A DNA stretch of 64,000 nt, from contig JAIUPK010000001.1 in assembly GCA_020160915.1 (NCBI GenBank), positions 651,645 through 715,644 on the forward strand, given 5' to 3'. A model generated the notes under the pieces. It had not been told where the DNA came from. It did no database searches and was given only the letters and a program-made list of their open reading frames with translations. Shown here piece after piece: positions 1 to 64,000 of this stretch. Position numbers and translations under genes: made by a program. Source of the DNA: Actinomycetota bacterium (lineage in GTDB: Bacteria; Actinomycetota; Actinomycetes; Actinomycetales; Microbacteriaceae). The stretch's first letter is position 1, and each line of letters begins with the position of its first letter.

Positions 1-417
1 GTGCGCCACCACCGGATGACCCGCCAGATAGGTCAGAACGAATTGGCGCAGGTCTTCCGCGCTCCTCGCGGCGACGTGTAGCAGGTAGTCGTCCGCCCCG
101 CCCATGTGAAACAGCGCAAGGACTCCGGGCCAGGTCGGCGCCGCCTGACGAAACGCGTCCACCTCGGTTCGAACGTGCTTGACCAGCTTGACCGCGATCA
201 GCGCTTGGAGGGTAACCCCGAGCGCGGCCAGGTCGATGTCGGCGTGCGAACCCTTCAGGTAGCCATCGTGCTGAAGGCGGCGCAGGCGCAGTGCGACGGT
301 GGACTGAGCGATACCCGCCATCGCGGCCAGTTCAGAACCGGTTACGCGCGCGTTCGCCGAGAGCGCCCGCAGGAGGGCCCGGTCTGTTGCATCCAGAGAC
401 CTCATCGATTCGGCCAC
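1..417 (-). CDS. Lrp/AsnC-family transcriptional regulator (partial, C-terminus beyond window)
   Basis: The reverse strand reads from a GTG at 417 as MAESMRSLDATDRALLRAL, an N-terminal winged helix (VTGSELAAMAGIAQSTVALRLRR is split over residues 26-48), followed by an RAM-like ligand domain with the stretch FHMGGADDYLLHV. This is the standard Lrp/AsnC order. The start is preceded by AAGGGAG about nine bases upstream; an ATG at 405 is an alternative. The gene is cut by the left edge after 139 codons, so only the end of the ligand domain is missing. It is divergent from the trans-sulfuration gene at 509, and Lrp proteins often control such a neighbour, so that gene is the likely target (inference). 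Confidence 0.85.
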   Translation of the reverse strand, partial: MAESMRSLDATDRALLRALSANARVTGSELAAMAGIAQSTVALRLRRLQHDGYLKGSHADIDLAALGVTLQALIAVKLVKHVRTEVDAFRQAAPTWPGVLALFHMGGADDYLLHVAARSAEDLRQFVLTYLAGHPVVAH

Positions 418-508
418 TATCTCGCACTCCCTTCATCAATGTGGTGCATCTGTCGCAGAATCTGCAGAGTTCGTTGACTAGTGTCGCACTTTCGGCTCGA
501 CTCGACTC

Positions 509-1699
509 ATGATGCGCAACGATGCCCACCTCGAAACCCGTGCTGTGCACTCCGGAATGGCAGGTCTCCGAGAGAGCGGTGGCCATGTTCCGCCTATCGA
601 TCTCTCGACGACCTTCCCGCTCGCGAGCGTCGAGTCCGGCGGGGATGCCTACGAGTCGCTCGCGACCGGGGGCGATCTGCTGCCCGGCCAGACTCCGGTG
701 TATCAGCGACTGTGGCAGCCCGGGGTGGCTCGATTCGAGGAGGCGCTGGCCGCGCTCGAGAGCGCCGAGGCCGCGGTGGCGTTCTCGACGGGGATGGCCG
801 CTCTCACGGCCTGTCTTCTCGCGACCGTGACTGCGGGAAAGCCGCACATCGTTGCGCTGCGTCCGCTGTACGGGGGCACGGATCACGTACTCGCGACCGG
901 GCTGCTCGGCACCACCGTCACGTGGTGCGACGCGGCATCCGTCTCAGAGTCGATTCGTGACGACACCGGCTTCGTGATTCTCGAGAGCCCGGCGAATCCC
1001 ACACTCGAACTCACCGACATCCGACAAGTGGTCGCGGATGCCCGTACCGTGCCCGTTCTCGTCGACAACACATTCGCGACGCCGGTCTTGCAGCGTCCTC
1101 TCGAACTGGGTGCGACCCTCGTGTTGCACAGCGGCACGAAGTACCTCGGCGGACACGGTGACGTCATGGGCGGCGTCGTTGCCACGAGCCACGAGTGGAC
1201 GGTACGCCTTCGTCAGGTGCGCGCGCTCACGGGAGGTCTGCTGCATCCGCTCGCCGCATACCTGCTTCAGCGAGGGCTGCGCACGCTGCCCGTGCGGGTA
1301 CGCGCGCAACAGGAGACGGCCGGCGAACTGGCTCGACGTCTCGTCGGCCATCCGGCAATTGCCCGGGTGCTCTACCCGGGATTGCCCGGGCAGGACCCCG
1401 AGGGACTCATCGGAACGCAAACTGCCGGGGCGGGTGCGCTCATCGCGCTCGACCTCGCCGACGGCTATGCCGCCGCATCCCGCTTCGCCGAATCGTGCGA
1501 GCTCATCACCCACGCCGTGTCGTTGGGAGGCATCGACTCGCTCGTCGAACATCCGGCTTCGCTGACACATCGCCCTGTCGCGGCAGACGCAAAGCCGGGG
1601 GCCGGCGTTGTGCGGTTGTCGATCGGCCTGGAGCACGTCGACGATCTCTACGCGGATATCGTCGCGGCACTCGACCGAGTGGGTTCAACGAGCACGTAG
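509..1699 (+). CDS. Trans-sulfuration PLP enzyme (cystathionine gamma-synthase / methionine gamma-lyase family)
   Basis: The 396-residue protein is a full-length Cys/Met-metabolism PLP enzyme of the cytosol. The PLP lysine is K211 in LHSGTKYLGGHGD, and the cofactor-phosphate region YQRLWQPG and FSTGMAAL are present, as is the late SLGGIDSLVEHPAS loop typical of the family. Family members make cystathionine or release methanethiol, homocysteine or H2S from sulfur amino acids. The sequence alone does not separate synthase from lyase; the neighbouring Lrp regulator favours a catabolic gamma-lyase, as a guess. The start is ATG at 509, followed at once by a second ATG; the ribosome site is weak. 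It is convergent with the E2 gene downstream. Confidence 0.85.
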   Translation: MMRNDAHLETRAVHSGMAGLRESGGHVPPIDLSTTFPLASVESGGDAYESLATGGDLLPGQTPVYQRLWQPGVARFEEALAALESAEAAVAFSTGMAALTACLLATVTAGKPHIVALRPLYGGTDHVLATGLLGTTVTWCDAASVSESIRDDTGFVILESPANPTLELTDIRQVVADARTVPVLVDNTFATPVLQRPLELGATLVLHSGTKYLGGHGDVMGGVVATSHEWTVRLRQVRALTGGLLHPLAAYLLQRGLRTLPVRVRAQQETAGELARRLVGHPAIARVLYPGLPGQDPEGLIGTQTAGAGALIALDLADGYAAASRFAESCELITHAVSLGGIDSLVEHPASLTHRPVAADAKPGAGVVRLSIGLEHVDDLYADIVAALDRVGSTST

Positions 1700-1733
1700 C
1701 CCGCGCCGCCATCCTGACGGTCCCGATGTGGCG

Positions 1734-2996
1734 CTAGACGAGCATCCCGAGGGGGTTCTCGATGTGCTTCACGAAGGCCGCCAGCCACTGCGCGGCCAGG
1801 GCGCCGTCGAGCACGCGGTGATCCGCCGACAGTGTGACGGTCATGATCGTGCCGACCTCGATCGCACCATCGACGACCACCGCCTGCTGGCGGGCGAGGC
1901 CCACTGCGAGGATCGCCGACTGCGGCGGATTGATGATCGCCGAGAACTCGGTCACCCCGTACATGCCGAGGTTGGAGACGGCGACGCTGCCGCCCTCCAG
2001 CTCGTGCTGCTTGAGCCGACCGGCACGGGCACGCTCGGCGAGGTCGGCGACGTTACGGGCGACCTCGGTGAGGGTCTGGCGTTCGACCGACCGCAACACC
2101 GGCGTGACGAGCCCGCCCTCGATGGCGACGGCGACCGACATGTCGACGGTCGAGTAGCGGGTGACGGCGGTCTCGCCCCAGGTCGCGTTGGCCTCGGGCA
2201 CGTCGAGGAAGGCGGCAGCCGCAGCCTTCAGCACGAAGTCGTTGAGCGAGACCTTCACCGACGCCGACTCGTTGACCTCCTTGCGCAGAGCGACCAGCCG
2301 GTCGACCCGGCAGTCGGCCACGAGGTAGAAGTGCGGCACGGTCGACTTGCTCTCCGTGAGCCGGCGCGCGATCGCGCGGCGCATCGCCGTGTGCGGAACC
2401 TCGGTGCGCTCCGCGGCGACGGGGGCGGCGGATGCTGCGACGGATGCTGCGGCCGCGCGCTGGGGCGCTTCGAGAACCTCAGCGACCGGGGCCGAACCCA
2501 ACCCCTCGATGTCACGCCGCACGATGCGTCCGCCGGGGCCACTGCCCGTGACTGCGGACAGGTCGAGGCTGCGCTCGCGGGCGAGGCGGCGCACGAGGGG
2601 GCTGATGAATTGGCGGTCGCCGCTCCCTGAGCGCTGCCCTGAGGCACTCGAAGGGGTACTCGAAGGGAGCTCTGGCGCGGGCTGGGTCTCGACAAGCTCG
2701 ACCACCGGGGCGACCGGGGTCTCGACAAGCTCGACCACCGGAGAGTCCACGCTCTCGCCCTCGGCGCCCACGATCGCGATCGGGTCGCCGACCTTCACCG
2801 AGACGCCCTCGGCGACGATCAGCTGCAGCACGGTGCCCTCGACCTCGGAGGCGTACTCGACGTTGGCCTTCTCCGTCTCGACCTCGGCCAGCGGCATCCC
2901 GACCGTCAACTTCTGGCCGGCGGCGACCAGCCAGGTCTGGATGGCGGCCTCGGCGCTTCCCGCGAGCACCTCGGGCATGCGGATCACGGTAGCCAT
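1734..2996 (-). CDS. Dihydrolipoamide acyltransferase (E2) of a 2-oxoacid/acetoin dehydrogenase complex
   Basis: 420 residues with the usual E2 order. A single lipoyl domain spans about residues 1-78 with lipoyl lysine K43 in VETEKANVEY. A linker follows, then an E1/E3-binding domain near 125-165 (FISPLVRRLARE...VTGSGPGGRI). The catalytic domain ends with SADHRVLDGA (H393, D397). It transfers the acyl group made by E1 to CoA. It is the second gene of an operon with the fused E1, whose stop overlaps this ATG by one base (TGATG). Oddity: the lipoyl-to-binding-domain linker, residues 86-104, carries PVVELVET twice, encoded by an exact 24-bp DNA repeat, and a further repeat-derived Ser/Pro stretch. 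No E3 gene lies nearby. Acetoin is a possible substrate. Confidence 0.9.
   Translation of the reverse strand: MATVIRMPEVLAGSAEAAIQTWLVAAGQKLTVGMPLAEVETEKANVEYASEVEGTVLQLIVAEGVSVKVGDPIAIVGAEGESVDSPVVELVETPVAPVVELVETQPAPELPSSTPSSASGQRSGSGDRQFISPLVRRLARERSLDLSAVTGSGPGGRIVRRDIEGLGSAPVAEVLEAPQRAAAASVAASAAPVAAERTEVPHTAMRRAIARRLTESKSTVPHFYLVADCRVDRLVALRKEVNESASVKVSLNDFVLKAAAAAFLDVPEANATWGETAVTRYSTVDMSVAVAIEGGLVTPVLRSVERQTLTEVARNVADLAERARAGRLKQHELEGGSVAVSNLGMYGVTEFSAIINPPQSAILAVGLARQQAVVVDGAIEVGTIMTVTLSADHRVLDGALAAQWLAAFVKHIENPLGMLV
2685..2741. repeat. Two direct copies of a 24-bp GGTCTCGACAAGCTCGACC-type repeat inside the E2 gene
   Basis: The copies at 2685-2708 and 2718-2741 are identical and read in frame as PVVELVET in the E2 linker. 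The flanking 2630-2680 region (cactcgaaggggtactcgaagg) resembles another CTCGAAGGG repeat. The same repeat family occurs at 33400-33446, 34899-34917, 37105-37125 and 62737-62824. Confidence 0.85.
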
Positions 2997-5182
2997 CAGC
3001 GGCCGCCCAATCCGGCACGCACGCGCTCGAGGCCGGCGACGACCTCCTCGGTGCGGGCGATGGCCGCGCGCTCGAGCACGCGGGAGATGCTCGGGCTGGC
3101 CTCGCCGCCCGTCACGCGCTGCACCGGCTGGTCGAGCCAGTCGAAGTAGCGCCGCTGGATCTCGTCGGCGAGCCAGCCGCCGTACGAGGTACCCTGGGCG
3201 CCCTGCTCGACGATGAGCACGCTGTTGGTCTTGCGAATCGACTCACCGATGGTGTCCCAGTCGAGGGAGGCCCGGTCCAGCCAGCGCAGGTCGATCACGT
3301 CGGCGTCCATGCCGGTGAGCTCCACGGCCTCAAGAGCGTGGCGCACCATCGACAGGTAACTGATGACCGTGACATCCGAGCCGGAGCGACGGATGCCCGC
3401 CTTGCCGAACGGTAGCTGGTAGTCGAGGTCGCCGGCGGGGATCTCCTCGGTCTGGCCGTAGAGGTCGACGTGCTCGATCACGAGCACCGGGTCCTGCAGG
3501 GCGAGCGCCGCGTTCATGAGGCCGATGTAGTCCGCGGCCGTCGAGGGGGCGACGATGCGCCATCCGGGGCTGGTCGCGAAGATGCCCGCCGGATCCATGA
3601 GGTGCTGCGAGCCGTAGCCCGACCCCATCGCCACCTTGGTGCGCAGCACGAGCGGCACCGGGTTCACGCCGCCGAACATGTGGCGCGCCTTGCCGATCTG
3701 ATTGAACACCTGGTCGGCCGCGACCCACATGAAGTCCGGGTACATGAACTCGACGACGGGCCTGAAGCGCCCGTCGAGCGCGAGCCCGCCGCCGAGTCCG
3801 GTGAAGGCGTTCTCACTGATCGGGGTGCCGAGCACCCGGTCGGGGAAGTGCGCCGAGAGACCCTTGGTGGCGCCGTTGGTGCCGCCCTTGAGGCGGTGCA
3901 CGTCTTCACCCATGACGACGATGCGGTCGTCTTCGCTCATGCGGCGGTCCATGACGGATGCCACGGCATCCACGAACTTCACCGTCTCGGTAGCCCCGCT
4001 GTAGCCAACGGGCTCAAGCGTGCGTGCCCCGGCCAGCTCGCTGGCATCGCCGCGCACGCCGACGTTGACGAAGTCCACGTCGGGCCACAACTCGGGACGG
4101 ATGCGCCGCTTGCCCGCCGACTCGGGGTCGGCCTCGAGCAGCTCGGCGACCGCGGCACTCATGGCGGCCTGGGCGGTCTCGCGCAGGGCGTCGACTCCGG
4201 CCTGGTCGATCTGGCCGAGGGCGATCATCTCGCGGGCGAGGCGCAGCAGCGGGTCACGCTCGCGCCACTCGGCCTCCTCCTCCTTGGTGCGGTACCCGAA
4301 GGCGCTGCCGGGGTAGGGGCCGTTCTGGTGGAAGAAGCGGTACACGTCGGCCTCGACGATCGCGGGCCCGCCGCCGGAGCGCATGACCGCGGCGGCCTGC
4401 TCCATGGCGAGGTGCACAGCGAGCGGGTCCATGCCATCGACCCGCCAGGAGGGAATCGAGAAGCCCTGGCCGCGCACCGAGAGGCGGGTGTCGGCGACGC
4501 TCTCCTCGATCTTGGTGGAGACCGCGTAGATGTTGTTCTCGATGAAGAAGCAGACGGGCAGCTTCCAGGCTGCCGCGAGGTTCATCGACTCGAGCACGGA
4601 GCCGATCTGGGCGGCACCGTCGCCGAAGTAGTTGATGGTCAGGTCGGTCGTGCCCGAGTGCTTCTGCGCCCAGGCGTTGCCGGTCGCCATCGGGGCACCG
4701 CCACCGACGATCGCGTTGGTGCCGAGGGCACCGGCCTCGAACCACTGCAGGTGCATCGATCCGCCGCGGCCGGCGCAGTATCCCTGAGCGAGGCCGAGGA
4801 TCTCGGCGAGGGTGCGCTGGAGCACGGTCTGCACGGGCGCCGAGATGGCCTCGGCGGGGTTCATCCGCCCATCGGTCACATGGGTGAGCGCCTTGGCGAG
4901 GAACTGGTGATGGCCGCGGTGCGAGCCGTTCACGGCGTCACTGGAGCGAAGCGCCACGATCGAGCCGACCGCGCCACCTTCCTGACCGATGCTCGAGTGG
5001 GCGGGGCCATGGACTAGCCCCTCCCCCGCGAGCTCGAGCACCGTCTCCTCGAACGCACGGATGAGGTGGAGCTGGGTGAGCATGGTGGCCAGGAGCGCGG
5101 GATCCGCGGCTTTCCAGTCGGCGGGCGTGGTCGTGAGCTCAACCCACTCCACACCGGTTTGCAGACGTCTCTGTCGTGACAT
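2996..5182 (-). CDS. Fused alpha-beta E1 component of a thiamine-dependent 2-oxoacid/acetoin dehydrogenase
   Basis: 728 residues join the E1 alpha and E1 beta chains that are usually separate. The alpha part (about 1-365) has the thiamine-diphosphate motif starting GDG at 187-189 and ending in ENN at 215-217, with HGPAHSSIGQEGG upstream. The beta part (about 395-728) starts with the family's KFVDAVASVMDRRMSEDDRIVVMGED-type segment and ends with the swivel-like domain (VLIVEQGAQGTSYGGWLADEI). The enzyme decarboxylates a 2-oxoacid, or cleaves acetoin, and acylates the E2 lipoyl group. ATG at 5182 has no clear ribosome site; a GTG about ten codons in is an alternative start. It is divergent from the VOC-GntR genes, and the GntR product is a candidate regulator. 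Confidence 0.88.
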   Translation of the reverse strand: MSRQRRLQTGVEWVELTTTPADWKAADPALLATMLTQLHLIRAFEETVLELAGEGLVHGPAHSSIGQEGGAVGSIVALRSSDAVNGSHRGHHQFLAKALTHVTDGRMNPAEAISAPVQTVLQRTLAEILGLAQGYCAGRGGSMHLQWFEAGALGTNAIVGGGAPMATGNAWAQKHSGTTDLTINYFGDGAAQIGSVLESMNLAAAWKLPVCFFIENNIYAVSTKIEESVADTRLSVRGQGFSIPSWRVDGMDPLAVHLAMEQAAAVMRSGGGPAIVEADVYRFFHQNGPYPGSAFGYRTKEEEAEWRERDPLLRLAREMIALGQIDQAGVDALRETAQAAMSAAVAELLEADPESAGKRRIRPELWPDVDFVNVGVRGDASELAGARTLEPVGYSGATETVKFVDAVASVMDRRMSEDDRIVVMGEDVHRLKGGTNGATKGLSAHFPDRVLGTPISENAFTGLGGGLALDGRFRPVVEFMYPDFMWVAADQVFNQIGKARHMFGGVNPVPLVLRTKVAMGSGYGSQHLMDPAGIFATSPGWRIVAPSTAADYIGLMNAALALQDPVLVIEHVDLYGQTEEIPAGDLDYQLPFGKAGIRRSGSDVTVISYLSMVRHALEAVELTGMDADVIDLRWLDRASLDWDTIGESIRKTNSVLIVEQGAQGTSYGGWLADEIQRRYFDWLDQPVQRVTGGEASPSISRVLERAAIARTEEVVAGLERVRAGLGGR

Positions 5183-5201
5183 ACGTGCACGCTATCCCAA
5201 G

Positions 5202-5213
5202 ATTGTTTCCAAT
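5202..5213. promoter_or_regulatory. Possible GntR operator ATTGTTTCCAAT
   Basis: A perfect ATTG-N4-CAAT inverted repeat lies between the E1 start and the divergent VOC-GntR genes. Position next to a GntR gene makes it a candidate operator, but a 12-bp dyad can occur by chance. Confidence 0.3.
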
Positions 5214-5296
5214 TCAATGCCAAAGTGCCGATAGAATTGCCGAAAGCCGCCCTGAGACGGTTGTATGTATCCAATCAAGCCGACGAAGGAGTCGAG

Positions 5297-5827
5297 ATGA
5301 GCGCGGGACTGCCGGGAATGCGGGGCATCGACCACATCGGTCTCACCGTGCCCGACCTCGACGAGGCCGAGCGCTTCTTCATCGACGTGCTGGGCGCCGA
5401 GCACATCTACTCGCTGGGCTCGAAGCAGGCAGACGACGACTGGATGCAGGTCACCCTCGGTGTGCACCCCCGCACCGTACTGCGCGAGATCCGGTTCCTG
5501 CGGCTCGGCAACGGCAGCAACCTCGAGCTCTTCAAGTACGACGCCGCAGACGGTCAAGCACCCCAGCCGCGCAACAGCGACATCGGCGGCCACCACCTCG
5601 CGATCTACGTCGACGACATGGATGCCGCGATCGAGCACCTGCGCGCCCACGATGTCGAAATCATGGGCGAGCCCAATCTCAGCAAGGGCGCCAGCGAGGG
5701 ACAGACCTGGCTCTACTTCCGCAGCCCCTGGGGCATGCAGTTCGAGCTCGTGAGCTTCCCGAACGGCAAGGCCTACGAGCGTGAGGCGACACGGATGCTG
5801 TGGCATCCGGCTCGACCAGCAGAATGA
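5297..5827 (+). CDS. VOC-superfamily protein (glyoxalase/dioxygenase fold)
   Basis: 176 residues starting at ATG 5297, nine bases after AAGGAG. The paired beta-alpha-beta-beta-beta modules are visible: GIDHIGLTVPDLDEAERFF near the N-terminus, then HHLAIYVDDMDAAIEHL, and a terminal WLYFRSPWGMQFELVSFP segment. Metal ligands would be the His in GIDHIG, an internal residue near FLRLGNGSNLELF (Glu), the His of GGHHLA and the Glu of QFELV, which all seem present. Family members isomerise or cleave small oxo compounds. The stop overlaps the GntR start as ATGA, so the two are co-translated. The substrate is unknown. Confidence 0.85.
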   Translation: MSAGLPGMRGIDHIGLTVPDLDEAERFFIDVLGAEHIYSLGSKQADDDWMQVTLGVHPRTVLREIRFLRLGNGSNLELFKYDAADGQAPQPRNSDIGGHHLAIYVDDMDAAIEHLRAHDVEIMGEPNLSKGASEGQTWLYFRSPWGMQFELVSFPNGKAYEREATRMLWHPARPAE

Positions 5828-6495
5828 ACACCATGACCACTGCCGAGCCCATCCCCCACGGCGCCGCCGGCGTGCGGATCGCCGACGACCTGCGCACCGC
5901 GATTCTCGCCGGGCGGTATGCGCCGGGTGCCCGCATCCGCCAGGAGGACCTCGCCGACCAGCACGGGGCGAGCCGCCTACCGGTGCGTGAGGCCCTGCGG
6001 ATGCTCGAGGGAGAGGGCCTCGTGACCCTCGTCGCCAACACCGGGGCGTGGGTGACGAGCCTGAGCCTGGCGGACTGCGAGGAGATGTACCAGATCCGCG
6101 AGCGGATCGAACCGCTGCTCCTGCGCTACAACGTGCCGATGCTGAGCGACGCCCAGATCGATCACCTCGAGCAACTGGCACTGCAGATGGAGGAGGGCGA
6201 CGACGTCGAGCACTTCCTCGCGCTGGACCGCGAGTTCCACCTCAGCAGTTACAGCGCGGCCGAGACCTCACTGCTCGGCGACACTGTTCGCCAGCTCTGG
6301 AACCGCACCCAGCACTACCGGCGCGCGTTCATGCAGGTGTTCCGTCCGAGCGACCGCAGCGTGCACCACGAGCACCACCTGCTCGTGGCCGCCATCCGCC
6401 GCCGCGACCTGGACGAGGCCGAACGGGTGCTCGCCTCACACATCCGCCGCACGCGCAAGGAGCTCGCGCGGCATCCCGAGATCTTCACCGACTGA
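5824..6495 (+). CDS. GntR-family transcriptional regulator (FCD type)
   Basis: 223 residues with an N-terminal winged helix (GVRIADDLRTAILAGRYAPG, then QEDLADQHGASRLPVREALRMLEGEGLV) and an all-helical FCD-like ligand domain from about residue 90 (MYQIRERIEPLLLR; HFLALDREFHLSSYSAAE; AIRRRDLDEAERVLASHI). The chosen ATG at 5824 overlaps the stop of the VOC gene. The histidines in the FCD region (DREFH, HHEHH, SHI) may bind metal. It probably controls its own operon and perhaps the divergent E1-E2 genes (inference from position). Confidence 0.9.
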   Translation: MNTMTTAEPIPHGAAGVRIADDLRTAILAGRYAPGARIRQEDLADQHGASRLPVREALRMLEGEGLVTLVANTGAWVTSLSLADCEEMYQIRERIEPLLLRYNVPMLSDAQIDHLEQLALQMEEGDDVEHFLALDREFHLSSYSAAETSLLGDTVRQLWNRTQHYRRAFMQVFRPSDRSVHHEHHLLVAAIRRRDLDEAERVLASHIRRTRKELARHPEIFTD

Positions 6496-6516
6496 CCCAG
6501 GAAGAGGAACCACCGC

Positions 6517-7893
6517 ATGGCCATCGCGACCACCAACCCGACGACGGGGCTGACCGAGCAGACCTTCGAGGAGCACGACGCGGCGCAGGTCGAGAAGGGT
6601 CTCGCCGAGGCGCAGAGCGCGTTCGAGACCCTGCGTGTGACGAGCTACGCCCAGCGGGCGGCCTGGATGCGCGCAAGCGCCGACCTCCTCGAGGCCGACG
6701 TGGATGCCGCGGCCCGCATGCTCACCGTCGAGATGGGCAAGCCGATCGCCCAGTCGGTGGCCGAGGTGCTCAAGTGCGTGAAGAACATGCGCTTCTACGC
6801 GGAGCACGCGGAGGGCTTCCTCGCCGACGAGCCGCTCGATGACCCCAGTTCGGTCAACGCGTCGAAGGCCTGGGCGCGCTACGAGCCGCTCGGCGTCGTG
6901 CTCGCCGTCATGCCGTGGAACTACCCGCTGTGGCAGGTGATCCGGTTCGCCGCACCCGCGCTCATGGCCGGCAACACCGGTGTGCTCAAGCACGCCTCCA
7001 ACGTGCCCCAGGCGGCGCTGCTGCTCGACACCCTGTTCGAGCGCGGCGGCTTCCCGGTGGGATCGTTCCGCACGCTGCTCATCGGTTCCCGTGCGGTCGC
7101 GGCCGTGCTCGAGGACCGCCGGGTGAAGGCCGTGACCCTCACCGGCTCAGAGCCCGCCGGCCGCTCCGTCGCCGCGACCGCCGGCGCCCACATCAAGAAG
7201 GCGGTGCTCGAGCTGGGAGGCTCCGACCCGTTCATCGTGATGCCCTCCGCCGACCTCGAAGCCGCCGCCACGATGGCCGTGAAGGCACGGGTCGCCAACA
7301 ACGGGCAGTCCTGCATCGCGGCGAAGCGCTTCATCGCCCACACTGACATCTACGACGAGTTCGCGGCCCTCTTCGCCGCGAAGATGAACGCGCTCGTCGT
7401 CGGCGACCCGCTCGACCCCACCACCGAGGTGGGACCGGTCGCCACCTCCTCCGGTCGCGACGAGTTGGCCGAACTGGTGGATGACGCCGTCGCCCGCGGT
7501 GCGCAGGTGCTCGCCGGAGGCTCCGCCCCCGCCGGGCCGGGGTACTTCTACACCCCCACCCTGCTCGCCGGACTCACCGACGACATGCGCATCGTCATGG
7601 AGGAGGCGTTCGGACCGGTCGCCTCGCTCTACCGGGTCGCCGACCGGGAGGAGGCGCTCGCGATCGCCAACCAGACCACCTTCGGGCTCTCCAGCGCGGT
7701 GTGGACGAACGATGCCGCCGAGGAGGACTGGTTCATCCGCAACATCGACGCGGGCGCGGTCTTCATCAACGGCATGACCATCTCGTATCCTGAGCTGCCG
7801 TTCGGCGGCATCAAGGACTCGGGGTACGGGCGGGAGCTGGCCGCCGCGGGCATCCGCGAGTTCTGCAACCTCAAGACGGTATGGAAGGGCTGA
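6517..7893 (+). CDS. NAD(P)-dependent aldehyde dehydrogenase, succinate-semialdehyde-dehydrogenase-like
   Basis: 458 residues of the aldehyde dehydrogenase superfamily. The catalytic Cys lies in NNGQSCIAAKRF, the general-base Glu in LELGGSDPF, and the NAD-binding part in PWNYPLWQ and TLTGSEPAG. The short N-terminus and the GDPLDPTTEVGPVA and SYPELPFGGIKDSGYGREL segments match the GabD-like short class. It oxidises an aldehyde to the acid in the cytosol. It follows the GntR gene by 21 bases with a GAAGAGGAA ribosome site and precedes a 3-hydroxyisobutyrate-dehydrogenase-like gene by two bases, so one operon is likely. The exact aldehyde cannot be assigned. Confidence 0.88.
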   Translation: MAIATTNPTTGLTEQTFEEHDAAQVEKGLAEAQSAFETLRVTSYAQRAAWMRASADLLEADVDAAARMLTVEMGKPIAQSVAEVLKCVKNMRFYAEHAEGFLADEPLDDPSSVNASKAWARYEPLGVVLAVMPWNYPLWQVIRFAAPALMAGNTGVLKHASNVPQAALLLDTLFERGGFPVGSFRTLLIGSRAVAAVLEDRRVKAVTLTGSEPAGRSVAATAGAHIKKAVLELGGSDPFIVMPSADLEAAATMAVKARVANNGQSCIAAKRFIAHTDIYDEFAALFAAKMNALVVGDPLDPTTEVGPVATSSGRDELAELVDDAVARGAQVLAGGSAPAGPGYFYTPTLLAGLTDDMRIVMEEAFGPVASLYRVADREEALAIANQTTFGLSSAVWTNDAAEEDWFIRNIDAGAVFINGMTISYPELPFGGIKDSGYGRELAAAGIREFCNLKTVWKG

Positions 7894-7895
7894 CG

Positions 7896-8768
7896 ATGGC
7901 TGAGATCGGATTCCTCGGGCTGGGCAACATGGGCACGGCGATCGCCGGGCGGCTCGTGGATGCCGGCCATCGGGTGACGGTGTGGAACCGGTCGCCCGAG
8001 GCGGCCGAGCCGCTGGTCGCAGCCGGTGCGGTGCTCGCAGGCAGTGCCGCTGAGGCGCTGGCGCAGCCCCTCTCGTTCTCCATGCTCGCCAACGACGAGG
8101 CGGCCGACCAGACGCTGTCGGAGGCCAACCTCGGGGATGCCACGGGCCGCATCCACGTCAACATGGCCTCGATCAGCAGCGCCCTCGCCGACGTGCTCAC
8201 CGACCGCGTCGCGGCCGCGGGAGGAACATACATCGCAGCCCCGGTGCTCGGCCGCCCGAACGTCGCCGCCGCGGGCAAGCTCAACATCCTGCCGGCCGGC
8301 CCGGCCGATGTCATCGAGAGCCTCGAGCCGTACTTCGCCGTGCTCGGTGCGCGCACCTGGCCCCTGGGCGATCGGCCGTCGGCGGCCAACGTCGTGAAGA
8401 TCGCCGTGAACTACAACATCATTCACGCCATGCAGGCGATCGCCGAGTCGGTGGCGATGGTCGAGCGCCGAGGCGTAGCGCCGACCGAGTTCGTCGAGCT
8501 GCTCTCGAGCACACTGTTCGGCGGCGTGGTCTACCAGGGCTATGGGCAGATCATCGCCGACCGCGCCTACCGCCCCGCCGGCTTCACGGTCGAGCTCGGC
8601 CTGAAGGACCTCTCACTGGCGGAGCAGTCCGCGGCCGAGGTCGCCCTCGAGCTTCCGAGCGCGCCCGTGCTGCGCGAGATGTTCGAGACCGCGGTCGCCG
8701 ACCCCGAGCTCGCCGGGGCTGACTGGTGTGCGATCGCCGAGGTCACCCGGCGAACGCCCACCGTCTAG
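7896..8768 (+). CDS. NAD(P)-dependent beta-hydroxyacid dehydrogenase (3-hydroxyisobutyrate dehydrogenase family)
   Basis: 290 residues opening with the Rossmann motif GFLGLGNMGTAIAGRL. The family substrate-binding segment is APVLGRPNVAAAGKLNIL, and the catalytic-lysine region is NVVKIAVNYNI. Members oxidise 3-hydroxyisobutyrate, tartronate semialdehyde or related acids, or reduce semialdehydes. The ATG at 7896 lies two bases after the aldehyde dehydrogenase stop. Paired with that enzyme it could handle a hydroxy-acid/semialdehyde pair. An imine reductase of the same fold is a weaker alternative. Confidence 0.85.
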   Translation: MAEIGFLGLGNMGTAIAGRLVDAGHRVTVWNRSPEAAEPLVAAGAVLAGSAAEALAQPLSFSMLANDEAADQTLSEANLGDATGRIHVNMASISSALADVLTDRVAAAGGTYIAAPVLGRPNVAAAGKLNILPAGPADVIESLEPYFAVLGARTWPLGDRPSAANVVKIAVNYNIIHAMQAIAESVAMVERRGVAPTEFVELLSSTLFGGVVYQGYGQIIADRAYRPAGFTVELGLKDLSLAEQSAAEVALELPSAPVLREMFETAVADPELAGADWCAIAEVTRRTPTV

Positions 8769-8775
8769 CGGGAGG

Positions 8776-10158
8776 TCAGGCCTCGCCGCGACCCCACGTC
8801 GTGTTGAGGTGCGACTGGGAGTCGCGCTCGAGGTTCAGCACGCCACCCACCGAGTAGTAGCGCTGCCCGGCGACGAGCAGTTCCTCGGCCGGGAACTTGG
8901 TGATGACCTCGCAACCATCGGCCGTGACCACGACCTCCTCCTCGATGCGTGCAGCCCCCCAGCCGTCCTTCGACGGCCAGTAGGTCTCGAGGGCGAAGAC
9001 CATGCCCTCCTGCAGCACCTCGGGGTGATCGAGCGAGGTCAGGCGCGAGAAGATCGGCTTCTCCCAGATCGACAGGCCGACGCCGTGCCCGTACTGCAGC
9101 GCGAACGCGGCCTCCTCGTCGGCGAAGCCGAACTCCTGGGCGGTCGGCCACACCTTCACGATGTCGGCAGTGGTGGCTCCCGGCTTGACCAGGGCGATGG
9201 CCCGGTCCATGTACTCGCGGGCGCGGGTGTACGCATCCTTCTGGGCGGATGACGCGGACCCGACCGCGAACGTGCGGTAGTAGCAGGTTCGGTACCCGTT
9301 GAAGGAGTGCAGGATGTCGAAGAACGCCGGGTCGCCCGGGCGGATGAGACGGTCCGAGAACACGTGCGGGTGCGGCGAGCAGCGCTCACCGGAGATCGCG
9401 TTGACACCCTCCACGTACTCGCTGCCGAGGTCGTAGAGCGTCTTGGCGACCAGGCCGACGGCCTCGTTCTCGCGCACACCGGGCCGCAGGAAGCGGTAGA
9501 GCTCCTCGTACGCGGCATCCACCATCGATGCGGCCTGGGTGAGCAGACGGATCTCGTCGCCGGTCTTGATGCGCCGAGCCTCCATGAACACCTGCTGGCC
9601 GTCGACGACCTGGATGCCCTCCTTCTGCAGCGCGAACAGGATGGGCAGCTCGATCACGTCGACGCCGAGGGGCTGGTCGGCCAGACCGAACTTCTCGAGC
9701 TCGCGCTTGATCTTCTTCGCGACGCCCTCGGCGATTCCGGCGTCGGGCGGGAACGCACCCCGCAGGGTCGAGATGCCGGCGCGAGCGCCCGACTCGAGCC
9801 GCGGGCGCTTGGCGCCCTCGTGCGGCGCGTTCGGGTCGGCATCCATCTCGGCCGTCGTGGTGTCGAGCCACGGGTTGTAGAGCTTGTGGTGCTTGGCGGC
9901 ACTGCCGAAGTCCCACGAGATCGGGTCGGTGTTGCGCGTCAGCAGGCTGAACCTGATCAGCTTGTCCATCGCCCACGTGCCGATGTGCGTCGACGTCATG
10001 TAGCGGATGTTCGAGAAGTCGAACGCGAGCAGGGCGCCGAGATCAGAGCGATCGAGTTCCGCCTTCAGCCGGGCGAGACGCTCGGAGCGCAGCCGATCGA
10101 AGTCGATTCGAGCCTCCCAGTCGACCGCGTTCGTGCCCGTGGTGCCTGTGTTACGCAT
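8776..10158 (-). CDS. M24-family 'pita-bread' enzyme (Xaa-Pro peptidase/DddP-like), atypical metal site
   Basis: 460 residues from ATG 10158, preceded by GGGAGGA; the reading frame runs 24 bases further up but without a ribosome site. An N-terminal creatinase-like domain (LLAFDFSNIRYMTST) is followed by the C-terminal M24 fold. The first metal Asp is D281 in PAFFDILHSFNGYRT; His is in QYGHGVG and Glu residues in FALETYW and ARIEEEVVV. The second metal Asp of the usual D-x10-D pair is Cys292 here. It is a close paralogue of the gene at 25664, which has the same change. Family enzymes cleave X-Pro bonds, ectoine or creatine, or release DMS from DMSP; the substrate here is unknown. It is convergent with the operon on its left. 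Confidence 0.8.
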   Translation of the reverse strand: MRNTGTTGTNAVDWEARIDFDRLRSERLARLKAELDRSDLGALLAFDFSNIRYMTSTHIGTWAMDKLIRFSLLTRNTDPISWDFGSAAKHHKLYNPWLDTTTAEMDADPNAPHEGAKRPRLESGARAGISTLRGAFPPDAGIAEGVAKKIKRELEKFGLADQPLGVDVIELPILFALQKEGIQVVDGQQVFMEARRIKTGDEIRLLTQAASMVDAAYEELYRFLRPGVRENEAVGLVAKTLYDLGSEYVEGVNAISGERCSPHPHVFSDRLIRPGDPAFFDILHSFNGYRTCYYRTFAVGSASSAQKDAYTRAREYMDRAIALVKPGATTADIVKVWPTAQEFGFADEEAAFALQYGHGVGLSIWEKPIFSRLTSLDHPEVLQEGMVFALETYWPSKDGWGAARIEEEVVVTADGCEVITKFPAEELLVAGQRYYSVGGVLNLERDSQSHLNTTWGRGEA

Positions 10159-10434
10159 GGAGTCCTCCCACAACGCCCCCATTGGCGTTCAGTAGTGTCG
10201 AAATAATGTTTAGCATAGGTTAACACTTTGGTCTAGTGAGCAATCGTCGGCCGTGGGGCCGAAGCCCTGTGCAGCCCCGAAAATAGCGGCCAATCTCGTG
10301 GAAATCTCGCTCGTGAGCGCCACAGTAGCGTGCAGTGACACTCCAGCAATAACCTCCGCTGTATAGCCCCGGTGTGCACCCTGACTTGATAGGGTGTGCT
10401 GAGAGAAGTTCTGCTGTATGTGAAGGAGCACCGC

Positions 10435-11148
10435 ATGACTGCCGACATCGGAGTTCGGCTGCGAGAAGCTCGACTGCAGCGCGGGATGAGTCTTCGCAGT
10501 GTTGCCCAGGCCGTCGGAGTCTCCGCAAGCCTCATCTCGCAGGTCGAGACCGGCAAGACGCAGCCCTCGGTCTCCACGCTCTACGCCTTGGTGAACCACC
10601 TCGGCGTCTCGATGGACGAGCTGATGGGCGTCGTCGCTCCCCTGGCCGATCAGGGCACCACGGTCTCCGCGGCTTTCGGATCCACCGGCGCCGTTGAGCC
10701 TGCCGTGCAGCGCGGCTCCGAGAACCCCGTGCTCGAGATGGAGAACGGCGTGCACTGGGAGCGTCTCGCGGTTGGCGAGGGCGGCCCCGCAGATGCTCTG
10801 CTGGTCAGCTACGACCCCGGAGCATCCAGTTCCATCGAGGGTCGACTCATGCGCCACTCGGGCGTCGAGTACGCCTACATCTTGGAGGGCGAGATCACCC
10901 TGCAGCTGGAGTTCACGACGCACGTGCTTCACCCGGGCGACTCCCTTCAGTTCGACTCGGTGCGTCCGCACATGTACTCCAACAACGGCGACGTCGTCGC
11001 GAGGGGCATCTGGTTCGTGGTGGGGCGTCGGCACCAGAACCAGTCGATGCCCAGCGCAGCCGGCGCTGACCCGTCGCTGGCGCGAGGATCGGATGCCCGG
11101 CTCACCTCGGCGGTAGACGTTCTGCAGGCCATGGACGACCTGCGCTGA
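10435..11148 (+). CDS. XRE-family regulator with C-terminal cupin domain
   Basis: 237 residues. The N-terminal helix-turn-helix (VRLREARLQRGMSLRSVAQ, GVSASLISQVETGKTQPS) is followed by a cupin from about residue 130 (HSGVEYAYILEGEITLQLEF, LHPGDSLQFDSVRPHMYSN). Such proteins sense a small molecule in the cupin and repress catabolic genes. ATG 10435 follows GAAGGAG by seven bases. It is divergent from the first M24 gene and convergent with the ABC-transporter operon, so one or both are likely targets. A second regulator of the same design stands at 31818 on the far side of the catabolic block. Confidence 0.88.
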   Translation: MTADIGVRLREARLQRGMSLRSVAQAVGVSASLISQVETGKTQPSVSTLYALVNHLGVSMDELMGVVAPLADQGTTVSAAFGSTGAVEPAVQRGSENPVLEMENGVHWERLAVGEGGPADALLVSYDPGASSSIEGRLMRHSGVEYAYILEGEITLQLEFTTHVLHPGDSLQFDSVRPHMYSNNGDVVARGIWFVVGRRHQNQSMPSAAGADPSLARGSDARLTSAVDVLQAMDDLR

Positions 11149-11181
11149 TCCGATAGTCACAGCAGCACGTCACTCACGAAG

Positions 11182-13677
11182 TCACTTCCGCGCCGCGCGT
11201 GAGCGCCGGAAGCGCACCACCATCGGCACGACAGCCGCGAAGATCACAAACGCACCCTGCAGCCAGTATTGCCACGAGAGCGACAGGCCGAGGAACGACA
11301 GCGAGTTGGTGATGGTCTGGAGCAGCAGACCGGCGACCGCCACCGCTATCGCCGAGCCGGAGCCGCCGAAGATGCTCGCGCCCGCGATGACGATGGCCGT
11401 CACCGACGTGAGTGTCAGCGCCTGACCGGTGTTGGCGTCACCGATACCGGTCTTGGAGTACAGCACGAACCCGGCGAGCGCGGCGAGCACTCCGGCGGCC
11501 ACGGTCGCGAACAGGCGCATCGACGGCACACTCACACCCATGCGGTTGGCCTTGATCGGGTCGGAGCCGGCGGCGCGTAGGCCGCGGCCGAGTCCCGTGC
11601 GCTTGATGATGATCGACATCGCGATCGACACGGCAATGGCCAGCAGCAGCACGACCGGAATTCCCGCGATCGTCGTGCCGATTCCCGTCATGATCTCCTT
11701 GGTCGCCGACCCACCGGGGTAGGGCCTGAGCACCTGGGCGGTACCGACAACGGCGATGGATGTCACGAGCGTCGCGATCACCGGCGGAATCGACAACTTG
11801 GTCACGAGCAGACCGTTGATGAGTCCCACGAACGCGCCAGCCAGCAGGGCGAGTAGCACCCCCAGCGCGAACATTCCACCGGAGCTGCCGAAGAACGAGA
11901 TGATCACGCCAGACAGGGCGACGACCGAGCCGATGCTCAGGTCGATTCCCCCGGTCATGACGACGAGCAGCTGTGCGAGGCCGACGAGGATGAGCGTTGC
12001 CGACGCCGCGAGCAGCTGGCTCACGTTGAGCGGGCTCATGAACGCACTGGACACCACTGTCGAGGCGATCGCCAGCACCACGGTCAGTCCGGCGAGCACG
12101 ACCGCCTGCGACTCACCCCAGAAGGTGAAGGCGCGCTTGCGCTTTGCGCCGACGGCGGAGACTGTCGAGGCGGAGTGGCCGGTGGACAGCACTGCCGTTC
12201 CGGTGATCGACCGCTCGGTGACGTCGTTGCCGTCGAGTACGGCCTGCACCTTGCCGCGGGAGAACACGAGAACCTGATCGCACAGGCCCTCGAGCTCGAC
12301 CGCATCCGTCGACAGCACGACGACCGCGACGCCGGTGTTGGCCATGGCGCGCAGGAAGGCGTAGATCTCGACGCGAGCACCGGCGTCGACGCCCTGAGTC
12401 GGGTCCTCGACGAGCAGCACCTTGGGGTCACCCAGGCGCGAGCGGGCGAGCAGCACCTTCTGCTGGCTACCACCGGAGAGGGAACTCACCGGGGTCTCGA
12501 GCGTGGGCGTCTTCACTGCGAGACCGGCGATGGCCTGCTGCGTGAGCGTGTACTCCCGAGTGCGGTTGGCCAAGCCACCCGGCATCACGGAGTTGAGCGA
12601 GGGCGCGACGACGTTCTCGCGAACGGACATCTTGCCGAACATGGCCTCGCCCATGCGGTCGCCAGGCAGGAAGGCGATTCCGGCGCGAGTGGCCGAGGCA
12701 TGCGAGCGGAGGCGCACCGAGGTTCCTCCGACGCTCACCTCACCCGAGACGAGACCCTTGCCCGCGAGGGCGCGCATGAAGTCGCGCTGGCCATTGCCCT
12801 CGACGCCGGCCAGGCCGATGATCTGGCCGGGGACGACAGACAGGGAGACATCGAAGAACTTGGCGCCGCTGGCATCCGAGACCTCGAGCACGTAGCCGGG
12901 CTTCTCGGCGGGGGCGACGAACTTGTCGGGGAACGTGGTCTCGAGCGAGCGACCGACGATGAGCTCGACGATCTGGTCGGCGGTGAAGTCGGCCACCTCA
13001 CCGGAGCCCACGACGTGGCCGTCGCGGAGCACCGTGAGCTCGTGGGCGATCTCCACGACCTCGGGGATGCGGTGGGTGATGTAGACGATCGCGACGTTCT
13101 TCTCGAGAAGTTCAGCGATGCGCTCGAACAGCCACCGGGTCTCCTCGGGCCCGAGCGCCTCGGTCGGCTCGTCGAGCACGAGAACCTGGGGGTCGGATGC
13201 CAGGGCGGCAGCAATCTCGATGAGGTGGGCCTCGCGCAGCGACAGAGATTCGACGGTTGCCGCCGGGTCGATCACGAGGCCGAGGGATGCGAAGTGTGCG
13301 GTCAGCCAGGCCGCCGCACCCGAGCGACGGGGTCGCTTCGAGTCCGGCAGGAGCAACAGCACGGCATCCAGAACAGTGAGGGAGGGCGCGAGGGCCGGGA
13401 TCTGGTAGACGATCGCCAGGCCGCGTTCGCGCGCCACCCGGGGCTGAACCCGGGTGAAAGTCTCGCCGGCGAGGCCGATCGTGCCTGAATCAGGCACGAC
13501 CGACCCCGCAGCGATCCCGACCAGCGTCGACTTGCCTGCGCCGTTCTCGCCGAGGATCGCGTGGACCCGACCGGGTGCGGCGCTGACGCTGACGTCACTG
13601 AGCGCGCGCACTCCGGGGTAGGTCTTGGTGATTCCGTTGAGAACGAGCACGGGCTCGTTGGTGGTCGAGTTATTCAT
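11182..13677 (-). CDS. Fused ABC ATPase-permease of a CUT2 (ribose-type) importer
   Basis: 832 residues, equal to a typical RbsA (about 500) plus RbsC (about 320). The first ATPase half has Walker A GENGAGKST and Walker B VLVLDEPTEA; its signature is degenerate (LSLREAHL). The second half has the usual altered Walker A (GVEGNGQRDF) and a good LSGGSQQKV signature. After a linker near residue 500-525 comes a permease with about eight to ten membrane segments, including VMTGGIDLSIGS. The ATG at 13677 lies two bases after the stop of the binding-protein gene and has no strong ribosome site, so translation may be coupled. It would pair with the separate permease at 14888. Substrate unknown; the amidohydrolase neighbours suggest a nitrogen compound. 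Confidence 0.9.
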   Translation of the reverse strand: MNNSTTNEPVLVLNGITKTYPGVRALSDVSVSAAPGRVHAILGENGAGKSTLVGIAAGSVVPDSGTIGLAGETFTRVQPRVARERGLAIVYQIPALAPSLTVLDAVLLLLPDSKRPRRSGAAAWLTAHFASLGLVIDPAATVESLSLREAHLIEIAAALASDPQVLVLDEPTEALGPEETRWLFERIAELLEKNVAIVYITHRIPEVVEIAHELTVLRDGHVVGSGEVADFTADQIVELIVGRSLETTFPDKFVAPAEKPGYVLEVSDASGAKFFDVSLSVVPGQIIGLAGVEGNGQRDFMRALAGKGLVSGEVSVGGTSVRLRSHASATRAGIAFLPGDRMGEAMFGKMSVRENVVAPSLNSVMPGGLANRTREYTLTQQAIAGLAVKTPTLETPVSSLSGGSQQKVLLARSRLGDPKVLLVEDPTQGVDAGARVEIYAFLRAMANTGVAVVVLSTDAVELEGLCDQVLVFSRGKVQAVLDGNDVTERSITGTAVLSTGHSASTVSAVGAKRKRAFTFWGESQAVVLAGLTVVLAIASTVVSSAFMSPLNVSQLLAASATLILVGLAQLLVVMTGGIDLSIGSVVALSGVIISFFGSSGGMFALGVLLALLAGAFVGLINGLLVTKLSIPPVIATLVTSIAVVGTAQVLRPYPGGSATKEIMTGIGTTIAGIPVVLLLAIAVSIAMSIIIKRTGLGRGLRAAGSDPIKANRMGVSVPSMRLFATVAAGVLAALAGFVLYSKTGIGDANTGQALTLTSVTAIVIAGASIFGGSGSAIAVAVAGLLLQTITNSLSFLGLSLSWQYWLQGAFVIFAAVVPMVVRFRRSRAARK

Positions 13678-13679
13678 TG

Positions 13680-14858
13680 TTAGCTGAACAGTTTCTTGAT
13701 CTCGTCGGCGGTCAGGAGGGTCGACGGGGTCGCGTCTGACGGGGCATCCGGCAGGCACGCGTCGGAGGGGAGGATTGAGCCAGCAGCGGTGCCGGTCGAG
13801 TCCTCGTAGATCTCCAGGTTGTAGATCGACGGCTCGGTGTTGGTCTTGCCGTTGATCGCGGCGAGCGCCTTACGAAGGGCCACGCGGCCGATCCAGGTGC
13901 GCGACGAGTTGGTCGCCAGTTCGAAGCTGGGGTTGGTGGCCTTGAGGGCGTCGAAACCACAGCTCAGCGAGTTGTCATCGGTCGAGGTCATGATCGGCAG
14001 GGTGATGCCGGCAGCCTCGTAGGCACGGATGGCGCCGTTCATGACGGCTCCGTAGTCGGTGATGACGGCGTCGATCTTCGGGAACTGTGCGAGCAGTCCG
14101 GCCATGGCGGTCTGCGCCTGTGCCGGGTCCCAGTTGGTGACGACGGGCTCAGGGGTCAGCAGGGTGATCTGCGGGTTGTCCGCGAACACCTTCGTGATGC
14201 CCTCGAACTCACCGACGGACACCGCAGCGCCCGCGGGGCCACCGAGGAACACGACGTTGCCACCGGCGTCACCGAGCTGGTCGACGACCCACTGGGCCCA
14301 GCCAGCACCCGAGTACGGCGGTGCCTGGTCGGTGTAGTCGATGAACGCGTCACCGGCGGGAACGCCCGGGTCAGACGCGAACGCGACGACCGTCGAACCG
14401 GCGTCGGTCGCGGCCTGCATGGCAGGAACGTGAGCCTCACCGGGTCCGGCGTCCGGGATCACCAGGATGATGTCGACACCCTTGGCCGCGAGACTCGTGA
14501 TGCCTGCGGTCGTCGCGGCGAGGTCACCGCGTCCGGGGACGAACTCGATGCTCGTGATCTGCGGGCACTTGGCGGCCTCGCTCTCGATCTCGGCGTAGAC
14601 AGTCTTGGACCAGGTGTTGGTTCCGTAGCCGTCGACGACACCGACGCTCAGGGGCTGGTCGGTCGAGCCGCAGACCTCCGAGATGTCGATGAACTGGTCG
14701 ACGGATCCGACCGATCCGGCGGCGATGTCCAGCGGCTTCGCGGTGTCGGTCGTTGAACCGCCACCGTTCGTCGACGAACATCCGGCAAGGGCGAGTCCGG
14801 CAATTGCCAGGACCGCCACAGCTGCACGCGTACCGCGTGCAGTGGGGATGCGATTCAT
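13680..14858 (-). CDS. Substrate-binding lipoprotein of the first CUT2-type ABC importer
   Basis: 392 residues with a lipoprotein signal (RAAVAVLAIAGLALAGC, lipidated Cys near residue 26) and a two-lobed periplasmic-binding fold of the sugar-binding type (GAGWAQWVVDQLGDAGGNVVFLGG; AVITDYGAVMNGAIRAYE). It hangs on the outer face of the membrane and delivers substrate to the permeases encoded on either side. The start follows GAGGAG. It sits mid-operon between the permease at 14888 and the ATPase-permease fusion. The ligand cannot be read from the sequence. Confidence 0.88.
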   Translation of the reverse strand: MNRIPTARGTRAAVAVLAIAGLALAGCSSTNGGGSTTDTAKPLDIAAGSVGSVDQFIDISEVCGSTDQPLSVGVVDGYGTNTWSKTVYAEIESEAAKCPQITSIEFVPGRGDLAATTAGITSLAAKGVDIILVIPDAGPGEAHVPAMQAATDAGSTVVAFASDPGVPAGDAFIDYTDQAPPYSGAGWAQWVVDQLGDAGGNVVFLGGPAGAAVSVGEFEGITKVFADNPQITLLTPEPVVTNWDPAQAQTAMAGLLAQFPKIDAVITDYGAVMNGAIRAYEAAGITLPIMTSTDDNSLSCGFDALKATNPSFELATNSSRTWIGRVALRKALAAINGKTNTEPSIYNLEIYEDSTGTAAGSILPSDACLPDAPSDATPSTLLTADEIKKLFS

Positions 14859-14887
14859 GTCACACTCCTCGTTGAGTTACTCGTGGG

Positions 14888-15925
14888 TTAGGGATTTGAG
14901 CGTTTACGGAACAGGCCCTTGAGCCTGCCCGCGGTGCCACCCAGCTGAAGCTGGGCAACGATCCCGACGCCGATGATGAGCGCCTGGACGATGTTCTGCA
15001 CGGCCGTGAGGGTCGTGAAGGTCTGGACCAGTTGGGTGAGCTGGGCCAGGAAGAGTGCGCCGAACGCGGTGCCGACGAGGCTTCCGCGGCCGCCGGTGAG
15101 GGCCGTGCCGCCGAGCACGACGGCGGCGATCGACGGGAGCAGGTAGTTGTCTCCCGCGGTGAGGGTCGGGGTGCGAAGCAGTCCGGCCAGCAGCACGCCG
15201 GCCGTGGCGGCGAGCGCCCCCGCGAGCCAGTAGGCGGAGATGACGAACCGCCGCACGGGAATACCGATGATCTCGGCACTGCGCGGGTTCTCACCGACGA
15301 GTTCGAATCGACGACCGAGGCGGGTGAACTTGAGCACCGCCTGAACGACGAGCACGATCACGAGCGCGATCACCGCGAGCACCGGAATACCGAAGAACTT
15401 GCTGATCGCGAACGCGCTGAGGTCGGGATCGCTCTGGCCGCTGAATCCGCCGGAGATCGCCTGCACCGCACCGATCATGAGCGCGTTGGTCGCGATCGTG
15501 ACGACGAGCGGTGGCAGGCCGAACAGTGCGACGATGATGCCGCTGAGCAGGCCGAACAGTGAGGTACCGACGATCGCAATCACGATTGCCACGGGAAGAC
15601 CGATGTTCGGGTCCGACCCCAGGGTGGAGACGAGGAGTGCGCCGAGGGTGACGGCACCCGGCAGCGACAGGTCGAGCCCACCCTGCTGAATCACGAAGGT
15701 CTGGCCGATGGCCACGATCGCGATGAGCGCGGCGAACGGCAGCATCGAGATGACGGCGGTGCCGCCCACGCTCGCGGGGGCGATCAGCGGGCTCACCGCG
15801 AAGAGCACGACGACGGCGATGAAGGCCCGGGTGCCCGGCCAGGAGAAGATCACCGAGGGAAGAGAACCACGGTTGGCGGGCGCGACCCTCGGGGCCGCTT
15901 CGGGTGCGGCGGATGCCGTGCTCAC
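14888..15925 (-). CDS. ABC importer permease (RbsC/CUT2 family)
   Basis: 345 residues with eight or more hydrophobic segments and the family's FVIQQGGLDLSLPGAV and GGTALTGGRGSLVGTAFGAL motifs. It is a separate partner to the permease half of the fusion at 11182, so the importer would be a heterodimer of permeases. It follows the amidohydrolase gene by five bases in the same operon. Confidence 0.88.
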   Translation of the reverse strand: MSTASAAPEAAPRVAPANRGSLPSVIFSWPGTRAFIAVVVLFAVSPLIAPASVGGTAVISMLPFAALIAIVAIGQTFVIQQGGLDLSLPGAVTLGALLVSTLGSDPNIGLPVAIVIAIVGTSLFGLLSGIIVALFGLPPLVVTIATNALMIGAVQAISGGFSGQSDPDLSAFAISKFFGIPVLAVIALVIVLVVQAVLKFTRLGRRFELVGENPRSAEIIGIPVRRFVISAYWLAGALAATAGVLLAGLLRTPTLTAGDNYLLPSIAAVVLGGTALTGGRGSLVGTAFGALFLAQLTQLVQTFTTLTAVQNIVQALIIGVGIVAQLQLGGTAGRLKGLFRKRSNP

Positions 15926-15930
15926 GACGC

Positions 15931-17304
15931 TCAGCCCAGTTCCGGGTGCCAGTTGCCGCCGAGCTGCGCCTCGGGCATCTCGCTGACGATGTGATCTCGG
16001 GATGCGATCGCCTGAGCTTTGAGCTTGTCGTAGTCGACGCCGACGAGCACGCCGTCCTTCTTCACCCGGCGGCCTTCGACGAACACGTCGCGCACGAGTC
16101 CGGGGTGCGCTCCGTAGACGACGGCCCCGAACGGGTTGTTCATCGGGGTGATGGCCAGCGAACGGTCATCCAGGATCACGATGTCGGCAGCCTTGCCCAC
16201 CTCGATCGAACCGGTCACATCGCCGAGGCCGGCCGCGTTGGCGCCATCGATCGTGGCGAAGCGGATGACCTCGGCGCAGGAGAGGCCGATGCGCTCGATG
16301 ACCTCGCCGCTCTCGACGGCCGGGGCGTTGTCGAGGGCGCGCTGCATGCCGACCGCGGTGCGCATCGTGCCGAACATGTCACCGCCGTTGGAGCTGCAGA
16401 CGTCGATCGAGAAGCTGGGGCGGATGCCCGCCTTCAGCAGGCGGCCGGTGGCGGGGAATCCGTGGCCCATCTGCATCTCGACGTCGGGCGCGACCGAGGC
16501 GCTTCCGCCGGAGCCGGCGATGATGTTCAGCTCCTCATCGGAGAGCGTGTTGCAGTGCACGTAGGTGGTGCGGTCCGAGAGCAAACCGTCCTGCTTGAGC
16601 TTGAGGATCGGGCCGCTCTTGCCCCAGTAGCCGTCGCCTACGTGCACGGTGACGCGCAGGTCGAGGTCCTTGGCCAGAGCGAAGTCGTAGGCGTTCACCT
16701 CCGGCAGCGTGAACTGCGGTCCGCGCAGCGCCATCGCCATCGTCACCAGTCCGGTGTTGTCGGAGAAGTACTGCTCGCGGATGCGACGCGCATCGTCGGG
16801 GTGGTTGTTCGGTGAGGGCAGCGGTGCGCCCCACTGCTTCGAGCCTCCGCCGTGCGCGAAGACGGCACGCATGCCGGTGTCCTTCAATGCCTGGATGGCG
16901 GCATCCGCGTGGGCCGGAGTCGCCAGGTTGTGTGACCAGTCGACGAGCGTGGTGATTCCGCTGTCGAGTGCCTCGAGCGCGCCGAGGTAGTTGCCCGCGT
17001 AGGTGTCCTCCGGGCGGAAGTGCTTGCTCAGCCCCGTGTGCAGCCCCGCGAGGTACTCGGTGAGCGACCAGTCCGACGCGATCTCCCGGATGACCGACTG
17101 CCAGGTGTGGCGGTGGGTGTCGACGAAACCGGGGAGCACGATACGGCCGGTGATGTCGATGACCTCGGCGTCGCCAGCCTCGAGGCCGTGACCGATCGCG
17201 GCGATCTTGCCGTTCGAGATGAGGATGTCCGCACCCACGAGGACCTCGCCGGCGGTCGCTGCCGTGATGACGGTTCCGTTACGCAGCAGGGTTTTCGCGG
17301 TCAT
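15931..17304 (-). CDS. Zn-dependent amidohydrolase (ATZ/TRZ/deaminase-like), paralogue 1
   Basis: 457 residues starting at ATG 17304 after GAGGAG. The metal-dependent amidohydrolase barrel is intact: HxH in VDTHRHTWQS, His in VTVHVGDG, His in TYVHCNTLSDEEL and the catalytic Asp in SFSIDVCSS. A small beta-domain at both ends gives the typical NGTVITA start and IEVGKAADIVILDD close. Such enzymes deaminate or dechlorinate nitrogen heterocycles or open cyclic amides. It is the first gene of the transporter operon under a clear promoter at 17376-17404. Two related genes follow at 17438 and 20337. Confidence 0.85.
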   Translation of the reverse strand: MTAKTLLRNGTVITAATAGEVLVGADILISNGKIAAIGHGLEAGDAEVIDITGRIVLPGFVDTHRHTWQSVIREIASDWSLTEYLAGLHTGLSKHFRPEDTYAGNYLGALEALDSGITTLVDWSHNLATPAHADAAIQALKDTGMRAVFAHGGGSKQWGAPLPSPNNHPDDARRIREQYFSDNTGLVTMAMALRGPQFTLPEVNAYDFALAKDLDLRVTVHVGDGYWGKSGPILKLKQDGLLSDRTTYVHCNTLSDEELNIIAGSGGSASVAPDVEMQMGHGFPATGRLLKAGIRPSFSIDVCSSNGGDMFGTMRTAVGMQRALDNAPAVESGEVIERIGLSCAEVIRFATIDGANAAGLGDVTGSIEVGKAADIVILDDRSLAITPMNNPFGAVVYGAHPGLVRDVFVEGRRVKKDGVLVGVDYDKLKAQAIASRDHIVSEMPEAQLGGNWHPELG

Positions 17305-17375
17305 GGTCGTCGTCGACTCCTCGTGAAATATGCAGCAGCCTGGCGACCGCTTCGTTGCGTTGATGTGCTGGTGCC

Positions 17376-17404
17376 ATGCTAGAAGTGGCACTGCACACTG
17401 TCAA
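17376..17404 (-). promoter_or_regulatory. Sigma70-type promoter of the amidohydrolase-transporter operon
   Basis: Read on the minus strand, TTGACA (17399-17404) is separated by 17 bases from TAGCAT (17376-17381), about 70 bases before the amidohydrolase start at 17304. Spacing and the perfect -35 make this the best promoter match seen in the block. Confidence 0.6.
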
Positions 17405-17419
17405 GCGCAGTTTACATTT

Positions 17420-17433
17420 CTGTTTAGTAACAG
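17420..17433. promoter_or_regulatory. Inverted repeat CTGTT-TAGT-AACAG, possible operator
   Basis: A perfect 5-bp dyad with a four-base spacer lies just upstream of the -35 box of the transporter operon, near the end of the preceding amidohydrolase gene. One of the XRE-cupin proteins is a possible binder. A related TTTAGCATAGGTTAAC stretch lies at the first M24 promoter (near 10210), but the match is loose. Confidence 0.3.
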
Positions 17434-17437
17434 TGAA

Positions 17438-18865
17438 CTATGCGCGATCGCGGTACAGCGGGATGTCGATCGGGGGCTGCGGGATGAAGCCACCGTGAAC
17501 ATCCATCTGCTCGTAGAGGTAGTCGTGCGACTCCTCCAGCTGGGCCAGAGCGGCCGCGACATCCACGTGCACGAGCTTGCCGTCGCGCTTGACCACGCGG
17601 CCGTCGACCAGCACCGTGTCGACGTTGCCGGCGTTGGCCTGGGCGACGATCGCGCCGCCCGGTTCGCGCCGGTTCCAGCCGGCCTGGCTGACGCCGCCCA
17701 TCTCGAGCAGCACGATGTCGGCGCGCTTGCCGGGCGTGAGCGAGCCCACGACATCGCCGACGCCCGCCGCCTTGGCACCGTTCACGGTGAGCCAGGAGAG
17801 GGCGTCGTGGGTGGTCCAGGCCATCTCCTGCGGTGCCACCATGCGCTGGTAGCCCGGTTCGTCGGCCCGCCAGCGGCTGGCCTGCAGAACGAGGCGGCTG
17901 TGCGAGATCATGTCGCCGGAGCATCCGCTCACGCAATCGATGCCGAGGCTGGGGCCTGGCGTGTACTTGGTGACTTCGGCGATCGCCGGGAAGCCCATGC
18001 CCATCTGCATCTCGGTCTCGGCGCAGACCGAGACCATCGTGCCGGTGTCGCGCAGCAGTTCCCACTCGTGCTCGGTGTTGAACGTGCAGTGCACCAGGAG
18101 AAGGTCGTCGCCGAGTAGGTCATTGGCCGCGAACACCTCCACGTCCTGGAAGAGCTGGCGCACCATCACCTGGTTGGCGTGGGTCGTGATGCGAGCACCC
18201 AGCTCACGGGCGAAGCGGAACTCCATAGCGACCTCGTCGACCGGCGTGATCGTCAGTTCCTGCGGCGCAATGCCGAAGCGCAGGATCGAGTTGTCGGAGA
18301 AGTACTGGTCGCGGATCTCCCGGGCGAGCTTCTCGCGCGTCGAGAACTTCGAGGGGTCGGCCGAACCCGACACTCCCCCCTTGCTCTCCGACCAGGTGTT
18401 CTCCGTCACGGGAGTGAGCCCGTGTCCATAGAGGCCGCGGATGCCGGCATCCTTCAGTCCCGTGACCGCGGCGTGCGCACACTCCGGGTTGAGGATGTTA
18501 TGGCAGTAGTCGACGATGGAGGTCACGCCGCTGTTGAGCGCGTCAAGAGCGCCCAGGTAGTTGCCCACGTACATGTCCTGCGGGCGGTACCGTGGCGCCA
18601 TCTGCAGTCGGATGCCCCGCAGGTAGTCGGGAATGTTGCCGTCGGCGAGGACGCCGCGAAGCGCCGTCTGCCAGGTGTGGCGATGCGTGTCGACCATGCC
18701 CGGCATGGCGATCTTCGTCGACGCATCGATGATCTCGGCGTCGGCCTCGATCTTCGGGGCGATCTTCACGATCGTGCCGTCGTCGATGAGGATGTCGGCC
18801 CGCTCGAAGTCTCCGAGTGCGGGGTCCATCGTGACGACGGCGGCATTGGTGATCAGGGTGCGCAT
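17438..18865 (-). CDS. Zn-dependent amidohydrolase, paralogue 2
   Basis: 475 residues from ATG 18865; the open frame extends much further up but begins inside the alcohol dehydrogenase gene. The motif set matches the other two paralogues: VDTHRHTWQTALRG (HxH), ARITTHANQV (His), LLVHCTFNTEHEW (His) and SLGIDCVSGCSGD (Asp). The second His is followed by a longer specificity loop than in paralogue 1, which hints at a different substrate. It lies 40 bases behind the alcohol dehydrogenase gene in a run with the Dabb protein and paralogue 3. Confidence 0.85.
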   Translation of the reverse strand: MRTLITNAAVVTMDPALGDFERADILIDDGTIVKIAPKIEADAEIIDASTKIAMPGMVDTHRHTWQTALRGVLADGNIPDYLRGIRLQMAPRYRPQDMYVGNYLGALDALNSGVTSIVDYCHNILNPECAHAAVTGLKDAGIRGLYGHGLTPVTENTWSESKGGVSGSADPSKFSTREKLAREIRDQYFSDNSILRFGIAPQELTITPVDEVAMEFRFARELGARITTHANQVMVRQLFQDVEVFAANDLLGDDLLLVHCTFNTEHEWELLRDTGTMVSVCAETEMQMGMGFPAIAEVTKYTPGPSLGIDCVSGCSGDMISHSRLVLQASRWRADEPGYQRMVAPQEMAWTTHDALSWLTVNGAKAAGVGDVVGSLTPGKRADIVLLEMGGVSQAGWNRREPGGAIVAQANAGNVDTVLVDGRVVKRDGKLVHVDVAAALAQLEESHDYLYEQMDVHGGFIPQPPIDIPLYRDRA

Positions 18866-18905
18866 CGGTGCGCTCCTCTCGGGTACTGTGCGTGCGTGCT
18901 CTGGG

Positions 18906-19979
18906 CTAGGCGGTGTGAACCGGATGCCGCGGCGCATCAATCCACGGGTCGACCAATGTCTTGATCTGCCGCGACTGGCCCACCACGAGTGGTTCGAGCC
19001 CATCCACCACGAGGGCTTCGAGCGGGATGATCTCGCGGGTGAAGTCGGTCCAGTCGGGGCGCTGCCCGAGCAGTCGGACCGCTTCGGGAAGGTCGGTGGC
19101 GAACACGAGCGCAACCGTGCCGACGATCGTGTACTCCCTCAGGGTCCACGTGCCGAGCGGCTCGGCCTGGGGTCGCTTCTGGATGCCCACGGGCACGATC
19201 GTCGCACCGGGCCGCGCCGCTGCCAGCACGGACTCGAGGCCGGGCACTGAGCCGCTGACTTCGAAGAAGACCTCAGCCTCCATTCCGAGCTCGGCGAGGC
19301 GCTCGGAGATGGTGGCCTCCCCTGCCTTCAGTGTCGCGAAGGCACCGAGCGTCGTGGCCAGCTCCAGCCGCTCGGGGTCGAGGTCGACCACGAGCACCCG
19401 GGCACCGGTGGCGGCGGCCGCGTAGGTGAGGAACGCGCCGATGCCGCCCACGCCGACCACGACCGCGTCGATGCCAGCGGTCAGCCCGCTGCGGCGCACC
19501 GCGTGCACGGCGACGGCCATCGGCTGCGCGAGGGCGAGAGTGTCGAGCGGCAGCCCCGAGGCCGTCGCGTCGTAGACGATGCTGGCCGGCACCACCACGT
19601 AGCCGGCCAGCCCGCCATCCCGGTGCAGGCCCACCGTGTGGTAGCTCCTGCAGAGGTTGGTGCGACCGCGGCGGCACATGAGACACTCGCCGCAGGAGAT
19701 TCCAGCGCCGCAGACGACGCGGGCGCCGATCTCGAATCCCGTTACGCCCTCACCGATCGCCTCGATCGTGCCGGCGAACTCGTGGCCCAGAACGATAGGG
19801 TCGACGTCGCCATTCTCGTGCTGAGGTACCAGCTGCGGGCCGAGCGAGAACTCAGCGGCATCCGAACCGCAGATGCCTGCGGCCGCAATGCGGATGAGCA
19901 CCTCGCCGGGCGCGGGAGTCGGCGTCGGCCACTCCTGCACCTTGACGTCGCGCATTCCGCGGTAGACCGCTGCCTTCAT
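18906..19979 (-). CDS. Zn-dependent medium-chain alcohol dehydrogenase
   Basis: 357 residues of the MDR family. The catalytic zinc site is GICGSDAAEF plus LGHEFAGTIEAIGEG; the structural zinc site has four cysteines in CGECLMCRRGRTNLCRS. The Rossmann fingerprint is VVVGVGGIGAFLTYAAAATG, and VVDLDPERL favours NAD. Close relatives are sorbitol, threonine and butanediol dehydrogenases. The ATG at 19979 overlaps the stop of the Dabb gene (ATGA). It probably oxidises a hydroxyl of a catabolic intermediate made by the neighbouring amidohydrolases. Confidence 0.88.
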   Translation of the reverse strand: MKAAVYRGMRDVKVQEWPTPTPAPGEVLIRIAAAGICGSDAAEFSLGPQLVPQHENGDVDPIVLGHEFAGTIEAIGEGVTGFEIGARVVCGAGISCGECLMCRRGRTNLCRSYHTVGLHRDGGLAGYVVVPASIVYDATASGLPLDTLALAQPMAVAVHAVRRSGLTAGIDAVVVGVGGIGAFLTYAAAATGARVLVVDLDPERLELATTLGAFATLKAGEATISERLAELGMEAEVFFEVSGSVPGLESVLAAARPGATIVPVGIQKRPQAEPLGTWTLREYTIVGTVALVFATDLPEAVRLLGQRPDWTDFTREIIPLEALVVDGLEPLVVGQSRQIKTLVDPWIDAPRHPVHTA

Positions 19980-20308
19980 CGCTGGTTCTCCGTCCACAGT
20001 GGGGCCCATTCCTCGGGCACCTCGATCTGCACGGCCTGCCGCTGTACGAGGAACGGCGCAATGCTGGCCGCCACGAGATCGACGTGTCCGGGTGAGTCAA
20101 GGTACGCATCGACGCCGGCCTGGTCATCCACGAGTGCTACCACTCCGAAGTCGGCCCCGCCCGGTCGCATCCTCAGGTTCGGTCCGGCCGCGTAGTGCTT
20201 GATGCTCGGGAGCGTGGCGGCCATGGCATGAAGATCTCGTGCCAGTTCTCTGGCCCGCTCCTCGGTCATCTCCGCACCGAACGTGAAGACGGCGACGTGG
20301 GCGATCAT
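19976..20308 (-). CDS. Dabb-domain (stress-responsive alpha/beta barrel) protein
   Basis: 110 residues beginning MIAHVAVFTFGAEMTEERAREL and ending with a FLVQRQAVQIEVPEEW segment, a ferredoxin-like dimeric barrel of the Dabb type. The middle has YAAGPNLRMRPGGADFGVVALVDD. Start at ATG 20308 after AGGTGAA. It overlaps the alcohol dehydrogenase by four bases. Dabb proteins are often small accessory enzymes or binding proteins in catabolic operons; no function can be given here. Confidence 0.75.
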   Translation of the reverse strand: MIAHVAVFTFGAEMTEERARELARDLHAMAATLPSIKHYAAGPNLRMRPGGADFGVVALVDDQAGVDAYLDSPGHVDLVAASIAPFLVQRQAVQIEVPEEWAPLWTENQR

Positions 20309-20336
20309 CGAGCGTTCACCTGGCTCACCCGCGACA

Positions 20337-21776
20337 TCACTCCTCGTCCTGGTAGCCGTACGGGTTGGCGATGCGCTCCTGCTCTTCGAGCGGCGGGTGC
20401 ATGCCCTCCTCCCAGTCCTTCTCACCGAGCTGGGAGCGCACGTACTCGACCGACTTGGCGACGGCGTCGCGCGCAGGCGCGATGTCGAGGCCGATGCGCT
20501 TGCCGTCGTACTTGAGCACCCGGCCGTTGACAACAACGGTGTGCACGTCGGCCGTACCCGCCTGGTACACGACGTGGGCCGTGGGGTTCAGGATGGGCGT
20601 CATCGCCGGCGACTGGTCGTTCTTGATCAGCAGCAGGTCGGCCTTCTTCCCGGGGGTGATCGAACCGATCCTGTCCTCCATCCCCAGGGACTTCGCCCCA
20701 CCCATGGTGGCCATCCAGATCACGTCTTCGGCACGAAGCTTGTTGACGTTGATGGTCTCGCCCTTGGCGTGAGCCTCGAGGTGGTCGCGCGAACGGTCGG
20801 AGCTCAGGGTCGCGCGCATCGCGGAGAAGTAGTCCGCGCTCCACCACACGCTGGTGTCCATCGACAGCGAGGCCGGGATGCCGTACTTGCGCAGCTCCCA
20901 GGTCGACGGGTAGCCCTGACCCGCGCTCTGCTCGCTCTCGGTGGCTACCGAGACGGTGCCGCCGGTCGCGGCGATCTTGTGGTAGCTGTCGGGCGACAGG
21001 GTCGCTGCGTGCACGTACGTGATCTCGGGCGTCATGACGCCGGCCTTGTACATGTGGTCGATTCCCACGTCGGTCGTCGCACCCCACACACCGGCGTGGG
21101 TGGTGGCGCGCAGACCGTTGTCCCGCGCGAACTCGAACGCGGCCTTCTCGGGGAAGTCCTCCGAGTCGGGAACGTCGAACGCGATCTGCAGGCCGAGCAT
21201 GTCCGTCTGCGGGTGATTCTTGATCCACTGACGGAAGGTCGGATCGGCCGTCCACTCCCAGGGGGCTCCGAGGTAGTTTCCGTAGCCGAGCACGAATCGA
21301 CCGGGAATCTCTTCGAACGCCTGCAGCGCGGCATCCGCATACTCGGGAGTGCGCAGCGCGTGCGACCAGTCCAGGGTCGTGGTCACGCCGGTGTCGACGG
21401 ACTCGAGGGCACTCAGGAGGTTGCCCGCGTAGATGTCCTCGGGGCGGAAGACCTGCCCGTGCTGCAGGTAGTAGAAGACGAAGTACTGGCTCAGAGCCCA
21501 GTCGCCGCCATAGCCGCGCAGGGCCGTCTGCCACATGTGGCGGTGCGTGTCGACCATGCCGGGCATGAGAATGCCGCCGGTCGCGTCGATCTCGACGGTG
21601 CCCTCGGGCACGGCGAGCGACTTGCCGACCGCGACGATCGTGTCATCGGCGATGTGCACGTCCCCGCCCAGAATGATTCCGGGGGTGTCGACGGTGATGA
21701 CTGTCGCGTTACGGAACACGACGGGACGACCTGGCGTGAAGTCGTCGGGGGTGACTGGTGTCGGGCTGGTGGCCAT
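20337..21776 (-). CDS. Zn-dependent amidohydrolase, paralogue 3
   Basis: 479 residues with intact metal ligands: VDTHRHMWQTALRG (HxH), LRATTHAGVWG (His), ITYVHAATLSPDSYH (His) and SLSMDTSVWWSAD (Asp). ATG 21776 follows GAGGAGG by five bases. It heads the run paralogue 3 - Dabb - alcohol dehydrogenase - paralogue 2. The three paralogues differ in the loop after the second metal His, so they may act on successive intermediates of one pathway or on a set of related compounds. Confidence 0.85.
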   Translation of the reverse strand: MATSPTPVTPDDFTPGRPVVFRNATVITVDTPGIILGGDVHIADDTIVAVGKSLAVPEGTVEIDATGGILMPGMVDTHRHMWQTALRGYGGDWALSQYFVFYYLQHGQVFRPEDIYAGNLLSALESVDTGVTTTLDWSHALRTPEYADAALQAFEEIPGRFVLGYGNYLGAPWEWTADPTFRQWIKNHPQTDMLGLQIAFDVPDSEDFPEKAAFEFARDNGLRATTHAGVWGATTDVGIDHMYKAGVMTPEITYVHAATLSPDSYHKIAATGGTVSVATESEQSAGQGYPSTWELRKYGIPASLSMDTSVWWSADYFSAMRATLSSDRSRDHLEAHAKGETINVNKLRAEDVIWMATMGGAKSLGMEDRIGSITPGKKADLLLIKNDQSPAMTPILNPTAHVVYQAGTADVHTVVVNGRVLKYDGKRIGLDIAPARDAVAKSVEYVRSQLGEKDWEEGMHPPLEEQERIANPYGYQDEE

Positions 21777-21809
21777 TGATCCTCCTCGTTGAGAATTTCA
21801 GCCTCACTT

Positions 21810-21837
21810 TACATCGAACCGAGCAATTGTCCAGTGC
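21810..21837 (-). promoter_or_regulatory. Likely promoter of the amidohydrolase-3 operon
   Basis: On the minus strand TGGACA is followed after about 16 bases by TAAAGT, roughly 35 bases before the ATG at 21776. The -35 box overlaps ATTGTCCAG, which also occurs in the PucR operator region near 59610. Spacing is acceptable but the -10 is only a partial match. Confidence 0.4.
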
Positions 21838-21926
21838 CGGGGGTGATTTGTTCATCTGAGCTTTATTTCTTCGCCCCCGCGTTCTAGCGTGGACACACAT
21901 CCCGACGACGAAGACGAGGTACCGCC

Positions 21927-22955
21927 ATGTCCGACCTGAAGATAGCCGTGCTCGGATCAGGCGCCAACGGTGCCTCGATCGGTGCCGACCTGACCCGCGA
22001 CGGGGTGGATGTCACGCTCATCGAGCAATGGCCCTCGCATGTCGAGGCGATGCGAGCCAACGGGCTCACGATCGACATGGCCGAGGGAGCGCTGCACGTG
22101 CAACCGCGCACCCTTCACCTGTGCGAGGTGGCCGAGCTGAAGCACTCCTTCGACGTGGTGCTGCTGCTCATGAAGGCCTACGACACTCGGTGGGCCTGCC
22201 AGCTCATCGAGCCCTATCTCGCTGCTGACGGCGTGATCGCGGGCGTGCAGAACGGCATGTCAACCGACACCATCGCCGAGGTCGTCGGAGCACATCGCAC
22301 CATGGGCACGGTCATCGAGATCTCCTCCACCATGTACGAACCCGGCGTCGTTCACCGCCACTCCGGCCCCGCACGCTCGTGGTTCGCGGTCGGCGCAATG
22401 GACCCGGCTGCGGCCCACCAGGAGCAGAGAGTGGCCGATCTGCTCGCCCATTCGGGCACCGTGGCGCGCGTGGACGACATCCGCGCGACCAAGTGGATGA
22501 AGCTCGTGAGCAACTCCACGGTGCTGGTGACCACCGCGATCCTCGGTGCGCCCATGCTCGACGCGATCTCGGTTCCCGGCATGCGGGAGCTCATGATTCG
22601 GGCGGGTCAGGAGGCCCTGGATACCGGCAGCGCGCTCGGCTACCCCATCCTGCCGATCTTCGGTCTGCTGGCGGCCGAGGTGGAGAAGCCCGAGACCGTG
22701 GTCGAGACCCTTCTCGACAAGCTGTACGCGGGTTTCGTGCTGCCGGGGGCAACCACAACCGTTCTGCAGGACTGGTCGAAGGGCCGGCACAGCGAAGTGG
22801 ATGACCTCAACGGCGAGGTCGTGCGTTCGGCCGCCGGGGTGGGCGTGGCAACGCCCGTCAATTCGGCCATCGTCGAGGTTGCCCACCGCATCGAACGCGG
22901 AGAACTGGCACCCGGCCCCGAGAGCATTGCTGTTCTGCAGGGGTTGATCTCTTAG
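21927..22955 (+). CDS. PanE/ApbA-like NAD(P) 2-oxoacid reductase, paralogue 1
   Basis: 342 residues. The N-terminal Rossmann domain starts IAVLGSGANGASIGADL, and the C-terminal helical domain carries the catalytic lysine K192 in ATKWMKLVSNS. Ketopantoate reductase has K-x3-N-x3-N; here K192 and N196 are kept but the second Asn is Leu200. The NGMS motif after the Rossmann fold (GVQNGMSTD) is typical. With no pantothenate genes nearby and a second copy next door, a role in the local catabolic pathway is more likely than in CoA synthesis. Start ATG after GAGGTACC. Confidence 0.8.
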   Translation: MSDLKIAVLGSGANGASIGADLTRDGVDVTLIEQWPSHVEAMRANGLTIDMAEGALHVQPRTLHLCEVAELKHSFDVVLLLMKAYDTRWACQLIEPYLAADGVIAGVQNGMSTDTIAEVVGAHRTMGTVIEISSTMYEPGVVHRHSGPARSWFAVGAMDPAAAHQEQRVADLLAHSGTVARVDDIRATKWMKLVSNSTVLVTTAILGAPMLDAISVPGMRELMIRAGQEALDTGSALGYPILPIFGLLAAEVEKPETVVETLLDKLYAGFVLPGATTTVLQDWSKGRHSEVDDLNGEVVRSAAGVGVATPVNSAIVEVAHRIERGELAPGPESIAVLQGLIS

Positions 22956-23032
22956 CTCAGCTGCAGGCGGCTTGTGCCGCAACACTGCACGGACTGTATA
23001 GTTCAGCTGTACAAACGGGCAAGGAGGCCACA

Positions 23033-24064
23033 ATGTCGGCACCAAAGATCGCATTCCTCGGCACCGGCGCGCAGGGCGCGGGTATCGGCGCCGACCTGAT
23101 CCGCGCAGGGTTGGACGTCACGTTCATCGAACAGTGGCCAGCACATGTGGAGGCCATGCGCGAGCGCGGCATCGAGGTGCGGATGCCCGACGAGACGGTG
23201 ATCACACCCGTCACGGTGTACCACCTGTGCGAGGTCGCAACCCTCCGCGAGCAGTACGACATCGTGTTCGTGCTGGTGAAGGCCTACGACACCCGCTGGG
23301 CGTGCGAGCTGATCAAGCCGCTGGTGAAGCCGACCGGGCTGGTCGTCGGGCTCCAGAACGGCATGAGCATCGACGACGTCGCCTCAATCATGGGGCCGGA
23401 GCGCACCATCGGCGCGGTCATCGAGATGGCCTCCAACATGTGGGAGCCCGGAATCGTCAACCGCCAGACCCCGCCGTCGAAGGCGTGGTTCGCGGTCGGA
23501 TCGTTCGACTCGAGCAGCGCAGGACGCGCCGCGGAGGTGCAGGCGGTGCTCTCCCACGCGGGGACCGTGGAGATCTCCGACGACATCCGCTCCGCAAAGT
23601 GGATGAAGCTCATCGCCAACGCCGGCGAACTCGTGCCCTCCGCCATCCTCAACCTCCCGCTCGAGGACGCCATGAACCTCCCGGGCGTGCTCGACTTCAT
23701 GATCGAGTGCGGCAGAGAAGCAGCACGGGTGGCGGTCGCCAACGGCGCCACTCTCGTGCCCATCTTCGGGATGACGCAGGCCGACGTCACCGGCCCCGAC
23801 CAGTACGCCGAAGACCTGCTGGGGATGGTGCGCGGCCACTTCTCCCTGCCCGATACCAAGACAACCGTGCTCCAGGACTGGCAGAAGGGAAGGCGCGCAG
23901 AAGTGAATGAAGTCAACGGACTCGTCGTCGAGTTGCAGAAGAAGATGGGAGGGTCAGCCCCCGGCAACGAGCGCACCGTCGAACTCGCCCGCCGAATCGA
24001 AGCCGGAACGCTCAAGGCAGACCCGTCCAACGTGGACCTTCTCCTCGGGGTGCGTGCGCTGTGA
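23033..24064 (+). CDS. PanE/ApbA-like NAD(P) 2-oxoacid reductase, paralogue 2
   Basis: 343 residues, clearly a sister of the gene before it (shared FIEQWPAHVEAMR, KAYDTRWACELI, GLQNGMS, WMKLIANA). K192 and N196 match the catalytic lysine and first Asn of ketopantoate reductase; the second Asn is again Leu. It follows CAAGGAGG by six bases and has a TATAGT-like -10 box in the 77-base gap upstream. Its TGA overlaps the GTG of the SDR gene behind it. Confidence 0.8.
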   Translation: MSAPKIAFLGTGAQGAGIGADLIRAGLDVTFIEQWPAHVEAMRERGIEVRMPDETVITPVTVYHLCEVATLREQYDIVFVLVKAYDTRWACELIKPLVKPTGLVVGLQNGMSIDDVASIMGPERTIGAVIEMASNMWEPGIVNRQTPPSKAWFAVGSFDSSSAGRAAEVQAVLSHAGTVEISDDIRSAKWMKLIANAGELVPSAILNLPLEDAMNLPGVLDFMIECGREAARVAVANGATLVPIFGMTQADVTGPDQYAEDLLGMVRGHFSLPDTKTTVLQDWQKGRRAEVNEVNGLVVELQKKMGGSAPGNERTVELARRIEAGTLKADPSNVDLLLGVRAL

Positions 24065-24771
24065 GCGACCAGAAGACCATCGTCGTCATCGGCGGAACGT
24101 CCGGCATCGGCCTCGAGATCGCCAAGGATGTCGTCGCTCGCGGCGACAAAGTCGTGCTCTCCGGGCGCGATCTCGGGCGGGCGCAGGAGATCGCGGCATC
24201 CATCGGTGAGGACGCCACCGGTGTCGCGGTCGACCTGTCGGAGCCGCACTCCATCCGTGAGGGCCTCAAGGATGTCGGCATCGTCAACGGCCTCGTACTC
24301 GTCGCGATCGAGCGCGACGCCAACACCGTGCGCGACTATGACATCGACCGTGCCACGCGGCTCGTCGTGCTCAAGCTCGTCGGCTACACCGAGACGATCC
24401 ACGTGCTGTCCGATCGACTGGTGCCCGACGGTGGCACCGGCATTGTGCTCTTCGGCGGGCGCGCCAAGGACCTCCCCTACCCGGGCTCGACGACCGTGTC
24501 ATCCATCAACGGTGGCGTCGAGGGCATGACCGTGACGCTCGCCCTGGAGCTGGCGCCGATCCGCGTGAACGCGCTCCACCCCGGCATCATCGGCGACAGC
24601 CCGTTCTGGGCCGGCAAGCCCACCGAGGTGCTCGACGGTCACCGTCGCCGCACGCCGGGCGGCCAGCTCGCCGAGATGGTCGATGTCGTGGATGCCACGC
24701 AGTTCCTGCTCAACAACAGGGGCATCTCGGGCACGAGCATCTACATCGACCGGGGCGTGCGGGTCACCTGA
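24061..24771 (+). CDS. SDR-family protein lacking the usual catalytic Tyr-x3-Lys
   Basis: 236 residues with a clear NAD(P)-binding start (VVIGGTSGIGLEIAK, VVLSGRD) and a family-like end (FLLNNRGISGTSIYIDRG). Where the catalytic YxxxK should be, the protein reads TTVSSINGGVEGMT, so Tyr and Lys are missing while the following RVNALHPG is normal. It may be inactive as a dehydrogenase, or use other residues, or be a binding or regulatory protein. The GTG start overlaps the stop of the second PanE-like gene. Confidence 0.75.
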   Translation: MSDQKTIVVIGGTSGIGLEIAKDVVARGDKVVLSGRDLGRAQEIAASIGEDATGVAVDLSEPHSIREGLKDVGIVNGLVLVAIERDANTVRDYDIDRATRLVVLKLVGYTETIHVLSDRLVPDGGTGIVLFGGRAKDLPYPGSTTVSSINGGVEGMTVTLALELAPIRVNALHPGIIGDSPFWAGKPTEVLDGHRRRTPGGQLAEMVDVVDATQFLLNNRGISGTSIYIDRGVRVT

Positions 24772-24777
24772 TCTGCG

Positions 24778-24800
24778 GCGCCGCGGCTACTTCGCGGCGC
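24778..24800. terminator. GC-rich hairpin between convergent SDR genes
   Basis: GCGCCGCG (24778-24785) and CGCGGCGC (24793-24800) form a perfect 8-bp stem with a seven-base loop in the 43-base gap between two convergent operons. There is no strong T-run, so it is a probable but not certain bidirectional terminator. Confidence 0.5.
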
Positions 24801-24814
24801 GACTCAGACCGTGC

Positions 24815-25618
24815 CTACTGCATGACCATTCCGCCGTCGATCATCAGCAGCTGTCCGGTCATGTAGTCGCTCTCGGGGCTGGCGAGGAACGCTGCGGTTC
24901 CGATCACGTCCTCGGGGTAGGAGTACCGCTTCATGAGGATCATGTTTGCGGCAATGCTGTCCATCGACTCGCCGGGCTTGTCGAACATGCCGATTTCGAC
25001 CAGATCCTTGTCGAGCTGCTCCCACAGTTCGGTGCGAACCACGCCGGGCCCGTAGCCGTTGACTGTGATGTTGTGCTCGATGAGCGATTTGGCGCCAGCT
25101 TTGATCATGCCGAGCACCGCGTGCTTGCTCGCCGTGTACACCGTGACATCGACGAATGCCTCGCGGGACAGGATCGAGCCGACGTTGATGATCTTGTAGG
25201 GGAAGCTCTGCTTACCCTGTGCCTTCATCTGCTTGGCCGCCTCCTGCATGCACACCAGGGTGCCCCAGGCGTTGACATCCATGATCCGCTCCCAGTTCTC
25301 CCGAGTGATGTCCAGGAAGAACAGGGGCTTGTTGATTCCGGCGTTGTTGAGGAGCACGTTGATGCTGCCGAACTCCTTGACCGTGTGTGCTACCGCTGCC
25401 GCGGCATCCTCACGCTTCGTGACATCGAGCCTGATCGACGTAGCGGTGCCGCCGGCGTCATTGATCTCCTGGGCAACGGCCGCGACGCCCTCCTCGTTGA
25501 CGTCGCCCAGACAGACCTTCGCGCCCTGGGCCGCATAGTGCTTGCCGACGGCAGCTCCCATGCCCTGGGCTCCGCCCGTGATGAGTACGTTCTTTCCTGC
25601 CAGTCGTGTGGTGTCCAT
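24815..25618 (-). CDS. SDR-family NAD(P) dehydrogenase (diacetyl/acetoin- or butanediol-dehydrogenase-like)
   Basis: 267 residues with every classical SDR element: TGGAQGMG, LLNNAGI, the catalytic Ser in NVGSILS, YTASK, and VNGYGPGVVRT. The end, YMTGQLLMIDGGMVMQ, is also typical. The PGVVRTELWEQLDKDL stretch resembles acetoin reductases. It is the last gene of the second transporter operon, 45 bases behind the M24 gene. It probably acts on a hydroxy or keto product of the M24 enzyme or a neighbour. Confidence 0.88.
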   Translation of the reverse strand: MDTTRLAGKNVLITGGAQGMGAAVGKHYAAQGAKVCLGDVNEEGVAAVAQEINDAGGTATSIRLDVTKREDAAAAVAHTVKEFGSINVLLNNAGINKPLFFLDITRENWERIMDVNAWGTLVCMQEAAKQMKAQGKQSFPYKIINVGSILSREAFVDVTVYTASKHAVLGMIKAGAKSLIEHNITVNGYGPGVVRTELWEQLDKDLVEIGMFDKPGESMDSIAANMILMKRYSYPEDVIGTAAFLASPESDYMTGQLLMIDGGMVMQ

Positions 25619-25663
25619 GATGCTGGGGCGTCCTTCCGGTTGATGTGAGTGTTCTGAGCGTGG

Positions 25664-26950
25664 TTAGTACTTGTTGGCGACGAAGAGTTCTTGCGCCGGA
25701 AACTTGGTGAGCACCTGGGCGCCGCTCCGCGTGATGACGACCTCTTCCTCAATTCTCGCCGCAGAGATGCCGTCCGAGGCAGGGCAGTACGTCTCCAGAG
25801 CGAAAACCATCCCCTCCTTGATCTCGACCGGGTGCGTGAGGGAATTGAGCCGCGAAATGATGGGCCGCTCGTGCAGTCCAAGGCCAAGACCGTGGCCGAA
25901 CTGAAGACCGAACGCCTCCATTTCGTTAGCAATACCGATATCCGTGGCTTTCGGCCACAACTTGGCTATCTGATCGGTGCCGACCCCGTCGCGCACGGTG
26001 TCGATCGCAGCATCCATCCATTCGCGCGCTCGGGCGTATGCGGAGTGCTGAGCGGGCGTCGAACTACCCACCGAGAAGGTGCGGTAGTAGCAGGTGCGGT
26101 AGCCATTGAACGAGTGGATGATGTCGAAGAAAGCCTGATCGCCCGGCCGAATGATTCGGTCGGTGAAGTTGTGGGGGTGCGGATTGCACCGTTCGCCGGA
26201 GACGGCATTGATGGCTTCGACCTGCTCTGAACCCATCTCGTACAGACGTTTGGATGCAAGCGCCACGATCTCGTTCTCCCGGATGCCCGGCTGGAGCGCG
26301 TTGGCGATGTCCTGGTACACACCATCGACCATCGCGGCCGCCTGACTGAGCAGCATGATCTCGTCGACGTTCTTGATGGCGCGGGCATCGAGCATCGACT
26401 GCTGGATGTCCACGACCACGAGGCCCTGGGCCTGCATCTCGAATAGGAAGGCGGGCTCAACGAGGTCGACGCCAACGGGCATGTTCGCCACACCGGCGTC
26501 GGCCAGAAGCCCCTTGATGGTCTTGACGGCGTCTCTCATGAGACCGACATCGGGATTGATCGCTCCGCGCAACCCCATCATTCCCGCGTGGCTGTGGCCC
26601 TCCTCCAACCAGGGGGAGAACAGGCGATGATGCTTGGCAGCCGAGCCGAAGTCCCAGAGATGAGGCTTTCCATCGCGTGTCAGGAGGGCGTATCTCGACA
26701 TCTTGTCGCCGAGGGCGCCGCCGATCCAGGTTTGGGTCGTGTAGCGGATGTTGTAGAAGTCGAAGAGCAGGAATGCGCCGCACTCGCTCGCCTCCAACGA
26801 TAGGATGCTTCGAGCGAGGCGGTACCCGCGGAGCCGGTCGAAGTCCACCCGTTGTTCGAAGTCCACTCCCATGTGCCCGTGCGCCGGAATCATCCTGTTG
26901 TCGAAGTCCAGCGCCGCAATTTCGGGCTGTAGTTCGAGCTTGTCGGTCAT
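25664..26950 (-). CDS. M24-family 'pita-bread' enzyme, paralogue 2, same Cys substitution
   Basis: 428 residues from ATG 26950 after CAGGAG. It is a close paralogue of the gene at 8776: both share NIRYxT, DFGSAAKHH, ISGERC or VSGERC with PHPH, FNGYRTCYYRTF and an ARIEEEVV end. First metal Asp is D276; the next ligand position is Cys287 instead of Asp. His (QFGHGLG) and Glu residues (ALETYC, RIEEEV) are kept. In this copy the gene is part of an operon behind an ABC importer, which links the family to an imported substrate. Confidence 0.8.
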   Translation of the reverse strand: MTDKLELQPEIAALDFDNRMIPAHGHMGVDFEQRVDFDRLRGYRLARSILSLEASECGAFLLFDFYNIRYTTQTWIGGALGDKMSRYALLTRDGKPHLWDFGSAAKHHRLFSPWLEEGHSHAGMMGLRGAINPDVGLMRDAVKTIKGLLADAGVANMPVGVDLVEPAFLFEMQAQGLVVVDIQQSMLDARAIKNVDEIMLLSQAAAMVDGVYQDIANALQPGIRENEIVALASKRLYEMGSEQVEAINAVSGERCNPHPHNFTDRIIRPGDQAFFDIIHSFNGYRTCYYRTFSVGSSTPAQHSAYARAREWMDAAIDTVRDGVGTDQIAKLWPKATDIGIANEMEAFGLQFGHGLGLGLHERPIISRLNSLTHPVEIKEGMVFALETYCPASDGISAARIEEEVVITRSGAQVLTKFPAQELFVANKY

Positions 26951-26988
26951 GGTCAGTACTCCTGAAGATTGGGCGTCGCTGGTGACAC

Positions 26989-27020
26989 GGTTGGGTGGGT
27001 GCGCGGGCACCCACCCAACC
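26989..27020. other. Strong hairpin between the binding-protein and M24 genes
   Basis: GGTTGGGTGGGTG and CACCCACCCAACC make a 13-bp perfect stem with a six-base loop in the 98-base gap between SBP and M24 genes of one operon. No T-run follows on the minus strand. Such loops often protect the binding-protein mRNA end and lower expression of the genes behind it. Confidence 0.55.
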
Positions 27021-27048
27021 TGTCAGTTGCTATCGGTTGATCTGCTCG

Positions 27049-28041
27049 TTACCACTCGGGTGCGACGGACGGGTCGGACGCGTTGTCCTTGGTGACCTTG
27101 ACCGACGGCATGAAGAGGTTCTCCTCGACGGGCTTGCCTGTCAGCACGTTGTAGGCAAGAACGACAGCGTTCTCACCGTCCCACGATGAGGACTGGAAGA
27201 CGGTTCCGTAGAGCTCGCCCGAGATGACAAGCGGGTTACCGAGCTTGGTGTTTCCAATCGAGGTGATGATCAGACTCGACGGATCGATTCCACGTGCCTT
27301 GAGAGCATCAATTGCGCCAGCGACCATCGTGTCATCTGCCGCGTAGATGCCCTGAACGTTCTCGGCACCGACCGAGGTGAGCATCTCGGATGCCGCGATC
27401 TGCGAGTCATCCTTGTTCCAGTTGCCCGGCTGCTCCGCGAGGATCGTTATGTTGGTGCAGCTCTTCGCGATGTAGTCGGCGAAACCGTCGTGGCGGTTGA
27501 TGGCGGTCGAGTTGCCGGTGAGGCCATTGATAACGATGATGTTCGTCGGCGCCCCGGCGGCGGCGTCACACATCATCTCGGCTGAAGCCTGACCCTGACC
27601 GTAGGTGTCGGGTCCCGAGTAGCCCTTGATGAGGCTCTTGTCTTCGGGGTTGACGTCGGAGTTGGTTGCCGTGACAGGAATCCCGGCCGCCTTCGCAGCC
27701 TCGAGGCACGGGCGGACGGTGTCTCCGACTGCCGGCCACAGGATGATCAGGTCAGGTTGTGCGGCGACGGCAACTTCGCAGTCGCTGGCTTGGGTGTCCG
27801 CATCATACTTCGAGTTGGTGATCGTCAGCTTGATCCCCAGTTCGTCCGCTTTGGCCTGCATGGCTGGCAGGTAGGTCGTGCCGTAGGGCTGGTCGGTACC
27901 CTGCGGGAGGAGTGCGTAGACGTTGTAGGTAGACGCTGACCCGTCCGAGGAGTCTCCGCCTGCGCCAGCACAACCGGACAGTAGGAGACCCGCGACCGCA
28001 AGCAGGCCTGCAGCGGGGAACATCGTGCGAGTGTTTCGCAT
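27049..28041 (-). CDS. Substrate-binding lipoprotein of the second CUT2-type ABC importer
   Basis: 330 residues with a lipoprotein signal (GLLAVAGLLLSGC, lipidated Cys near residue 24) and a periplasmic-binding fold of the sugar type (LIILWPAVGDTVRPCLEAAKAAGIPV; VQGIYAADDTMVAGAIDALKARG). It shares little with the first importer's binding protein, so the ligand is probably different. The final residues SVAPEW close the protein cleanly. It lies between the permease and M24 genes. Confidence 0.88.
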   Translation of the reverse strand: MRNTRTMFPAAGLLAVAGLLLSGCAGAGGDSSDGSASTYNVYALLPQGTDQPYGTTYLPAMQAKADELGIKLTITNSKYDADTQASDCEVAVAAQPDLIILWPAVGDTVRPCLEAAKAAGIPVTATNSDVNPEDKSLIKGYSGPDTYGQGQASAEMMCDAAAGAPTNIIVINGLTGNSTAINRHDGFADYIAKSCTNITILAEQPGNWNKDDSQIAASEMLTSVGAENVQGIYAADDTMVAGAIDALKARGIDPSSLIITSIGNTKLGNPLVISGELYGTVFQSSSWDGENAVVLAYNVLTGKPVEENLFMPSVKVTKDNASDPSVAPEW

Positions 28042-28099
28042 TTTTCTGCCTCTTTCTCTCTTGATTCATGTTGAGGATGCCGGACCCGGCATCCGAAGC

Positions 28100-29131
28100 T
28101 CAGGTGGGGATCTGAGCCTTCTCGCGGCGCTGGAAGAAGGAACGAACACTTGCAGCTGCCGCGCGAAGTTGGGTGGGGTCGGTGATGACCGCGATGAGGA
28201 GGATGGACCCGATGAAGATGTCTTGGATGTCGGTCTGAACACCCGACAGCGTCAGGGCCACCTGCAAGATGCCTAGCGACAATGCCCCGATGAGTGTCCC
28301 CACGACGGAGCCGCGTCCGCCTGTCAGCACGACGCCACCGATGATGGCCGCCGCAAAGCTTGCCAGCAGTACTGACGACCCGGCCGTCGGATCTGCTGCC
28401 GTGCGCTCGAGGGTGTTGATCACACCGGCAAGGGCCGCGACGAATCCCGAGATCATGAACCCCGTGAATATACGCCGGCGAACCGGGATGCCCGCATCGA
28501 AAGCAGCCTGTCGGTTGCCGCCGACGGCATAGAACTCACGCCCGGCGCGCACCCGGGTCAGAAACACCTGGAGGGCGATGAACGCAACGATGAAGATCAG
28601 CACCCTGGGCGTCACCGGCCCGATGAGTGGTGCGCCGAAGGCGATGCCAGCATCGATGTTCGAGAGCCGCACCGGCTTCTCGTCAGAGATGACGAAGGCG
28701 AGCCCTCGTAGCGCGAACAACATGCCGAGCGTCGCGATGAACGAGTTGATCCCGACGTAGACCACGAAAACGGCATTGACTATCCCGATCAGTATTCCTG
28801 CCGCGAGAGCCACAACGATGCCCAGGCCGAGATCCGGGATGCTCGCCATGATCACCCCGGATACCGCGAGGGTGCTGGCGACGCTGAGGTCGAGCTCCCC
28901 CATCAGGATGACTGCGGTCAGACCCAGCGCGACCAACCCGATGAGGGCGACTCGACCGAGCGTGACCGAATATGCGGTGAACGCGGTGGGCTCCAGAATC
29001 GCGACGACGATGATCACGAGTGCGAGGAGGATGAGCCCACGGCCCTCGGTGCGCCGTGCAGCGAGGTTGCGCACGCGGCCCAACAGCCCGCTCTGCTCTG
29101 TACCGAGTTTCATCGGTTGTGTGCTCGTCAC
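28100..29131 (-). CDS. ABC importer permease (RbsC/CUT2 family)
   Basis: 343 residues with eight to ten membrane spans and the family's LMGELDLSVAST and GGVVLTGGRGSVVGTLIGAL motifs. The N-terminal 30 residues are charged and cytosolic. It overlaps the permease gene before it by four bases. With that gene it forms a permease pair fed by the ATPase at 30144. Confidence 0.88.
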   Translation of the reverse strand: MTSTQPMKLGTEQSGLLGRVRNLAARRTEGRGLILLALVIIVVAILEPTAFTAYSVTLGRVALIGLVALGLTAVILMGELDLSVASTLAVSGVIMASIPDLGLGIVVALAAGILIGIVNAVFVVYVGINSFIATLGMLFALRGLAFVISDEKPVRLSNIDAGIAFGAPLIGPVTPRVLIFIVAFIALQVFLTRVRAGREFYAVGGNRQAAFDAGIPVRRRIFTGFMISGFVAALAGVINTLERTAADPTAGSSVLLASFAAAIIGGVVLTGGRGSVVGTLIGALSLGILQVALTLSGVQTDIQDIFIGSILLIAVITDPTQLRAAAASVRSFFQRREKAQIPT

Positions 29132-30147
29132 TTCTTGCCCACCCTTCGCGCCAAGGCGTCCACCGAGACAGCGAGAACGATCAGTGCTCCGATCGCGACC
29201 TGCTGAAGCCCGAACCCGATTCCGAGAAGGACGAGAATGTTGGTCAGCACGCTCACGAAGATCACGCCCAGCAGCGTGCGAAGCACACTCCCTTTGCCGC
29301 CGAACACGCTCGTGCCGCCGATGATGATCGCCGCCAGTGCGCTGAAGTCGTAGCCGTCAGACATCGTCGAGACGGCCGTGTTGGAGAATGCGGCGAGCAC
29401 GAATCCGGCGAGCATTGCCGCCAGCGAAGTGATGACGAAGGCGCCCACCACCACGAGTGCCGTGTTGACGCCGGCCAGCCGGGTTGCGGCCTTGTTGGAT
29501 CCGAAGGAGCGAATGAGAAAGCCGAAATTCGTGCGGGTGAGCACGAACCACAGCACTGCGGTGATCACGAGCAGGACGAGCGCCGAGAGCGGGATCGGTC
29601 CCAGCTTGGCTTGGCCGAAGGCGCGAATTGGACCATCTTCCGGGCCGAAGAAGATACTTCCCCCCGACAGCCAACGCAGGATGCCCAACCCGATGAAGGT
29701 GGTCGACAGCGTGACGATAACCGCGTTTGCCTTGAACACTCCCACGGCGAGCCCGTTGACGACTCCGTAAAGCAGCGCGACGACCAGGGCGAGTCCGATG
29801 GCTGCAGGGAAGCCCGCAGTGTTGCTCACTCCGACGAGGATGACCGACGCGGTCGCGACCTGTGCGACGACCGACAGGTCGAGGTAGTTGGCGCTGATGA
29901 CCACGAAGGTCATGCCGACGGCGACGATCCCGATAGGCGCCGCCCGGTAGAAGACGTCCGTGATGTTGGCCAGCGAGGCAAAGCCGTTGACGAACACGAC
30001 TGCAACCACGACGAGTAGTGCCGTGAACAGGAAGACTCCGCGTTCGGACATCCACACCAAAAGGCTGAATCTGCCCTTGGCCAGTCCCGGTTCGTCGCTC
30101 GCAGCGCGAGGAGGCACCGCAGCGGTCGTTGTCTGATCGGCCATCAC
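29128..30147 (-). CDS. ABC importer permease (RbsC/CUT2 family), second subunit
   Basis: 339 residues with a membrane-span pattern like its partner (VVISANYLDLSVVAQVATASV; GGTSVFGGKGSVLRTLLGV). Start ATG 30147 overlaps the stop of the ATPase gene by four bases. The two permeases probably form a heterodimer, parallel to the arrangement of the first importer, where one subunit is fused to the ATPase. Confidence 0.88.
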   Translation of the reverse strand: MMADQTTTAAVPPRAASDEPGLAKGRFSLLVWMSERGVFLFTALLVVVAVVFVNGFASLANITDVFYRAAPIGIVAVGMTFVVISANYLDLSVVAQVATASVILVGVSNTAGFPAAIGLALVVALLYGVVNGLAVGVFKANAVIVTLSTTFIGLGILRWLSGGSIFFGPEDGPIRAFGQAKLGPIPLSALVLLVITAVLWFVLTRTNFGFLIRSFGSNKAATRLAGVNTALVVVGAFVITSLAAMLAGFVLAAFSNTAVSTMSDGYDFSALAAIIIGGTSVFGGKGSVLRTLLGVIFVSVLTNILVLLGIGFGLQQVAIGALIVLAVSVDALARRVGKK

Positions 30148-31658
30148 GCACCCACCAAATTCTCGCCCGATGCCAGCGACATCACCGATTTCTCATTGGC
30201 GTCTGCGGCGCTAAGCGTTCCCGTTATCCGGCCATCGCGAACCACGTGGATCACGTCGGACAGCTCCAGCAGTTCTGGCAGGTCCGAGCTCACGACCAGC
30301 ACTGCGGCGCCGTTGTCTGCGAGTTCACGCACGATCCGGTGGATCTCGGCCTTGGCCCCCACGTCGACTCCGCGGGTCGGCTCATCGAGCACGATGAATC
30401 GGGGCTTGCGACCGAGCCACTTGGCGATCACCACCTTCTGCTGGTTGCCGCCGCTGTACTCGCCCACGTCACGAGTAATCACGGGCGGTCGTAGACCGAC
30501 GGCATCCGCGAGATTGGAGGCGAATCGGGCCGTCTTTCCAGCCAGGATGACGCCGGCGGACGAGAGTTCGCGACGGTTGGGAAGGGCGATGTTGTCGGAG
30601 ACGCTCATCGTCAGCGCGAGCCCATCTGTGCGGCGCTCCTCAGGCACGTACCCGATTCCGGCCCGCACGGCGGGCTGGTAGCTGGTGATGTTCCGGGGAT
30701 GGCCATCGACCCAGAGAGTGACGGTGCCCCCATACCGCGGATCGGCGCCGACGATTGCCCGCACAAGCTCGGTGCGGCCAGCCCCGACCAGGCCTCCCAG
30801 CCCGATAATCTCACCGGAACGCACGTCGAGGTCGACCCCGTTGACGTTGTGGGCACGAATCCCCCGAGCAGACAGAACAAGAGCACCCGGTGTCGCCACG
30901 CGGCGCGAGGAGAGATCGAGGCTCAGTTCGCGTCCGACCATTTTGTCGATGACGGCACTGGGGGTGGTCTCGACGAGGGGAGTCGAGTCAACCACCTTGC
31001 CATCCCGGAGGACGGTGATGGTCGTGCAGATCGTGAACACCTCAGGAATTCGGTGCGAGATATAGATGATCGCCATACCCCGATTCGCGAGCCGCTGGAG
31101 CATCGCAAGCAGGTGGTCCGTTTCGGCGGGGGTCAATGTAGCTGTCGGCTCGTCGAGAATGAGCACCCGGGGTTTGCGAGCAACTGCGCGAGCGATCTCC
31201 ACGAACTGCCGCAATGCAACCGAAAGTCGAGCGACCGATTCGTTCAGATCGACGCTGACTCCGATCTCGTCGAGAGCCTCGGCCGCGGCCGCTTTGAGTT
31301 GGCGCGTTCTGATGAAACCGTAGGAGGTCGGGGTGGAGCCGAGCATGATGTTCTCGGCGACCGTCATCTCGGGGATCAGGCTGAGCTCCTGATGAACGAG
31401 CGCGATTCCCGCCTCAAGGGAGCCCTTGGCGCCGCCCTCGAGCAGTTCCCCGCCAACCTTCACAGTGCCTTGATCGGCCGTGAGGATGCCCGCGAGGACG
31501 CGCATGAGTGTCGACTTACCCGCGCCGTTCTCGCCAACGACTGCGTGGATCTCTCCTGCTGACACCGCGATGCTCACGTCGTCGACTGCCACCGCGCCGC
31601 CGAATCGCTTGACGATGCTAGACGCCTCGAGGACCGGTAGCGGCATGTCAGGCTTCAC
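30144..31658 (-). CDS. ABC importer ATPase (RbsA/CUT2 family)
   Basis: 504 residues with two nucleotide-binding halves. Half one: Walker A GENGAGKST, signature LSVALRQFVEIARAV, Walker B VLILDEPTATLTPAE. Half two: GLVGAGRTE in place of Walker A, signature YSGGNQQKVVIAKWL, Walker B FIVLDEPTRGVD. The start is GTG 31658, nine bases after GGAGG; the ATG at 31646 lacks a ribosome site. It is the first gene of the operon ATPase - permease - permease - binding protein - M24 - SDR. Confidence 0.9.
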   Translation of the reverse strand: MKPDMPLPVLEASSIVKRFGGAVAVDDVSIAVSAGEIHAVVGENGAGKSTLMRVLAGILTADQGTVKVGGELLEGGAKGSLEAGIALVHQELSLIPEMTVAENIMLGSTPTSYGFIRTRQLKAAAAEALDEIGVSVDLNESVARLSVALRQFVEIARAVARKPRVLILDEPTATLTPAETDHLLAMLQRLANRGMAIIYISHRIPEVFTICTTITVLRDGKVVDSTPLVETTPSAVIDKMVGRELSLDLSSRRVATPGALVLSARGIRAHNVNGVDLDVRSGEIIGLGGLVGAGRTELVRAIVGADPRYGGTVTLWVDGHPRNITSYQPAVRAGIGYVPEERRTDGLALTMSVSDNIALPNRRELSSAGVILAGKTARFASNLADAVGLRPPVITRDVGEYSGGNQQKVVIAKWLGRKPRFIVLDEPTRGVDVGAKAEIHRIVRELADNGAAVLVVSSDLPELLELSDVIHVVRDGRITGTLSAADANEKSVMSLASGENLVGA

Positions 31659-31817
31659 GCTGGCCAACCTCCATTGGTTGTGTTCGACTTCGGTGTCATT
31701 GCCAGTGTAAACACACACAGCACACTCAGCGCAAGGATTGTCGCAAAAATGACCAGAATGTGATCCCTGAGAGAACAGCAAGCAAGATTTACTCAGGTCA
31801 ACGGAGCTCAGATACGA

Positions 31818-32501
31818 CTAGGAACTGTGGTGAAAGTCCCCTGAGATGGCATCGGCAGCAGAATCAGGTCCCCTGGCGGAGTCGAGGATGAACCACACCG
31901 CCACGACCTGCGACGCTTTGCTGTTCCAGAATCGATGCGGGATGCTCGAATCGAAGGCGATCGAGTCGCCCGGCTGGAGCTCCGCCTCACCAAAGCCCAC
32001 TTGCACGTTCAGGGATCCGGAGATGATGATGCCGTACTCCCGCCCCACGTGACGGATGAAATCGACGGGAGGCTCGGCATCCGGGGCGGGCTTGTAGATC
32101 ACCTCGATGAACTCGGCGCCGACCTCGGCCTTTGCGGTCAGGCGTTCCCAGCGCGGTCCCGAACGAAGATTGATGGTCGGTCTGGAGGTGCCGCGCAGGA
32201 CAATTCCGGCTTCATCGAGCGGTGTGTACTCAGACGTGGCGATCACTTCGTCGAGAGGAACGGTCAGATCGGTGGAGAACACCTCTTCAAACAGGCTGTC
32301 CATCGAGATGCCGAGTGCGCTGACGACGTTGTACAGCGCGCGAACGCTGAAGGATGCCAAACCGCGTTCGACCTGCGAGACGTGACTGGCGGAGACACCA
32401 ATGCGTCGGGAGAGTTCACGCACACTCATGCCGGCTGATTCGCGAGCGACACGGATTCGCTCGCCAGCCGTTGTCCACTCATGCGCGGTCTCTTCGTCCA
32501 C
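31818..32501 (-). CDS. XRE-family regulator with C-terminal cupin domain, second copy
   Basis: 227 residues: helix-turn-helix (GERIRVARESAGMSVRELS, GVSASHVSQVERGLASFSV) and a cupin (FIRHVGREYGIIISGSLNVQVG, LQPGDSIAFDSSIPHRFWN). The GTG at 32501 is preceded by a modest GAGG. It lies upstream of, and in line with, the second transporter operon and is its likely regulator. Same architecture as the protein at 10435, although the two sequences differ. Confidence 0.88.
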   Translation of the reverse strand: MDEETAHEWTTAGERIRVARESAGMSVRELSRRIGVSASHVSQVERGLASFSVRALYNVVSALGISMDSLFEEVFSTDLTVPLDEVIATSEYTPLDEAGIVLRGTSRPTINLRSGPRWERLTAKAEVGAEFIEVIYKPAPDAEPPVDFIRHVGREYGIIISGSLNVQVGFGEAELQPGDSIAFDSSIPHRFWNSKASQVVAVWFILDSARGPDSAADAISGDFHHSS

Positions 32502-32618
32502 CCCCGCACCTCGCCCTCGCTACGGGAAACACCGCGGTGCGTGCTCCCACGCAGAACACTCTTTCACAACACGGAGCTAAAGCAGAACACCCTGCGCTAT
32601 GCGATCGGGTCTGCCGTG

Positions 32619-33737
32619 CTACTTCGCCGCGCGCAGCGTCGAGATCTGGTACAGCGTCACGCTTGCCGCGATGCCCGCGTTGAGCGATTCGGTGCCCGAG
32701 TTGATCGGAATCGAAACCACAGCATCGCAGTTCTCGGTGACGAGTCGGGACAGACCCTTGCCCTCGCTGCCCACGACGATGAGCACGGGTTCCTTCGCGA
32801 GCTGCAGCTGCGGCAGCGAGACATCCCCGCCGCCATCGAGGCCGAGCACGAAGACGCCGCGCTGCTTGTAGTCCTTGATCGTCTGGTTGAGGTTGGCGGC
32901 CATCGCGACCGGTGTGCGCGCGGCGGCGCCCGCCGAGGTCTTCCACGCCGACGCGGTGAGACCCACCGAGCGACGCTGCGGTACGATCACGCCGTGGCCA
33001 CCGAACGCGGCGACCGAGCGGATGATCGCGCCCAGATTGCGCGGGTCGGTGATGCCATCGAGCGCAACCAGCAGCGGCACCTGGCCGCGGGAGATCACCT
33101 TGTCGAGCAGCTCCATCGGGTGGGCGTACTCATACGGCGGAACCTTCAGCGCGACGCCCTGATGCACCGAGTCGAAGCCGGCGAGGCGATCGAGCTCGGG
33201 GCGCATGACCTCCAGAATCGGGATGCCACGGCTCGTCGCCAGCTGCAGGATCTCCTTGACGCGGTCATCGAACTCGATGCGCGCCGCCATGTACAACGTC
33301 GTCGCGGGGATCTTGGCACGCAGCGCCTCGAGCACGGAGTTGCGACCGGTCACCATCTCCGACTCGTCGCTCGACTTCGGCGCGCGACCTCCGGTGCCAG
33401 GTCGAGCCGCCCCCGCCGGTCGAGCCGCCCCCGGTGATCGAGCCTGGGCCCCCGAAGCCCGTACCTGACGGTTCGCAGAACCGGCAGGCGGTGCCTTCGG
33501 GGAGCGAGATCCGCCGCCCTCAGCAGCCGAGCCGACCTTCTTCTTGCCGCCCGCCGCCTCATACCGTTCGGCAGCTGCCTTGCGCTTACCCGCGGGGTGG
33601 TAGGGGCGATCCTCCGCCTTGGGGGTCGGCTTGCGTCCCTCGAGCGCCTGGCGCCCCTGCCCGCCGGAGCCGACCTGCGGGCCCTTACGGCCCTTGCGCA
33701 CGGCTCCCGCTCGGGGCTTGTTGCCTGGGTTCTTCAT
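32619..33737 (-). CDS. rlmB: 23S rRNA (guanosine-2'-O)-methyltransferase RlmB-type SpoU enzyme
   Basis: 372 residues. The C-terminal 250 have the SpoU/TrmH knot: [18 protein letters not shown] substrate-binding domain, then [31 protein letters not shown] and [19 protein letters not shown]. The first 115 residues are basic and low-complexity, common in actinobacterial RlmB. ATG 33737 overlaps the cysS stop by four bases. The basic part contains a 47-bp repeat-derived stretch (33400-33446) reading [11 protein letters not shown]. It methylates G2251-type rRNA positions during ribosome maturation. Confidence 0.9.
33400..33446. repeat. GGTCGAGCC repeat inside rlmB
   Basis: The stretch 33418-33446 matches 62788-62818 (upstream of the ArsR gene) over 29 bases with two mismatches. 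A partial copy of GGTCGAGCCGCCCCCG stands in front of it. It encodes part of the disordered RlmB N-terminus. Confidence 0.7.
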
Positions 33738-35158
33738 TGGACGCTCCACTGTGTTCCGGTCGGGCCGTCCTCGACCGCGATTCCCGCAGCCGCCAGTTCA
33801 TCACGGATCCGGTCGGCCGTGGCGAAATCCTTGGCAGCGCGGGCCGCGTTGCGGTCGGCGATGAGCGATTCGACGAGGCTCGCGAGGGCCTGCTCGGTGG
33901 GTCCGGATGCCACGCCCGACCACTGCGGCGATCCCGGGTTGATCCCCAGCACCTCGACCATCGCAAGCACTTCGCCGCGGGCGGATGCCAGCGCTCCCAG
34001 GTCACCGGCGTCGTACGCAAGGTTGCCCGCGCGCACCGTCTCGTGGAGCACGCCGAGGGCCTGCGGAACCGACAGGTCGTCGTCCATGGCGTCGGCGAAC
34101 GCATCCGGGATCACTTCGAGCACCCCGTGGGTGGTGCCGGTGAGGCGGCGTTCGGAGCGGTCGAGGAAGACCTCGATGCGCTCGAGGGCTGCCTCGGCTT
34201 CGACGAGGGCGCCGTCGTGGTAGTCGATCGTCGAGCGGTAGTGGGCGGACCCGAGGAAGTAGCGCACGACGAGCGGGCGGGCGAGTTCGAGAAACTCGGC
34301 GGCATAGATCGAGTTGCCGAGGGACTTCGACATCTTCTGCCCGTTGATGTTGACCAGCCCGTTGTGCACCCAGTAGGTCGCGAAAGCGTCGCCCGCGGCG
34401 GTCGACTGGGCGAGCTCGTTCTCGTGGTGCGGGAAGCGCAGGTCGAGTCCGCCGCCGTGGATGTCGAAGGCGGGTCCCAGGTAGCGGCGTGACATGGCGG
34501 AGCACTCGATGTGCCAGCCCGGCCTGCCATCGCCCCAGGGGCTCGGCCATGCGGCATCCGCCGGCTCGTCTGTTTTGTGGCCCTTCCACAGGGCGAAGTC
34601 GCGGGGGTCGCGCTTGGCGCGCGGGTCGGCGTCGGTCGCCGCCTCCATGTTCTCGGGCTTCTGGCGAGTGAGCTCGCCGTAGGAAGGCCAGCTCGCCGTG
34701 TCGAAGTAGACGTCGCCCGAGCCATCCGTCGCCGGGTAGGCGTGGCCGGCCTCGATGAGGCGCTGGATGATCGCCTGCATCTCGGTGACGCTCGCGGTGG
34801 CGCGGGGCTCGTAGGTGGGGGGCTGGATGCCCAGCGCGGTGTAGCCGGCCGTGAACTCCAGCTCGTACCGGTAGGCGTGCGCCCACCAGGGCACGCTGGT
34901 TGAGCCCGTCGAAACCGCACTCGCCGCCGCCAGGATCTTGTCGTCAATGTCGGTGACGTTGCGCACGAGCGTCACGTCGTAGCCGCGGTAGTTGAACCAG
35001 CGCCGCCACAGGTCGTAGACGAGCGCGGAGCGCAGGTGGCCGATGTGGGGGCTCGACTGCACGGTGGGTCCGCAGAGGTACATGCCGACCTTGCCTGCCA
35101 CGAGCGGCGCGAAGTCGACGAGGCCTTGGGCCTTCGAGTCATAGAGGCGGACTGTCAC
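33734..35158 (-). CDS. cysS: Cysteinyl-tRNA synthetase
   Basis: 474 residues of a class I synthetase that charges tRNA-Cys in the cytosol. HIGH appears as SSPHIGHLR near residue 37, the zinc ligand Cys in YLCGPTV, and KMSKS in [11 protein letters not shown]. The [14 protein letters not shown] helices and the C-terminal [14 protein letters not shown] tail are normal. The stretch [12 protein letters not shown] near residue 82 comes from a copy of the GGTTTCGACGGGCTCAACC repeat (34899-34917), an insertion relative to the family as I remember it. It is followed by rlmB with ATGA overlap. Confidence 0.95.
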
Positions 35159-36602
<1,444 letters not shown>

Positions 36603-36610
36603 CTCGCCAG

Positions 36611-37795
36611 CTACCCGGCGCGCTGCACCAGCGCCGTCGCGACGCAGGCGACACCCTCGCCCTTGCCCGTGAAACCGAGGCCGTCGGATGTCGTGGCCGC
36701 CACGCTCACGGGAGCCCCCACCACCTGAGTCAGGTGCGCTTCGATCTCGCTGCGGCGCTCCCCGAGCCGCGGAGTGTTGGCCACCAACTGCACCGACACG
36801 TTGGAGATCGAGTAGCCGGCACCCGTCACCACGGCAACGGTCTCGGTGAGGAACACGTCGCCGTGCGCCCCCGCGAACCGCGGGTCGCTCGTGCCGAAGC
36901 GTGATCCGATATCGCCGAGGCCGGCTGCCGACAGCAGCGCGTCGCAGATCGCGTGGCACATCGCGTCGCCGTCGGAGTGGCCTGAGAGCCCCACCTCGTC
37001 GGGCCAGTACAGGCCTCCCAGCCAGAGCGGCTCGGCCGCGTCGTAGGCGTGCACGTCGATGCCGACGCCGGTGCGGAAGCCTGTCATCCCGGTGCGCGCG
37101 CCGATAGTCGAGCCGGTCGAGACGCCCTCAGAGTCCGGCACACCAACCTCCAGTTCGGCCCGGCGCAGGTCGGCGGGCGTAGTGATCTTGTGGGAGCGCG
37201 CGTCCCCCGCGACCGAGGTGACCACTCCCCCGGCGGCGGCGAAGAGGGAGGCGTCGTCGGTGTGTTCTGCGGTCGCCGCGCGGTACGCGGCATCCAGCGC
37301 CTCTCGGGGGAAGCCCTGCGGCGTCTGCACCTGCACGAGTGCGGAGCGGTCGATCGTCTCGAGCACCGAGGCGCCGTCGACGCGCTTGATGGTGTCGATC
37401 ACCGGCAGCACCGGGATGACCCCGCCACCCGTCGACGCGACCGCGGCGATCACTCGCTCGAACACCTCCGCCGGTGTGAACGCGCGTGCCGCGTCGTGCA
37501 CGAGCACGGTGCGGATGCCCGGCTCAACAACAGCGAGCCCCGCCGCAACCGACGCCTGCCGGGTGTCGCCACCCGCAACAACCGCGGCGCGGGGCGCGAG
37601 GGCCCGGGATTCCGCGAGGTGCGACTCGGGCGCAACGATCACGAGTTGTGCGGCCTCAGGCACCGCGGCGAGCGCGTGTTCGAGCAGCGACCGCCCGGCG
37701 ACATCCACGAAGGCTTTGGGCAGGCCAGCGCCGAGGCGCGTGCCGGAGCCGGCGGCGACGACGATAACCGCGACCATCGGTGGAGTCGCGTTCAT
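36611..37795 (-). CDS. ispDF: Bifunctional IspD-IspF: MEP cytidylyltransferase and MECDP synthase
   Basis: 394 residues from ATG 37795 (37777 or 37852 are alternatives; none has a clear ribosome site). IspD part: VVAAGSGTRLGAGLPKAFVDVAG, HDAARAFTP and PVIDTIKRV. IspF part from about residue 245: GVGIDVHAYDAAEPLWLGG, GLSGHSDGDAMCHAICDALL, DIGSRFGTSDPRF and SVAATTSDGLGFTGKGEG. Together they perform steps 3 and 5 of the non-mevalonate isoprenoid route. The linker VSTGSTIG stems from the dispersed GTCTCGACCGGCTCGAC repeat. It is in the carD operon; a repeated hairpin element abuts the ATG. Confidence 0.92.
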   Translation of the reverse strand: MNATPPMVAVIVVAAGSGTRLGAGLPKAFVDVAGRSLLEHALAAVPEAAQLVIVAPESHLAESRALAPRAAVVAGGDTRQASVAAGLAVVEPGIRTVLVHDAARAFTPAEVFERVIAAVASTGGGVIPVLPVIDTIKRVDGASVLETIDRSALVQVQTPQGFPREALDAAYRAATAEHTDDASLFAAAGGVVTSVAGDARSHKITTPADLRRAELEVGVPDSEGVSTGSTIGARTGMTGFRTGVGIDVHAYDAAEPLWLGGLYWPDEVGLSGHSDGDAMCHAICDALLSAAGLGDIGSRFGTSDPRFAGAHGDVFLTETVAVVTGAGYSISNVSVQLVANTPRLGERRSEIEAHLTQVVGAPVSVAATTSDGLGFTGKGEGVACVATALVQRAG

Positions 37796-37871
37796 CCGAC
37801 GAAGCATAGCTTCGTCGGCGCTGGCGTCGCGCGATTGCGATGCAATCGCCATAGCTCCAGCGCGCCCAACC
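37796..37871 (-). repeat. Composite hairpin element, copy A, between carD and ispDF
   Basis: In the ispDF direction it reads GGTTGGGCGCGCTGGAGC, then a hairpin GCGATTGC-ATC-GCAATCGC, then GCGACGCCAGCGCCGACGA, then a second hairpin CCGACGAAGC-TAT-GCTTCGTCGG that ends right at the ispDF ATG. GCGCTGG and CCAGCGC pair around the first hairpin. Copy B at 63670-63775 shares the constant parts but has a different, still fully paired first stem. Confidence 0.75.
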
Positions 37872-37882
37872 AGCCGGGAAGC

Positions 37883-38365
37883 CTAGGAGGCCAGAACCTC
37901 GTCGAGAACGCTCGAGGCCTTCTCCTCGTCAGTCTTCTCGGCGAGCGCGAGCTCGGAGATCAGGATCTGGCGTGCCTTCGCGAGCATGCGCTTCTCACCG
38001 GCGGACAGGCCGCGGTCCTGGTCGCGACGCCACAGGTCGCGCACGACCTCGGAGACCTTGATGACGTCGCCGGAGGCGAGCTTCTCGAGGTTGGCCTTGT
38101 AGCGGCGGCTCCAGTTGGTGGGCTCCTCGGTGAACGGGGCGCGCAGCACCTCGAAGACCTTGTCGAGGCCCTCCTTGCCGATCACGTCGCGAACGCCGAC
38201 CAGGTCGACGTTCTCAGCAGGAACCTCGATGGTCAGATCGCCCTGAGTGACGCGCAGCTTGAGGTAGAGCTTCTCCTCGCCCTTGACGATCCTCGTCTTC
38301 ACCTCGGAGATGGTTGCTGCACCGTGGTGGGGATAAACGACAGTCTCGCCGACCTCAAACAACAT
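37883..38365 (-). CDS. carD: CarD-family RNA-polymerase-binding transcription factor
   Basis: 160 residues. The N-terminal Tudor-like RNA-polymerase-interaction domain is [19 protein letters not shown] through [17 protein letters not shown], and the C-terminal helical DNA-binding domain carries the conserved Trp in [19 protein letters not shown]. CarD stabilises the open promoter complex at rRNA and other promoters in actinobacteria. Upstream of ispDF, as in many relatives. The start follows AAGGGTCC. Confidence 0.95.
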
Positions 38366-38464
38366 GTGGGGGACCCTTTCGAAGACACCCAGTTTACCAC
38401 AGGGGATTAATGGTAAGGCTGCCCTAACTCAGCGCCCGCATGCCCCGGTCGGTATGCTTGAGGC

Positions 38465-38962
38465 GTGATAGCACGCACCCCCTTCGCCCGCGCTGCGGCA
38501 TCCGTGATTCTGGCATCGGCACTGGTCTTCGGTACGACCGGATGCACGTTCATCACCAGCCAGGCGACCCTCAACCAGTACGACCCGAGCGATGGCATCA
38601 GCGGCCGCGTCGGCGACCTGCAGTTGCGCAACGTGCTCGCGATCGAAGGCGAAGACGGCAAGGCGGTCAGCCTGCTGCTCACCGTGGTGAACAGCGGCGG
38701 ACCGCACTCGCTGACCATTCAGTACGACGTCGACGGCGAGAAGACCACGGTCACTCAGGTGATCGACGGCAACAGCACCACCTCGTTCGGCAACACAGTC
38801 GACGAGGAGCAGATCGTGCTGCTGAACCCGGGCGTGCCCGCGGGCGGTCTGCTGCCGATCTACTTCCAGTACGGGCAGGCCGAGGGAACGCAGCTGCTGG
38901 TTCCCGTGCTCGAAGCCACCGGCATCTACTCCGAGCTCGCGCCGCCCGCGATCCTGCGCTAA
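38465..38962 (+). CDS. Small lipoprotein of unknown function
   Basis: 165 residues from GTG 38465. A lipoprotein signal (SVILASALVFGTTGC, lipidated Cys near residue 27) is followed by a beta-rich domain: RVGDLQLRNVLAIEGEDGKAV, SLLLTVVNSGGPHSLTI and a PAGGLLPIYFQYG end. It looks like an extracellular immunoglobulin-like fold, perhaps a copper- or DUF-type actinobacterial lipoprotein. It is divergent from carD and its promoter must lie in the 99-base gap. Function is unknown. Confidence 0.8.
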   Translation: MIARTPFARAAASVILASALVFGTTGCTFITSQATLNQYDPSDGISGRVGDLQLRNVLAIEGEDGKAVSLLLTVVNSGGPHSLTIQYDVDGEKTTVTQVIDGNSTTSFGNTVDEEQIVLLNPGVPAGGLLPIYFQYGQAEGTQLLVPVLEATGIYSELAPPAILR

Positions 38963-38974
38963 GCGCGTTCCGCC

Positions 38975-39154
38975 GGTTGAGTAGCCGCGAAGCGGCGTAT
39001 CGAAACCGCCTTCCGCGGGTTGAGTAGCCGCGAAGCGGCGTATCGAAACCGCAGTCCGCCGGGTTTCGATACGCGCCTCCGGCGCTACTCAACCAGCCAG
39101 CCGCGCCTTCGGCGCTACTCAACCAGCCAGCCGCGCCTTCGGCGCTACTCAACC
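38975..39154. repeat. Cluster of five palindromic GGTTGAGTA...GTATCGAAACC repeats
   Basis: Complete copies lie at 38975-39007 and 39018-39050 (plus) and 39062-39094 (minus). Two identical 30-bp half copies without the TATCGAAACC arm follow at 39095-39124 and 39125-39154. The stems are GCCGC/GCGGC in the first two and GCGCC/GGCGC in the third, with GAA or GGA loops. The cluster fills the gap between convergent lipoprotein and regX3 genes and may act as a terminator. Confidence 0.9.
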
Positions 39155-39158
39155 AGCC

Positions 39159-39839
39159 CTACGCCTCGAAGCGGTAACCCAGCCCGCGCACGGTAACCAG
39201 CATTGTCGGTTCGCCCGGAATCTTCTCGATCTTCGAGCGGATCCGCTTGATGTGCACGTCGAGAGTCTTCGTGTCTCCGAAGTAGTCGGCACCCCACACC
39301 CGGTCGATCAGCTGACCCCGCGTGAGCACCCGGCCCGAGTTGCGCAGCAGCAGCTCCAGCAGCTCGAACTCCTTGAGTGGCATCGGCACATCCTTGCCGT
39401 CGACGCTAACGGTGTGGCGCTCCACATCCATGCGCACGGTGCCCGACTCCAAAACCTGGTTGTCATCGAGGTCGGTGTCGACCCGCCGACGGAGCACGGC
39501 ACGGATGCGCGCCAGCAGTTCCCGGGTCGAGTACGGCTTGGTCACGTAGTCGTCGGCGCCCAGCTCGAGCCCCACGACGATGTCGACCTCGCTGTCTTTC
39601 GCGGTCAGCATGATGATCGGCACCGACGAGCGGGTGCGGATCTCCCGGCACACCTCGGTGCCGCTCATCCCGGGCAGCATGAGGTCGAGTAGCACCAGGT
39701 CGGCGCCGGTGCGGTCGAAGTCGGCGACCGCCTGCAGGCCGTCGGCGGCGATCGACGTCTCGTAGCCCTCGCGTTCCAGCAGGTACGCGAGCGGTTCGCT
39801 CAGCGAGGACTCGTCTTCGACGATCAGGATTCGGGTCAT
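39159..39839 (-). CDS. regX3: OmpR-family response regulator (RegX3/PhoP-like)
   Basis: 226 residues. The receiver domain has acidic pocket residues at 8-9 (IVEDE), phosphoacceptor D52 in LVLLDLMLPG, and the conserved Lys in ADDYVTKPYSTREL. The winged-helix output domain ends VTVRGLGYRFEA. It is the partner of the kinase gene upstream, with which it overlaps by four bases. In mycobacteria and relatives this pair governs phosphate starvation; phoU lies across the divergent promoter. Confidence 0.92.
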   Translation of the reverse strand: MTRILIVEDESSLSEPLAYLLEREGYETSIAADGLQAVADFDRTGADLVLLDLMLPGMSGTEVCREIRTRSSVPIIMLTAKDSEVDIVVGLELGADDYVTKPYSTRELLARIRAVLRRRVDTDLDDNQVLESGTVRMDVERHTVSVDGKDVPMPLKEFELLELLLRNSGRVLTRGQLIDRVWGADYFGDTKTLDVHIKRIRSKIEKIPGEPTMLVTVRGLGYRFEA

Positions 39840-40993
39840 GATGCTGCTGCTCCCAATGATGTGGCCGAAGCATGGGATGCCTCGGGAAGTCGAATGGTGA
39901 AGGTGGACCCGCTGCCCGGCTGCGACCAGACCCGCACGTCGCCGCCATGGTTCTGCACCACGTGCTTGACGATGCTGAGGCCCAGACCGCTGCCGCCGGT
40001 GTTGCGACTGCGCGCCGGGTCGGTGCGGAAGAACCGCTCGAAGACGCGATCCTGCTCGTCCTCCTCGATGCCCACGCCCTGGTCGGTCACCGCGATCTCC
40101 ACGATGCCGTCACTCTGGTTGACGCCGACACCCACTCGCGAGCCATCCGGCGAGTACTGGATCGCGTTGGCCACCAGATTGTGAAGCGCGGTCACCAGCA
40201 GCTCCTCGTCGCCGTACACCTCGGCACCCGCGTCGCCGCCGGAGACGAGGTGCACGCGGTGGGCTTCCGCTACGACGCGGTTCTGGTCGATCGCTCGGGC
40301 GACCACGTGGTCGATGTCGACGAGGTCGGCCTTGGTGAGGGCATCCGTCGCCTGAAGGCGGGAGAGTTCGATGATCTCCTGCGTGATGCGGGCGAGGCGC
40401 TCACTCTCCTTGGTGAGGCGCTTGGCGAAACGCTTGACCTGCTCCGGCTCCTTGGATGCGCTGACCAGCGCCTCGGCGAGCAGGCCGACGGCGCCGATCG
40501 GCGTCTTCAGCTCGTGGCTGATGTTGGCGATGAAGTCGCGGCGCACCTCCTCGAGGCGGTACGACTCGGTGCGGTCCTCGGCCAGCAGCAGGATGTACCG
40601 CGCGCCCAGTCGCGCCACGCGCACTGACAGGTGGATGACCGCCTCGCCGAACGGGCCACGACTGAGGCTGAGTTCCTCGGTGATGGGCTCGCCGTTGCGG
40701 CGCACGGTGTCGACGAGTTTCACGAGCTCCGGATGCACCAGCGCCTGGTTGAAGACGAGGCCGAACGCCAAGGCGCCCGGCGAGGCCTTCACGACGTTGT
40801 TCGAGGGGTCAAGCACGACGCCGGCGGACTCGAGTGCGTCGATCACCTGATCGACGCCATCCGGAACCGCGGAACTGACGACCGCGACCGCCCTCTGGCC
40901 GCGGGCGTGGGCGACCATGACGATCGCGAAGATGCCTGCGCCGAGCACCGCGCCAACGGCGAGGGCGGCGGGCACCAGCCACGCGGAGTCCAT
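39836..40993 (-). CDS. senX3: Sensor histidine kinase (SenX3-like)
   Basis: 385 residues from ATG 40993. One or two membrane spans (about 5-29), a PAS-like region near 45-145, the H-box FIANISHELKTPIGAVG with His160, and ATPase motifs NLVANAIQYS, VTDQGVGIEED and GGSGLGLSIVKHV. Its membrane domain is short, as in SenX3. It phosphorylates the regulator encoded behind it. A GTG about 15 residues further up is possible, but no ribosome site supports it. Confidence 0.9.
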   Translation of the reverse strand: MDSAWLVPAALAVGAVLGAGIFAIVMVAHARGQRAVAVVSSAVPDGVDQVIDALESAGVVLDPSNNVVKASPGALAFGLVFNQALVHPELVKLVDTVRRNGEPITEELSLSRGPFGEAVIHLSVRVARLGARYILLLAEDRTESYRLEEVRRDFIANISHELKTPIGAVGLLAEALVSASKEPEQVKRFAKRLTKESERLARITQEIIELSRLQATDALTKADLVDIDHVVARAIDQNRVVAEAHRVHLVSGGDAGAEVYGDEELLVTALHNLVANAIQYSPDGSRVGVGVNQSDGIVEIAVTDQGVGIEEDEQDRVFERFFRTDPARSRNTGGSGLGLSIVKHVVQNHGGDVRVWSQPGSGSTFTIRLPEASHASATSLGAAAS

Positions 40994-41064
40994 AGCGACT
41001 AGATTAGTTACATCTGCCGTGCGGCCTTGCGCTGGTTGGCGAAAGCCTAGGCACTTTGGGTGAT

Positions 41065-41097
41065 GTTCAGGCGTGCAACACCTGCCGTTCACCTGAC
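41065..41097. promoter_or_regulatory. Possible PHO box between senX3 and phoU
   Basis: Three 11-base units run GTTCAGGCGTG, CAACACCTGCC, GTTCACCTGAC. The first and third begin with GTTCA, 22 bases apart, which fits the GTTCACC direct-repeat pattern of actinobacterial PhoP/RegX3 sites. One unit is poor, so this is a candidate only. Confidence 0.4.
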
Positions 41098-41157
41098 GCG
41101 GGCAGTCTGACAACGCCGTGCGGGTAGTCTCATGCCCGTAGCGAAGGGACTTTCAAC

Positions 41158-41814
41158 GTGCGCGAAGTTTTTCAGGCCGAACTGCGAGAAGTGCAGGACC
41201 GGCTAGTCGAGATTGCGACTCTGGTATCGGTATCGATCGAGAACGCGACTCGCGCCTTCAACGAGTCCAACGTTTCTCTCGCCGAGACGGTGATCGCTGA
41301 CGACGAGAAGATCGACGTCGCCGCCCTCGAGCTCGATGAGCTGGCCATCCAGATCCTGGCCCGCCAGCAGCCGGTCGCCCGCGACCTGCGCATCGTGGTG
41401 TCGGCGCTGCGCATCTCCGCGTCGCTGGAGCGCATGGGCGACATGGCCGAGCACATCGCTCAGCTGGCGCGCTACCGCTTCCCCGACAAGGTCGTGCCGA
41501 AGAGCCTGCGCTCGACGTTCGCACAGCTCGGTGAGCTGGATGTCGAGATCGCCAAGAAGCTCGTCGAGTTGCTGAAGACCGAGGACGCGAAGCTCGCGGA
41601 GGAGATCCGCAACGACGACGACAAGATCGACGCGCTGCACCTCTCCGTGTTCGACAAGGTGCTGGGCGAGACCTGGAAGGGTGCCGCGGTCGACACCGTG
41701 GATGCCACGCTCGCCTCGCGCTACCACGAGCGTTTCGCAGACCACGCGGTCTCGATCGCCAAGAAGGTGCAGTACCTGGCGACGGGCGACTGGGTCACCC
41801 CCTCCGCTGGTTGA
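41158..41814 (+). CDS. phoU: Phosphate-transport regulator PhoU
   Basis: 218 residues from GTG 41158 with two PhoU helical repeats (VREVFQAELREVQDRLVEIA; EKIDVAALELDELAIQILARQQPVARDLR; then a second LERMGDMAEHIAQLARYRF). It binds metals and restrains SenX3-type signalling when phosphate is plentiful. Divergent from senX3. Its TGA stop lies inside a copy of the palindromic repeat (GCTGGTTGAGTAG). Confidence 0.92.
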   Translation: MREVFQAELREVQDRLVEIATLVSVSIENATRAFNESNVSLAETVIADDEKIDVAALELDELAIQILARQQPVARDLRIVVSALRISASLERMGDMAEHIAQLARYRFPDKVVPKSLRSTFAQLGELDVEIAKKLVELLKTEDAKLAEEIRNDDDKIDALHLSVFDKVLGETWKGAAVDTVDATLASRYHERFADHAVSIAKKVQYLATGDWVTPSAG

Positions 41815-41886
41815 GTAGCGCGCGCAGCGCGCGTATCGAAACCGCTCCCCGCTGGTTGAGTAGCCGCGAAGCTGCGTATCGAAACC
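41809..41886 (+). repeat. Two palindromic GGTTGAGTA repeats behind phoU
   Basis: Copy 41809-41843 has a six-bp stem GCGCGC-GCA-GCGCGC; copy 41854-41886 has GCCGC-GAA-GCTGC with one mismatch. The first copy includes the phoU stop codon. Confidence 0.9.
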
Positions 41887-41896
41887 GGCTATCCGC

Positions 41897-42640
41897 CTAG
41901 CACCCCGGCCCGCTCGGGTTCACCCTGCAGTCATTCTCGACAAGCACCGTCTTCGCAGACCCCACAGTGACAGTCAGCGGATTCGACGGCAGACTCAGCA
42001 CGCCAGCGATCGGCACCCATGCGCCCGAACCCAGCCGGTACTCGGCGACGTAGTCGATCGTGAGCGTGATCGTGTAGGTGCCCTTCGCGGCGTACACGTG
42101 ACTCGTGGGCGTCGCATCGAACTCGGGGATGCCCAGCTCGGCCCACAGGCCGCCGGCCGTCGTCGCGCGCCGAGTCGCACCGTCGCCGTAGGACCAGGTC
42201 CAGGCAACGGGCGTGAACCGCACCTCCGCGGGGCCACCGAGGAGAGTGCCCGCAACCACGTCCGCTCCCCCGCGCGACAGGAAGTTGGTGTCCAGCCCGA
42301 CGACCGCCCACCCGTTCGGCTGCATGGCGTTCGAGCCGACGTCTGGGCGGAACGCCGCGACATCGGAGAGGGTGACCGTGGTGGGGATGTTTCGAAGGCA
42401 GGGCTCAGGCGGCTCGGGAACTAGGCAGTAGTCGGGAACTGCCTCTGCGGCGTCTGGTAGCTGCGACCCCGAATCGCCGCCTTGAATAAGGCCTTCCAGA
42501 GTGGCGCCGTCCTCACCCAGCGTGCTGACTATTGAGGTGCAGCCATCCGTAGAAGACATCCCGTTGTCGCAGCCTGAGCTGAGCTCCAGGCTGCCGGCTA
42601 GGAGAACCAAGGCGAGGGTCAGCATGCCCGGTCGTCCCAT
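41897..42640 (-). CDS. Secreted protein with a PKD-like domain
   Basis: 247 residues with a lipoprotein-like or secretion signal (MLTLALVLLAGSLELSSGC). The C-terminal half reads WTWSYGDG ... SHVYAAKGTYTITLTIDY, the pattern of a PKD/Ig-like extracellular domain. Six Cys could form disulfides (DGCTS, YCLVPEPPEPC, NDCRV, PGC). ATG 42640 or 42625 could be the start; the second overlaps the stop of the lipoprotein gene behind it. No known partner. Function unknown, likely cell-surface. Confidence 0.75.
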   Translation of the reverse strand: MGRPGMLTLALVLLAGSLELSSGCDNGMSSTDGCTSIVSTLGEDGATLEGLIQGGDSGSQLPDAAEAVPDYCLVPEPPEPCLRNIPTTVTLSDVAAFRPDVGSNAMQPNGWAVVGLDTNFLSRGGADVVAGTLLGGPAEVRFTPVAWTWSYGDGATRRATTAGGLWAELGIPEFDATPTSHVYAAKGTYTITLTIDYVAEYRLGSGAWVPIAGVLSLPSNPLTVTVGSAKTVLVENDCRVNPSGPGC

Positions 42641-43164
42641 CGCTGGCGCCCCGAGATGCGAAGGACAAGAGCATCATCCACGTCGAAGGTCACTTGGAAG
42701 TAGTAGGTATCAGGACGATCCGCGGACACTACTGAAGACCCGGTCGCATCGACCACATCGACATCCGTAATGTCCTCGCAAAGGTAAACAATCACCGCAC
42801 TTTCTGGGCCTGCCGAGTACTGCTGTAGCGCAGCGTCACGGAAGGTGGTCGACCCCACTTGTCGCCACCCCTTATCGACCCATCTGCTAAGTCCTTCAAC
42901 AGACTGATCCAAGAACTCCCCCACAACGACCTCACTAAACCGTGCCGCGTCTCGGCCGCCATCGTGACCGATCTCGTCACCGAGCTCGACGTATCTTGAA
43001 TACACGTTGGTGGCGGCCGCCAGCGCCTCCTCCTCCGAAGCAAATGCCGCCGTCGGCGAGTGCGCCGTATCCGACTTGTGCCCTCGCTTGTCCACTCCCC
43101 CGCATCCAGTCAGGGCGAGGGTGAGCGCGACGAGCAGGGCGAGGGGTGCGTGAGTGCGTGACAT
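42619..43164 (-). CDS. Small lipoprotein of unknown function
   Basis: 181 residues with a lipobox at LALTGC (residue 21). The body has acidic helices (ASEEEALAAATNVYSRYVELGDEIG) and a beta-rich end (TYYFQVTFDVDDALVLRISGRQRW). It is followed by the PKD-like gene, with which it overlaps; the two probably form an operon. The fold is similar in outline to small actinobacterial NTF2-like lipoproteins, but no motif decides it. Confidence 0.7.
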   Translation of the reverse strand: MSRTHAPLALLVALTLALTGCGGVDKRGHKSDTAHSPTAAFASEEEALAAATNVYSRYVELGDEIGHDGGRDAARFSEVVVGEFLDQSVEGLSRWVDKGWRQVGSTTFRDAALQQYSAGPESAVIVYLCEDITDVDVVDATGSSVVSADRPDTYYFQVTFDVDDALVLRISGRQRWDDRAC

Positions 43165-43241
43165 CCACCCGACGGTAGAGAAGCCGCACCGCGCGCGTGC
43201 CAGCTTTCCACAGCAGCGGCGGAGTGCAGCACACTGGTCTC

Positions 43242-44174
43242 ATGAGTGACGAGCAGTCCATCGCCGCCGACCTGCGCGCCTCCGAGTCACGGCTGTACGA
43301 GCACTTCGGCCTGCGGCACACCGAGCGGTTCGTGGATGCCGCCGGCACGAGCATCCGGGTGGTCGAAGTGCCGGGCGACCCCACGAAAACTCCCGTGCTC
43401 CTGCTGCACGGAATCGCCTCCGTCACCGCGGCGGCGATCCCGCTGATTCCCGCGTTCGGCGGAGCCACTGTCATCGCGCCCGATTGGCCCGGCCACGGGC
43501 TGAGCGGTCCGTACAAGTTCGGGCCGCACACCGACCTGCGCGCGTTCTCCGTCGAGGTGATCGACGCGGTCGCCGACGCCTACGGACTCGAGAAGTTCGA
43601 CATCGTCGCGCACTCGCTCGGCGGCCAGTTCGCGCTGTACTACTGCCTCACGCGGAGCGATCGCGTGCGCCGACTCGTGCTGCCGGGCGCGCCCGGCGCT
43701 GCGTTCGTCGAGATGATGCCCCCGAGCGGGATGCGCCTGGTCGCCATCCCCGGCGTCGGTGCCCTGCTGCTGCGCCGGCCGGTGACCTACGAGCAGTATC
43801 GCGCGAACTCCGCGATGACGTTGGGACGCGGCACGGTCGACCCGTGGCCCGCCGAGCTCGTCGAGGTCGGGTACGACGCGTCGCTGCGGCGGTCGTTCCA
43901 CGAGACGTTGCCCGGCCTGTTCCGCGCGATCGCGCGGTTCGGTGGGGTGCGGGCGGGGGTGGCGATCCCGCATGCTGAGCTCGGCACGATCCCGGTGCCG
44001 ACGCTGTTCGTGTGGGGTGACGAGGATGTGTTCCTGTCGCCCGAGGGGGCGCGCGGCTCGATCACGAGCATCCCGAACTCGACGCTTGTCGAACTGCACG
44101 CGGGGCATGCGCCCTGGCTCAACAAGCCGGAGGAGTCGGTTGTAGCGGTGCGGGAGTTTCTCACCGCTGGTTGA
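43242..44174 (+). CDS. Alpha/beta hydrolase
   Basis: 310 residues with the hydrolase fold: oxyanion-loop LLLHGIASVTAAA, nucleophile elbow IVAHSLGGQFALYY, acid in FVWGDEDVF and terminal catalytic His in LHAGHAPWLNKPEE. Members are esterases, lactonases or haloperoxidases. The ATG lies inside the frame, 45 bases from its 5' end. As with phoU, the stop codon sits in a palindromic repeat (GCTGGTTGAGTAG). The substrate is unknown. Confidence 0.85.
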   Translation: MSDEQSIAADLRASESRLYEHFGLRHTERFVDAAGTSIRVVEVPGDPTKTPVLLLHGIASVTAAAIPLIPAFGGATVIAPDWPGHGLSGPYKFGPHTDLRAFSVEVIDAVADAYGLEKFDIVAHSLGGQFALYYCLTRSDRVRRLVLPGAPGAAFVEMMPPSGMRLVAIPGVGALLLRRPVTYEQYRANSAMTLGRGTVDPWPAELVEVGYDASLRRSFHETLPGLFRAIARFGGVRAGVAIPHAELGTIPVPTLFVWGDEDVFLSPEGARGSITSIPNSTLVELHAGHAPWLNKPEESVVAVREFLTAG

Positions 44175-44201
44175 GTAGCCGCAGAACGGCGTATCGAAAC
44201 C
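44169..44201 (+). repeat. Palindromic GGTTGAGTA repeat
   Basis: A 33-bp copy with a damaged stem (GCCGCAGAACGGC). It carries the hydrolase stop codon and its last base is the first base of the vapC stop codon on the other strand. Confidence 0.85.
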
Positions 44202-44608
44202 TACTCCGCGCCACCCTCGAGCAGCTTCATCCCCGGCAGCCGAGCCGCACGCCTGTCGAACGTGACGGTGTAGTCGCAGCCGTAGCTGATGCCCAGGTGG
44301 GCAATGAGCAGGTCAGCGAAGTCCACATACGTGGAGACGCTCTCGCGGGCGACGCGTCGCACGATGTCGGGCTCCTGCACGAGAAGCTCCTGCGCGCCGA
44401 GGAGACCACCGATCAGCGCTCCGACCGTCTCGTTGTCGACGTGGTAACTCTTGCGCAGGGTCCACGCCAACTCGACCAGCGTCACCAGGCTGATGAATCC
44501 CGGATCCTCCGGGGTCAACGACTCCATGAAGGCGCGCGCTTGCGCCGACTGAACCGGGTCATCCTGGGTGGTGTGTCGCAGCAGAACGTTGGTGTCGACA
44601 CCGATCAC
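44201..44608 (-). CDS. vapC: PIN-domain ribonuclease toxin (VapC family)
   Basis: 135 residues with the PIN acidic triad: D5 in IGVDTNVLL, Glu in LVTLVELAW, and Asp residues in VDFADLLIAH and VTFDRRAARL. Toxins of this family cut tRNA or rRNA. Its start overlaps the antitoxin gene's stop by four bases, the standard antitoxin-toxin order. Confidence 0.88.
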   Translation of the reverse strand: MIGVDTNVLLRHTTQDDPVQSAQARAFMESLTPEDPGFISLVTLVELAWTLRKSYHVDNETVGALIGGLLGAQELLVQEPDIVRRVARESVSTYVDFADLLIAHLGISYGCDYTVTFDRRAARLPGMKLLEGGAE

Positions 44609-44850
44609 AACATCGTCTCCGCGGCTCCCTCAGCGATCGCGGCATCCATCTCTTCCAGCGTCACGGGCGGGCCGTCCCACTTGATGAAGCCAGCTAGATC
44701 CATCACAGAAGCCGTGAGGGGGATGAAGTCCCACGTGCCGTCGCTCTTGGGCAGGAACTGAACTCGCGTTCCCGTGCGGATGTTGAGTGCATCACGCACC
44801 TCGGCCGGGATCGTGATCTGGCCCTTGCTGGTAACCGTGGCGATCGGCAT
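44605..44850 (-). CDS. vapB: AbrB/SpoVT-type antitoxin (VapB)
   Basis: 81 residues. The swapped-hairpin DNA-binding domain is VTSKGQITIPAEVRDAL and IRTGTRVQFLPKSDG; the C-terminal tail GPPVTLEEMDAAIAEGAAE would bind the toxin. The start follows GGGAGG. Confidence 0.88.
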   Translation of the reverse strand: MPIATVTSKGQITIPAEVRDALNIRTGTRVQFLPKSDGTWDFIPLTASVMDLAGFIKWDGPPVTLEEMDAAIAEGAAETML

Positions 44851-44899
44851 CCTTACCTCCCGAGACTTTCCTTACTTAAGTGTAAGGCGTCTTCCGGCG

Positions 44900-44929
44900 G
44901 GTTGAGCAAGGCGAAGCCCGTATCGAACC
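44900..44929 (+). repeat. Degenerate palindromic GGTTGAG repeat
   Basis: A 30-bp copy, GGTTGAGCAAGGCGAAGCCC then GTATCGAACC, with a GGC-GAA-GCC stem and shortened arms. Confidence 0.75.
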
Positions 44930-45022
44930 GCCCCCGCAAGACCCTGTCAACCCCCTGCCCGCACCGCCACATCTGCGGTTGGGTGGGGTTGCGGCACTTC
45001 GCCGCCGACGAGAGGAGCCCGC

Positions 45023-45232
45023 ATGAGCGACCCCCTGAACCCGCAGCCCGACGAGCTTGGTGGCGGCGGAGCCGAGTCGATCCCCGCACCGGATGCCCCG
45101 ACCACACCCACGGCGCCCGATACGCCCGGCGTTCCTGACGAGCCCACCCCGCCTGGCGGACACACCACCATCGCCATGAGCGTCGCCGAACTGGCCGAGG
45201 CGCTGCACGGTCCGCGGCACCGCGCCGAGTAA
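45023..45232 (+). CDS. Small Pro/Thr-rich protein, unknown
   Basis: 69 residues beginning MSDPLNPQPDELGGGG after GAGAGGAG, with a Pro/Thr-rich centre and an amphipathic end (TIAMSVAELAEALHGPRHRAE). The good ribosome site and the codon bias support it as a gene. It precedes the ferritin-like gene by about 60 bases, which include a palindromic repeat. No homologue is recognised. Confidence 0.55.
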   Translation: MSDPLNPQPDELGGGGAESIPAPDAPTTPTAPDTPGVPDEPTPPGGHTTIAMSVAELAEALHGPRHRAE

Positions 45233-45243
45233 TCCGAGCCGCC

Positions 45244-45274
45244 GGTTGAGTAGGGCGAAGCCCGTATCGAAACC
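45244..45274 (+). repeat. Palindromic GGTTGAGTA repeat
   Basis: 31 bp with stem GGGC-GAA-GCCC, ending about ten bases before the ribosome site of the EncFtn-like gene. Confidence 0.9.
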
Positions 45275-45293
45275 CCCAACACAAGGAGCCATC

Positions 45294-45608
45294 ATGGGCG
45301 CTGACCAATATCACGAGCCACCGGAAGAGCTGAGCCAGGAGGTGCGCACCTTCGCGAGGATGTGCGCGAGCCTCGCCGAGGAGGCCGAAGCGATCGGCTG
45401 GTACGCGCAGCGCATCGCTGTGGAGAAGGATGCCGACGCGGTCGCGATCCTGGAGGACTCCATGGGCGAGGAGTTCAAGCACTTCAGCATGGAGCTCGAG
45501 TTTCTGCTGCGAAAGACGCCGAAGTGGCGCAAGACCGCTCAGGGCATCCTGTTCACGAAGGGCGACATCGTGAAGCACGGTGAGGCGGCGGAGGAAGCTG
45601 CAGGGTAG
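45294..45608 (+). CDS. Encapsulated-ferritin-like (EncFtn) protein without an encapsulin neighbour
   Basis: 104 residues from ATG 45294 after AAGGAG. The pattern YHEPPEELSQEVR, then LAEEAEAIGWYAQRI, then ILEDSMGEEFKHFSMELE and LLRKTPKWRKTAQGILFT follows the two-helix EncFtn family; iron ligands would be Glu in the first helix and the E-E-x-x-H of the second. These proteins oxidise Fe(II) as decamers inside an encapsulin shell. No shell gene is near, and the short C-terminus HGEAAEEAAG shows no shell-targeting peptide. It may work alone, or the shell gene may be elsewhere. Confidence 0.75.
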   Translation: MGADQYHEPPEELSQEVRTFARMCASLAEEAEAIGWYAQRIAVEKDADAVAILEDSMGEEFKHFSMELEFLLRKTPKWRKTAQGILFTKGDIVKHGEAAEEAAG

Positions 45609-45618
45609 CGCGGCCGCG

Positions 45619-45651
45619 GGTTGAGTAGCGGCGAAGCCGCATATCGAAACC
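45619..45651 (+). repeat. Palindromic GGTTGAGTA repeat
   Basis: 33 bp with stem GCGGC-GAA-GCCGC and right arm ATATCGAAACC, in the gap between convergent small genes. Confidence 0.9.
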
Positions 45652-45655
45652 GCCC

Positions 45656-45835
45656 CTAGGCGAACTCAACCTCACACACGGGGCAAGCCCAACGCGGCTC
45701 CTCCCCGTCGACGACGCACCCACCCAACCGCACTTCCCCACGGTCGGCCGCCTCGAACACCTCGAACCCCGGCAGCCCATACACGATCGGGATGCTCGCA
45801 CTCGAGCAGCGCGGGCATGGCGGTGGTTTGGACAT
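45656..45835 (-). CDS. Small zinc-ribbon protein
   Basis: 59 residues from ATG 45835: MSKPPPCPRCSSASIPIVYG at the N-terminus and RWACPVCEVEFA at the end. Two CxxC pairs would bind one zinc. Common in actinobacteria as a short unannotated ORF. Confidence 0.6.
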   Translation of the reverse strand: MSKPPPCPRCSSASIPIVYGLPGFEVFEAADRGEVRLGGCVVDGEEPRWACPVCEVEFA

Positions 45836-46018
45836 GCCGTGAGTATTGCGCGGGCGGGTGACACCCGGCACAGGCACACAACTCCCAGCGAGCGCACGCC
45901 GTGGGAGGGCGACTGATGGATGCCCGCTCCCAGCGCTTTTGCGGGGTGGGCGGGCAGTCGGCCGAGCCGGGCGGCGAGCCCGTCGAAGGTTGTCTGACCG
46001 CTGGGTTAGTCTCCATCC

Positions 46019-47230
46019 ATGCGTTCTGTTGAGCTCTTCGCTGGCGCCGGCGGCCTTGCCCTGGGATCCGAGATCGCCGGATTCGAACCGGCCCTGACCG
46101 TCGAGTGGGACAGGTGGGCGTGCGACACAATTCGGGAGAACCAGAAAAGCGGATTCCCACTCGTACAGGGCTGGCGGGTTTACGAAGGTGACGTTCGCAC
46201 GGTGGACTGGTCCGGAGTGAACGATGTTGATCTTGTTACAGGTGGGCCGCCCTGTCAGCCCTTCTCAATGGGCGGTAAAGCGCTCGCGCAAACCGACCCT
46301 CGGGACATGTTCCCTGCCACAGCCGAGGTTGTGCGTACTCTCCAGCCCAGGGCGTTTCTCATCGAGAATGTCAAGGGTCTTACACGAGCGACCTTCGCAA
46401 ACTACTTCCAATACATCGTCCTGCGATTGGAGCATCCGGCGAATGTGATTCACGAAGGTGAGGCGTGGGACGCCCATCTTCGGCGACTTCAAGGGGAACA
46501 CACGGCGACGTTGACGGACCAGATTCGCTACAACGTCGTCGTAAGCACCGCCAACGCTGCGGACTTTGGGGTGCCTCAACAGCGCCATCGAGTCTTCTTC
46601 GTTGGGTTCAGAAGTGACGTCAACGCTGAGTATGAGTTCCCCTCTCCGACTCACACCCTTGACGCGCTGTTGCACGACCAGTGGGTTACCGGCACCTATT
46701 GGGATCGTCACGCGATCGGTGTCGCGCAGAGGCCGACGCTTAGCAGGTCCACTGCTGCACGAGTTGAGCGTCTTCGGGGCTCCGAGAGAGCCAGCCTGGG
46801 AGAGGCCTGGGTTACTGTTCGCGACGCGCTGGCTGGACTCCCCGAGCCCACAGGCGGGCGGTCTGAGCACCTTAACCACAAGCTTCAGCAAGGGGCTCGA
46901 TCATACGCGGGGCACACAGGTTCACCGCTCGACATGCCCTCCAAAGCCCTGAAGGCTGGAGCACACGGGGTCCCCGGGGGAGAGAACATGCTTCGGCGGT
47001 TGGATGGCACCGTTCGCTATTTCACCGTTCGCGAAGCTGCCAGGCTCCAGACGTTCCCCGACAACTACGAACTTCATGGCTCATGGAGTGAAGCAATGCG
47101 GCAGCTGGGCAACGCAGTGCCAGTTCGCTTAGCCGAAGTGGTTTCAAGATCAGTTCACACTCATCTGCTGCTTGCCTCGGCCACGGAGGGCTCAAGCGCG
47201 ATGGGAGTGTCCCGGGATCTGACTATCTAG
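46019..47230 (+). CDS. DNA cytosine-5 methyltransferase of a type II R-M system
   Basis: 403 residues with the m5C motifs in order: I FAGAGGLALGSE, IV GGPPCQPFS with catalytic C79, VI ENVKG near 116, VIII QRHRVFFVGF and X GNAVP. The target-recognition part lies about residues 195-330. Together with the convergent GIY-YIG gene it forms a restriction-modification pair; the last four bases of the two genes overlap. The base composition is lower in GC than the neighbouring core genes, a sign of transfer. Relatives of the nuclease cut CCGCGG, so that is the likely target. Confidence 0.92.
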   Translation: MRSVELFAGAGGLALGSEIAGFEPALTVEWDRWACDTIRENQKSGFPLVQGWRVYEGDVRTVDWSGVNDVDLVTGGPPCQPFSMGGKALAQTDPRDMFPATAEVVRTLQPRAFLIENVKGLTRATFANYFQYIVLRLEHPANVIHEGEAWDAHLRRLQGEHTATLTDQIRYNVVVSTANAADFGVPQQRHRVFFVGFRSDVNAEYEFPSPTHTLDALLHDQWVTGTYWDRHAIGVAQRPTLSRSTAARVERLRGSERASLGEAWVTVRDALAGLPEPTGGRSEHLNHKLQQGARSYAGHTGSPLDMPSKALKAGAHGVPGGENMLRRLDGTVRYFTVREAARLQTFPDNYELHGSWSEAMRQLGNAVPVRLAEVVSRSVHTHLLLASATEGSSAMGVSRDLTI

Positions 47231-48084
47231 TCGAACATCTCTTCTTCGTTCACGGACTCATCAAGGACAGGTCCCGAACTGTAGGTTGGCCGATGAGGCC
47301 TAAATTCGGTTGCGCCGTTCGAGCCAAGGGTCCATGAACCCGTGCGACTCGCGCATGTTATGGGATCCAGAGCGGCGTATGCGATCAAATAGCCGGGCAG
47401 TGCCACGACTACCCACGCTGCGGGCAGCAGGGGAACCAGCCAGTCAATCCAAGCTGCCACTGATCTTGTCTCGTGGCCCGAAAGCCGACCGCTGACATCG
47501 ATTGCCTCCAGCTTGCGGACTGTCGCCTTGTCACTTTGGAACCGGAAGTTGTACGGGAGCTTCTTCTTGAAGCTAACGAGGAAGTCCGCAAGGCTATGGA
47601 TCTCTCCGCCCACCATGGTGACGGACAAGTCAAGGTCGATCGGGAAGAGGCTGTCGAAGTGACCAGCTTCGACAACTGAGGTATCGCGGTTCTTGCCCGG
47701 ATCCTTGTTCCCGAAGCCGTTCGTGTTCCACGTAGCCTGACCCACCCGACGGAACTGCCCGATGAGCATCTTCTCTGGCGCGAGCGCGTCAAGGTCCTCC
47801 GCCACGTAGACGCACTTGAAGGTCGTACGCTCGAGTACACCGCCGACTCGTCCCGAGAGCTTCTTTCGATGCTGACCCAGCCTGCTTCGAAGGTTGCCGG
47901 TCGACTTGCCGACGTATACGAGATGACCATTCTCGAACAATTGATAGACGCCTCCACGAGTGGCAACCCGCAGCAGGTTGTCCTCCGAGAGCTCAACCGA
48001 TTCAAGCGACTCAAGGCTCGCCGCCAGCTGGTCACGTAGCGCGACGGTCACGCTCAGATTGAAGTCAGCTGCAAAGTTGGGCAC
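47227..48084 (-). CDS. GIY-YIG restriction endonuclease, Eco29kI-like
   Basis: 285 residues. The nuclease module is GGVYQLFENGHLVYVGKSTGNLRSRLGQH (split at residues 44-72) with Tyr47 and Tyr57, R68 and H72, the metal Glu E104 in LAPEKMLI, and the family-specific WNTNGFGNKDPGKNRD at 119-133. These features match Eco29kI-type enzymes. The C-terminal 130 residues (a VRKLEAIDVSGRL region, then WIDWLVPLLPAAWVVVALPG) exceed the length I recall for Eco29kI and include a hydrophobic stretch. It cuts DNA that the m5C enzyme has not methylated. Confidence 0.85.
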   Translation of the reverse strand: MPNFAADFNLSVTVALRDQLAASLESLESVELSEDNLLRVATRGGVYQLFENGHLVYVGKSTGNLRSRLGQHRKKLSGRVGGVLERTTFKCVYVAEDLDALAPEKMLIGQFRRVGQATWNTNGFGNKDPGKNRDTSVVEAGHFDSLFPIDLDLSVTMVGGEIHSLADFLVSFKKKLPYNFRFQSDKATVRKLEAIDVSGRLSGHETRSVAAWIDWLVPLLPAAWVVVALPGYLIAYAALDPITCASRTGSWTLGSNGATEFRPHRPTYSSGPVLDESVNEEEMFD

Positions 48085-48111
48085 GCGATGAAGGATAAAC
48101 CAATCGAAAGG

Positions 48112-49182
48112 CTATGCGCTGAATACCGCAGGATCAGCGAGGTAGTCCTTGAGGACCTGGAGTCGGAACTTGAGCGCTGACTGATCGTTGGGGCTCTGCG
48201 AAAGCCTGTCGAATTCCAGCAAGCGACGCTGCGCCGCGCTCAGTTCCTCTTCATCATTGTCGTAGCGCACTCTTCGCGCCTCCTCGAACGCCTGCAGGGA
48301 ATTGCGCGCTGGAGGCGCAGCTCCCGTTGCGGCGAGCTCAAGGTAGAGAAGGAAGTAGACGGAGACCATGCCAATGCTCGAAAGCAGGCGATCCTTTGAA
48401 GTGAAGGTCTGTTCGAGCATGGTGATTGCAGAGGCCGCGCGTTCTCGAAGGGCCTGCGCCAACGCGTCACCATCAGCAGCGGTGCGCAATTCATCCCAGA
48501 ACTCATCAAGGCGGCTCTTCTTTGTGTCAGACGGCCCTTCACTCTGTGACCAGGCAAGGAACTTCGTGGCGAGGTCCAGGTGGCGAAACCTTCGATTCGA
48601 GAAGGGCAATCGATCGACAAAGAAGGGAGATTCGATCAGCTCCCTGGTTGCTTGTCTCAGGGGCCCGCCTCGCCCATTTCGTTTCTCTGCAGCGTTGAGA
48701 GGTACAGCCTCGTTGAGACGGCTAAACATCTCTTCCACCAGTTCGAGGTCGTTAGTCCTAATGAGCATCACGTCGAGCGACGTAGCCGAGAAAAGCGCAG
48801 CAGTCTCCGGGAATTGCGTTTGGAGCTCAGAGTAGGTAAGCCCAGCCGGGCCGGTTGAACCGGTCTCGAGTTCGACGTAGTCGGCGGAAAGCGCAAATCT
48901 CCCATCCAAGAAGTCCCACAAGGCTTCGAGGCGCTGCCTGCCGTCTACGAGGGCGTAACGATACTCTCGGCCCGCTTCAAGCTCCCAGCCTGCAAGGTCA
49001 TGGAGATAGATCTTGGGTAGATCAAAGCCGTTCAGCAGGCTGTCAATAAGTAGCTGCTGTTTCGGCCTCGTCCAAACTTCGCCCTGTCGTTGATAGGGCG
49101 GAGCTACGTTTATCGAGTTTCTCAGGCCGTGAAGAAACGCCACCGAGGTGGTTCGCATTGGGCTCACATCGAAGTGACTCAT
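48112..49182 (-). CDS. DUF262-family (ParB-like) protein, likely defence nuclease/NTPase component
   Basis: 356 residues. The N-terminal DUF262 core is visible: PPYQRQGEVW at 28-37, QQLLIDSLLNGFDLPKIYL, and the DGRQR motif at 80-84. The helical rest has SRLNEAVPLNAAEKRNG. DUF262 is found in GmrSD-type modification-dependent nucleases and in other defence proteins, and its DGQQR-like motif binds nucleotide. Here it lacks the DUF1524 HNH domain that often follows. It overlaps the FRG gene upstream by four bases, so the two form an operon. Confidence 0.8.
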   Translation of the reverse strand: MSHFDVSPMRTTSVAFLHGLRNSINVAPPYQRQGEVWTRPKQQLLIDSLLNGFDLPKIYLHDLAGWELEAGREYRYALVDGRQRLEALWDFLDGRFALSADYVELETGSTGPAGLTYSELQTQFPETAALFSATSLDVMLIRTNDLELVEEMFSRLNEAVPLNAAEKRNGRGGPLRQATRELIESPFFVDRLPFSNRRFRHLDLATKFLAWSQSEGPSDTKKSRLDEFWDELRTAADGDALAQALRERAASAITMLEQTFTSKDRLLSSIGMVSVYFLLYLELAATGAAPPARNSLQAFEEARRVRYDNDEEELSAAQRRLLEFDRLSQSPNDQSALKFRLQVLKDYLADPAVFSA

Positions 49183-49961
49183 GAGTCGAAACCATTCCTA
49201 ATCGAGAGGGCGAGGTGGTCAAGGTCTGGATAAACGGTACTCGCGCTGATGTTCACGTCTGCGAGCTGTTCCTTGATCTCAGTCTTGTGCTGCGCAGGAA
49301 TAACGATCTTGCTTGTTGGCCCACCTGGGGAGTTCAGGGCTCTAGCGCTATGGTCCCCGGACGAGACCGTAAACGTGCCTGCCTGGGCAATAATGCGCCC
49401 GAATGTACGACCCGCGAGAACAGCTGCGGGCTGTAGCACGGGACCGCCACCAGCATCTGGAAGGTACGCGTCGAGATCATTGTCGTGTTCGAGCATCAAG
49501 GTGCCTCGCCCATTCCCAAGTGCCGACAGGTTTAGTTCGTCGGGGCTCAGCTCAAAGAGCGCTCCTGAGACTGGACCAGGCTGATCGGCCGCCAGATCAT
49601 CGACAGCAAAGAAGAGCCCCACGAGTGGGTTTTCACTCCAATCCAGTAGCCGCGTCGGAAGTCCATGATGTTGCGCCAAGCAAATCCACTCCCACTCGCT
49701 TGCAGGGCGATCCGTGAGACGACTTGCTGCGTCTTGTTTGAACTGGCGGAGCATCACAAGCTCGTTCTCCAGATAACGTCGATTGCGCGCAACTCTTGGC
49801 TCAAGCGGCCAGATTTCATTTGCTTGACCGCGATACCAGAGTCTCTGACCTGCGGCCCTCGTCGCTCTCAGCCTGGACATCATGTCCTCGAGGCTCGTGA
49901 CGACTACCGGCTCGGCAGCCTCAGGCTCGTCGACTGGTTCGTTCGGCACATCGCCAATCAT
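49179..49961 (-). CDS. FRG-domain protein
   Basis: 260 residues from ATG 49961, twelve bases after TGAGGAA; an in-frame start at 50039 is possible. The FRG hallmarks are WYRGQ at 42-46, WPLEPRVAR, WICLAQHHGLPTRLLDW and NPLVGLFFA. FRG domains occur alone and in phage-defence proteins; their biochemical activity is not settled to my knowledge. It is translationally coupled to the DUF262 gene and next to an R-M system. Confidence 0.8.
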   Translation of the reverse strand: MIGDVPNEPVDEPEAAEPVVVTSLEDMMSRLRATRAAGQRLWYRGQANEIWPLEPRVARNRRYLENELVMLRQFKQDAASRLTDRPASEWEWICLAQHHGLPTRLLDWSENPLVGLFFAVDDLAADQPGPVSGALFELSPDELNLSALGNGRGTLMLEHDNDLDAYLPDAGGGPVLQPAAVLAGRTFGRIIAQAGTFTVSSGDHSARALNSPGGPTSKIVIPAQHKTEIKEQLADVNISASTVYPDLDHLALSIRNGFDS

Positions 49962-50166
49962 GGCCCAAATATTCCTCAAGTGGATGCGGCCGGGTTGCTC
50001 ACTTACCCAACGGGCCGGGGCGGTCAGGCCGCGCGACAAGGCCGCGCGACGCCATGATCACTATCTAGCTCGCAGCTACTTCGACTGGTGGCGTCGCGGA
50101 GCCAACCAGGCACCGACCCCCGAACTCGGGCTACTGGCATCCGCCCCCTAGGGCCAGGCTGGAAAC

Positions 50167-51126
50167 ATGAGTGACCTTCGAGAGCGTGTGCCGGGCCATG
50201 CGCTGATCGACGAGCTTCTGCACCAGTGGGATCTGGGCACGATCCACGTCGACGAGCGGTCCAACGGGATCGTCATCGACGACGAGGCCGAGGGCTGGTA
50301 CCGCGGTGTGCTCGGCGAGCGCCGGGTCGCCGCCATCCTCGACCAGCTGAGCGCCGCACAGGCGCAGTCACCGTGGACCGTGCTGCACTCGGTCCCCGTG
50401 GGTCGCGGCGAGAGCGACATCGACCACGTGGTGATCGGCCCGCCCGGGGTGTTCACGATCAACACCAAGTTCAGCCCAGGCAAGGATGTCTGGGTCGCCG
50501 GCCGTGGCATGTATGTCGGAGGAGCGAAGCAGCACTACGTGGTCAATGCGCTGTATGAGGCGCGGCGGGCATCCACCTATCTGACCAGGCGGTGCGGGCT
50601 GACCGTTCCCGTCACCGGGATCATCGTGTTCGTCGACCCGAACCGCATCACGCACAAGGCGCCCGCCGGCGGAGGTGAAGCCGACCCGCCCATCAAGGTC
50701 GTGCGCGACACCGAGCTGTTCAATGCCCTGCTGGTGCGCCGCGAGTTCAGCGACGAGCAGATCGCCCGAATCGTGGATGCCGCGATCCGCCCCGACACGT
50801 GGAGCGACAGCACCACCCCCTCAAGCCTCGGGACTCACGTAGCCCGCGAGTTCCAGGCGCTTGAGCAGGAGGTCGGGCCGCGACTATCGCTGCCCCGCGG
50901 GGTGGCGCGCAGCGCAGAACCTCGGGCCTACTCGGGGCGGAGCTACTCGCGCGGGTCGACCGCGCCACGGCGGCAGTACAAGGGGCCTCGGCGAACTGGG
51001 CGCAAGAAGACGTCGCTGCTCGAGCGGTTTCTCGTTGCAGTATTCGGTATGGCCGCACTGATGCTTCTTGCATTCTTCGGGTTGCCTTTGTTTGTGCGGC
51101 TCCTCACTGACGCGTTGGTACCTTAG
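50167..51126 (+). CDS. NERD-domain protein with C-terminal membrane anchor
   Basis: 319 residues. The nuclease-related NERD core is GVLGERRVAAILDQL, then VGRGESDIDHVVIGPPGVFTINTKF, in which the Asp of DIDH and the Lys of NTK correspond to the catalytic residues of restriction-like folds. A basic linker (RQYKGPRRTGRKKT) precedes a final membrane span (VAVFGMAALMLLAFFGLPLFV). Such proteins are common in actinobacteria and their role is not known. GC content returns to the core level here. Confidence 0.82.
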   Translation: MSDLRERVPGHALIDELLHQWDLGTIHVDERSNGIVIDDEAEGWYRGVLGERRVAAILDQLSAAQAQSPWTVLHSVPVGRGESDIDHVVIGPPGVFTINTKFSPGKDVWVAGRGMYVGGAKQHYVVNALYEARRASTYLTRRCGLTVPVTGIIVFVDPNRITHKAPAGGGEADPPIKVVRDTELFNALLVRREFSDEQIARIVDAAIRPDTWSDSTTPSSLGTHVAREFQALEQEVGPRLSLPRGVARSAEPRAYSGRSYSRGSTAPRRQYKGPRRTGRKKTSLLERFLVAVFGMAALMLLAFFGLPLFVRLLTDALVP

Positions 51127-51261
51127 GCGCAATTCCGCGTGCTGCGAGTCGGTCCCAGCGGTGCACCCGTACGCAACTGCGGAGATTCTCGGGGGCGTGC
51201 GGCGTGTCGAAGGCGACACGCCGCACTCGGCACGGAATCCGCCGCAGTCGCGCACGCGACG

Positions 51262-51294
51262 GGTCTCGATACGCCGCTGCGCGGCTACTCGACC
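51262..51294 (-). repeat. Palindromic repeat, GGTC/GACC-ended form
   Basis: On the minus strand GGTCGAGTA, stem GCCGC-GCA-GCGGC, GTATCGAGACC. The outer pair is GGTC/GACC instead of GGTT/AACC, so the ends changed together. Confidence 0.85.
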
Positions 51295-51355
51295 GGCGAG
51301 TTGCCACTTCTCGCCCTGCACCGCCACCGTCGCCCCGCTGCTACGGCCTCGAAAA

Positions 51356-51790
51356 CTACGGCAGCACCAGCACGTGCCGCCGATCGCCGGCCGCGAGCAT
51401 CTTCTCGATGCCCCGATCGAAGGTCGCGAGCAGCACCCCGGAGGATGCGGCGAGGTTCACGAGGTGGGCATCCGTCACCTGGCGGGTCGTCGCCAGGGCC
51501 GTGAGCGATACGGCGGGCTGGGCAAGGCTCGATGCGTCGGGCAGGAACTGGTGACCGGGAACAGCACGCATCGCGGCGAGCAGGGCGAGTGCATCAGCCA
51601 TGGAGATCCGCTCGGTCACGACGGCCGGGTTCGTCGACAGCCGTACGAATCCAGACTCTGTCACCGGGGTCGTCATCCAGTCACCGCGACGTGCAGCGAA
51701 CCAGGTGTGGGCGCGCCGGTGATGCACGTGCTGCGGCCACGCCAGTGCGACGAGAACGTTCACGTCGAGAAGGTGCGATTCAGTCGGCAT
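51356..51790 (-). CDS. PIN-domain toxin (VapC family), second locus
   Basis: 144 residues with PIN residues D9 in HLLDVNVLVALAW, Glu in VTESGFVRL, Asp in VTDAHLVNLA and Asp in LATFDRGIE. The FVRLSTNP stretch is a feature of the VapC subfamily with TA-SGxVR context. Its start overlaps the antitoxin end by 11 bases. It differs from the first VapC, so this is not a recent duplication. Confidence 0.85.
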   Translation of the reverse strand: MPTESHLLDVNVLVALAWPQHVHHRRAHTWFAARRGDWMTTPVTESGFVRLSTNPAVVTERISMADALALLAAMRAVPGHQFLPDASSLAQPAVSLTALATTRQVTDAHLVNLAASSGVLLATFDRGIEKMLAAGDRRHVLVLP

Positions 51791-52010
51791 CGCGCTGATC
51801 GTTCACCATGTCGAGCGTGATCGGTGCAGCATCGGCACTCACGGTGAAGACCGGAAATCCGCTCGGGCCAGTGGTGGACGAGTCACCCGTGGCCTTGAGG
51901 CCCCGTTCAGCGAGACGCGAGACGGCTGCTCCGAGCGAGATGCCTTCATCGCGGGCGATCGCGCGCGCGACGGCGATGACTGTGTCGTCGAGATCAAGCG
52001 TGGTGCGCAT
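51780..52010 (-). CDS. Ribbon-helix-helix type antitoxin partner of the PIN toxin
   Basis: 76 residues. MRTTLDLDDTVIAVARAIARDEGISLGAAVSRLAERGL (split) is a ribbon-helix-helix start, and the C-terminal FPVFTVSADAAPITLDMVNDQRD would hold the toxin. ATG 52010 is chosen; a GTG just before it is possible. Confidence 0.8.
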   Translation of the reverse strand: MRTTLDLDDTVIAVARAIARDEGISLGAAVSRLAERGLKATGDSSTTGPSGFPVFTVSADAAPITLDMVNDQRDAD

Positions 52011-52132
52011 CACCGCATCATAGCATCACGATCGCGTCGGTGCGGCGCTACCGAGACGCGTTTCCCCAGGTTCGGGTCGTCGCACCGTAGGTGCAGCTGC
52101 AGTCGCTACACCGCTGCGAGAGCAGCAAAGAG

Positions 52133-52158
52133 AGGGCCCGACCGAGTGGTCGGGCCCT
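52133..52158. terminator. Rho-independent-type hairpin ending the carbamoyl operon
   Basis: AGGGCCCGACC (52133-52143) pairs with GGTCGGGCCCT (52148-52158), an 11-bp stem with a GAGT loop. On the minus strand, where the permease gene ends 60 bases before, CTCTTTGCT follows the stem. Confidence 0.65.
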
Positions 52159-52175
52159 CCTTGCGGCGGGGCGCT

Positions 52176-52208
52176 GGTCTCGTTACGCGGCTTCGCCGCT
52201 ACTCGACC
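52176..52208 (-). repeat. Palindromic repeat, GGTC/GACC-ended form
   Basis: On the minus strand GGTCGAGTA, stem GCGGC-GAA-GCCGC, GTAACGAGACC. It lies between the permease stop and its terminator hairpin. Confidence 0.85.
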
Positions 52209-52218
52209 GGCGGACTAC

Positions 52219-54150
52219 CTACGGCTGCATGTGGTCGCGCCAGTTGCCGCTCTCGATCACCGGATGCTTCTTGGCCATCGCCTCGTCGTAGAGCACGCCC
52301 GGCACTATGCGACCGTCAGCGAGCTCGACGGGGCCGCGGTACAGGCCAGGGGGTTCGCCTTCGATGACACGAAGCAACACGTCGATCGGCAGCGTGTACA
52401 GCTCGCCGGAGACGGCCACGCCATCCTTCTCCACCTCGTACATGCCGGGGTGAACGCCACCGATGTCGTGCATCCGGTACTTCGGAGCCGTCTTCATCTC
52501 GGCGATGAACTCGGCACCCTGCAGGTTGCCGTGCAGTCCGAGGCCACGCATGAGGGTTCCGTTGACGAAGAGCAGGTCATCCTGAAGCACGACCTCCTTG
52601 TCCTTGCGCGCCGCCCAACCGAAGCCGAGCAGCAGGATCATGAGGAAGGCGTACCCGAGCGAGACACCCGGTGAGGCGTTGATCCCGACCTGCGCAGCGT
52701 TGATCAGGCCGAAGAATGACAGCACCATACAGATGCCCGACGTCACCGCCGCCGCGTACATCCGTCGGTCGATCACGAACACGGCAATCGAGCCCAGCAA
52801 CACGCCCGCCAACACCGCGCCCGACCCGAACAGCGCGAGCCCCTGGTAGATCACGCCATTGCCCGCGAGCTTGTCGAGGCCCACCTCCGCGGCATTGGTG
52901 CCAGCCGCACCGAGCGAGTTGTCGATCAGGCCGGATGCCCACTGCGCCAAGCTCGGCAACATCGCAAGGATGATCGCCGGGGCGTAGCGCAGCGCGCTCA
53001 CGTTGGTCGCCTGTGCGCCGATCACCAGACCGATGAACAGCAGGATCGGCACCAGCGCCTGCATCGGGAATATCGCGAGGAACAGACCGACCAGACCGCT
53101 GAAGCAGACCAGCGCAACGACGATTCCGGTGACCAGCGAGTAGCCGATGCGACCACCGACCTTCTTCCAGCCGGGGTGGCCGATGTAGACGGCCGGCGGG
53201 AACGGCGAGCCGAGGAACGACCCGATGATCGCGCCCAGGCCATCGGCGGTCAGAACCGCGCGAGCCGAGTACCGGTCACCGGCGGCCGCCGCCGATTCGA
53301 CGTTGGTCATGGCCTCGGTGAAGTTGTAGATACCGAGCGGGATGGCCGTCGCCAGCAGCGGGGCGATGTCCTGAAGGCCCGCGAGAACCTCACCACCGGG
53401 AATCGGGAAGTAGATGCCGATCGACGCGATCGACTCAGCGACCGCGCTCGGCTTGAGGATGTCCGACCACCCGAGCAGCACGGCGATCCACGCGATCACG
53501 GTGCCCGCAACCACGGCGACGAGGCCGACGGGAGCGTTGAACGGCATCTTCCGGAACCCGAGCCAGCCGACGAGGATGAAGCCGAAGGTCACGAATGCGA
53601 TCCACGGCGCCTCCCACATCTGAGCGGCCGGGCTCATCGAGATGAACGTGATGGAGATACCCGCGAGGGCACCGAGCATTGCCGCGCGCGGCGTCCACTT
53701 GCGAATCCAAGGACCGAAGATCGCACCCAGCAGAATGATGAACCCGACAATGAACGCCCACGCAAGTCCCGCGTGCCACGCCTTCAGCGGGTCACCCGAC
53801 TGCAGGAACACCGGCAGCATGACGACGAGCACGACGATGAACATGTGCGGCACGCTCGGCCCGTAGGGCAGAGCCGCGACATCCGTTCGGTTCTCCCGTC
53901 TGGCGAGGCGTCTGGCAAGAATCGCGTACCAGATGTTGCCCAACGGCAGCGCAATACCCAGCGCCGGGAGGATGCGACCGAAGACGACGTTGTCTGGCAT
54001 CTGGATGACCGCCAGGCAGAGCCCGGACAGCACGATCACGTTGAGCAGGACGTTGGTGCCGAGCCCGAACAGCCCGTTCCAGTCGCCCTTGACCCACCAC
54101 TTGATCTGCACCGGTGCAGAAGTGGTGGTCGCGGTGGAGTTGCTACTCAT
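52219..54150 (-). CDS. NCS2-type nucleobase/ureide permease fused to an allophanate-hydrolase C-terminal-like domain
   Basis: 643 residues. Residues 1 to about 520 form a 12-14 span transporter of the NCS2 type (GTNVLLNVIVLSGL; YNFTEAMTNVESAAAAGDRYSA; GSPFPPAVYIGHPGWKKVGG). From about 525 to the end the chain is soluble: FVNGTLMRGLGLHGNLQGA, then MKTAPKYRMHDIGG, LYTLPIDVLLRVI and VELADGRIVPGVLYDE, a pattern that matches the C-terminal domain of allophanate hydrolase. That domain has been reported to decarboxylate N-carboxycarbamate. The fusion, and the amidase and carbamate kinase in the operon, suggest a ureido or biuret-type substrate. Last gene of the six-gene operon. Confidence 0.85.
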   Translation of the reverse strand: MSSNSTATTTSAPVQIKWWVKGDWNGLFGLGTNVLLNVIVLSGLCLAVIQMPDNVVFGRILPALGIALPLGNIWYAILARRLARRENRTDVAALPYGPSVPHMFIVVLVVMLPVFLQSGDPLKAWHAGLAWAFIVGFIILLGAIFGPWIRKWTPRAAMLGALAGISITFISMSPAAQMWEAPWIAFVTFGFILVGWLGFRKMPFNAPVGLVAVVAGTVIAWIAVLLGWSDILKPSAVAESIASIGIYFPIPGGEVLAGLQDIAPLLATAIPLGIYNFTEAMTNVESAAAAGDRYSARAVLTADGLGAIIGSFLGSPFPPAVYIGHPGWKKVGGRIGYSLVTGIVVALVCFSGLVGLFLAIFPMQALVPILLFIGLVIGAQATNVSALRYAPAIILAMLPSLAQWASGLIDNSLGAAGTNAAEVGLDKLAGNGVIYQGLALFGSGAVLAGVLLGSIAVFVIDRRMYAAAVTSGICMVLSFFGLINAAQVGINASPGVSLGYAFLMILLLGFGWAARKDKEVVLQDDLLFVNGTLMRGLGLHGNLQGAEFIAEMKTAPKYRMHDIGGVHPGMYEVEKDGVAVSGELYTLPIDVLLRVIEGEPPGLYRGPVELADGRIVPGVLYDEAMAKKHPVIESGNWRDHMQP

Positions 54151-54857
54151 TTCTTTGCTCCAATCTCGGTGGTTGCCGAATCGACTGCGTCTAGGAGACT
54201 CGTCGACGTGCCGACCCAGCCGACGATTCCGCCCTGGGCCTTGAACATGTTGAGCGCCGACTCGTAGAACTCAGCGAAGTACGAGCCGGTGCAGTCGGAC
54301 AGGATGAGGCACTCGAAACCGCGGTCGTTCGCCTCGCGGGCTGTCGACTGAACGCACACCTCAGTGGTGACCCCCGTGATGATGAGCTGCTCGATCCCCT
54401 TGGCGCGCAGGATCGTCTCGAGGTCGGTGGCGTAGAACGCCCCCTTGCCGGGCTTGTCGAGCACCACTTCGCCCTCGATGGGTGCGAGCTCCGGAATGAT
54501 CTCGTGCCCGGCCGAGCCGCGAGTCAGCAATCGACCCATCGGGCCGTCGTCGCCGATGCGAAGCGTCGGGTTGCCACGATCCCGCTTGGCCGGGAACAGG
54601 TCGGCGAGATCCTCGCGATGGCCCTCCCTGGTGTGGATGACCATCCACCCCTTCTCACGGAACATGTCGAGCACTGCGCGGGTCGGCTTGATCGAGCCGC
54701 GCAGTGTGGAGACGTCGTTGCCGAGTGACTCCCCGAAGCCACCCGTCTCCATGAAGTCGCGCTGGAAGTCGATACACAGCAGCGCCACCTTCTTCGGGTC
54801 GAACGTGAACCCGTACGGTTCTGCCGGCACCGTGACGGTGCCAGTCGTCTCATTCAT
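54147..54857 (-). CDS. Isochorismatase-like cysteine hydrolase, biuret-hydrolase-like
   Basis: 236 residues with the cysteine-hydrolase catalytic set: D34 in CIDFQRDF, K135 in LDKPGKGAF, C168 in TTEVCVQST. In addition Q208 in FKAQGG matches a substrate glutamine of biuret hydrolase. Long identical or near-identical segments to what I recall of biuret hydrolase include IHTREGHREDLADL, LLTRG, IIPELAPIEGE and EANDRGFECL. It would hydrolyse one amide of biuret or a like compound to release ammonia. Related ureidoacrylate or N-carbamoylsarcosine amidases are alternatives. ATGA overlap with the permease gene behind it. Confidence 0.82.
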   Translation of the reverse strand: MNETTGTVTVPAEPYGFTFDPKKVALLCIDFQRDFMETGGFGESLGNDVSTLRGSIKPTRAVLDMFREKGWMVIHTREGHREDLADLFPAKRDRGNPTLRIGDDGPMGRLLTRGSAGHEIIPELAPIEGEVVLDKPGKGAFYATDLETILRAKGIEQLIITGVTTEVCVQSTAREANDRGFECLILSDCTGSYFAEFYESALNMFKAQGGIVGWVGTSTSLLDAVDSATTEIGAKK

Positions 54858-54872
54858 GCGTGACCTCTCTAC

Positions 54873-55844
54873 TCAGCCGTTCTTCGTGACGATAGTTCCC
54901 GCGGTGCCGGCGAGAGCATCCGGAAGCTTGGAGATCGAGGTGATGATGGCGCGCGTTCCGCCCGCCTCGATGAAGTCGATCGCTGACGCCACCTTCGGGC
55001 CCATCGACCCCGGGGGAAACTGCCCGGCAGCGAGGTGCTCGCGGAGCTCATCGACGCCCACAGTGCGCAGCGCACGCTGCCCGGGAGCGTTGAAGTCGAC
55101 ATAGACCTCGTCGACCCCGGTGACGAGAACTAGAGTGCCGACGCCGATCTGCCCGGCCAGCAGTGCAGATGCCCGATCCTTGTCGATGACCGCATCGACC
55201 GGATGCCACCCCGCCGAGTCGCGCACCACCGGAATGCCTCCCCCGCCGGCCGCGATCACGACAGCGCCGCTGTCGACCAGGGTGCGGATCTGGCTCGCCT
55301 CGATGATCGTCTTCGGAATCGGGCTCGCCACAACGCGGCGGTAGGTGTTCTCCCCCATCTCGGTCACCACCCACCCCTCCTCAGCGACGCGCAGCCGCGC
55401 CACCTCGGCGGTGAGCTGCCCACCGATCGGCTTGGTCGGCTTCTCGAAGGCCGGATCGTCGGCGTCCACCTCGGCGTGAGTCAGAACCGCAACCGCCCGG
55501 ATGCCGCTGTGCCGCGCATCGAGGGCGGAGTCGATCGCGACGGCGAGCATGTGACCGATGCCACCCTGCGAGTCGGCGACCGCGAGCCACAACGGAAGGG
55601 CGGGCAGGCCCTCGACCATGGCATCCGGTGCCACGAGCTCGCCGCGGCGCAGAATGTAGCCCACCTGCGGGCCATTGCCGTGGGTGACGACGGCGGTCCA
55701 GCCGTCGACCACCAGGGCGGCGACCGACTCCGCGAAGGTGGCGGCGCGCTCGAGCTGACGGTCGACAGAGCCGGGCTCGCCGTCGAGCACCAGGGCGTTA
55801 CCGCCGATGGCGATCAGTACGGTGTCGTCGTTCGTGGCCGTCAT
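54873..55844 (-). CDS. Carbamate kinase
   Basis: 323 residues of the amino-acid-kinase fold: IAIGGNALV start, VVTHGNGPQVGY, GGGGIPV and VIDKDRASALLA. It makes ATP and carbamate from carbamoyl phosphate and ADP; carbamate then breaks down to ammonia and CO2. The equivalent gene in the E. coli allantoin cluster is ybcF (allK). It overlaps the DUF1116 gene by four bases and lies 15 bases before the amidase gene. Confidence 0.93.
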   Translation of the reverse strand: MTATNDDTVLIAIGGNALVLDGEPGSVDRQLERAATFAESVAALVVDGWTAVVTHGNGPQVGYILRRGELVAPDAMVEGLPALPLWLAVADSQGGIGHMLAVAIDSALDARHSGIRAVAVLTHAEVDADDPAFEKPTKPIGGQLTAEVARLRVAEEGWVVTEMGENTYRRVVASPIPKTIIEASQIRTLVDSGAVVIAAGGGGIPVVRDSAGWHPVDAVIDKDRASALLAGQIGVGTLVLVTGVDEVYVDFNAPGQRALRTVGVDELREHLAAGQFPPGSMGPKVASAIDFIEAGGTRAIITSISKLPDALAGTAGTIVTKNG

Positions 55845-57238
55845 GTGTGTGCTCTCTGCTCGGCGAGGAATCGGGCTGCCTTGAGGAAGACCTCGCTCGG
55901 CGCGGTCACGATGCCCGCGCCGATCTGGCCGACGCCCGCCTCCTTGTGCGCGATGCCCGTGTTGATGAGCGGCAGCACGCCGGTGTCGAGAACCTTGAGC
56001 ACGTCGATACCCGACGGGGTGCCAGCGAAGTTCAGCGGCGGCAGAGGGTACGCCGGGTGCGGACCGAGCGTGATGCGGCGCATCGAGCGGGTCGCGGCGA
56101 GCGCATCGTTCGGGGTGCCCCCGACGAACTGGGTGATCGCGGGGGATGCCGCCATCGCGAATCCGCCGAGGCCGAGAGTCTCGGTGATGGCCGAGTCCCC
56201 GAGGTCAGGGTTGGCGTCTTCGGGTCCGAAGCCGGGGAAGAACAGTCCATCCGCGGGGCCGACGGGGGTGGTGAACCACTCGGTTCCGCTCCCGGCGACC
56301 CGAAGGCCGAACTCCACCCCATTGCGCGCCATCGCGGTGACGAGAGTGGAGTTCTCGACGCCGATCGCGGCATCCAGAGCCAGCTTGGCGGCGGCCATGG
56401 AGATGTTGAGAGCGAAGTGATCGTTGCCCGCCAGGAAGGCGAGCACCGCGACGCTGTCGGAATTGGGTTCCAGCTCGGCGATCGTCGGCGCGAGTCGGCG
56501 GGCCAGGAGCGAGGTCGCTGCGACGTTGCGGTTGTGACCCTCGTCGCCCATCGACAGTGCCTGACCGATGAGCGAGGTGACGTCGATCGGGCCGTACTTC
56601 TCGAGCGTGCGGTCGAGCACCGGGCCGAGCACATCGCGCATCCAGGTGAGCCGAGTGATGACTTCGGAGTCGTACGCACCGAACCGCAGCACCTTGCCGA
56701 GGCCCTCGTTGAGGCTCGCAAACGCCTGCCTGCCGTCGTCGAGGTCGGTCGCCACCAGCACCGGCATGGATGGCGCGATGACTCCCGCCATCGGGCCAAC
56801 AGCCCCGTGGTGGTGACAGGGTGCGACTGCGATCTCGCCGGAGTCGAGCATCCTGATCGCCTCGTCGGCGTTGTCGGCCCAGCCTTCGAACAGTGTCGCG
56901 CCGATGAGCGCGCCTCGCATCGGGCCGCACATGCGCTCAACCTCGATGGGCGGACCGGCGTGCAGCAACGTGCGGCCCTCGGCGATGCCGGGCATCACCT
57001 CGCGGGCGGGTCGGATGCGCGTGAGCTGCGGCTTCACGGCGTGCACCTTCGCGATGGCGACGGCGTTCGCGGCATCCGTCACCTCGGTGTCGAGGGTCAG
57101 CGCGAGGCGAGCCACGTCGGCGTCGCCGAATGCCGGCGGACGCCAGTCGAGCTGCGTCACCTGCGCCGCGGGAACGCCCTCTACGATCAACGGGAGGCCA
57201 GCGTTGATCACGCTGAGTTCGTCGGTAAGGATGCTCAT
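55841..57238 (-). CDS. DUF1116 protein, AllG (YlbE)-type carbamoyltransferase subunit
   Basis: 465 residues of the DUF1116 family (VAPCHHHGAVGPMAGV; MGDEGHNRNVAATSLLARRL; FFPGFGPEDANPDLGDSAITETLGLGGFAMAASPA). In E. coli the homologue YlbE is a part of the oxamate carbamoyltransferase with FdrA and YlbF. The cluster of all three subunits and the kinase in one operon makes the same reaction type likely here. ATGA overlaps join it to both neighbours. Confidence 0.88.
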   Translation of the reverse strand: MSILTDELSVINAGLPLIVEGVPAAQVTQLDWRPPAFGDADVARLALTLDTEVTDAANAVAIAKVHAVKPQLTRIRPAREVMPGIAEGRTLLHAGPPIEVERMCGPMRGALIGATLFEGWADNADEAIRMLDSGEIAVAPCHHHGAVGPMAGVIAPSMPVLVATDLDDGRQAFASLNEGLGKVLRFGAYDSEVITRLTWMRDVLGPVLDRTLEKYGPIDVTSLIGQALSMGDEGHNRNVAATSLLARRLAPTIAELEPNSDSVAVLAFLAGNDHFALNISMAAAKLALDAAIGVENSTLVTAMARNGVEFGLRVAGSGTEWFTTPVGPADGLFFPGFGPEDANPDLGDSAITETLGLGGFAMAASPAITQFVGGTPNDALAATRSMRRITLGPHPAYPLPPLNFAGTPSGIDVLKVLDTGVLPLINTGIAHKEAGVGQIGAGIVTAPSEVFLKAARFLAEQRAHT

Positions 57239-58692
57239 GCAACACCTCCCGCGGCCAGTCGGGCCGCCGCCGCATTGGTCTCGGCGAGCACGACGCCCGC
57301 ACTGGTCAGGATGCCGCGCTGCCGCGCCAGCCCCTGCGGATCACCCGCCGTACCGCACACCGAGCCAACAACCAGCAGCGTTCTGCCGTCCGCCGCGGCC
57401 GCGGCTTTCGCCTGAGCCACCGCCGTCGCCACGGGTGTTGCGGGGTCGGTGTTCGCCCCGTAGCCGAGAACGAGGTCGAGCAGGATCGTGCCGACGGTGG
57501 CATCCGAGCCCGCCGCCGCGATCCTCTCGGCCCGCGACTCGGGGTCGATCATCGGATGCGGCTTGCCCGCCGTGTACTCGTCGTCGCCGAGGTCGATGAT
57601 CTCGGCGACGACTCCGGCGCGCTTGAGGATGATCTTCGACTCCGACGCGAGCGTGCCACCCGTGTAGAGGCCGAGCACGCGACCGGGCGGCGCATGCACC
57701 GGCTCGGGCTCCGTGACCGTGAACGGGTGCCCAGCGAGCCCGGCCGCGGCGAGCGCGCCCCCCTCGAGAGTGCCGCGCACCAGGACGCCGTCGGTGTCAG
57801 AGTCGTCTTGGCCGAGGAAGCAGGCGACGACCGGGGTTCCCTTGGCGGCGATGCCGGAGAGCCGGGCCAGCAGCGCGTCGGCGACCTCGGGTGCCGGGGG
57901 CTTCGAGACCATCATGATGACCGTCGTGTCGGGGTCGTCGATCAGGAAGTCGAGAGCGAGGTTCGCCATCAGGCCGCCCACCTCGGCCGACAGGTCGCGA
58001 CCGCCGACACCGATCAGCTGCGACACTCCGGCGCCCGCGCCGTCGAGCAGCCCCGACACCTCCTGTGCGCCGGTTCCCGAGGCGGCGACGATGCCGACCG
58101 ACCCTCGCGCCACCGCGTTCGCGAAACCGAGCGGCACGCCGTCGAGGATCGCGGTGCCGCAGTCCGGGCCCATCATGAGCAGTCGCTTCTCAACTGCGAG
58201 TGTCTTGAGCCGCACCTCGTCGGCCACGGCCACGTTGTCGGAGAAGCAGAGAACGTGCATTCCCCCGCGCAGCGCCTGCTCGGCAACGACGGGCGCGTAG
58301 GTTCCGGCGATCGAGATTGCGACCAGGTTGGCGGGATGCTCCGCCAGGGCTGCGACGCTGACGCCCTCGTCGATCGTCCCCGGTCGTTGCTCCTCGGTTG
58401 CCGACCCGGCGTCCACAGCCGTCAGCCCCGCCTCGGCTGCGTCGAGTGCCGCCGTCACGATCTCGGAGTCGGTGCCGCGCACCACGAAGACAAGATCGTC
58501 GGGGGCTGCGGTGAGTCCGTCGGGAAGCATGCCCGAGTCGGCCAGGATGCCGAGGTTCGCGGGAGTAGCCATGACAGCACCGACCCGCACGACCCCGTCG
58601 CGCTTCTCCGTCGTCGATGCGATCGCCATCAGGGCGACCGAGTCGCGGTAGAAGTGCGGGAGCACTCGGGAGGAGAGAACCGTGTCGCTCAT
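57235..58692 (-). CDS. FdrA (AllF)-type acyl-CoA-synthetase-like carbamoyltransferase subunit
   Basis: 485 residues from ATG 58692. The fold is like succinyl-CoA synthetase alpha/beta: a GPDCGTAIL motif with C178, VGIVAASGTGAQEVSGLLD, GVGGRDLSAEVGG and a late GLYTGGTLASES. FdrA is the largest subunit of the oxamate carbamoyltransferase. ATGA overlaps bind it to the DUF2877 and DUF1116 genes. The SAG-type glycine loops would bind phosphate of carbamoyl phosphate (inference). Confidence 0.88.
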   Translation of the reverse strand: MSDTVLSSRVLPHFYRDSVALMAIASTTEKRDGVVRVGAVMATPANLGILADSGMLPDGLTAAPDDLVFVVRGTDSEIVTAALDAAEAGLTAVDAGSATEEQRPGTIDEGVSVAALAEHPANLVAISIAGTYAPVVAEQALRGGMHVLCFSDNVAVADEVRLKTLAVEKRLLMMGPDCGTAILDGVPLGFANAVARGSVGIVAASGTGAQEVSGLLDGAGAGVSQLIGVGGRDLSAEVGGLMANLALDFLIDDPDTTVIMMVSKPPAPEVADALLARLSGIAAKGTPVVACFLGQDDSDTDGVLVRGTLEGGALAAAGLAGHPFTVTEPEPVHAPPGRVLGLYTGGTLASESKIILKRAGVVAEIIDLGDDEYTAGKPHPMIDPESRAERIAAAGSDATVGTILLDLVLGYGANTDPATPVATAVAQAKAAAAADGRTLLVVGSVCGTAGDPQGLARQRGILTSAGVVLAETNAAAARLAAGGVA

Positions 58693-59540
58693 GCGGCACC
58701 CTTCGTTCGATGCGCGAGCTCCGCTCGCAGTGTGGCGGCCAAGCCGGTGAGAAGGTCGACGCCGGATGTCGCGCCCCACCGGCTCGCACACGCGAGGATC
58801 GTGCGGGCGGGCATCCCGTCGACCATGCCGTCGACGAGCTGGTAGACGTGCTCCGCGAAGCGACCGGATGCCGCGGCCACGATGTAGTGGCGCGAGGCCG
58901 CCGTCGTCGCGGCGAGCAGTGGGGTCACCGCTGCGGACAGTCGGCTCGCCGCATCCGCCAGGCCGAGTGCAGCGAGGGCGGCAAGCGTGCCGACCACCAT
59001 GTCGTCACCGGACGGGGTGGTGCCGGGGCCAGCACCGATGAGCTCCGGCAGCAGCACGCGCGGGTCGCCGTGGAGGGCAGCCTCAGCGAGTGCCGGGGCG
59101 AGTGACCGCACCCGGGCGAGGCCGCCGTCGAAGGATGCCGCGGGGGCAGCGTTGCCCCGTGCGAGCTCGGCGCTGACCGCATGCACCGCGCGGGCATCGA
59201 GGTGTCGGGGGGTGAAGTGCAGATCGACCGGCACGAGAGTTGCGACCCGCGACCAGGCGGAGAGGTCCACGGGATGCCCGGGCGCGACGGCCGAGAGGTC
59301 GCGACGGACACGGGCGAACTCGGCCCCATTCGGAAGGCACACACCTCCGGGGGTGACGCCGCCGCTCGCGTTGGCAATCGTCAGCAGGCGCTGGGTCGTG
59401 GTCGATCGGAGTACGACGGCCGATTGTCCGAGATGGACGATCAGCTGGTATCCAGCTGAGAACCCGTCGGCGTCGCTGACACCGAGCGTCGCATCGATGC
59501 GAGCGAGATCGGGTTCCGCAATCATTGCCGCCATCGCCAT
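58689..59540 (-). CDS. DUF2877 protein, AllH (YlbF)-type carbamoyltransferase subunit
   Basis: About 283 residues from ATG 59540 (starts at 59534, 59525 or a TTG at 59561 are possible; no clear ribosome site). The DUF2877 hallmark is LIGAGPGTTPSGDDMVVGTLAAL, followed by HYIVAAASGRFAEHVYQLVDGM. In E. coli YlbF belongs with FdrA and YlbE. It heads the operon and lies back to back with the PucR gene, across a repeat-rich control region. Confidence 0.83.
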   Translation of the reverse strand: MAMAAMIAEPDLARIDATLGVSDADGFSAGYQLIVHLGQSAVVLRSTTTQRLLTIANASGGVTPGGVCLPNGAEFARVRRDLSAVAPGHPVDLSAWSRVATLVPVDLHFTPRHLDARAVHAVSAELARGNAAPAASFDGGLARVRSLAPALAEAALHGDPRVLLPELIGAGPGTTPSGDDMVVGTLAALAALGLADAASRLSAAVTPLLAATTAASRHYIVAAASGRFAEHVYQLVDGMVDGMPARTILACASRWGATSGVDLLTGLAATLRAELAHRTKGAA

Positions 59541-59592
59541 ACTTGGGAATAGTAGGGTCAACGATCACGGTATGGCTCGGTCCGGAAAGGAC

Positions 59593-59625
59593 GACAATCC
59601 GGGCGGCGATTGTCCAGAAGGGACA
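59593..59625. promoter_or_regulatory. Overlapping inverted repeats, candidate PucR operator
   Basis: GACAATC (59593-59599) and GATTGTC (59608-59614) form one dyad; TGTCC (59611-59615) and GGACA (59621-59625) form a second that shares the middle arm. The half site is TTGTCC/GGACAA. It lies between the divergent PucR gene and the carbamoyl operon and reaches to the PucR ribosome site. Confidence 0.5.
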
Positions 59626-59636
59626 AAGGAGTTGAT

Positions 59637-61136
59637 GTGAGCACGATCACAGTGCGTGAGGTTCTCACTCTGCCCGTGCTCCGCGGCACGTTCGTCGTCG
59701 CCGGGCAACGCGGTCTGAGCCGCGCCGTCACCGGGGTGAACGTGATGGAGGTTCCCGACATCGAGTCGTTCGTCAAGGGGGGCGAGCTCCTCCTCACGAC
59801 GGCGTACCCGCTGCGAGAGCATCCCGAAGATCTGAGCACCCTCGTGCGCACACTCTCTCGCCTCGGTCTGGCCGGTCTTGCGGTCAAGACCGGCCGGTAC
59901 CTGGAGAAGCTTCCCGACGAAGCCTTGGCGGTGGCGAACGAGCTCGACTTTCCGGTGATGCTGGTCGCCGAGCACACCTCGTTCAACGAGGTCATCGGCG
60001 CCGTGCTCGCCGTCGTGCTGACCGAGTATGGGGCCGAGCCGGCGGGCGCGGAAGCGATCCGGGAGCGTCTCACCGGTGTGGCGCTCGCCGGCGGTGGGCT
60101 CGTCGAGATCGCCCGAACCCTGGCCGGGGCACTGGGACGGCACGTCGGCATCCTCGATCCCGACGGTGCATTGCTCGGCGAGGGGGGCGGCGGCGAACGC
60201 TCCGGCAACGACGAGACACACGAGTCATGGTCGTTCCCGATCACCGTGGGTGGCACCGAACGGGGGCGCATCGTCGTGCGCGGCGACGACGAACCGACGC
60301 TGGGCCAGCGGCGACTCATCCGGCAAGCCTGCTTCGCAGCCGGGATGCACATCGCGCAGGCCGTGGCGAGCCTCGAACTCGACCGCCAGATGCGGGTGCT
60401 CTTCCTCGAGGAGCTGCTCGCGGGCAAGACCATCGACGAATCCCTTGCTCGCGAGCGGTCACGTCTGTTCGGCTGGGACTTCGGCTCCGATCACGTCGTC
60501 GTGCTCGCCCGGCTGAGTCACGAGCTTGCGGATGCCACGGTCGCCCGCGCCGCCGAGACCGGGTTCATCAGGGGAGCGGTCGCGTGGGCGCGCGGGCAGG
60601 AGGCGGTCGCGATCGTGCCGGCGGCGAGCATCCCGGGGGACGGGACGCCGTGGGTCGAGGCGGCGCATTGGGGTGAGACGCTCGCGCGGCTCGGCGGCGG
60701 GAAGGTCACGGTCGCCACGGGAAGCGTCGCGGAGTCACCGTCGCGGCTCGCGGAATCCCACAGCGCCGCCCGGTCAACGCTCGCTATCGCCCAGGCGACC
60801 GGACGCGCGAACGCCCGCCACGACCTGCTCGCGCTCGAGCGAGTGATTCTCTCGGTGCCCGACGACCTGCTCGCCGAGCTCGTCGCTGCCGAGCTCGGCC
60901 CGCTGATCGCGGTCGACGCCGCTACCGGCTCGGAGCTGTGCGAGACGCTCGAGATGTTTCTCGGCACGGGCAACGCCGCGGATGCCGCTCGCCGACTGTT
61001 CATCCACTACAACACGATGAAGCACCGGATGTCGCGCATCTCCGACCTCATCGGTGTCGACCTGCACGACCCGCGTGCCCGCCTCAAGCTCGCCTTCGCG
61101 CTGCAGGTGCGCAAGTTGGTGGCGCTTCCGGAGTGA
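59637..61136 (+). CDS. PucR-family transcriptional regulator
   Basis: 499 residues from GTG 59637, after AAAGGAG. The N-terminal PucR domain (VREVLTLPVLRGTFVVAGQRG, NVMEVPDIESFVKGGELLLTTAYPL) senses a purine or ureide-type ligand. A GGDEF-like region follows, and the C-terminal helix-turn-helix is ARRLFIHYNTMKHRMSRISDLIGVDL. PucR-type proteins regulate purine, allantoin and other nitrogen catabolism. Divergent from the operon it most likely controls. Confidence 0.92.
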   Translation: MSTITVREVLTLPVLRGTFVVAGQRGLSRAVTGVNVMEVPDIESFVKGGELLLTTAYPLREHPEDLSTLVRTLSRLGLAGLAVKTGRYLEKLPDEALAVANELDFPVMLVAEHTSFNEVIGAVLAVVLTEYGAEPAGAEAIRERLTGVALAGGGLVEIARTLAGALGRHVGILDPDGALLGEGGGGERSGNDETHESWSFPITVGGTERGRIVVRGDDEPTLGQRRLIRQACFAAGMHIAQAVASLELDRQMRVLFLEELLAGKTIDESLARERSRLFGWDFGSDHVVVLARLSHELADATVARAAETGFIRGAVAWARGQEAVAIVPAASIPGDGTPWVEAAHWGETLARLGGGKVTVATGSVAESPSRLAESHSAARSTLAIAQATGRANARHDLLALERVILSVPDDLLAELVAAELGPLIAVDAATGSELCETLEMFLGTGNAADAARRLFIHYNTMKHRMSRISDLIGVDLHDPRARLKLAFALQVRKLVALPE

Positions 61137-61164
61137 TCTCGGCAGACCCAGTCGCGGCCGGGTG

Positions 61165-61911
61165 CTACTTCTTCGCGCCCTGCGCGGCCACCGCCGCGGC
61201 ACCGGCGGCCGCGGCCTCCGGGTCGAGGTACTGGCCCGGGCCGGCGGGGGCGAACGCGTCATCCAACTCGTAGACGAGGGGGATGCCCGTGGGAATGTTG
61301 AGCTCCGCGATGTCGTCGTCGCTGATGTGGTCGAGGTGCTTGACCAGGGCGCGCAGGGAGTTGCCGTGCGCGGTCACGAGCACGGTCTTACCCGCGGCGA
61401 GATCGACGGTGATGTCGCTGAACCAGTACGGCAGCATCCGGTCGATCACGATCTTGAGGCTCTCGGTGCGGGGGATCTCGCCGTCGATGCCCACGTACCG
61501 CTCGTCGTGCACCTGGCTGTACTCGGCGTCGTCATCGAGCGGGGGCGGCGGCACGTCGAAGCTGCGGCGCCACTCCATGAACTTCTCGGGTCCGTACTTC
61601 TCCAGGGTCTCCGCCTTGTCGAGCCCCTGCAGCGAACCGTAGTGGCGCTCGTTGAGACGCCAGCTGCGCTTCACCGGAATCCACAGTCGGTCGGCCACCT
61701 CGAGTGCGAGGTTCGCGGTCTGGATGGCGCGGGTCAGCACACTCGTGTACAGCACGTCGGGTTTGAGACCGGATGCCGCGAGCAGCTCCCCCGCGCGCTT
61801 CGCCTCGGTCACGCCCTGCTCGCTGAGCCGCACGTCGACCCAGCCGGTGAAGAGGTTCTTCTGGTTCCAGTCGGAGTTGCCGTGGCGGAGCAGGATCAGG
61901 GTGTGCGTCAT
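61165..61911 (-). CDS. gpmA: 2,3-bisphosphoglycerate-dependent phosphoglycerate mutase
   Basis: 248 residues. The phosphohistidine motif is [10 protein letters not shown] with His near residue 9; other catalytic parts are ERHYGSLQG and [15 protein letters not shown]. Glycolysis, 3- to 2-phosphoglycerate. ATG 61911 overlaps the end of the SRPBCC gene. The C-terminus is an Ala-rich tail ([16 protein letters not shown]). Confidence 0.95.
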
Positions 61912-62351
61912 GCCTCCAGCGTAGCGAGCACGCGCTCCATCGAGTCGTAGAAGCTGTTGTAGCCGTCGATGGTCGCCTGCACCTGCTCGTCGCTGAAGTC
62001 GCCGCGGTCCTGCGTGAGCGAGACCTCGGTGCCGCCGTCGACGGGCGTGAACGTGGCGACGATCGGCACGCCGGCGTACTCGTCGGGGTTGTCGGAGAGC
62101 GTGAAAGCCAGGCGACGCGGACGATCCACCTCCGTGTACTCGCCCTCCCAGGTGATCGTCGGACCACCCGGAATGTTCATGATCGCGGCCAGCTTGCCGC
62201 CCACCCGTACGTCGAGGGTGACGCTGTCGAGCGGTACCTCCACGGCCTCGGTGCCGAACCAGACGGCGAAGTGCTCGGGCTTGGTCCAGACATCCCACAC
62301 CAGCTCGGGCGGGGCTGCGAGGGTGCGCGTGATGGTGAAACTCTCGGTCAT
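61908..62351 (-). CDS. SRPBCC/AHSA1-domain protein
   Basis: 147 residues from ATG 62351. A START-like fold: [55 protein letters not shown] and [32 protein letters not shown]1-like proteins bind hydrophobic ligands. It is coupled by ATGA to the ArsR gene in front, the usual ArsR-SRPBCC two-gene cassette. Confidence 0.9.
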
Positions 62352-62683
62352 TCTGTTTCTCCTTGTTGCAGGGTGGTGAGGAGGGCGTCGATTGCCCCCA
62401 GGTTGTCTTTCCAGAACCGCTCGTAGTCGCCGATCCAACCGGATGCCGCGGCGAGGGGCCGAGCGTCCAGTCGGGCTGGGCGGTACCGGGCGTCGCGTCC
62501 GCGGCTTACGAGGCCCGCGGACTCGAGCACCCCAAGGTGTTTCGACACCGCTGCGAACGTGAGCGGGAACGGGTCAGCCAGTTCACCGACCGTCGCCTCG
62601 CCCTGCGCCAGGCGCGCGAGCATGGCCCGGCGCGTGGGGTCGGCGAGGGCCGCGAAGGTGCGGCTGAGCTGGTCGGTGGGCAT
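62348..62683 (-). CDS. ArsR-family repressor of the ArsR-SRPBCC cassette
   Basis: 111 residues with the winged-helix core [40 protein letters not shown] and [25 protein letters not shown]. No metal-binding CxC motif is present, so it is not an arsenic sensor. A perfect dyad lies upstream at 62706-62727. Confidence 0.92.
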
Positions 62684-62705
62684 GGGCCAAGTTTCTCCGG
62701 ATCGT

Positions 62706-62727
62706 CATTCAACTTGTTGGTTGAATG
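62706..62727. promoter_or_regulatory. Operator-like dyad CATTCAAC-N6-GTTGAATG
   Basis: An 8-bp perfect inverted repeat with a six-base spacer stands 22 bases before the ArsR start. The position and the TTCAAC..GTTGAA pattern fit autoregulation by this ArsR subtype. Confidence 0.65.
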
Positions 62728-62736
62728 TAGCATCCG

Positions 62737-62824
62737 GGGTCGAGCTTGTCGAGACCGGTGGCCGAGCTTGTCGAGACCGGATCTCGGCAGGCTCGATCAC
62801 CGAAGGCGGCTCGACCACCGAAGG
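62737..62824. repeat. GGTCGAGCTTGTCGAGACC repeat cluster
   Basis: Two head-to-tail copies of GTCGAGCTTGTCGAGACCGG with GGTGGCC between are followed by CAGGCTCGATCACCGAAGG and GGCTCGACCACCGAAGG. The last part matches the repeat in rlmB (33418-33446) with two mismatches in 29 bases. Confidence 0.8.
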
Positions 62825-62851
62825 CCGATCTGCGCGCGGCACAATGGGTGC

Positions 62852-63658
62852 ATGCCCATCGGCCAGGTCACCCGCGGAACCACCGGCACCAACCGCCTGC
62901 GCCGCATCGACCGGTGGATCGCGCAGCTGCCGGCACTGAGGCGAGCCGAGTATCCGCTGGTCGTCGACCTCGGGTACGGGGCCAGCGCGACGACCACTCT
63001 CGAACTGCACCAGCGGCTGGCGCGGGTGCGGCCCGACGTCGAGGTCGTCGGACTCGAGATCGAACCGTCGCGGGTGACGGCTGCGATCCCGTTCGCGCGG
63101 CCCGGCGTGCAGTTCGCGGTGGGCGGATTCGAGGTGCCGCTGCCCGGCAGGGGGCGGGATGCCCGGGCCACGGTCATCCGCGCGCTGAATGTTCTGCGGC
63201 AGTACGACGAGGCCGAAGTGCTGCCCGCGTGGCGCCTCATGGTGTCGCGCCTGCAGCCCGACGGACTGCTCGTCGAAGGCACCTGCAACGAGATCGGGCG
63301 CATCGCCTCGTGGGTGGCGGTGGGTGCCGGCGGGCCGGAGTCGTTCACGGTGGCGCTGCATCTGGCGGCGCTGTCGGAGGCGGGCGAGGTTCCGTCGGTG
63401 GTCGCCGAGCGTCTGCCGAAGGTGCTGATCCACCGCAACGTCGACGGCGAGAAGGTGCACTCCTTTCTCATGGAGCTCGACCGGTGGTGGGCGGTGCACG
63501 CGCCGCTCGGTGTGTACGGAGGGCCACAGCGGTGGCTTGCGACGTGCGGTTCTCTGCGGGATGCGGGGTGGCCGGTTCTCGGCACCCGCGCGCGCTGGCG
63601 GCTCGGCGAGCTGACCGTCGCGTGGGAGGCGGTGGCGCCGCGCGGGTTCGCGTGGTGA
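62852..63658 (+). CDS. Class I SAM-methyltransferase-like protein
   Basis: 268 residues. LVVDLGYGASATTTLELHQRL is a motif-I-like SAM loop (D-x-G-x-G), then VVGLEIEPSRV. A proper motif IV is not obvious: NVLRQYDEAEVLPAW occupies its place. Found in actinobacteria near gpmA and phoU. The substrate is unknown, and it may not be an active methyltransferase. Confidence 0.75.
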   Translation: MPIGQVTRGTTGTNRLRRIDRWIAQLPALRRAEYPLVVDLGYGASATTTLELHQRLARVRPDVEVVGLEIEPSRVTAAIPFARPGVQFAVGGFEVPLPGRGRDARATVIRALNVLRQYDEAEVLPAWRLMVSRLQPDGLLVEGTCNEIGRIASWVAVGAGGPESFTVALHLAALSEAGEVPSVVAERLPKVLIHRNVDGEKVHSFLMELDRWWAVHAPLGVYGGPQRWLATCGSLRDAGWPVLGTRARWRLGELTVAWEAVAPRGFAW

Positions 63659-63669
63659 GGCGGCCGGCC

Positions 63670-63775
63670 GGTTGAGCGCGCTGGAGCTATGAGCGACGGC
63701 CATTTCTGGCCGTCGCCGCGACGCCAGCGCCGACGACCGTCCCGGGCGTCGGTTGCGCGGCGGCGTATCGAAACC
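63670..63775 (+). repeat. Composite hairpin element, copy B (106 bp)
   Basis: It starts GGTTGAG and ends GTATCGAAACC, like the short palindromic repeats, but encloses the long core also seen in copy A: GCGCGCTGGAGCTATG, hairpin GCGACGGCCA-TTTC-TGGCCGTCGC, then GCGACGCCAGCGCCGACGA and a CCGACG...CGTCGG stem. The first hairpin differs from copy A but is fully paired in both. Confidence 0.8.
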
Positions 63776-63785
63776 GCCGCGACCC

Positions 63786-64000
63786 CTACACCTCCGGCAG
63801 CAGCTCGCGAGCCTCGTCGATCGGCATGCCCGACCCGGCCAGCAAATCAACGGCCAACGGGCGCAGCATGAGCACGAGAGCGGCGTCAGTCACGTGGGCA
63901 TCCGGCATCACGCCTGCCGGGTCGAGGCGTCGAGCCAGGTCACCGACCAGCGACCGGGACGCGCCCGCGAGCTGCGGGTCGTCCAGCTCCTCATTGAGCA
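63786..64000 (-). CDS. C-terminal part of an unidentified protein (cut by window end)
   Basis: The minus strand reads LNEELDDPQLAGASRSLVG ... LVLMLRPLAVDLLAGSGMPIDEARELLPEV and a stop at 63786. About 71 codons are visible with core-like codon use. No family is recognised; the helical, Leu-rich end resembles the C-terminus of membrane or regulatory proteins, but that is a guess. Confidence 0.5.
   Translation of the reverse strand, partial: LNEELDDPQLAGASRSLVGDLARRLDPAGVMPDAHVTDAALVLMLRPLAVDLLAGSGMPIDEARELLPEV

Follow-up and report, generated by a model that had tools for sequence, protein, structure and literature searches.

A Microbacteriaceae operon joining AllFGH and carbamate kinase to a TrtA-type amidase, with a predicted role in triuret fermentation

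Layout of the operon and its subunits

The window, that is the whole stretch of DNA analyzed here, comprises 64,000 nt of an Actinomycetota bacterium (Microbacteriaceae; GCA_020160915.1, JAIUPK010000001.1 positions 651,645-715,644, forward strand). Its minus strand carries a six-gene operon encoding, in order of transcription, AllH, AllF, AllG, carbamate kinase, an isochorismatase-like amidase and a permease. Four of the five junctions are 4-bp overlaps and the kinase and amidase genes are spaced by 15 bp, confirming the six genes with mostly 4-bp overlaps described in a first-pass annotation of this DNA. A C-terminal domain of the permease, similar to the C-terminal domain of allophanate hydrolase (AHC), and a divergent PucR-type regulator were overlooked at that stage. 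The features are as follows:

58689..59561, minus: AllH-like subunit (DUF2877) of the predicted carbamoyl phosphorolase; PF11392 5.7e-21, over cut-off; start codon uncertain, with 59540 a possible alternative to 59561
57235..58692, minus: AllF-like subunit (FdrA); NF004760 3.7e-126, PDB 3DMY 4.2e-73; ATG start chosen, the longest frame would begin at 58791
55841..57238, minus: AllG-like subunit (DUF1116); PF06545 9.6e-91, PDB 3CLQ 1.3e-118
54873..55844, minus: carbamate kinase; NF009007 9e-93, TIGR00746 6.2e-94
54147..54857, minus: isochorismatase-like amidase, TrtA (triuret hydrolase) type; PF00857 2e-44, best PDB match 6XIX, 266 bits
52219..54150, minus: permease with fused C-terminal AHC domain, one 643-aa reading frame
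52591..54150, minus: membrane-spanning part of the permease, with a possible UraA/UapA/SLC26-like fold by AlphaFold2 and Foldseek
52228..52572, minus: AHC domain, permease residues 527-641; PF21986 1.6e-25, PDB 5C5Z 3.1e-18
59610..61136, plus: PucR-family regulator, divergent; PF07905 2.5e-35, HTH_30 1.7e-18; likely the regulator of the operon, judging from its position

All three AllFGH subunit families are present together, with AllG at 303.5 bits (cut-off 27), AllH at 75.7 bits (cut-off 25) and the FdrA/AllF match to NF004760 slightly below its cut-off (421.8 vs 433 bits). The carbamate kinase passed NF009007 (310.6 vs 266 bits) and missed TIGR00746 (314.5 vs 358.25 bits). Identity to E. 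coli AllF, AllG and AllK is 42-50% (41.8% for AllF, 457 aa), and AllH is 42% identical over 97 aa; a search for PDB relatives of AllH at E 1 found none. No transporter family matched the permease in Pfam, where AHC and its parent fold were the only matches. An AlphaFold2 model of its transmembrane part (mean pLDDT 77.5) gave sulfate transporter and UraA structures in Foldseek (best E 1.2e-6; TM-scores about 0.4-0.55 by query length).

The amidase and the AHC domain

The window amidase keeps the catalytic triad D24, K129 and C162 and the triuret contacts E72, K132 and Q202 (TrtA numbering), and carries F35, N41, E160 and I205, residues said to set TrtA apart from biuret hydrolase (BiuH), which has Y, Y, D and V at these sites. 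Among 37 full-length amidases, counting those of the window and E. coli CFT073 and with five rows of partial amidases left out, this set is found in 33; two differ at one site, and the remaining two are of BiuH type, each being the second amidase of a Nitrospira locus. E72 and Q202 are no longer present in one operon amidase, L073. In a midpoint-rooted tree, from which amidases below 190 aa were left out, the five-row group of the window has as its sister a group made up of the characterized TrtA and three related amidases (9-row set, 96/91, including 6XIX), and BiuH forms a separate clade (100/100). Two operon amidases join the BiuH side of this tree, L015 with residues F N E I, and L018, placed as sister to BiuH at 100/99, with F N H I. 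Against the BiuH model NF050097 the window amidase missed the cut-off (272.6 vs 370 bits).

Judged from its sequence, the window amidase is thus of the TrtA type. Overall identity does not discriminate TrtA from BiuH (55.8 vs 54.0%), but on residues and tree the biuret hydrolase reading was rejected, and the first-pass view of a biuret-hydrolase-like enzyme with biuret as its substrate finds no support.

The parent domain of AHC acts as a decarboxylase of N-carboxycarbamate. PDB structure 5C5Z is identical over 119 aligned residues to C_RS22505 of CFT073. AHC was present in 30 of 37 AllG loci with an amidase and in 4 of 43 without (best 80 of at least 562 relatives); two of the seven amidase loci lacking it, L067 and L085, are short contigs. 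In-frame fusions of AHC and permease (common to L010-L013, of which L010 is from Terrimesophilobacter mesophilus), kinase and AHC, AHC and amidase, and kinase and amidase were found. The domain is not essential, since genome-wide searches found none in any of five tested genomes with an AHC-less triuret locus, nor in the cyanurate-type genome G333. A lone AHC-like frame was seen in one pyrimidine-type genome, G337. Residues N530, T532, L533, H567 and E599 (permease numbering) occur in 31 of 31 operon-type domains and in none of five from allophanate hydrolase (AtzF), and Y558 and E583 are present in all 36. Because of this consistent difference, the idea that AHC is a mere AtzF remnant was rejected. 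The AtzF model TIGR02713 matched the operon in its C-terminal part only (42.5 vs 511 bits).

Recurrence, neighborhoods and genome-wide searches

The gene set is spread over several phyla, and 1547 of 5426 complete E. coli genomes carry it, including those of CFT073 and the probiotic strain Nissle 1917. Since distant relatives have it too, the set is not a chance grouping. Neighborhoods were compared for the best 80 of at least 562 AllG relatives, so that counts apply to loci whose AllG is similar in sequence to that of the window; several of these loci are short or come from metagenome assemblies, and each kind of context gene was identified by its match to one reference protein (E 1e-15, up to 10 kb on each side). 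Other AllFGH clusters are paired with barbiturase, for which the predicted substrate is ureidomalonate, or with allantoin genes, for which it is oxalurate. AtzF adjoins AllF, AllG and the kinase in L019, L047 and, in two frames, L028, and adjoins TrtA in L025 and L040, where other loci have AHC, which points to allophanate downstream.

Cyanuric acid is a pool-disinfectant residue, and cyanuric acid hydrolase, unrelated to TrtA, yields the same product, carboxybiuret. AllFGH and the kinase are paired with a cyanuric acid hydrolase (sharing 72% identity with that of Moorella) in L049 and on enterobacterial plasmids (cassette L095/L097). Inside the plasmid cassette there is no BiuH and no AHC, and one plasmid with the cassette also bears TrtA, BiuH and AtzF elsewhere, BiuH in another cluster. 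A plasmid search with the amidase matched 291 of 72,556 records (Rhizobium 133, Escherichia 78), and the five examined comprised two of hydrolytic type, two with amidase-CodB clusters and one with an AllFGHK cluster.

Residues tracking genomic context were sought in AllG and AllF, with 16 rows reserved as a held-out set ahead of the choice of columns. The window AllG has those of triuret-linked AllG (F186, V308, T324, L346), and held-out rows mostly match their context (L049 and L018 triuret-type, L065 and L056 pyrimidine-type), with AllG rows L032 and L088 mixed. No AllF column passed the filter, and AllF was dropped as the bearer of substrate-tracking residues. Triuret context is not one clade on the AllG tree; with 11 changes, at least nine of them forced by starred branches, a single origin is not supported, and the five-row clade of the window falls outside the main triuret-context clade.

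In the window genome nothing scored above the curated cut-offs for AtzF, urease or allantoinase (best allantoinase match 248.8 vs 357.85 bits), and no allantoin pathway gene lies within the operon, in agreement with the earlier supposition that neither atzF nor an allantoin pathway accounts for these genes. Of 28 genomes searched (27 with the operon set, one cyanurate type), only six had an allantoinase over its cut-off. Among 35 genomes, several of them metagenome assemblies, urease was not over cut-off in 17, and neither urease nor AtzF in 15, the window genome included. These counts weaken the idea that urea must be formed as an end product and then used; it may be excreted instead.

Proposed pathway, alternatives and known systems

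Triuret is a urea-like waste and fertilizer by-product. We consider it somewhat probable that the operon takes up triuret, or a very close oligo-urea, and ferments it by phosphorolysis with a gain of ATP. We infer each reaction of its proteins from the observed gene content, residue signatures, trees, conservation and fusions. The permease would import triuret, and the TrtA-type amidase would hydrolyze one end, giving N-carboxybiuret and ammonia. Like E. coli AllFGH on oxalurate, AllFGH would then convert carboxybiuret and phosphate to carbamoyl phosphate and allophanate, and carbamate kinase would use the carbamoyl phosphate to make ATP, with release of ammonia and CO2. Allophanate would be cleared by the permease-fused AHC domain, which in the simplest case would decarboxylate it to urea and CO2, and its removal would pull phosphorolysis forward; this AHC step is the weakest of the proposal. 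The earlier suggestion that carbamoyl phosphorolysis by AllFGH is coupled to carbamate kinase with formation of ATP is supported as a prediction. Because the amidase is TrtA-type by residues, tree and missed BiuH cut-off, carboxybiuret is the most likely AllFGH substrate and allophanate its product. Of the allophanate route first proposed, the allophanate chemistry is thus retained, with allophanate now the product of carboxybiuret and not the main substrate; AllFGH might itself also phosphorolyze it.

The same genes and substrate could act in another order with equal net products, AHC (or time) decarboxylating carboxybiuret to biuret and AllFGH converting biuret and phosphate to carbamoyl phosphate and urea. 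Carboxybiuret does break down to biuret (half-life about 20 min), decarboxylation is the chemistry linked to AHC and the window genome has no AtzF over cut-off, but oxalurate and the predicted ureidomalonate have a free carboxylate that biuret lacks, AHC is absent from the cyanurate cassette and from its host genome, and AtzF, which acts on allophanate, takes the place of AHC beside TrtA in L025 and L040, all of which makes this order unlikely. Less likely still is the route of the first-pass annotation, hydrolysis of biuret to allophanate by the amidase and phosphorolysis of allophanate to carbamoyl phosphate and carbamate. The same lack of AtzF would suit it, the amidase belongs to the BiuH/TrtA family and one Rhodococcus BiuH accepts both biuret and triuret; against it stand the TrtA-type residues, the tree position, the missed BiuH cut-off, and the pairing of the same AllFGHK with cyanuric acid hydrolase in a BiuH-free cassette.

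The alternative given at the same time, taken here as an allantoin/oxalurate branch in which AllFGH splits oxalurate and the amidase hydrolyzes oxamate, draws on the assignment of E. coli AllFGH to oxalurate and on a regulator family named for purine catabolism. It is weakened to the point of being very improbable by the scarcity of allantoinase over cut-off, in the window genome and elsewhere, by the triuret-contacting residues kept in the amidase, and by the neighborhoods, where a xanthine-dehydrogenase-like large subunit was found in 1 of 37 amidase loci vs 20 of 43 others (best 80 of at least 562 relatives).

The predicted substrates share the form H2N-CO-NH-CO-X-COO-, where X is NH, CH2 or nothing. 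We hold it an even call whether AllFGH is a carbamoyl phosphorolase family for such compounds: oxalurate (no X), ureidomalonate from barbiturase (CH2), and carboxybiuret (NH), formed either by TrtA from triuret or by cyanuric acid hydrolase from cyanuric acid. If so, bacteria would gain ATP from oligo-ureas and cyanuric acid, making these an energy source beyond a nitrogen source; more than one in four complete E. coli genomes would carry the carboxybiuret branch, giving their operon a substrate and purpose, and plasmids would carry it as the cyanurate cassette; and a transcarbamylase with genes assigned only in 2024 would widen from one substrate to at least three.

In PMC11326118, E. coli AllFGH is described as converting oxalurate and phosphate to carbamoyl phosphate and oxamate, with kinetics measured from carbamoyl phosphate and oxamate. 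The window operon shares with E. coli allFGHK (oxamic transcarbamylase and carbamate kinase) the three subunits, the kinase and the predicted phosphorolysis logic, but has no adjoining allantoin genes and adds a TrtA-type amidase and AHC. In the TrtA-BiuH-AtzF pathway (PMC7948467) the amidase has the same catalytic and specificity residues, and TrtA is active on triuret and almost inactive on biuret. The window operon lacks BiuH and AtzF, in whose place AllFGH and carbamate kinase would act; energy would therefore be conserved, whereas the known TrtA route is hydrolytic (compare L098 and L100).

The CFT073 operon C_RS22500-22530 around c4763 (GR29 of PMC12928451) has the same set, TrtA-type hydrolase, AllH, AllF, AllG, carbamate kinase, AHC and permease, but there AHC has a gene of its own and the permease resembles CodB. 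That source discusses pyrimidine and oxalurate functions for GR29 on the basis of homology, and a different paper refers to c4763 as a protein of urea breakdown. Comammox Nitrospira clusters hold allFGHK, trtA, biuH and atzF (PMC12625717), so that co-location of allFGHK with triuret genes is already in print; there it is read as two pathways, oxalurate and triuret, and the single joint pathway is our proposal. Degradation of cyanuric acid by AtzD, AtzEG, AtzH and AtzF, as given in PMC6219798, has the carboxybiuret and allophanate intermediates in common with the proposed pathway; that route is hydrolytic, whereas the plasmid cassette combines cyanuric acid hydrolase with AllFGHK.

The operon and its host

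The first-pass annotation had described a six-gene set, nearly all of it joined by 4-bp overlaps, and this arrangement was confirmed, with a 4-bp overlap at four of the five junctions.

52219-59561, minus strand: AllH, AllF, AllG, carbamate kinase, an isochorismatase-like amidase and a permease
59610-61136, divergent from the minus-strand operon: PucR-type regulator

The source genome is 2.93 Mb at 99.75% completeness. Distribution of the operon within the family is patchy, with AllG in 6 of 299 sampled genomes (the window genome counted) and in none of the five other listed genomes of the genus; judged by AllG, and among the best 80 of 562 relatives, the closest one with a name is Terrimesophilobacter mesophilus (83%). 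A Pfam search with the transmembrane part of the permease gave no transporter match, and its structure model (mean pLDDT 77.5) resembles SLC26, UraA and UapA structures (best E 1.2e-6, TM-score about 0.4-0.55 by query length).

Elsewhere in the window, a possible defence cluster (46019-50039) holds a DNA cytosine methyltransferase, NsnA/PD-T4-2_A-like and PDC-S15-like proteins, and an ORF without a match (47227-48084). About 20 kb at 8776-31781 form another small-molecule breakdown cluster, including sugar-type ABC transporters, three PRK08204-type amidohydrolases (two above its cut-off) and two weak DddP scorers, one an M24 peptidase by Pfam.

The amidase and the substrate of AllFGH

By its sequence, the window amidase is of the triuret hydrolase (TrtA) type. 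It carries F35, N41, E160 and I205, at positions given in PMC7948467 as differing between TrtA and biuret hydrolase, BiuH (Y, Y, D, V), and the triad and contact residues are also present. TrtA was the best match in a PDB search (266 bits, compared to 241 for Rhodococcus BiuH), but overall identity is near-equal (55.8% to TrtA, 54.0% to BiuH), so the assignment rests on the residues and the tree. In the tree, the window's group is sister to TrtA and three related amidases (96/91) and BiuH forms a separate clade (100/100), although the operon amidases of two loci, L015 and L018, lie across the midpoint root, together with BiuH, which counts against this reading. Among 37 full-length amidases, window and E. 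coli CFT073 included, 33 have all four TrtA residues, two are off at one site, and the remaining two are BiuH-type, being second amidases in Nitrospira loci. One operon amidase (L073, 6951-7679) lacks E72 and Q202, both triuret contacts, suggesting a different substrate or decay. The earlier interpretation, phosphorolysis of a ureide or biuret-type compound, is partly supported: phosphorolysis is upheld, and biuret is probably not the amidase substrate. We propose that TrtA would convert triuret to carboxybiuret, which AllFGH would split to carbamoyl phosphate and allophanate, with ATP formed by carbamate kinase.

An AllG-based scan of 80 neighborhoods, the best 80 of 562 relatives, found a BiuH/TrtA-family amidase in 37, within 300 bp of an AllFGH or kinase gene in 31 of these and on the same strand in 30 of the 31. 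Carbamate kinase was present in 34/37 amidase loci vs 11/43 others, and the allophanate hydrolase C-terminal-like domain (AHC) in 30/37 vs 4/43. Rows that combine amidase, AllFGH and AHC come from Actinomycetota, from Chloroflexota (a metagenome assembly), and from Pseudomonadota, Nitrospirota and Myxococcota, in part as metagenome assemblies. In-frame fusions join AHC to the permease in the window and L010-L013, to carbamate kinase in L044, L052, L070 and L073, and to the amidase in L066; in L011 the kinase is fused to the amidase.

A different use of AllFGH shows in the 43 loci that lack the amidase. In the same best 80 of 562, they more often carry a xanthine-dehydrogenase-like large subunit (20/43 vs 1/37), a PF04199 cyclase (15/43 vs 0/37), a xanthine/uracil-family permease (13/43 vs 0/37) and a ring-opening amidohydrolase (10/43 vs 0/37). 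Four of the ten ring-opening enzymes were compared with PDB entries: those of L077 (648 vs 345 bits) and L065 (500 vs 310 bits) are barbiturases by score and by the signature published in PMC3758960, that of L069 is ambiguous (390 vs 295 bits), and that of L049 is described below. These loci fit oxidative pyrimidine breakdown, in which the AllFGH substrate would be ureidomalonate. Four of them (L077, L078, L081, L087) combine AllFGH genes with a xanthine-dehydrogenase-like enzyme, a xanthine/uracil-type permease and an AtzD/barbiturase-family enzyme, and may represent a phosphorolytic branch of that pathway. E. coli AllFGH is assigned to oxalurate, and its published kinetics started from carbamoyl phosphate plus oxamate (PMC11326118). 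Oxalurate, ureidomalonate and carboxybiuret share the form H2N-CO-NH-CO-X-COO-, where X is none, CH2 and NH, respectively.

AllG residues at columns 186, 308, 324, 346 and 399 (window numbering), chosen to separate 37 triuret from 24 pyrimidine loci, with 16 rows held out
Triuret loci: F, V, A/T, L, L
Pyrimidine loci: Y/M, T, G, I, I/V
L049 (cyanurate), held out: F, V, A, L, L
L014, held out: F, V, A, L, L
L019, L028, L047, held out: F, V, A/T, L, L
L018 (TrtA-linked, long branch among pyrimidine rows), held out: F, V, A, L, I
L065 and its neighbor L056, held out, despite position in the triuret clade: M, V, G, I, L
L033, held out: Y, T, G, I, I
Mixed: L032 F, V, G, L, L; L088 Y, V, A, I, I
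Without known context: L020 F, V, A, L, L; L035 Y, V, A, L, L; L037 Y, V, T, L, L
E. coli: AllG F, N, A, M, I; YahG M, V, G, I, I

These residues support, without proving, a part for AllG in substrate choice; no AllF column passed the same triuret-vs-pyrimidine filter. E. coli K-12 has a further AllFGH-like set, yahD-yahJ (L009, 3281-10508), with its own carbamate kinase and amidohydrolase and mostly pyrimidine-type AllG residues.

AHC and the fate of allophanate

Allophanate hydrolase (AtzF) adjoins AllF, AllG and the kinase in L019 and L047 (above the TIGR02713 cut-off) and, split across two frames, in L028, and adjoins TrtA in L025 and L040; this gene proximity suggests that allophanate is the AllFGH product. 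In Nitrospira, L031 has a lone AHC in the place of the AtzF of L025. AHC spans permease residues 527-641 in the window (PF21986, 1.6e-25), and its one PDB match, 5C5Z, is identical over 119 aligned residues to CFT073 C_RS22505, which we take to be UPEC protein c4763 of a structure paper. AHC as a left-over of AtzF was considered and rejected, as N530, T532, L533, H567 and E599 occur in 31/31 operon-type domains and 0/5 AtzF, while Y558 and E583 are common to all 36. The parent domain decarboxylates N-carboxycarbamate, and from this we tentatively propose that AHC might decarboxylate allophanate; the two compounds were not found together in the literature searched, which excluded most subscription papers and preprints. 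AHC is dispensable, being absent genome-wide from five triuret-type genomes with an AHC-less locus and from the cyanurate-type genome. Among 35 genomes searched (CFT073 not included), AtzF was above cut-off in 8 and urease in 18, and neither in 15, the window genome among them.

Comparison with known systems

L049, from Huaxiibacter chinensis, is a telling exception among loci without a TrtA-type amidase, none being found on its 12-kb contig. Its AllG falls within the main triuret clade. As ring-opening enzyme the locus has a cyanuric acid hydrolase (582 bits and 72% identity to the Moorella enzyme vs 329 bits to barbiturase), with class residues T321, R325, G345 and G346 as read from the alignment. 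TrtA and cyanuric acid hydrolase differ in fold and have carboxybiuret as their common product (PMC7948467, PMC3758960). The cassette, ordered permease, cyanuric acid hydrolase, NCS2 permease, AllH, AllF, AllG and carbamate kinase, lies at 1325-11422 in L049 and in plasmid records L095 (8716-17645) and L097 (8716-18795). IS26 copies flank it, with a LysR gene near, in these two plasmid records; a third holds only its first part and ends there. It was matched in 49 of 72,556 plasmid records, 47 across at least 80%.

TrtA also occurs in plasmid clusters of Klebsiella (atzF, ABC transporter, formamidase, BiuH, TrtA, GntR regulator) and Rhizobium (BiuH, TrtA, cupin protein), each with one YYDV and one FNEI amidase. 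No AllFGH or kinase genes lie in the displayed stretch of either plasmid, and TrtA is thus found both in a hydrolytic setting and in one proposed here to be phosphorolytic. The cyanurate cassette, too, lies on this Klebsiella plasmid. This reading of the operon has wide and testable consequences.

Because most subscription papers and preprints lay outside the literature searched, our claim of novelty is limited to that literature. Within it, barbiturase was not found together with carbamate kinase, and triuret or cyanuric acid appeared with carbamate kinase only in PMC12625717; that paper places allFGHK of comammox Nitrospira beside trtA, biuH and atzF and interprets this as breakdown of oxalurate side by side with that of triuret. 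For DUF2877 and related names, the literature searched yielded the same paper and one from 2012. In a 2026 account of an avian E. coli strain (PMC12928451), such genes were likened to RutB, FdrA and carbamate kinase, with pyrimidines and oxalurate named. In E. coli CFT073 the functions of the window operon are spread over seven genes, the amidase there also carrying F, N, E and I, and the region was matched in 1547 of 5426 complete E. coli genomes, Nissle 1917 among them, and across at least 80% of its length in 1542. These E. coli-type operons differ from that of the window in having a CodB-like permease in place of its permease type.
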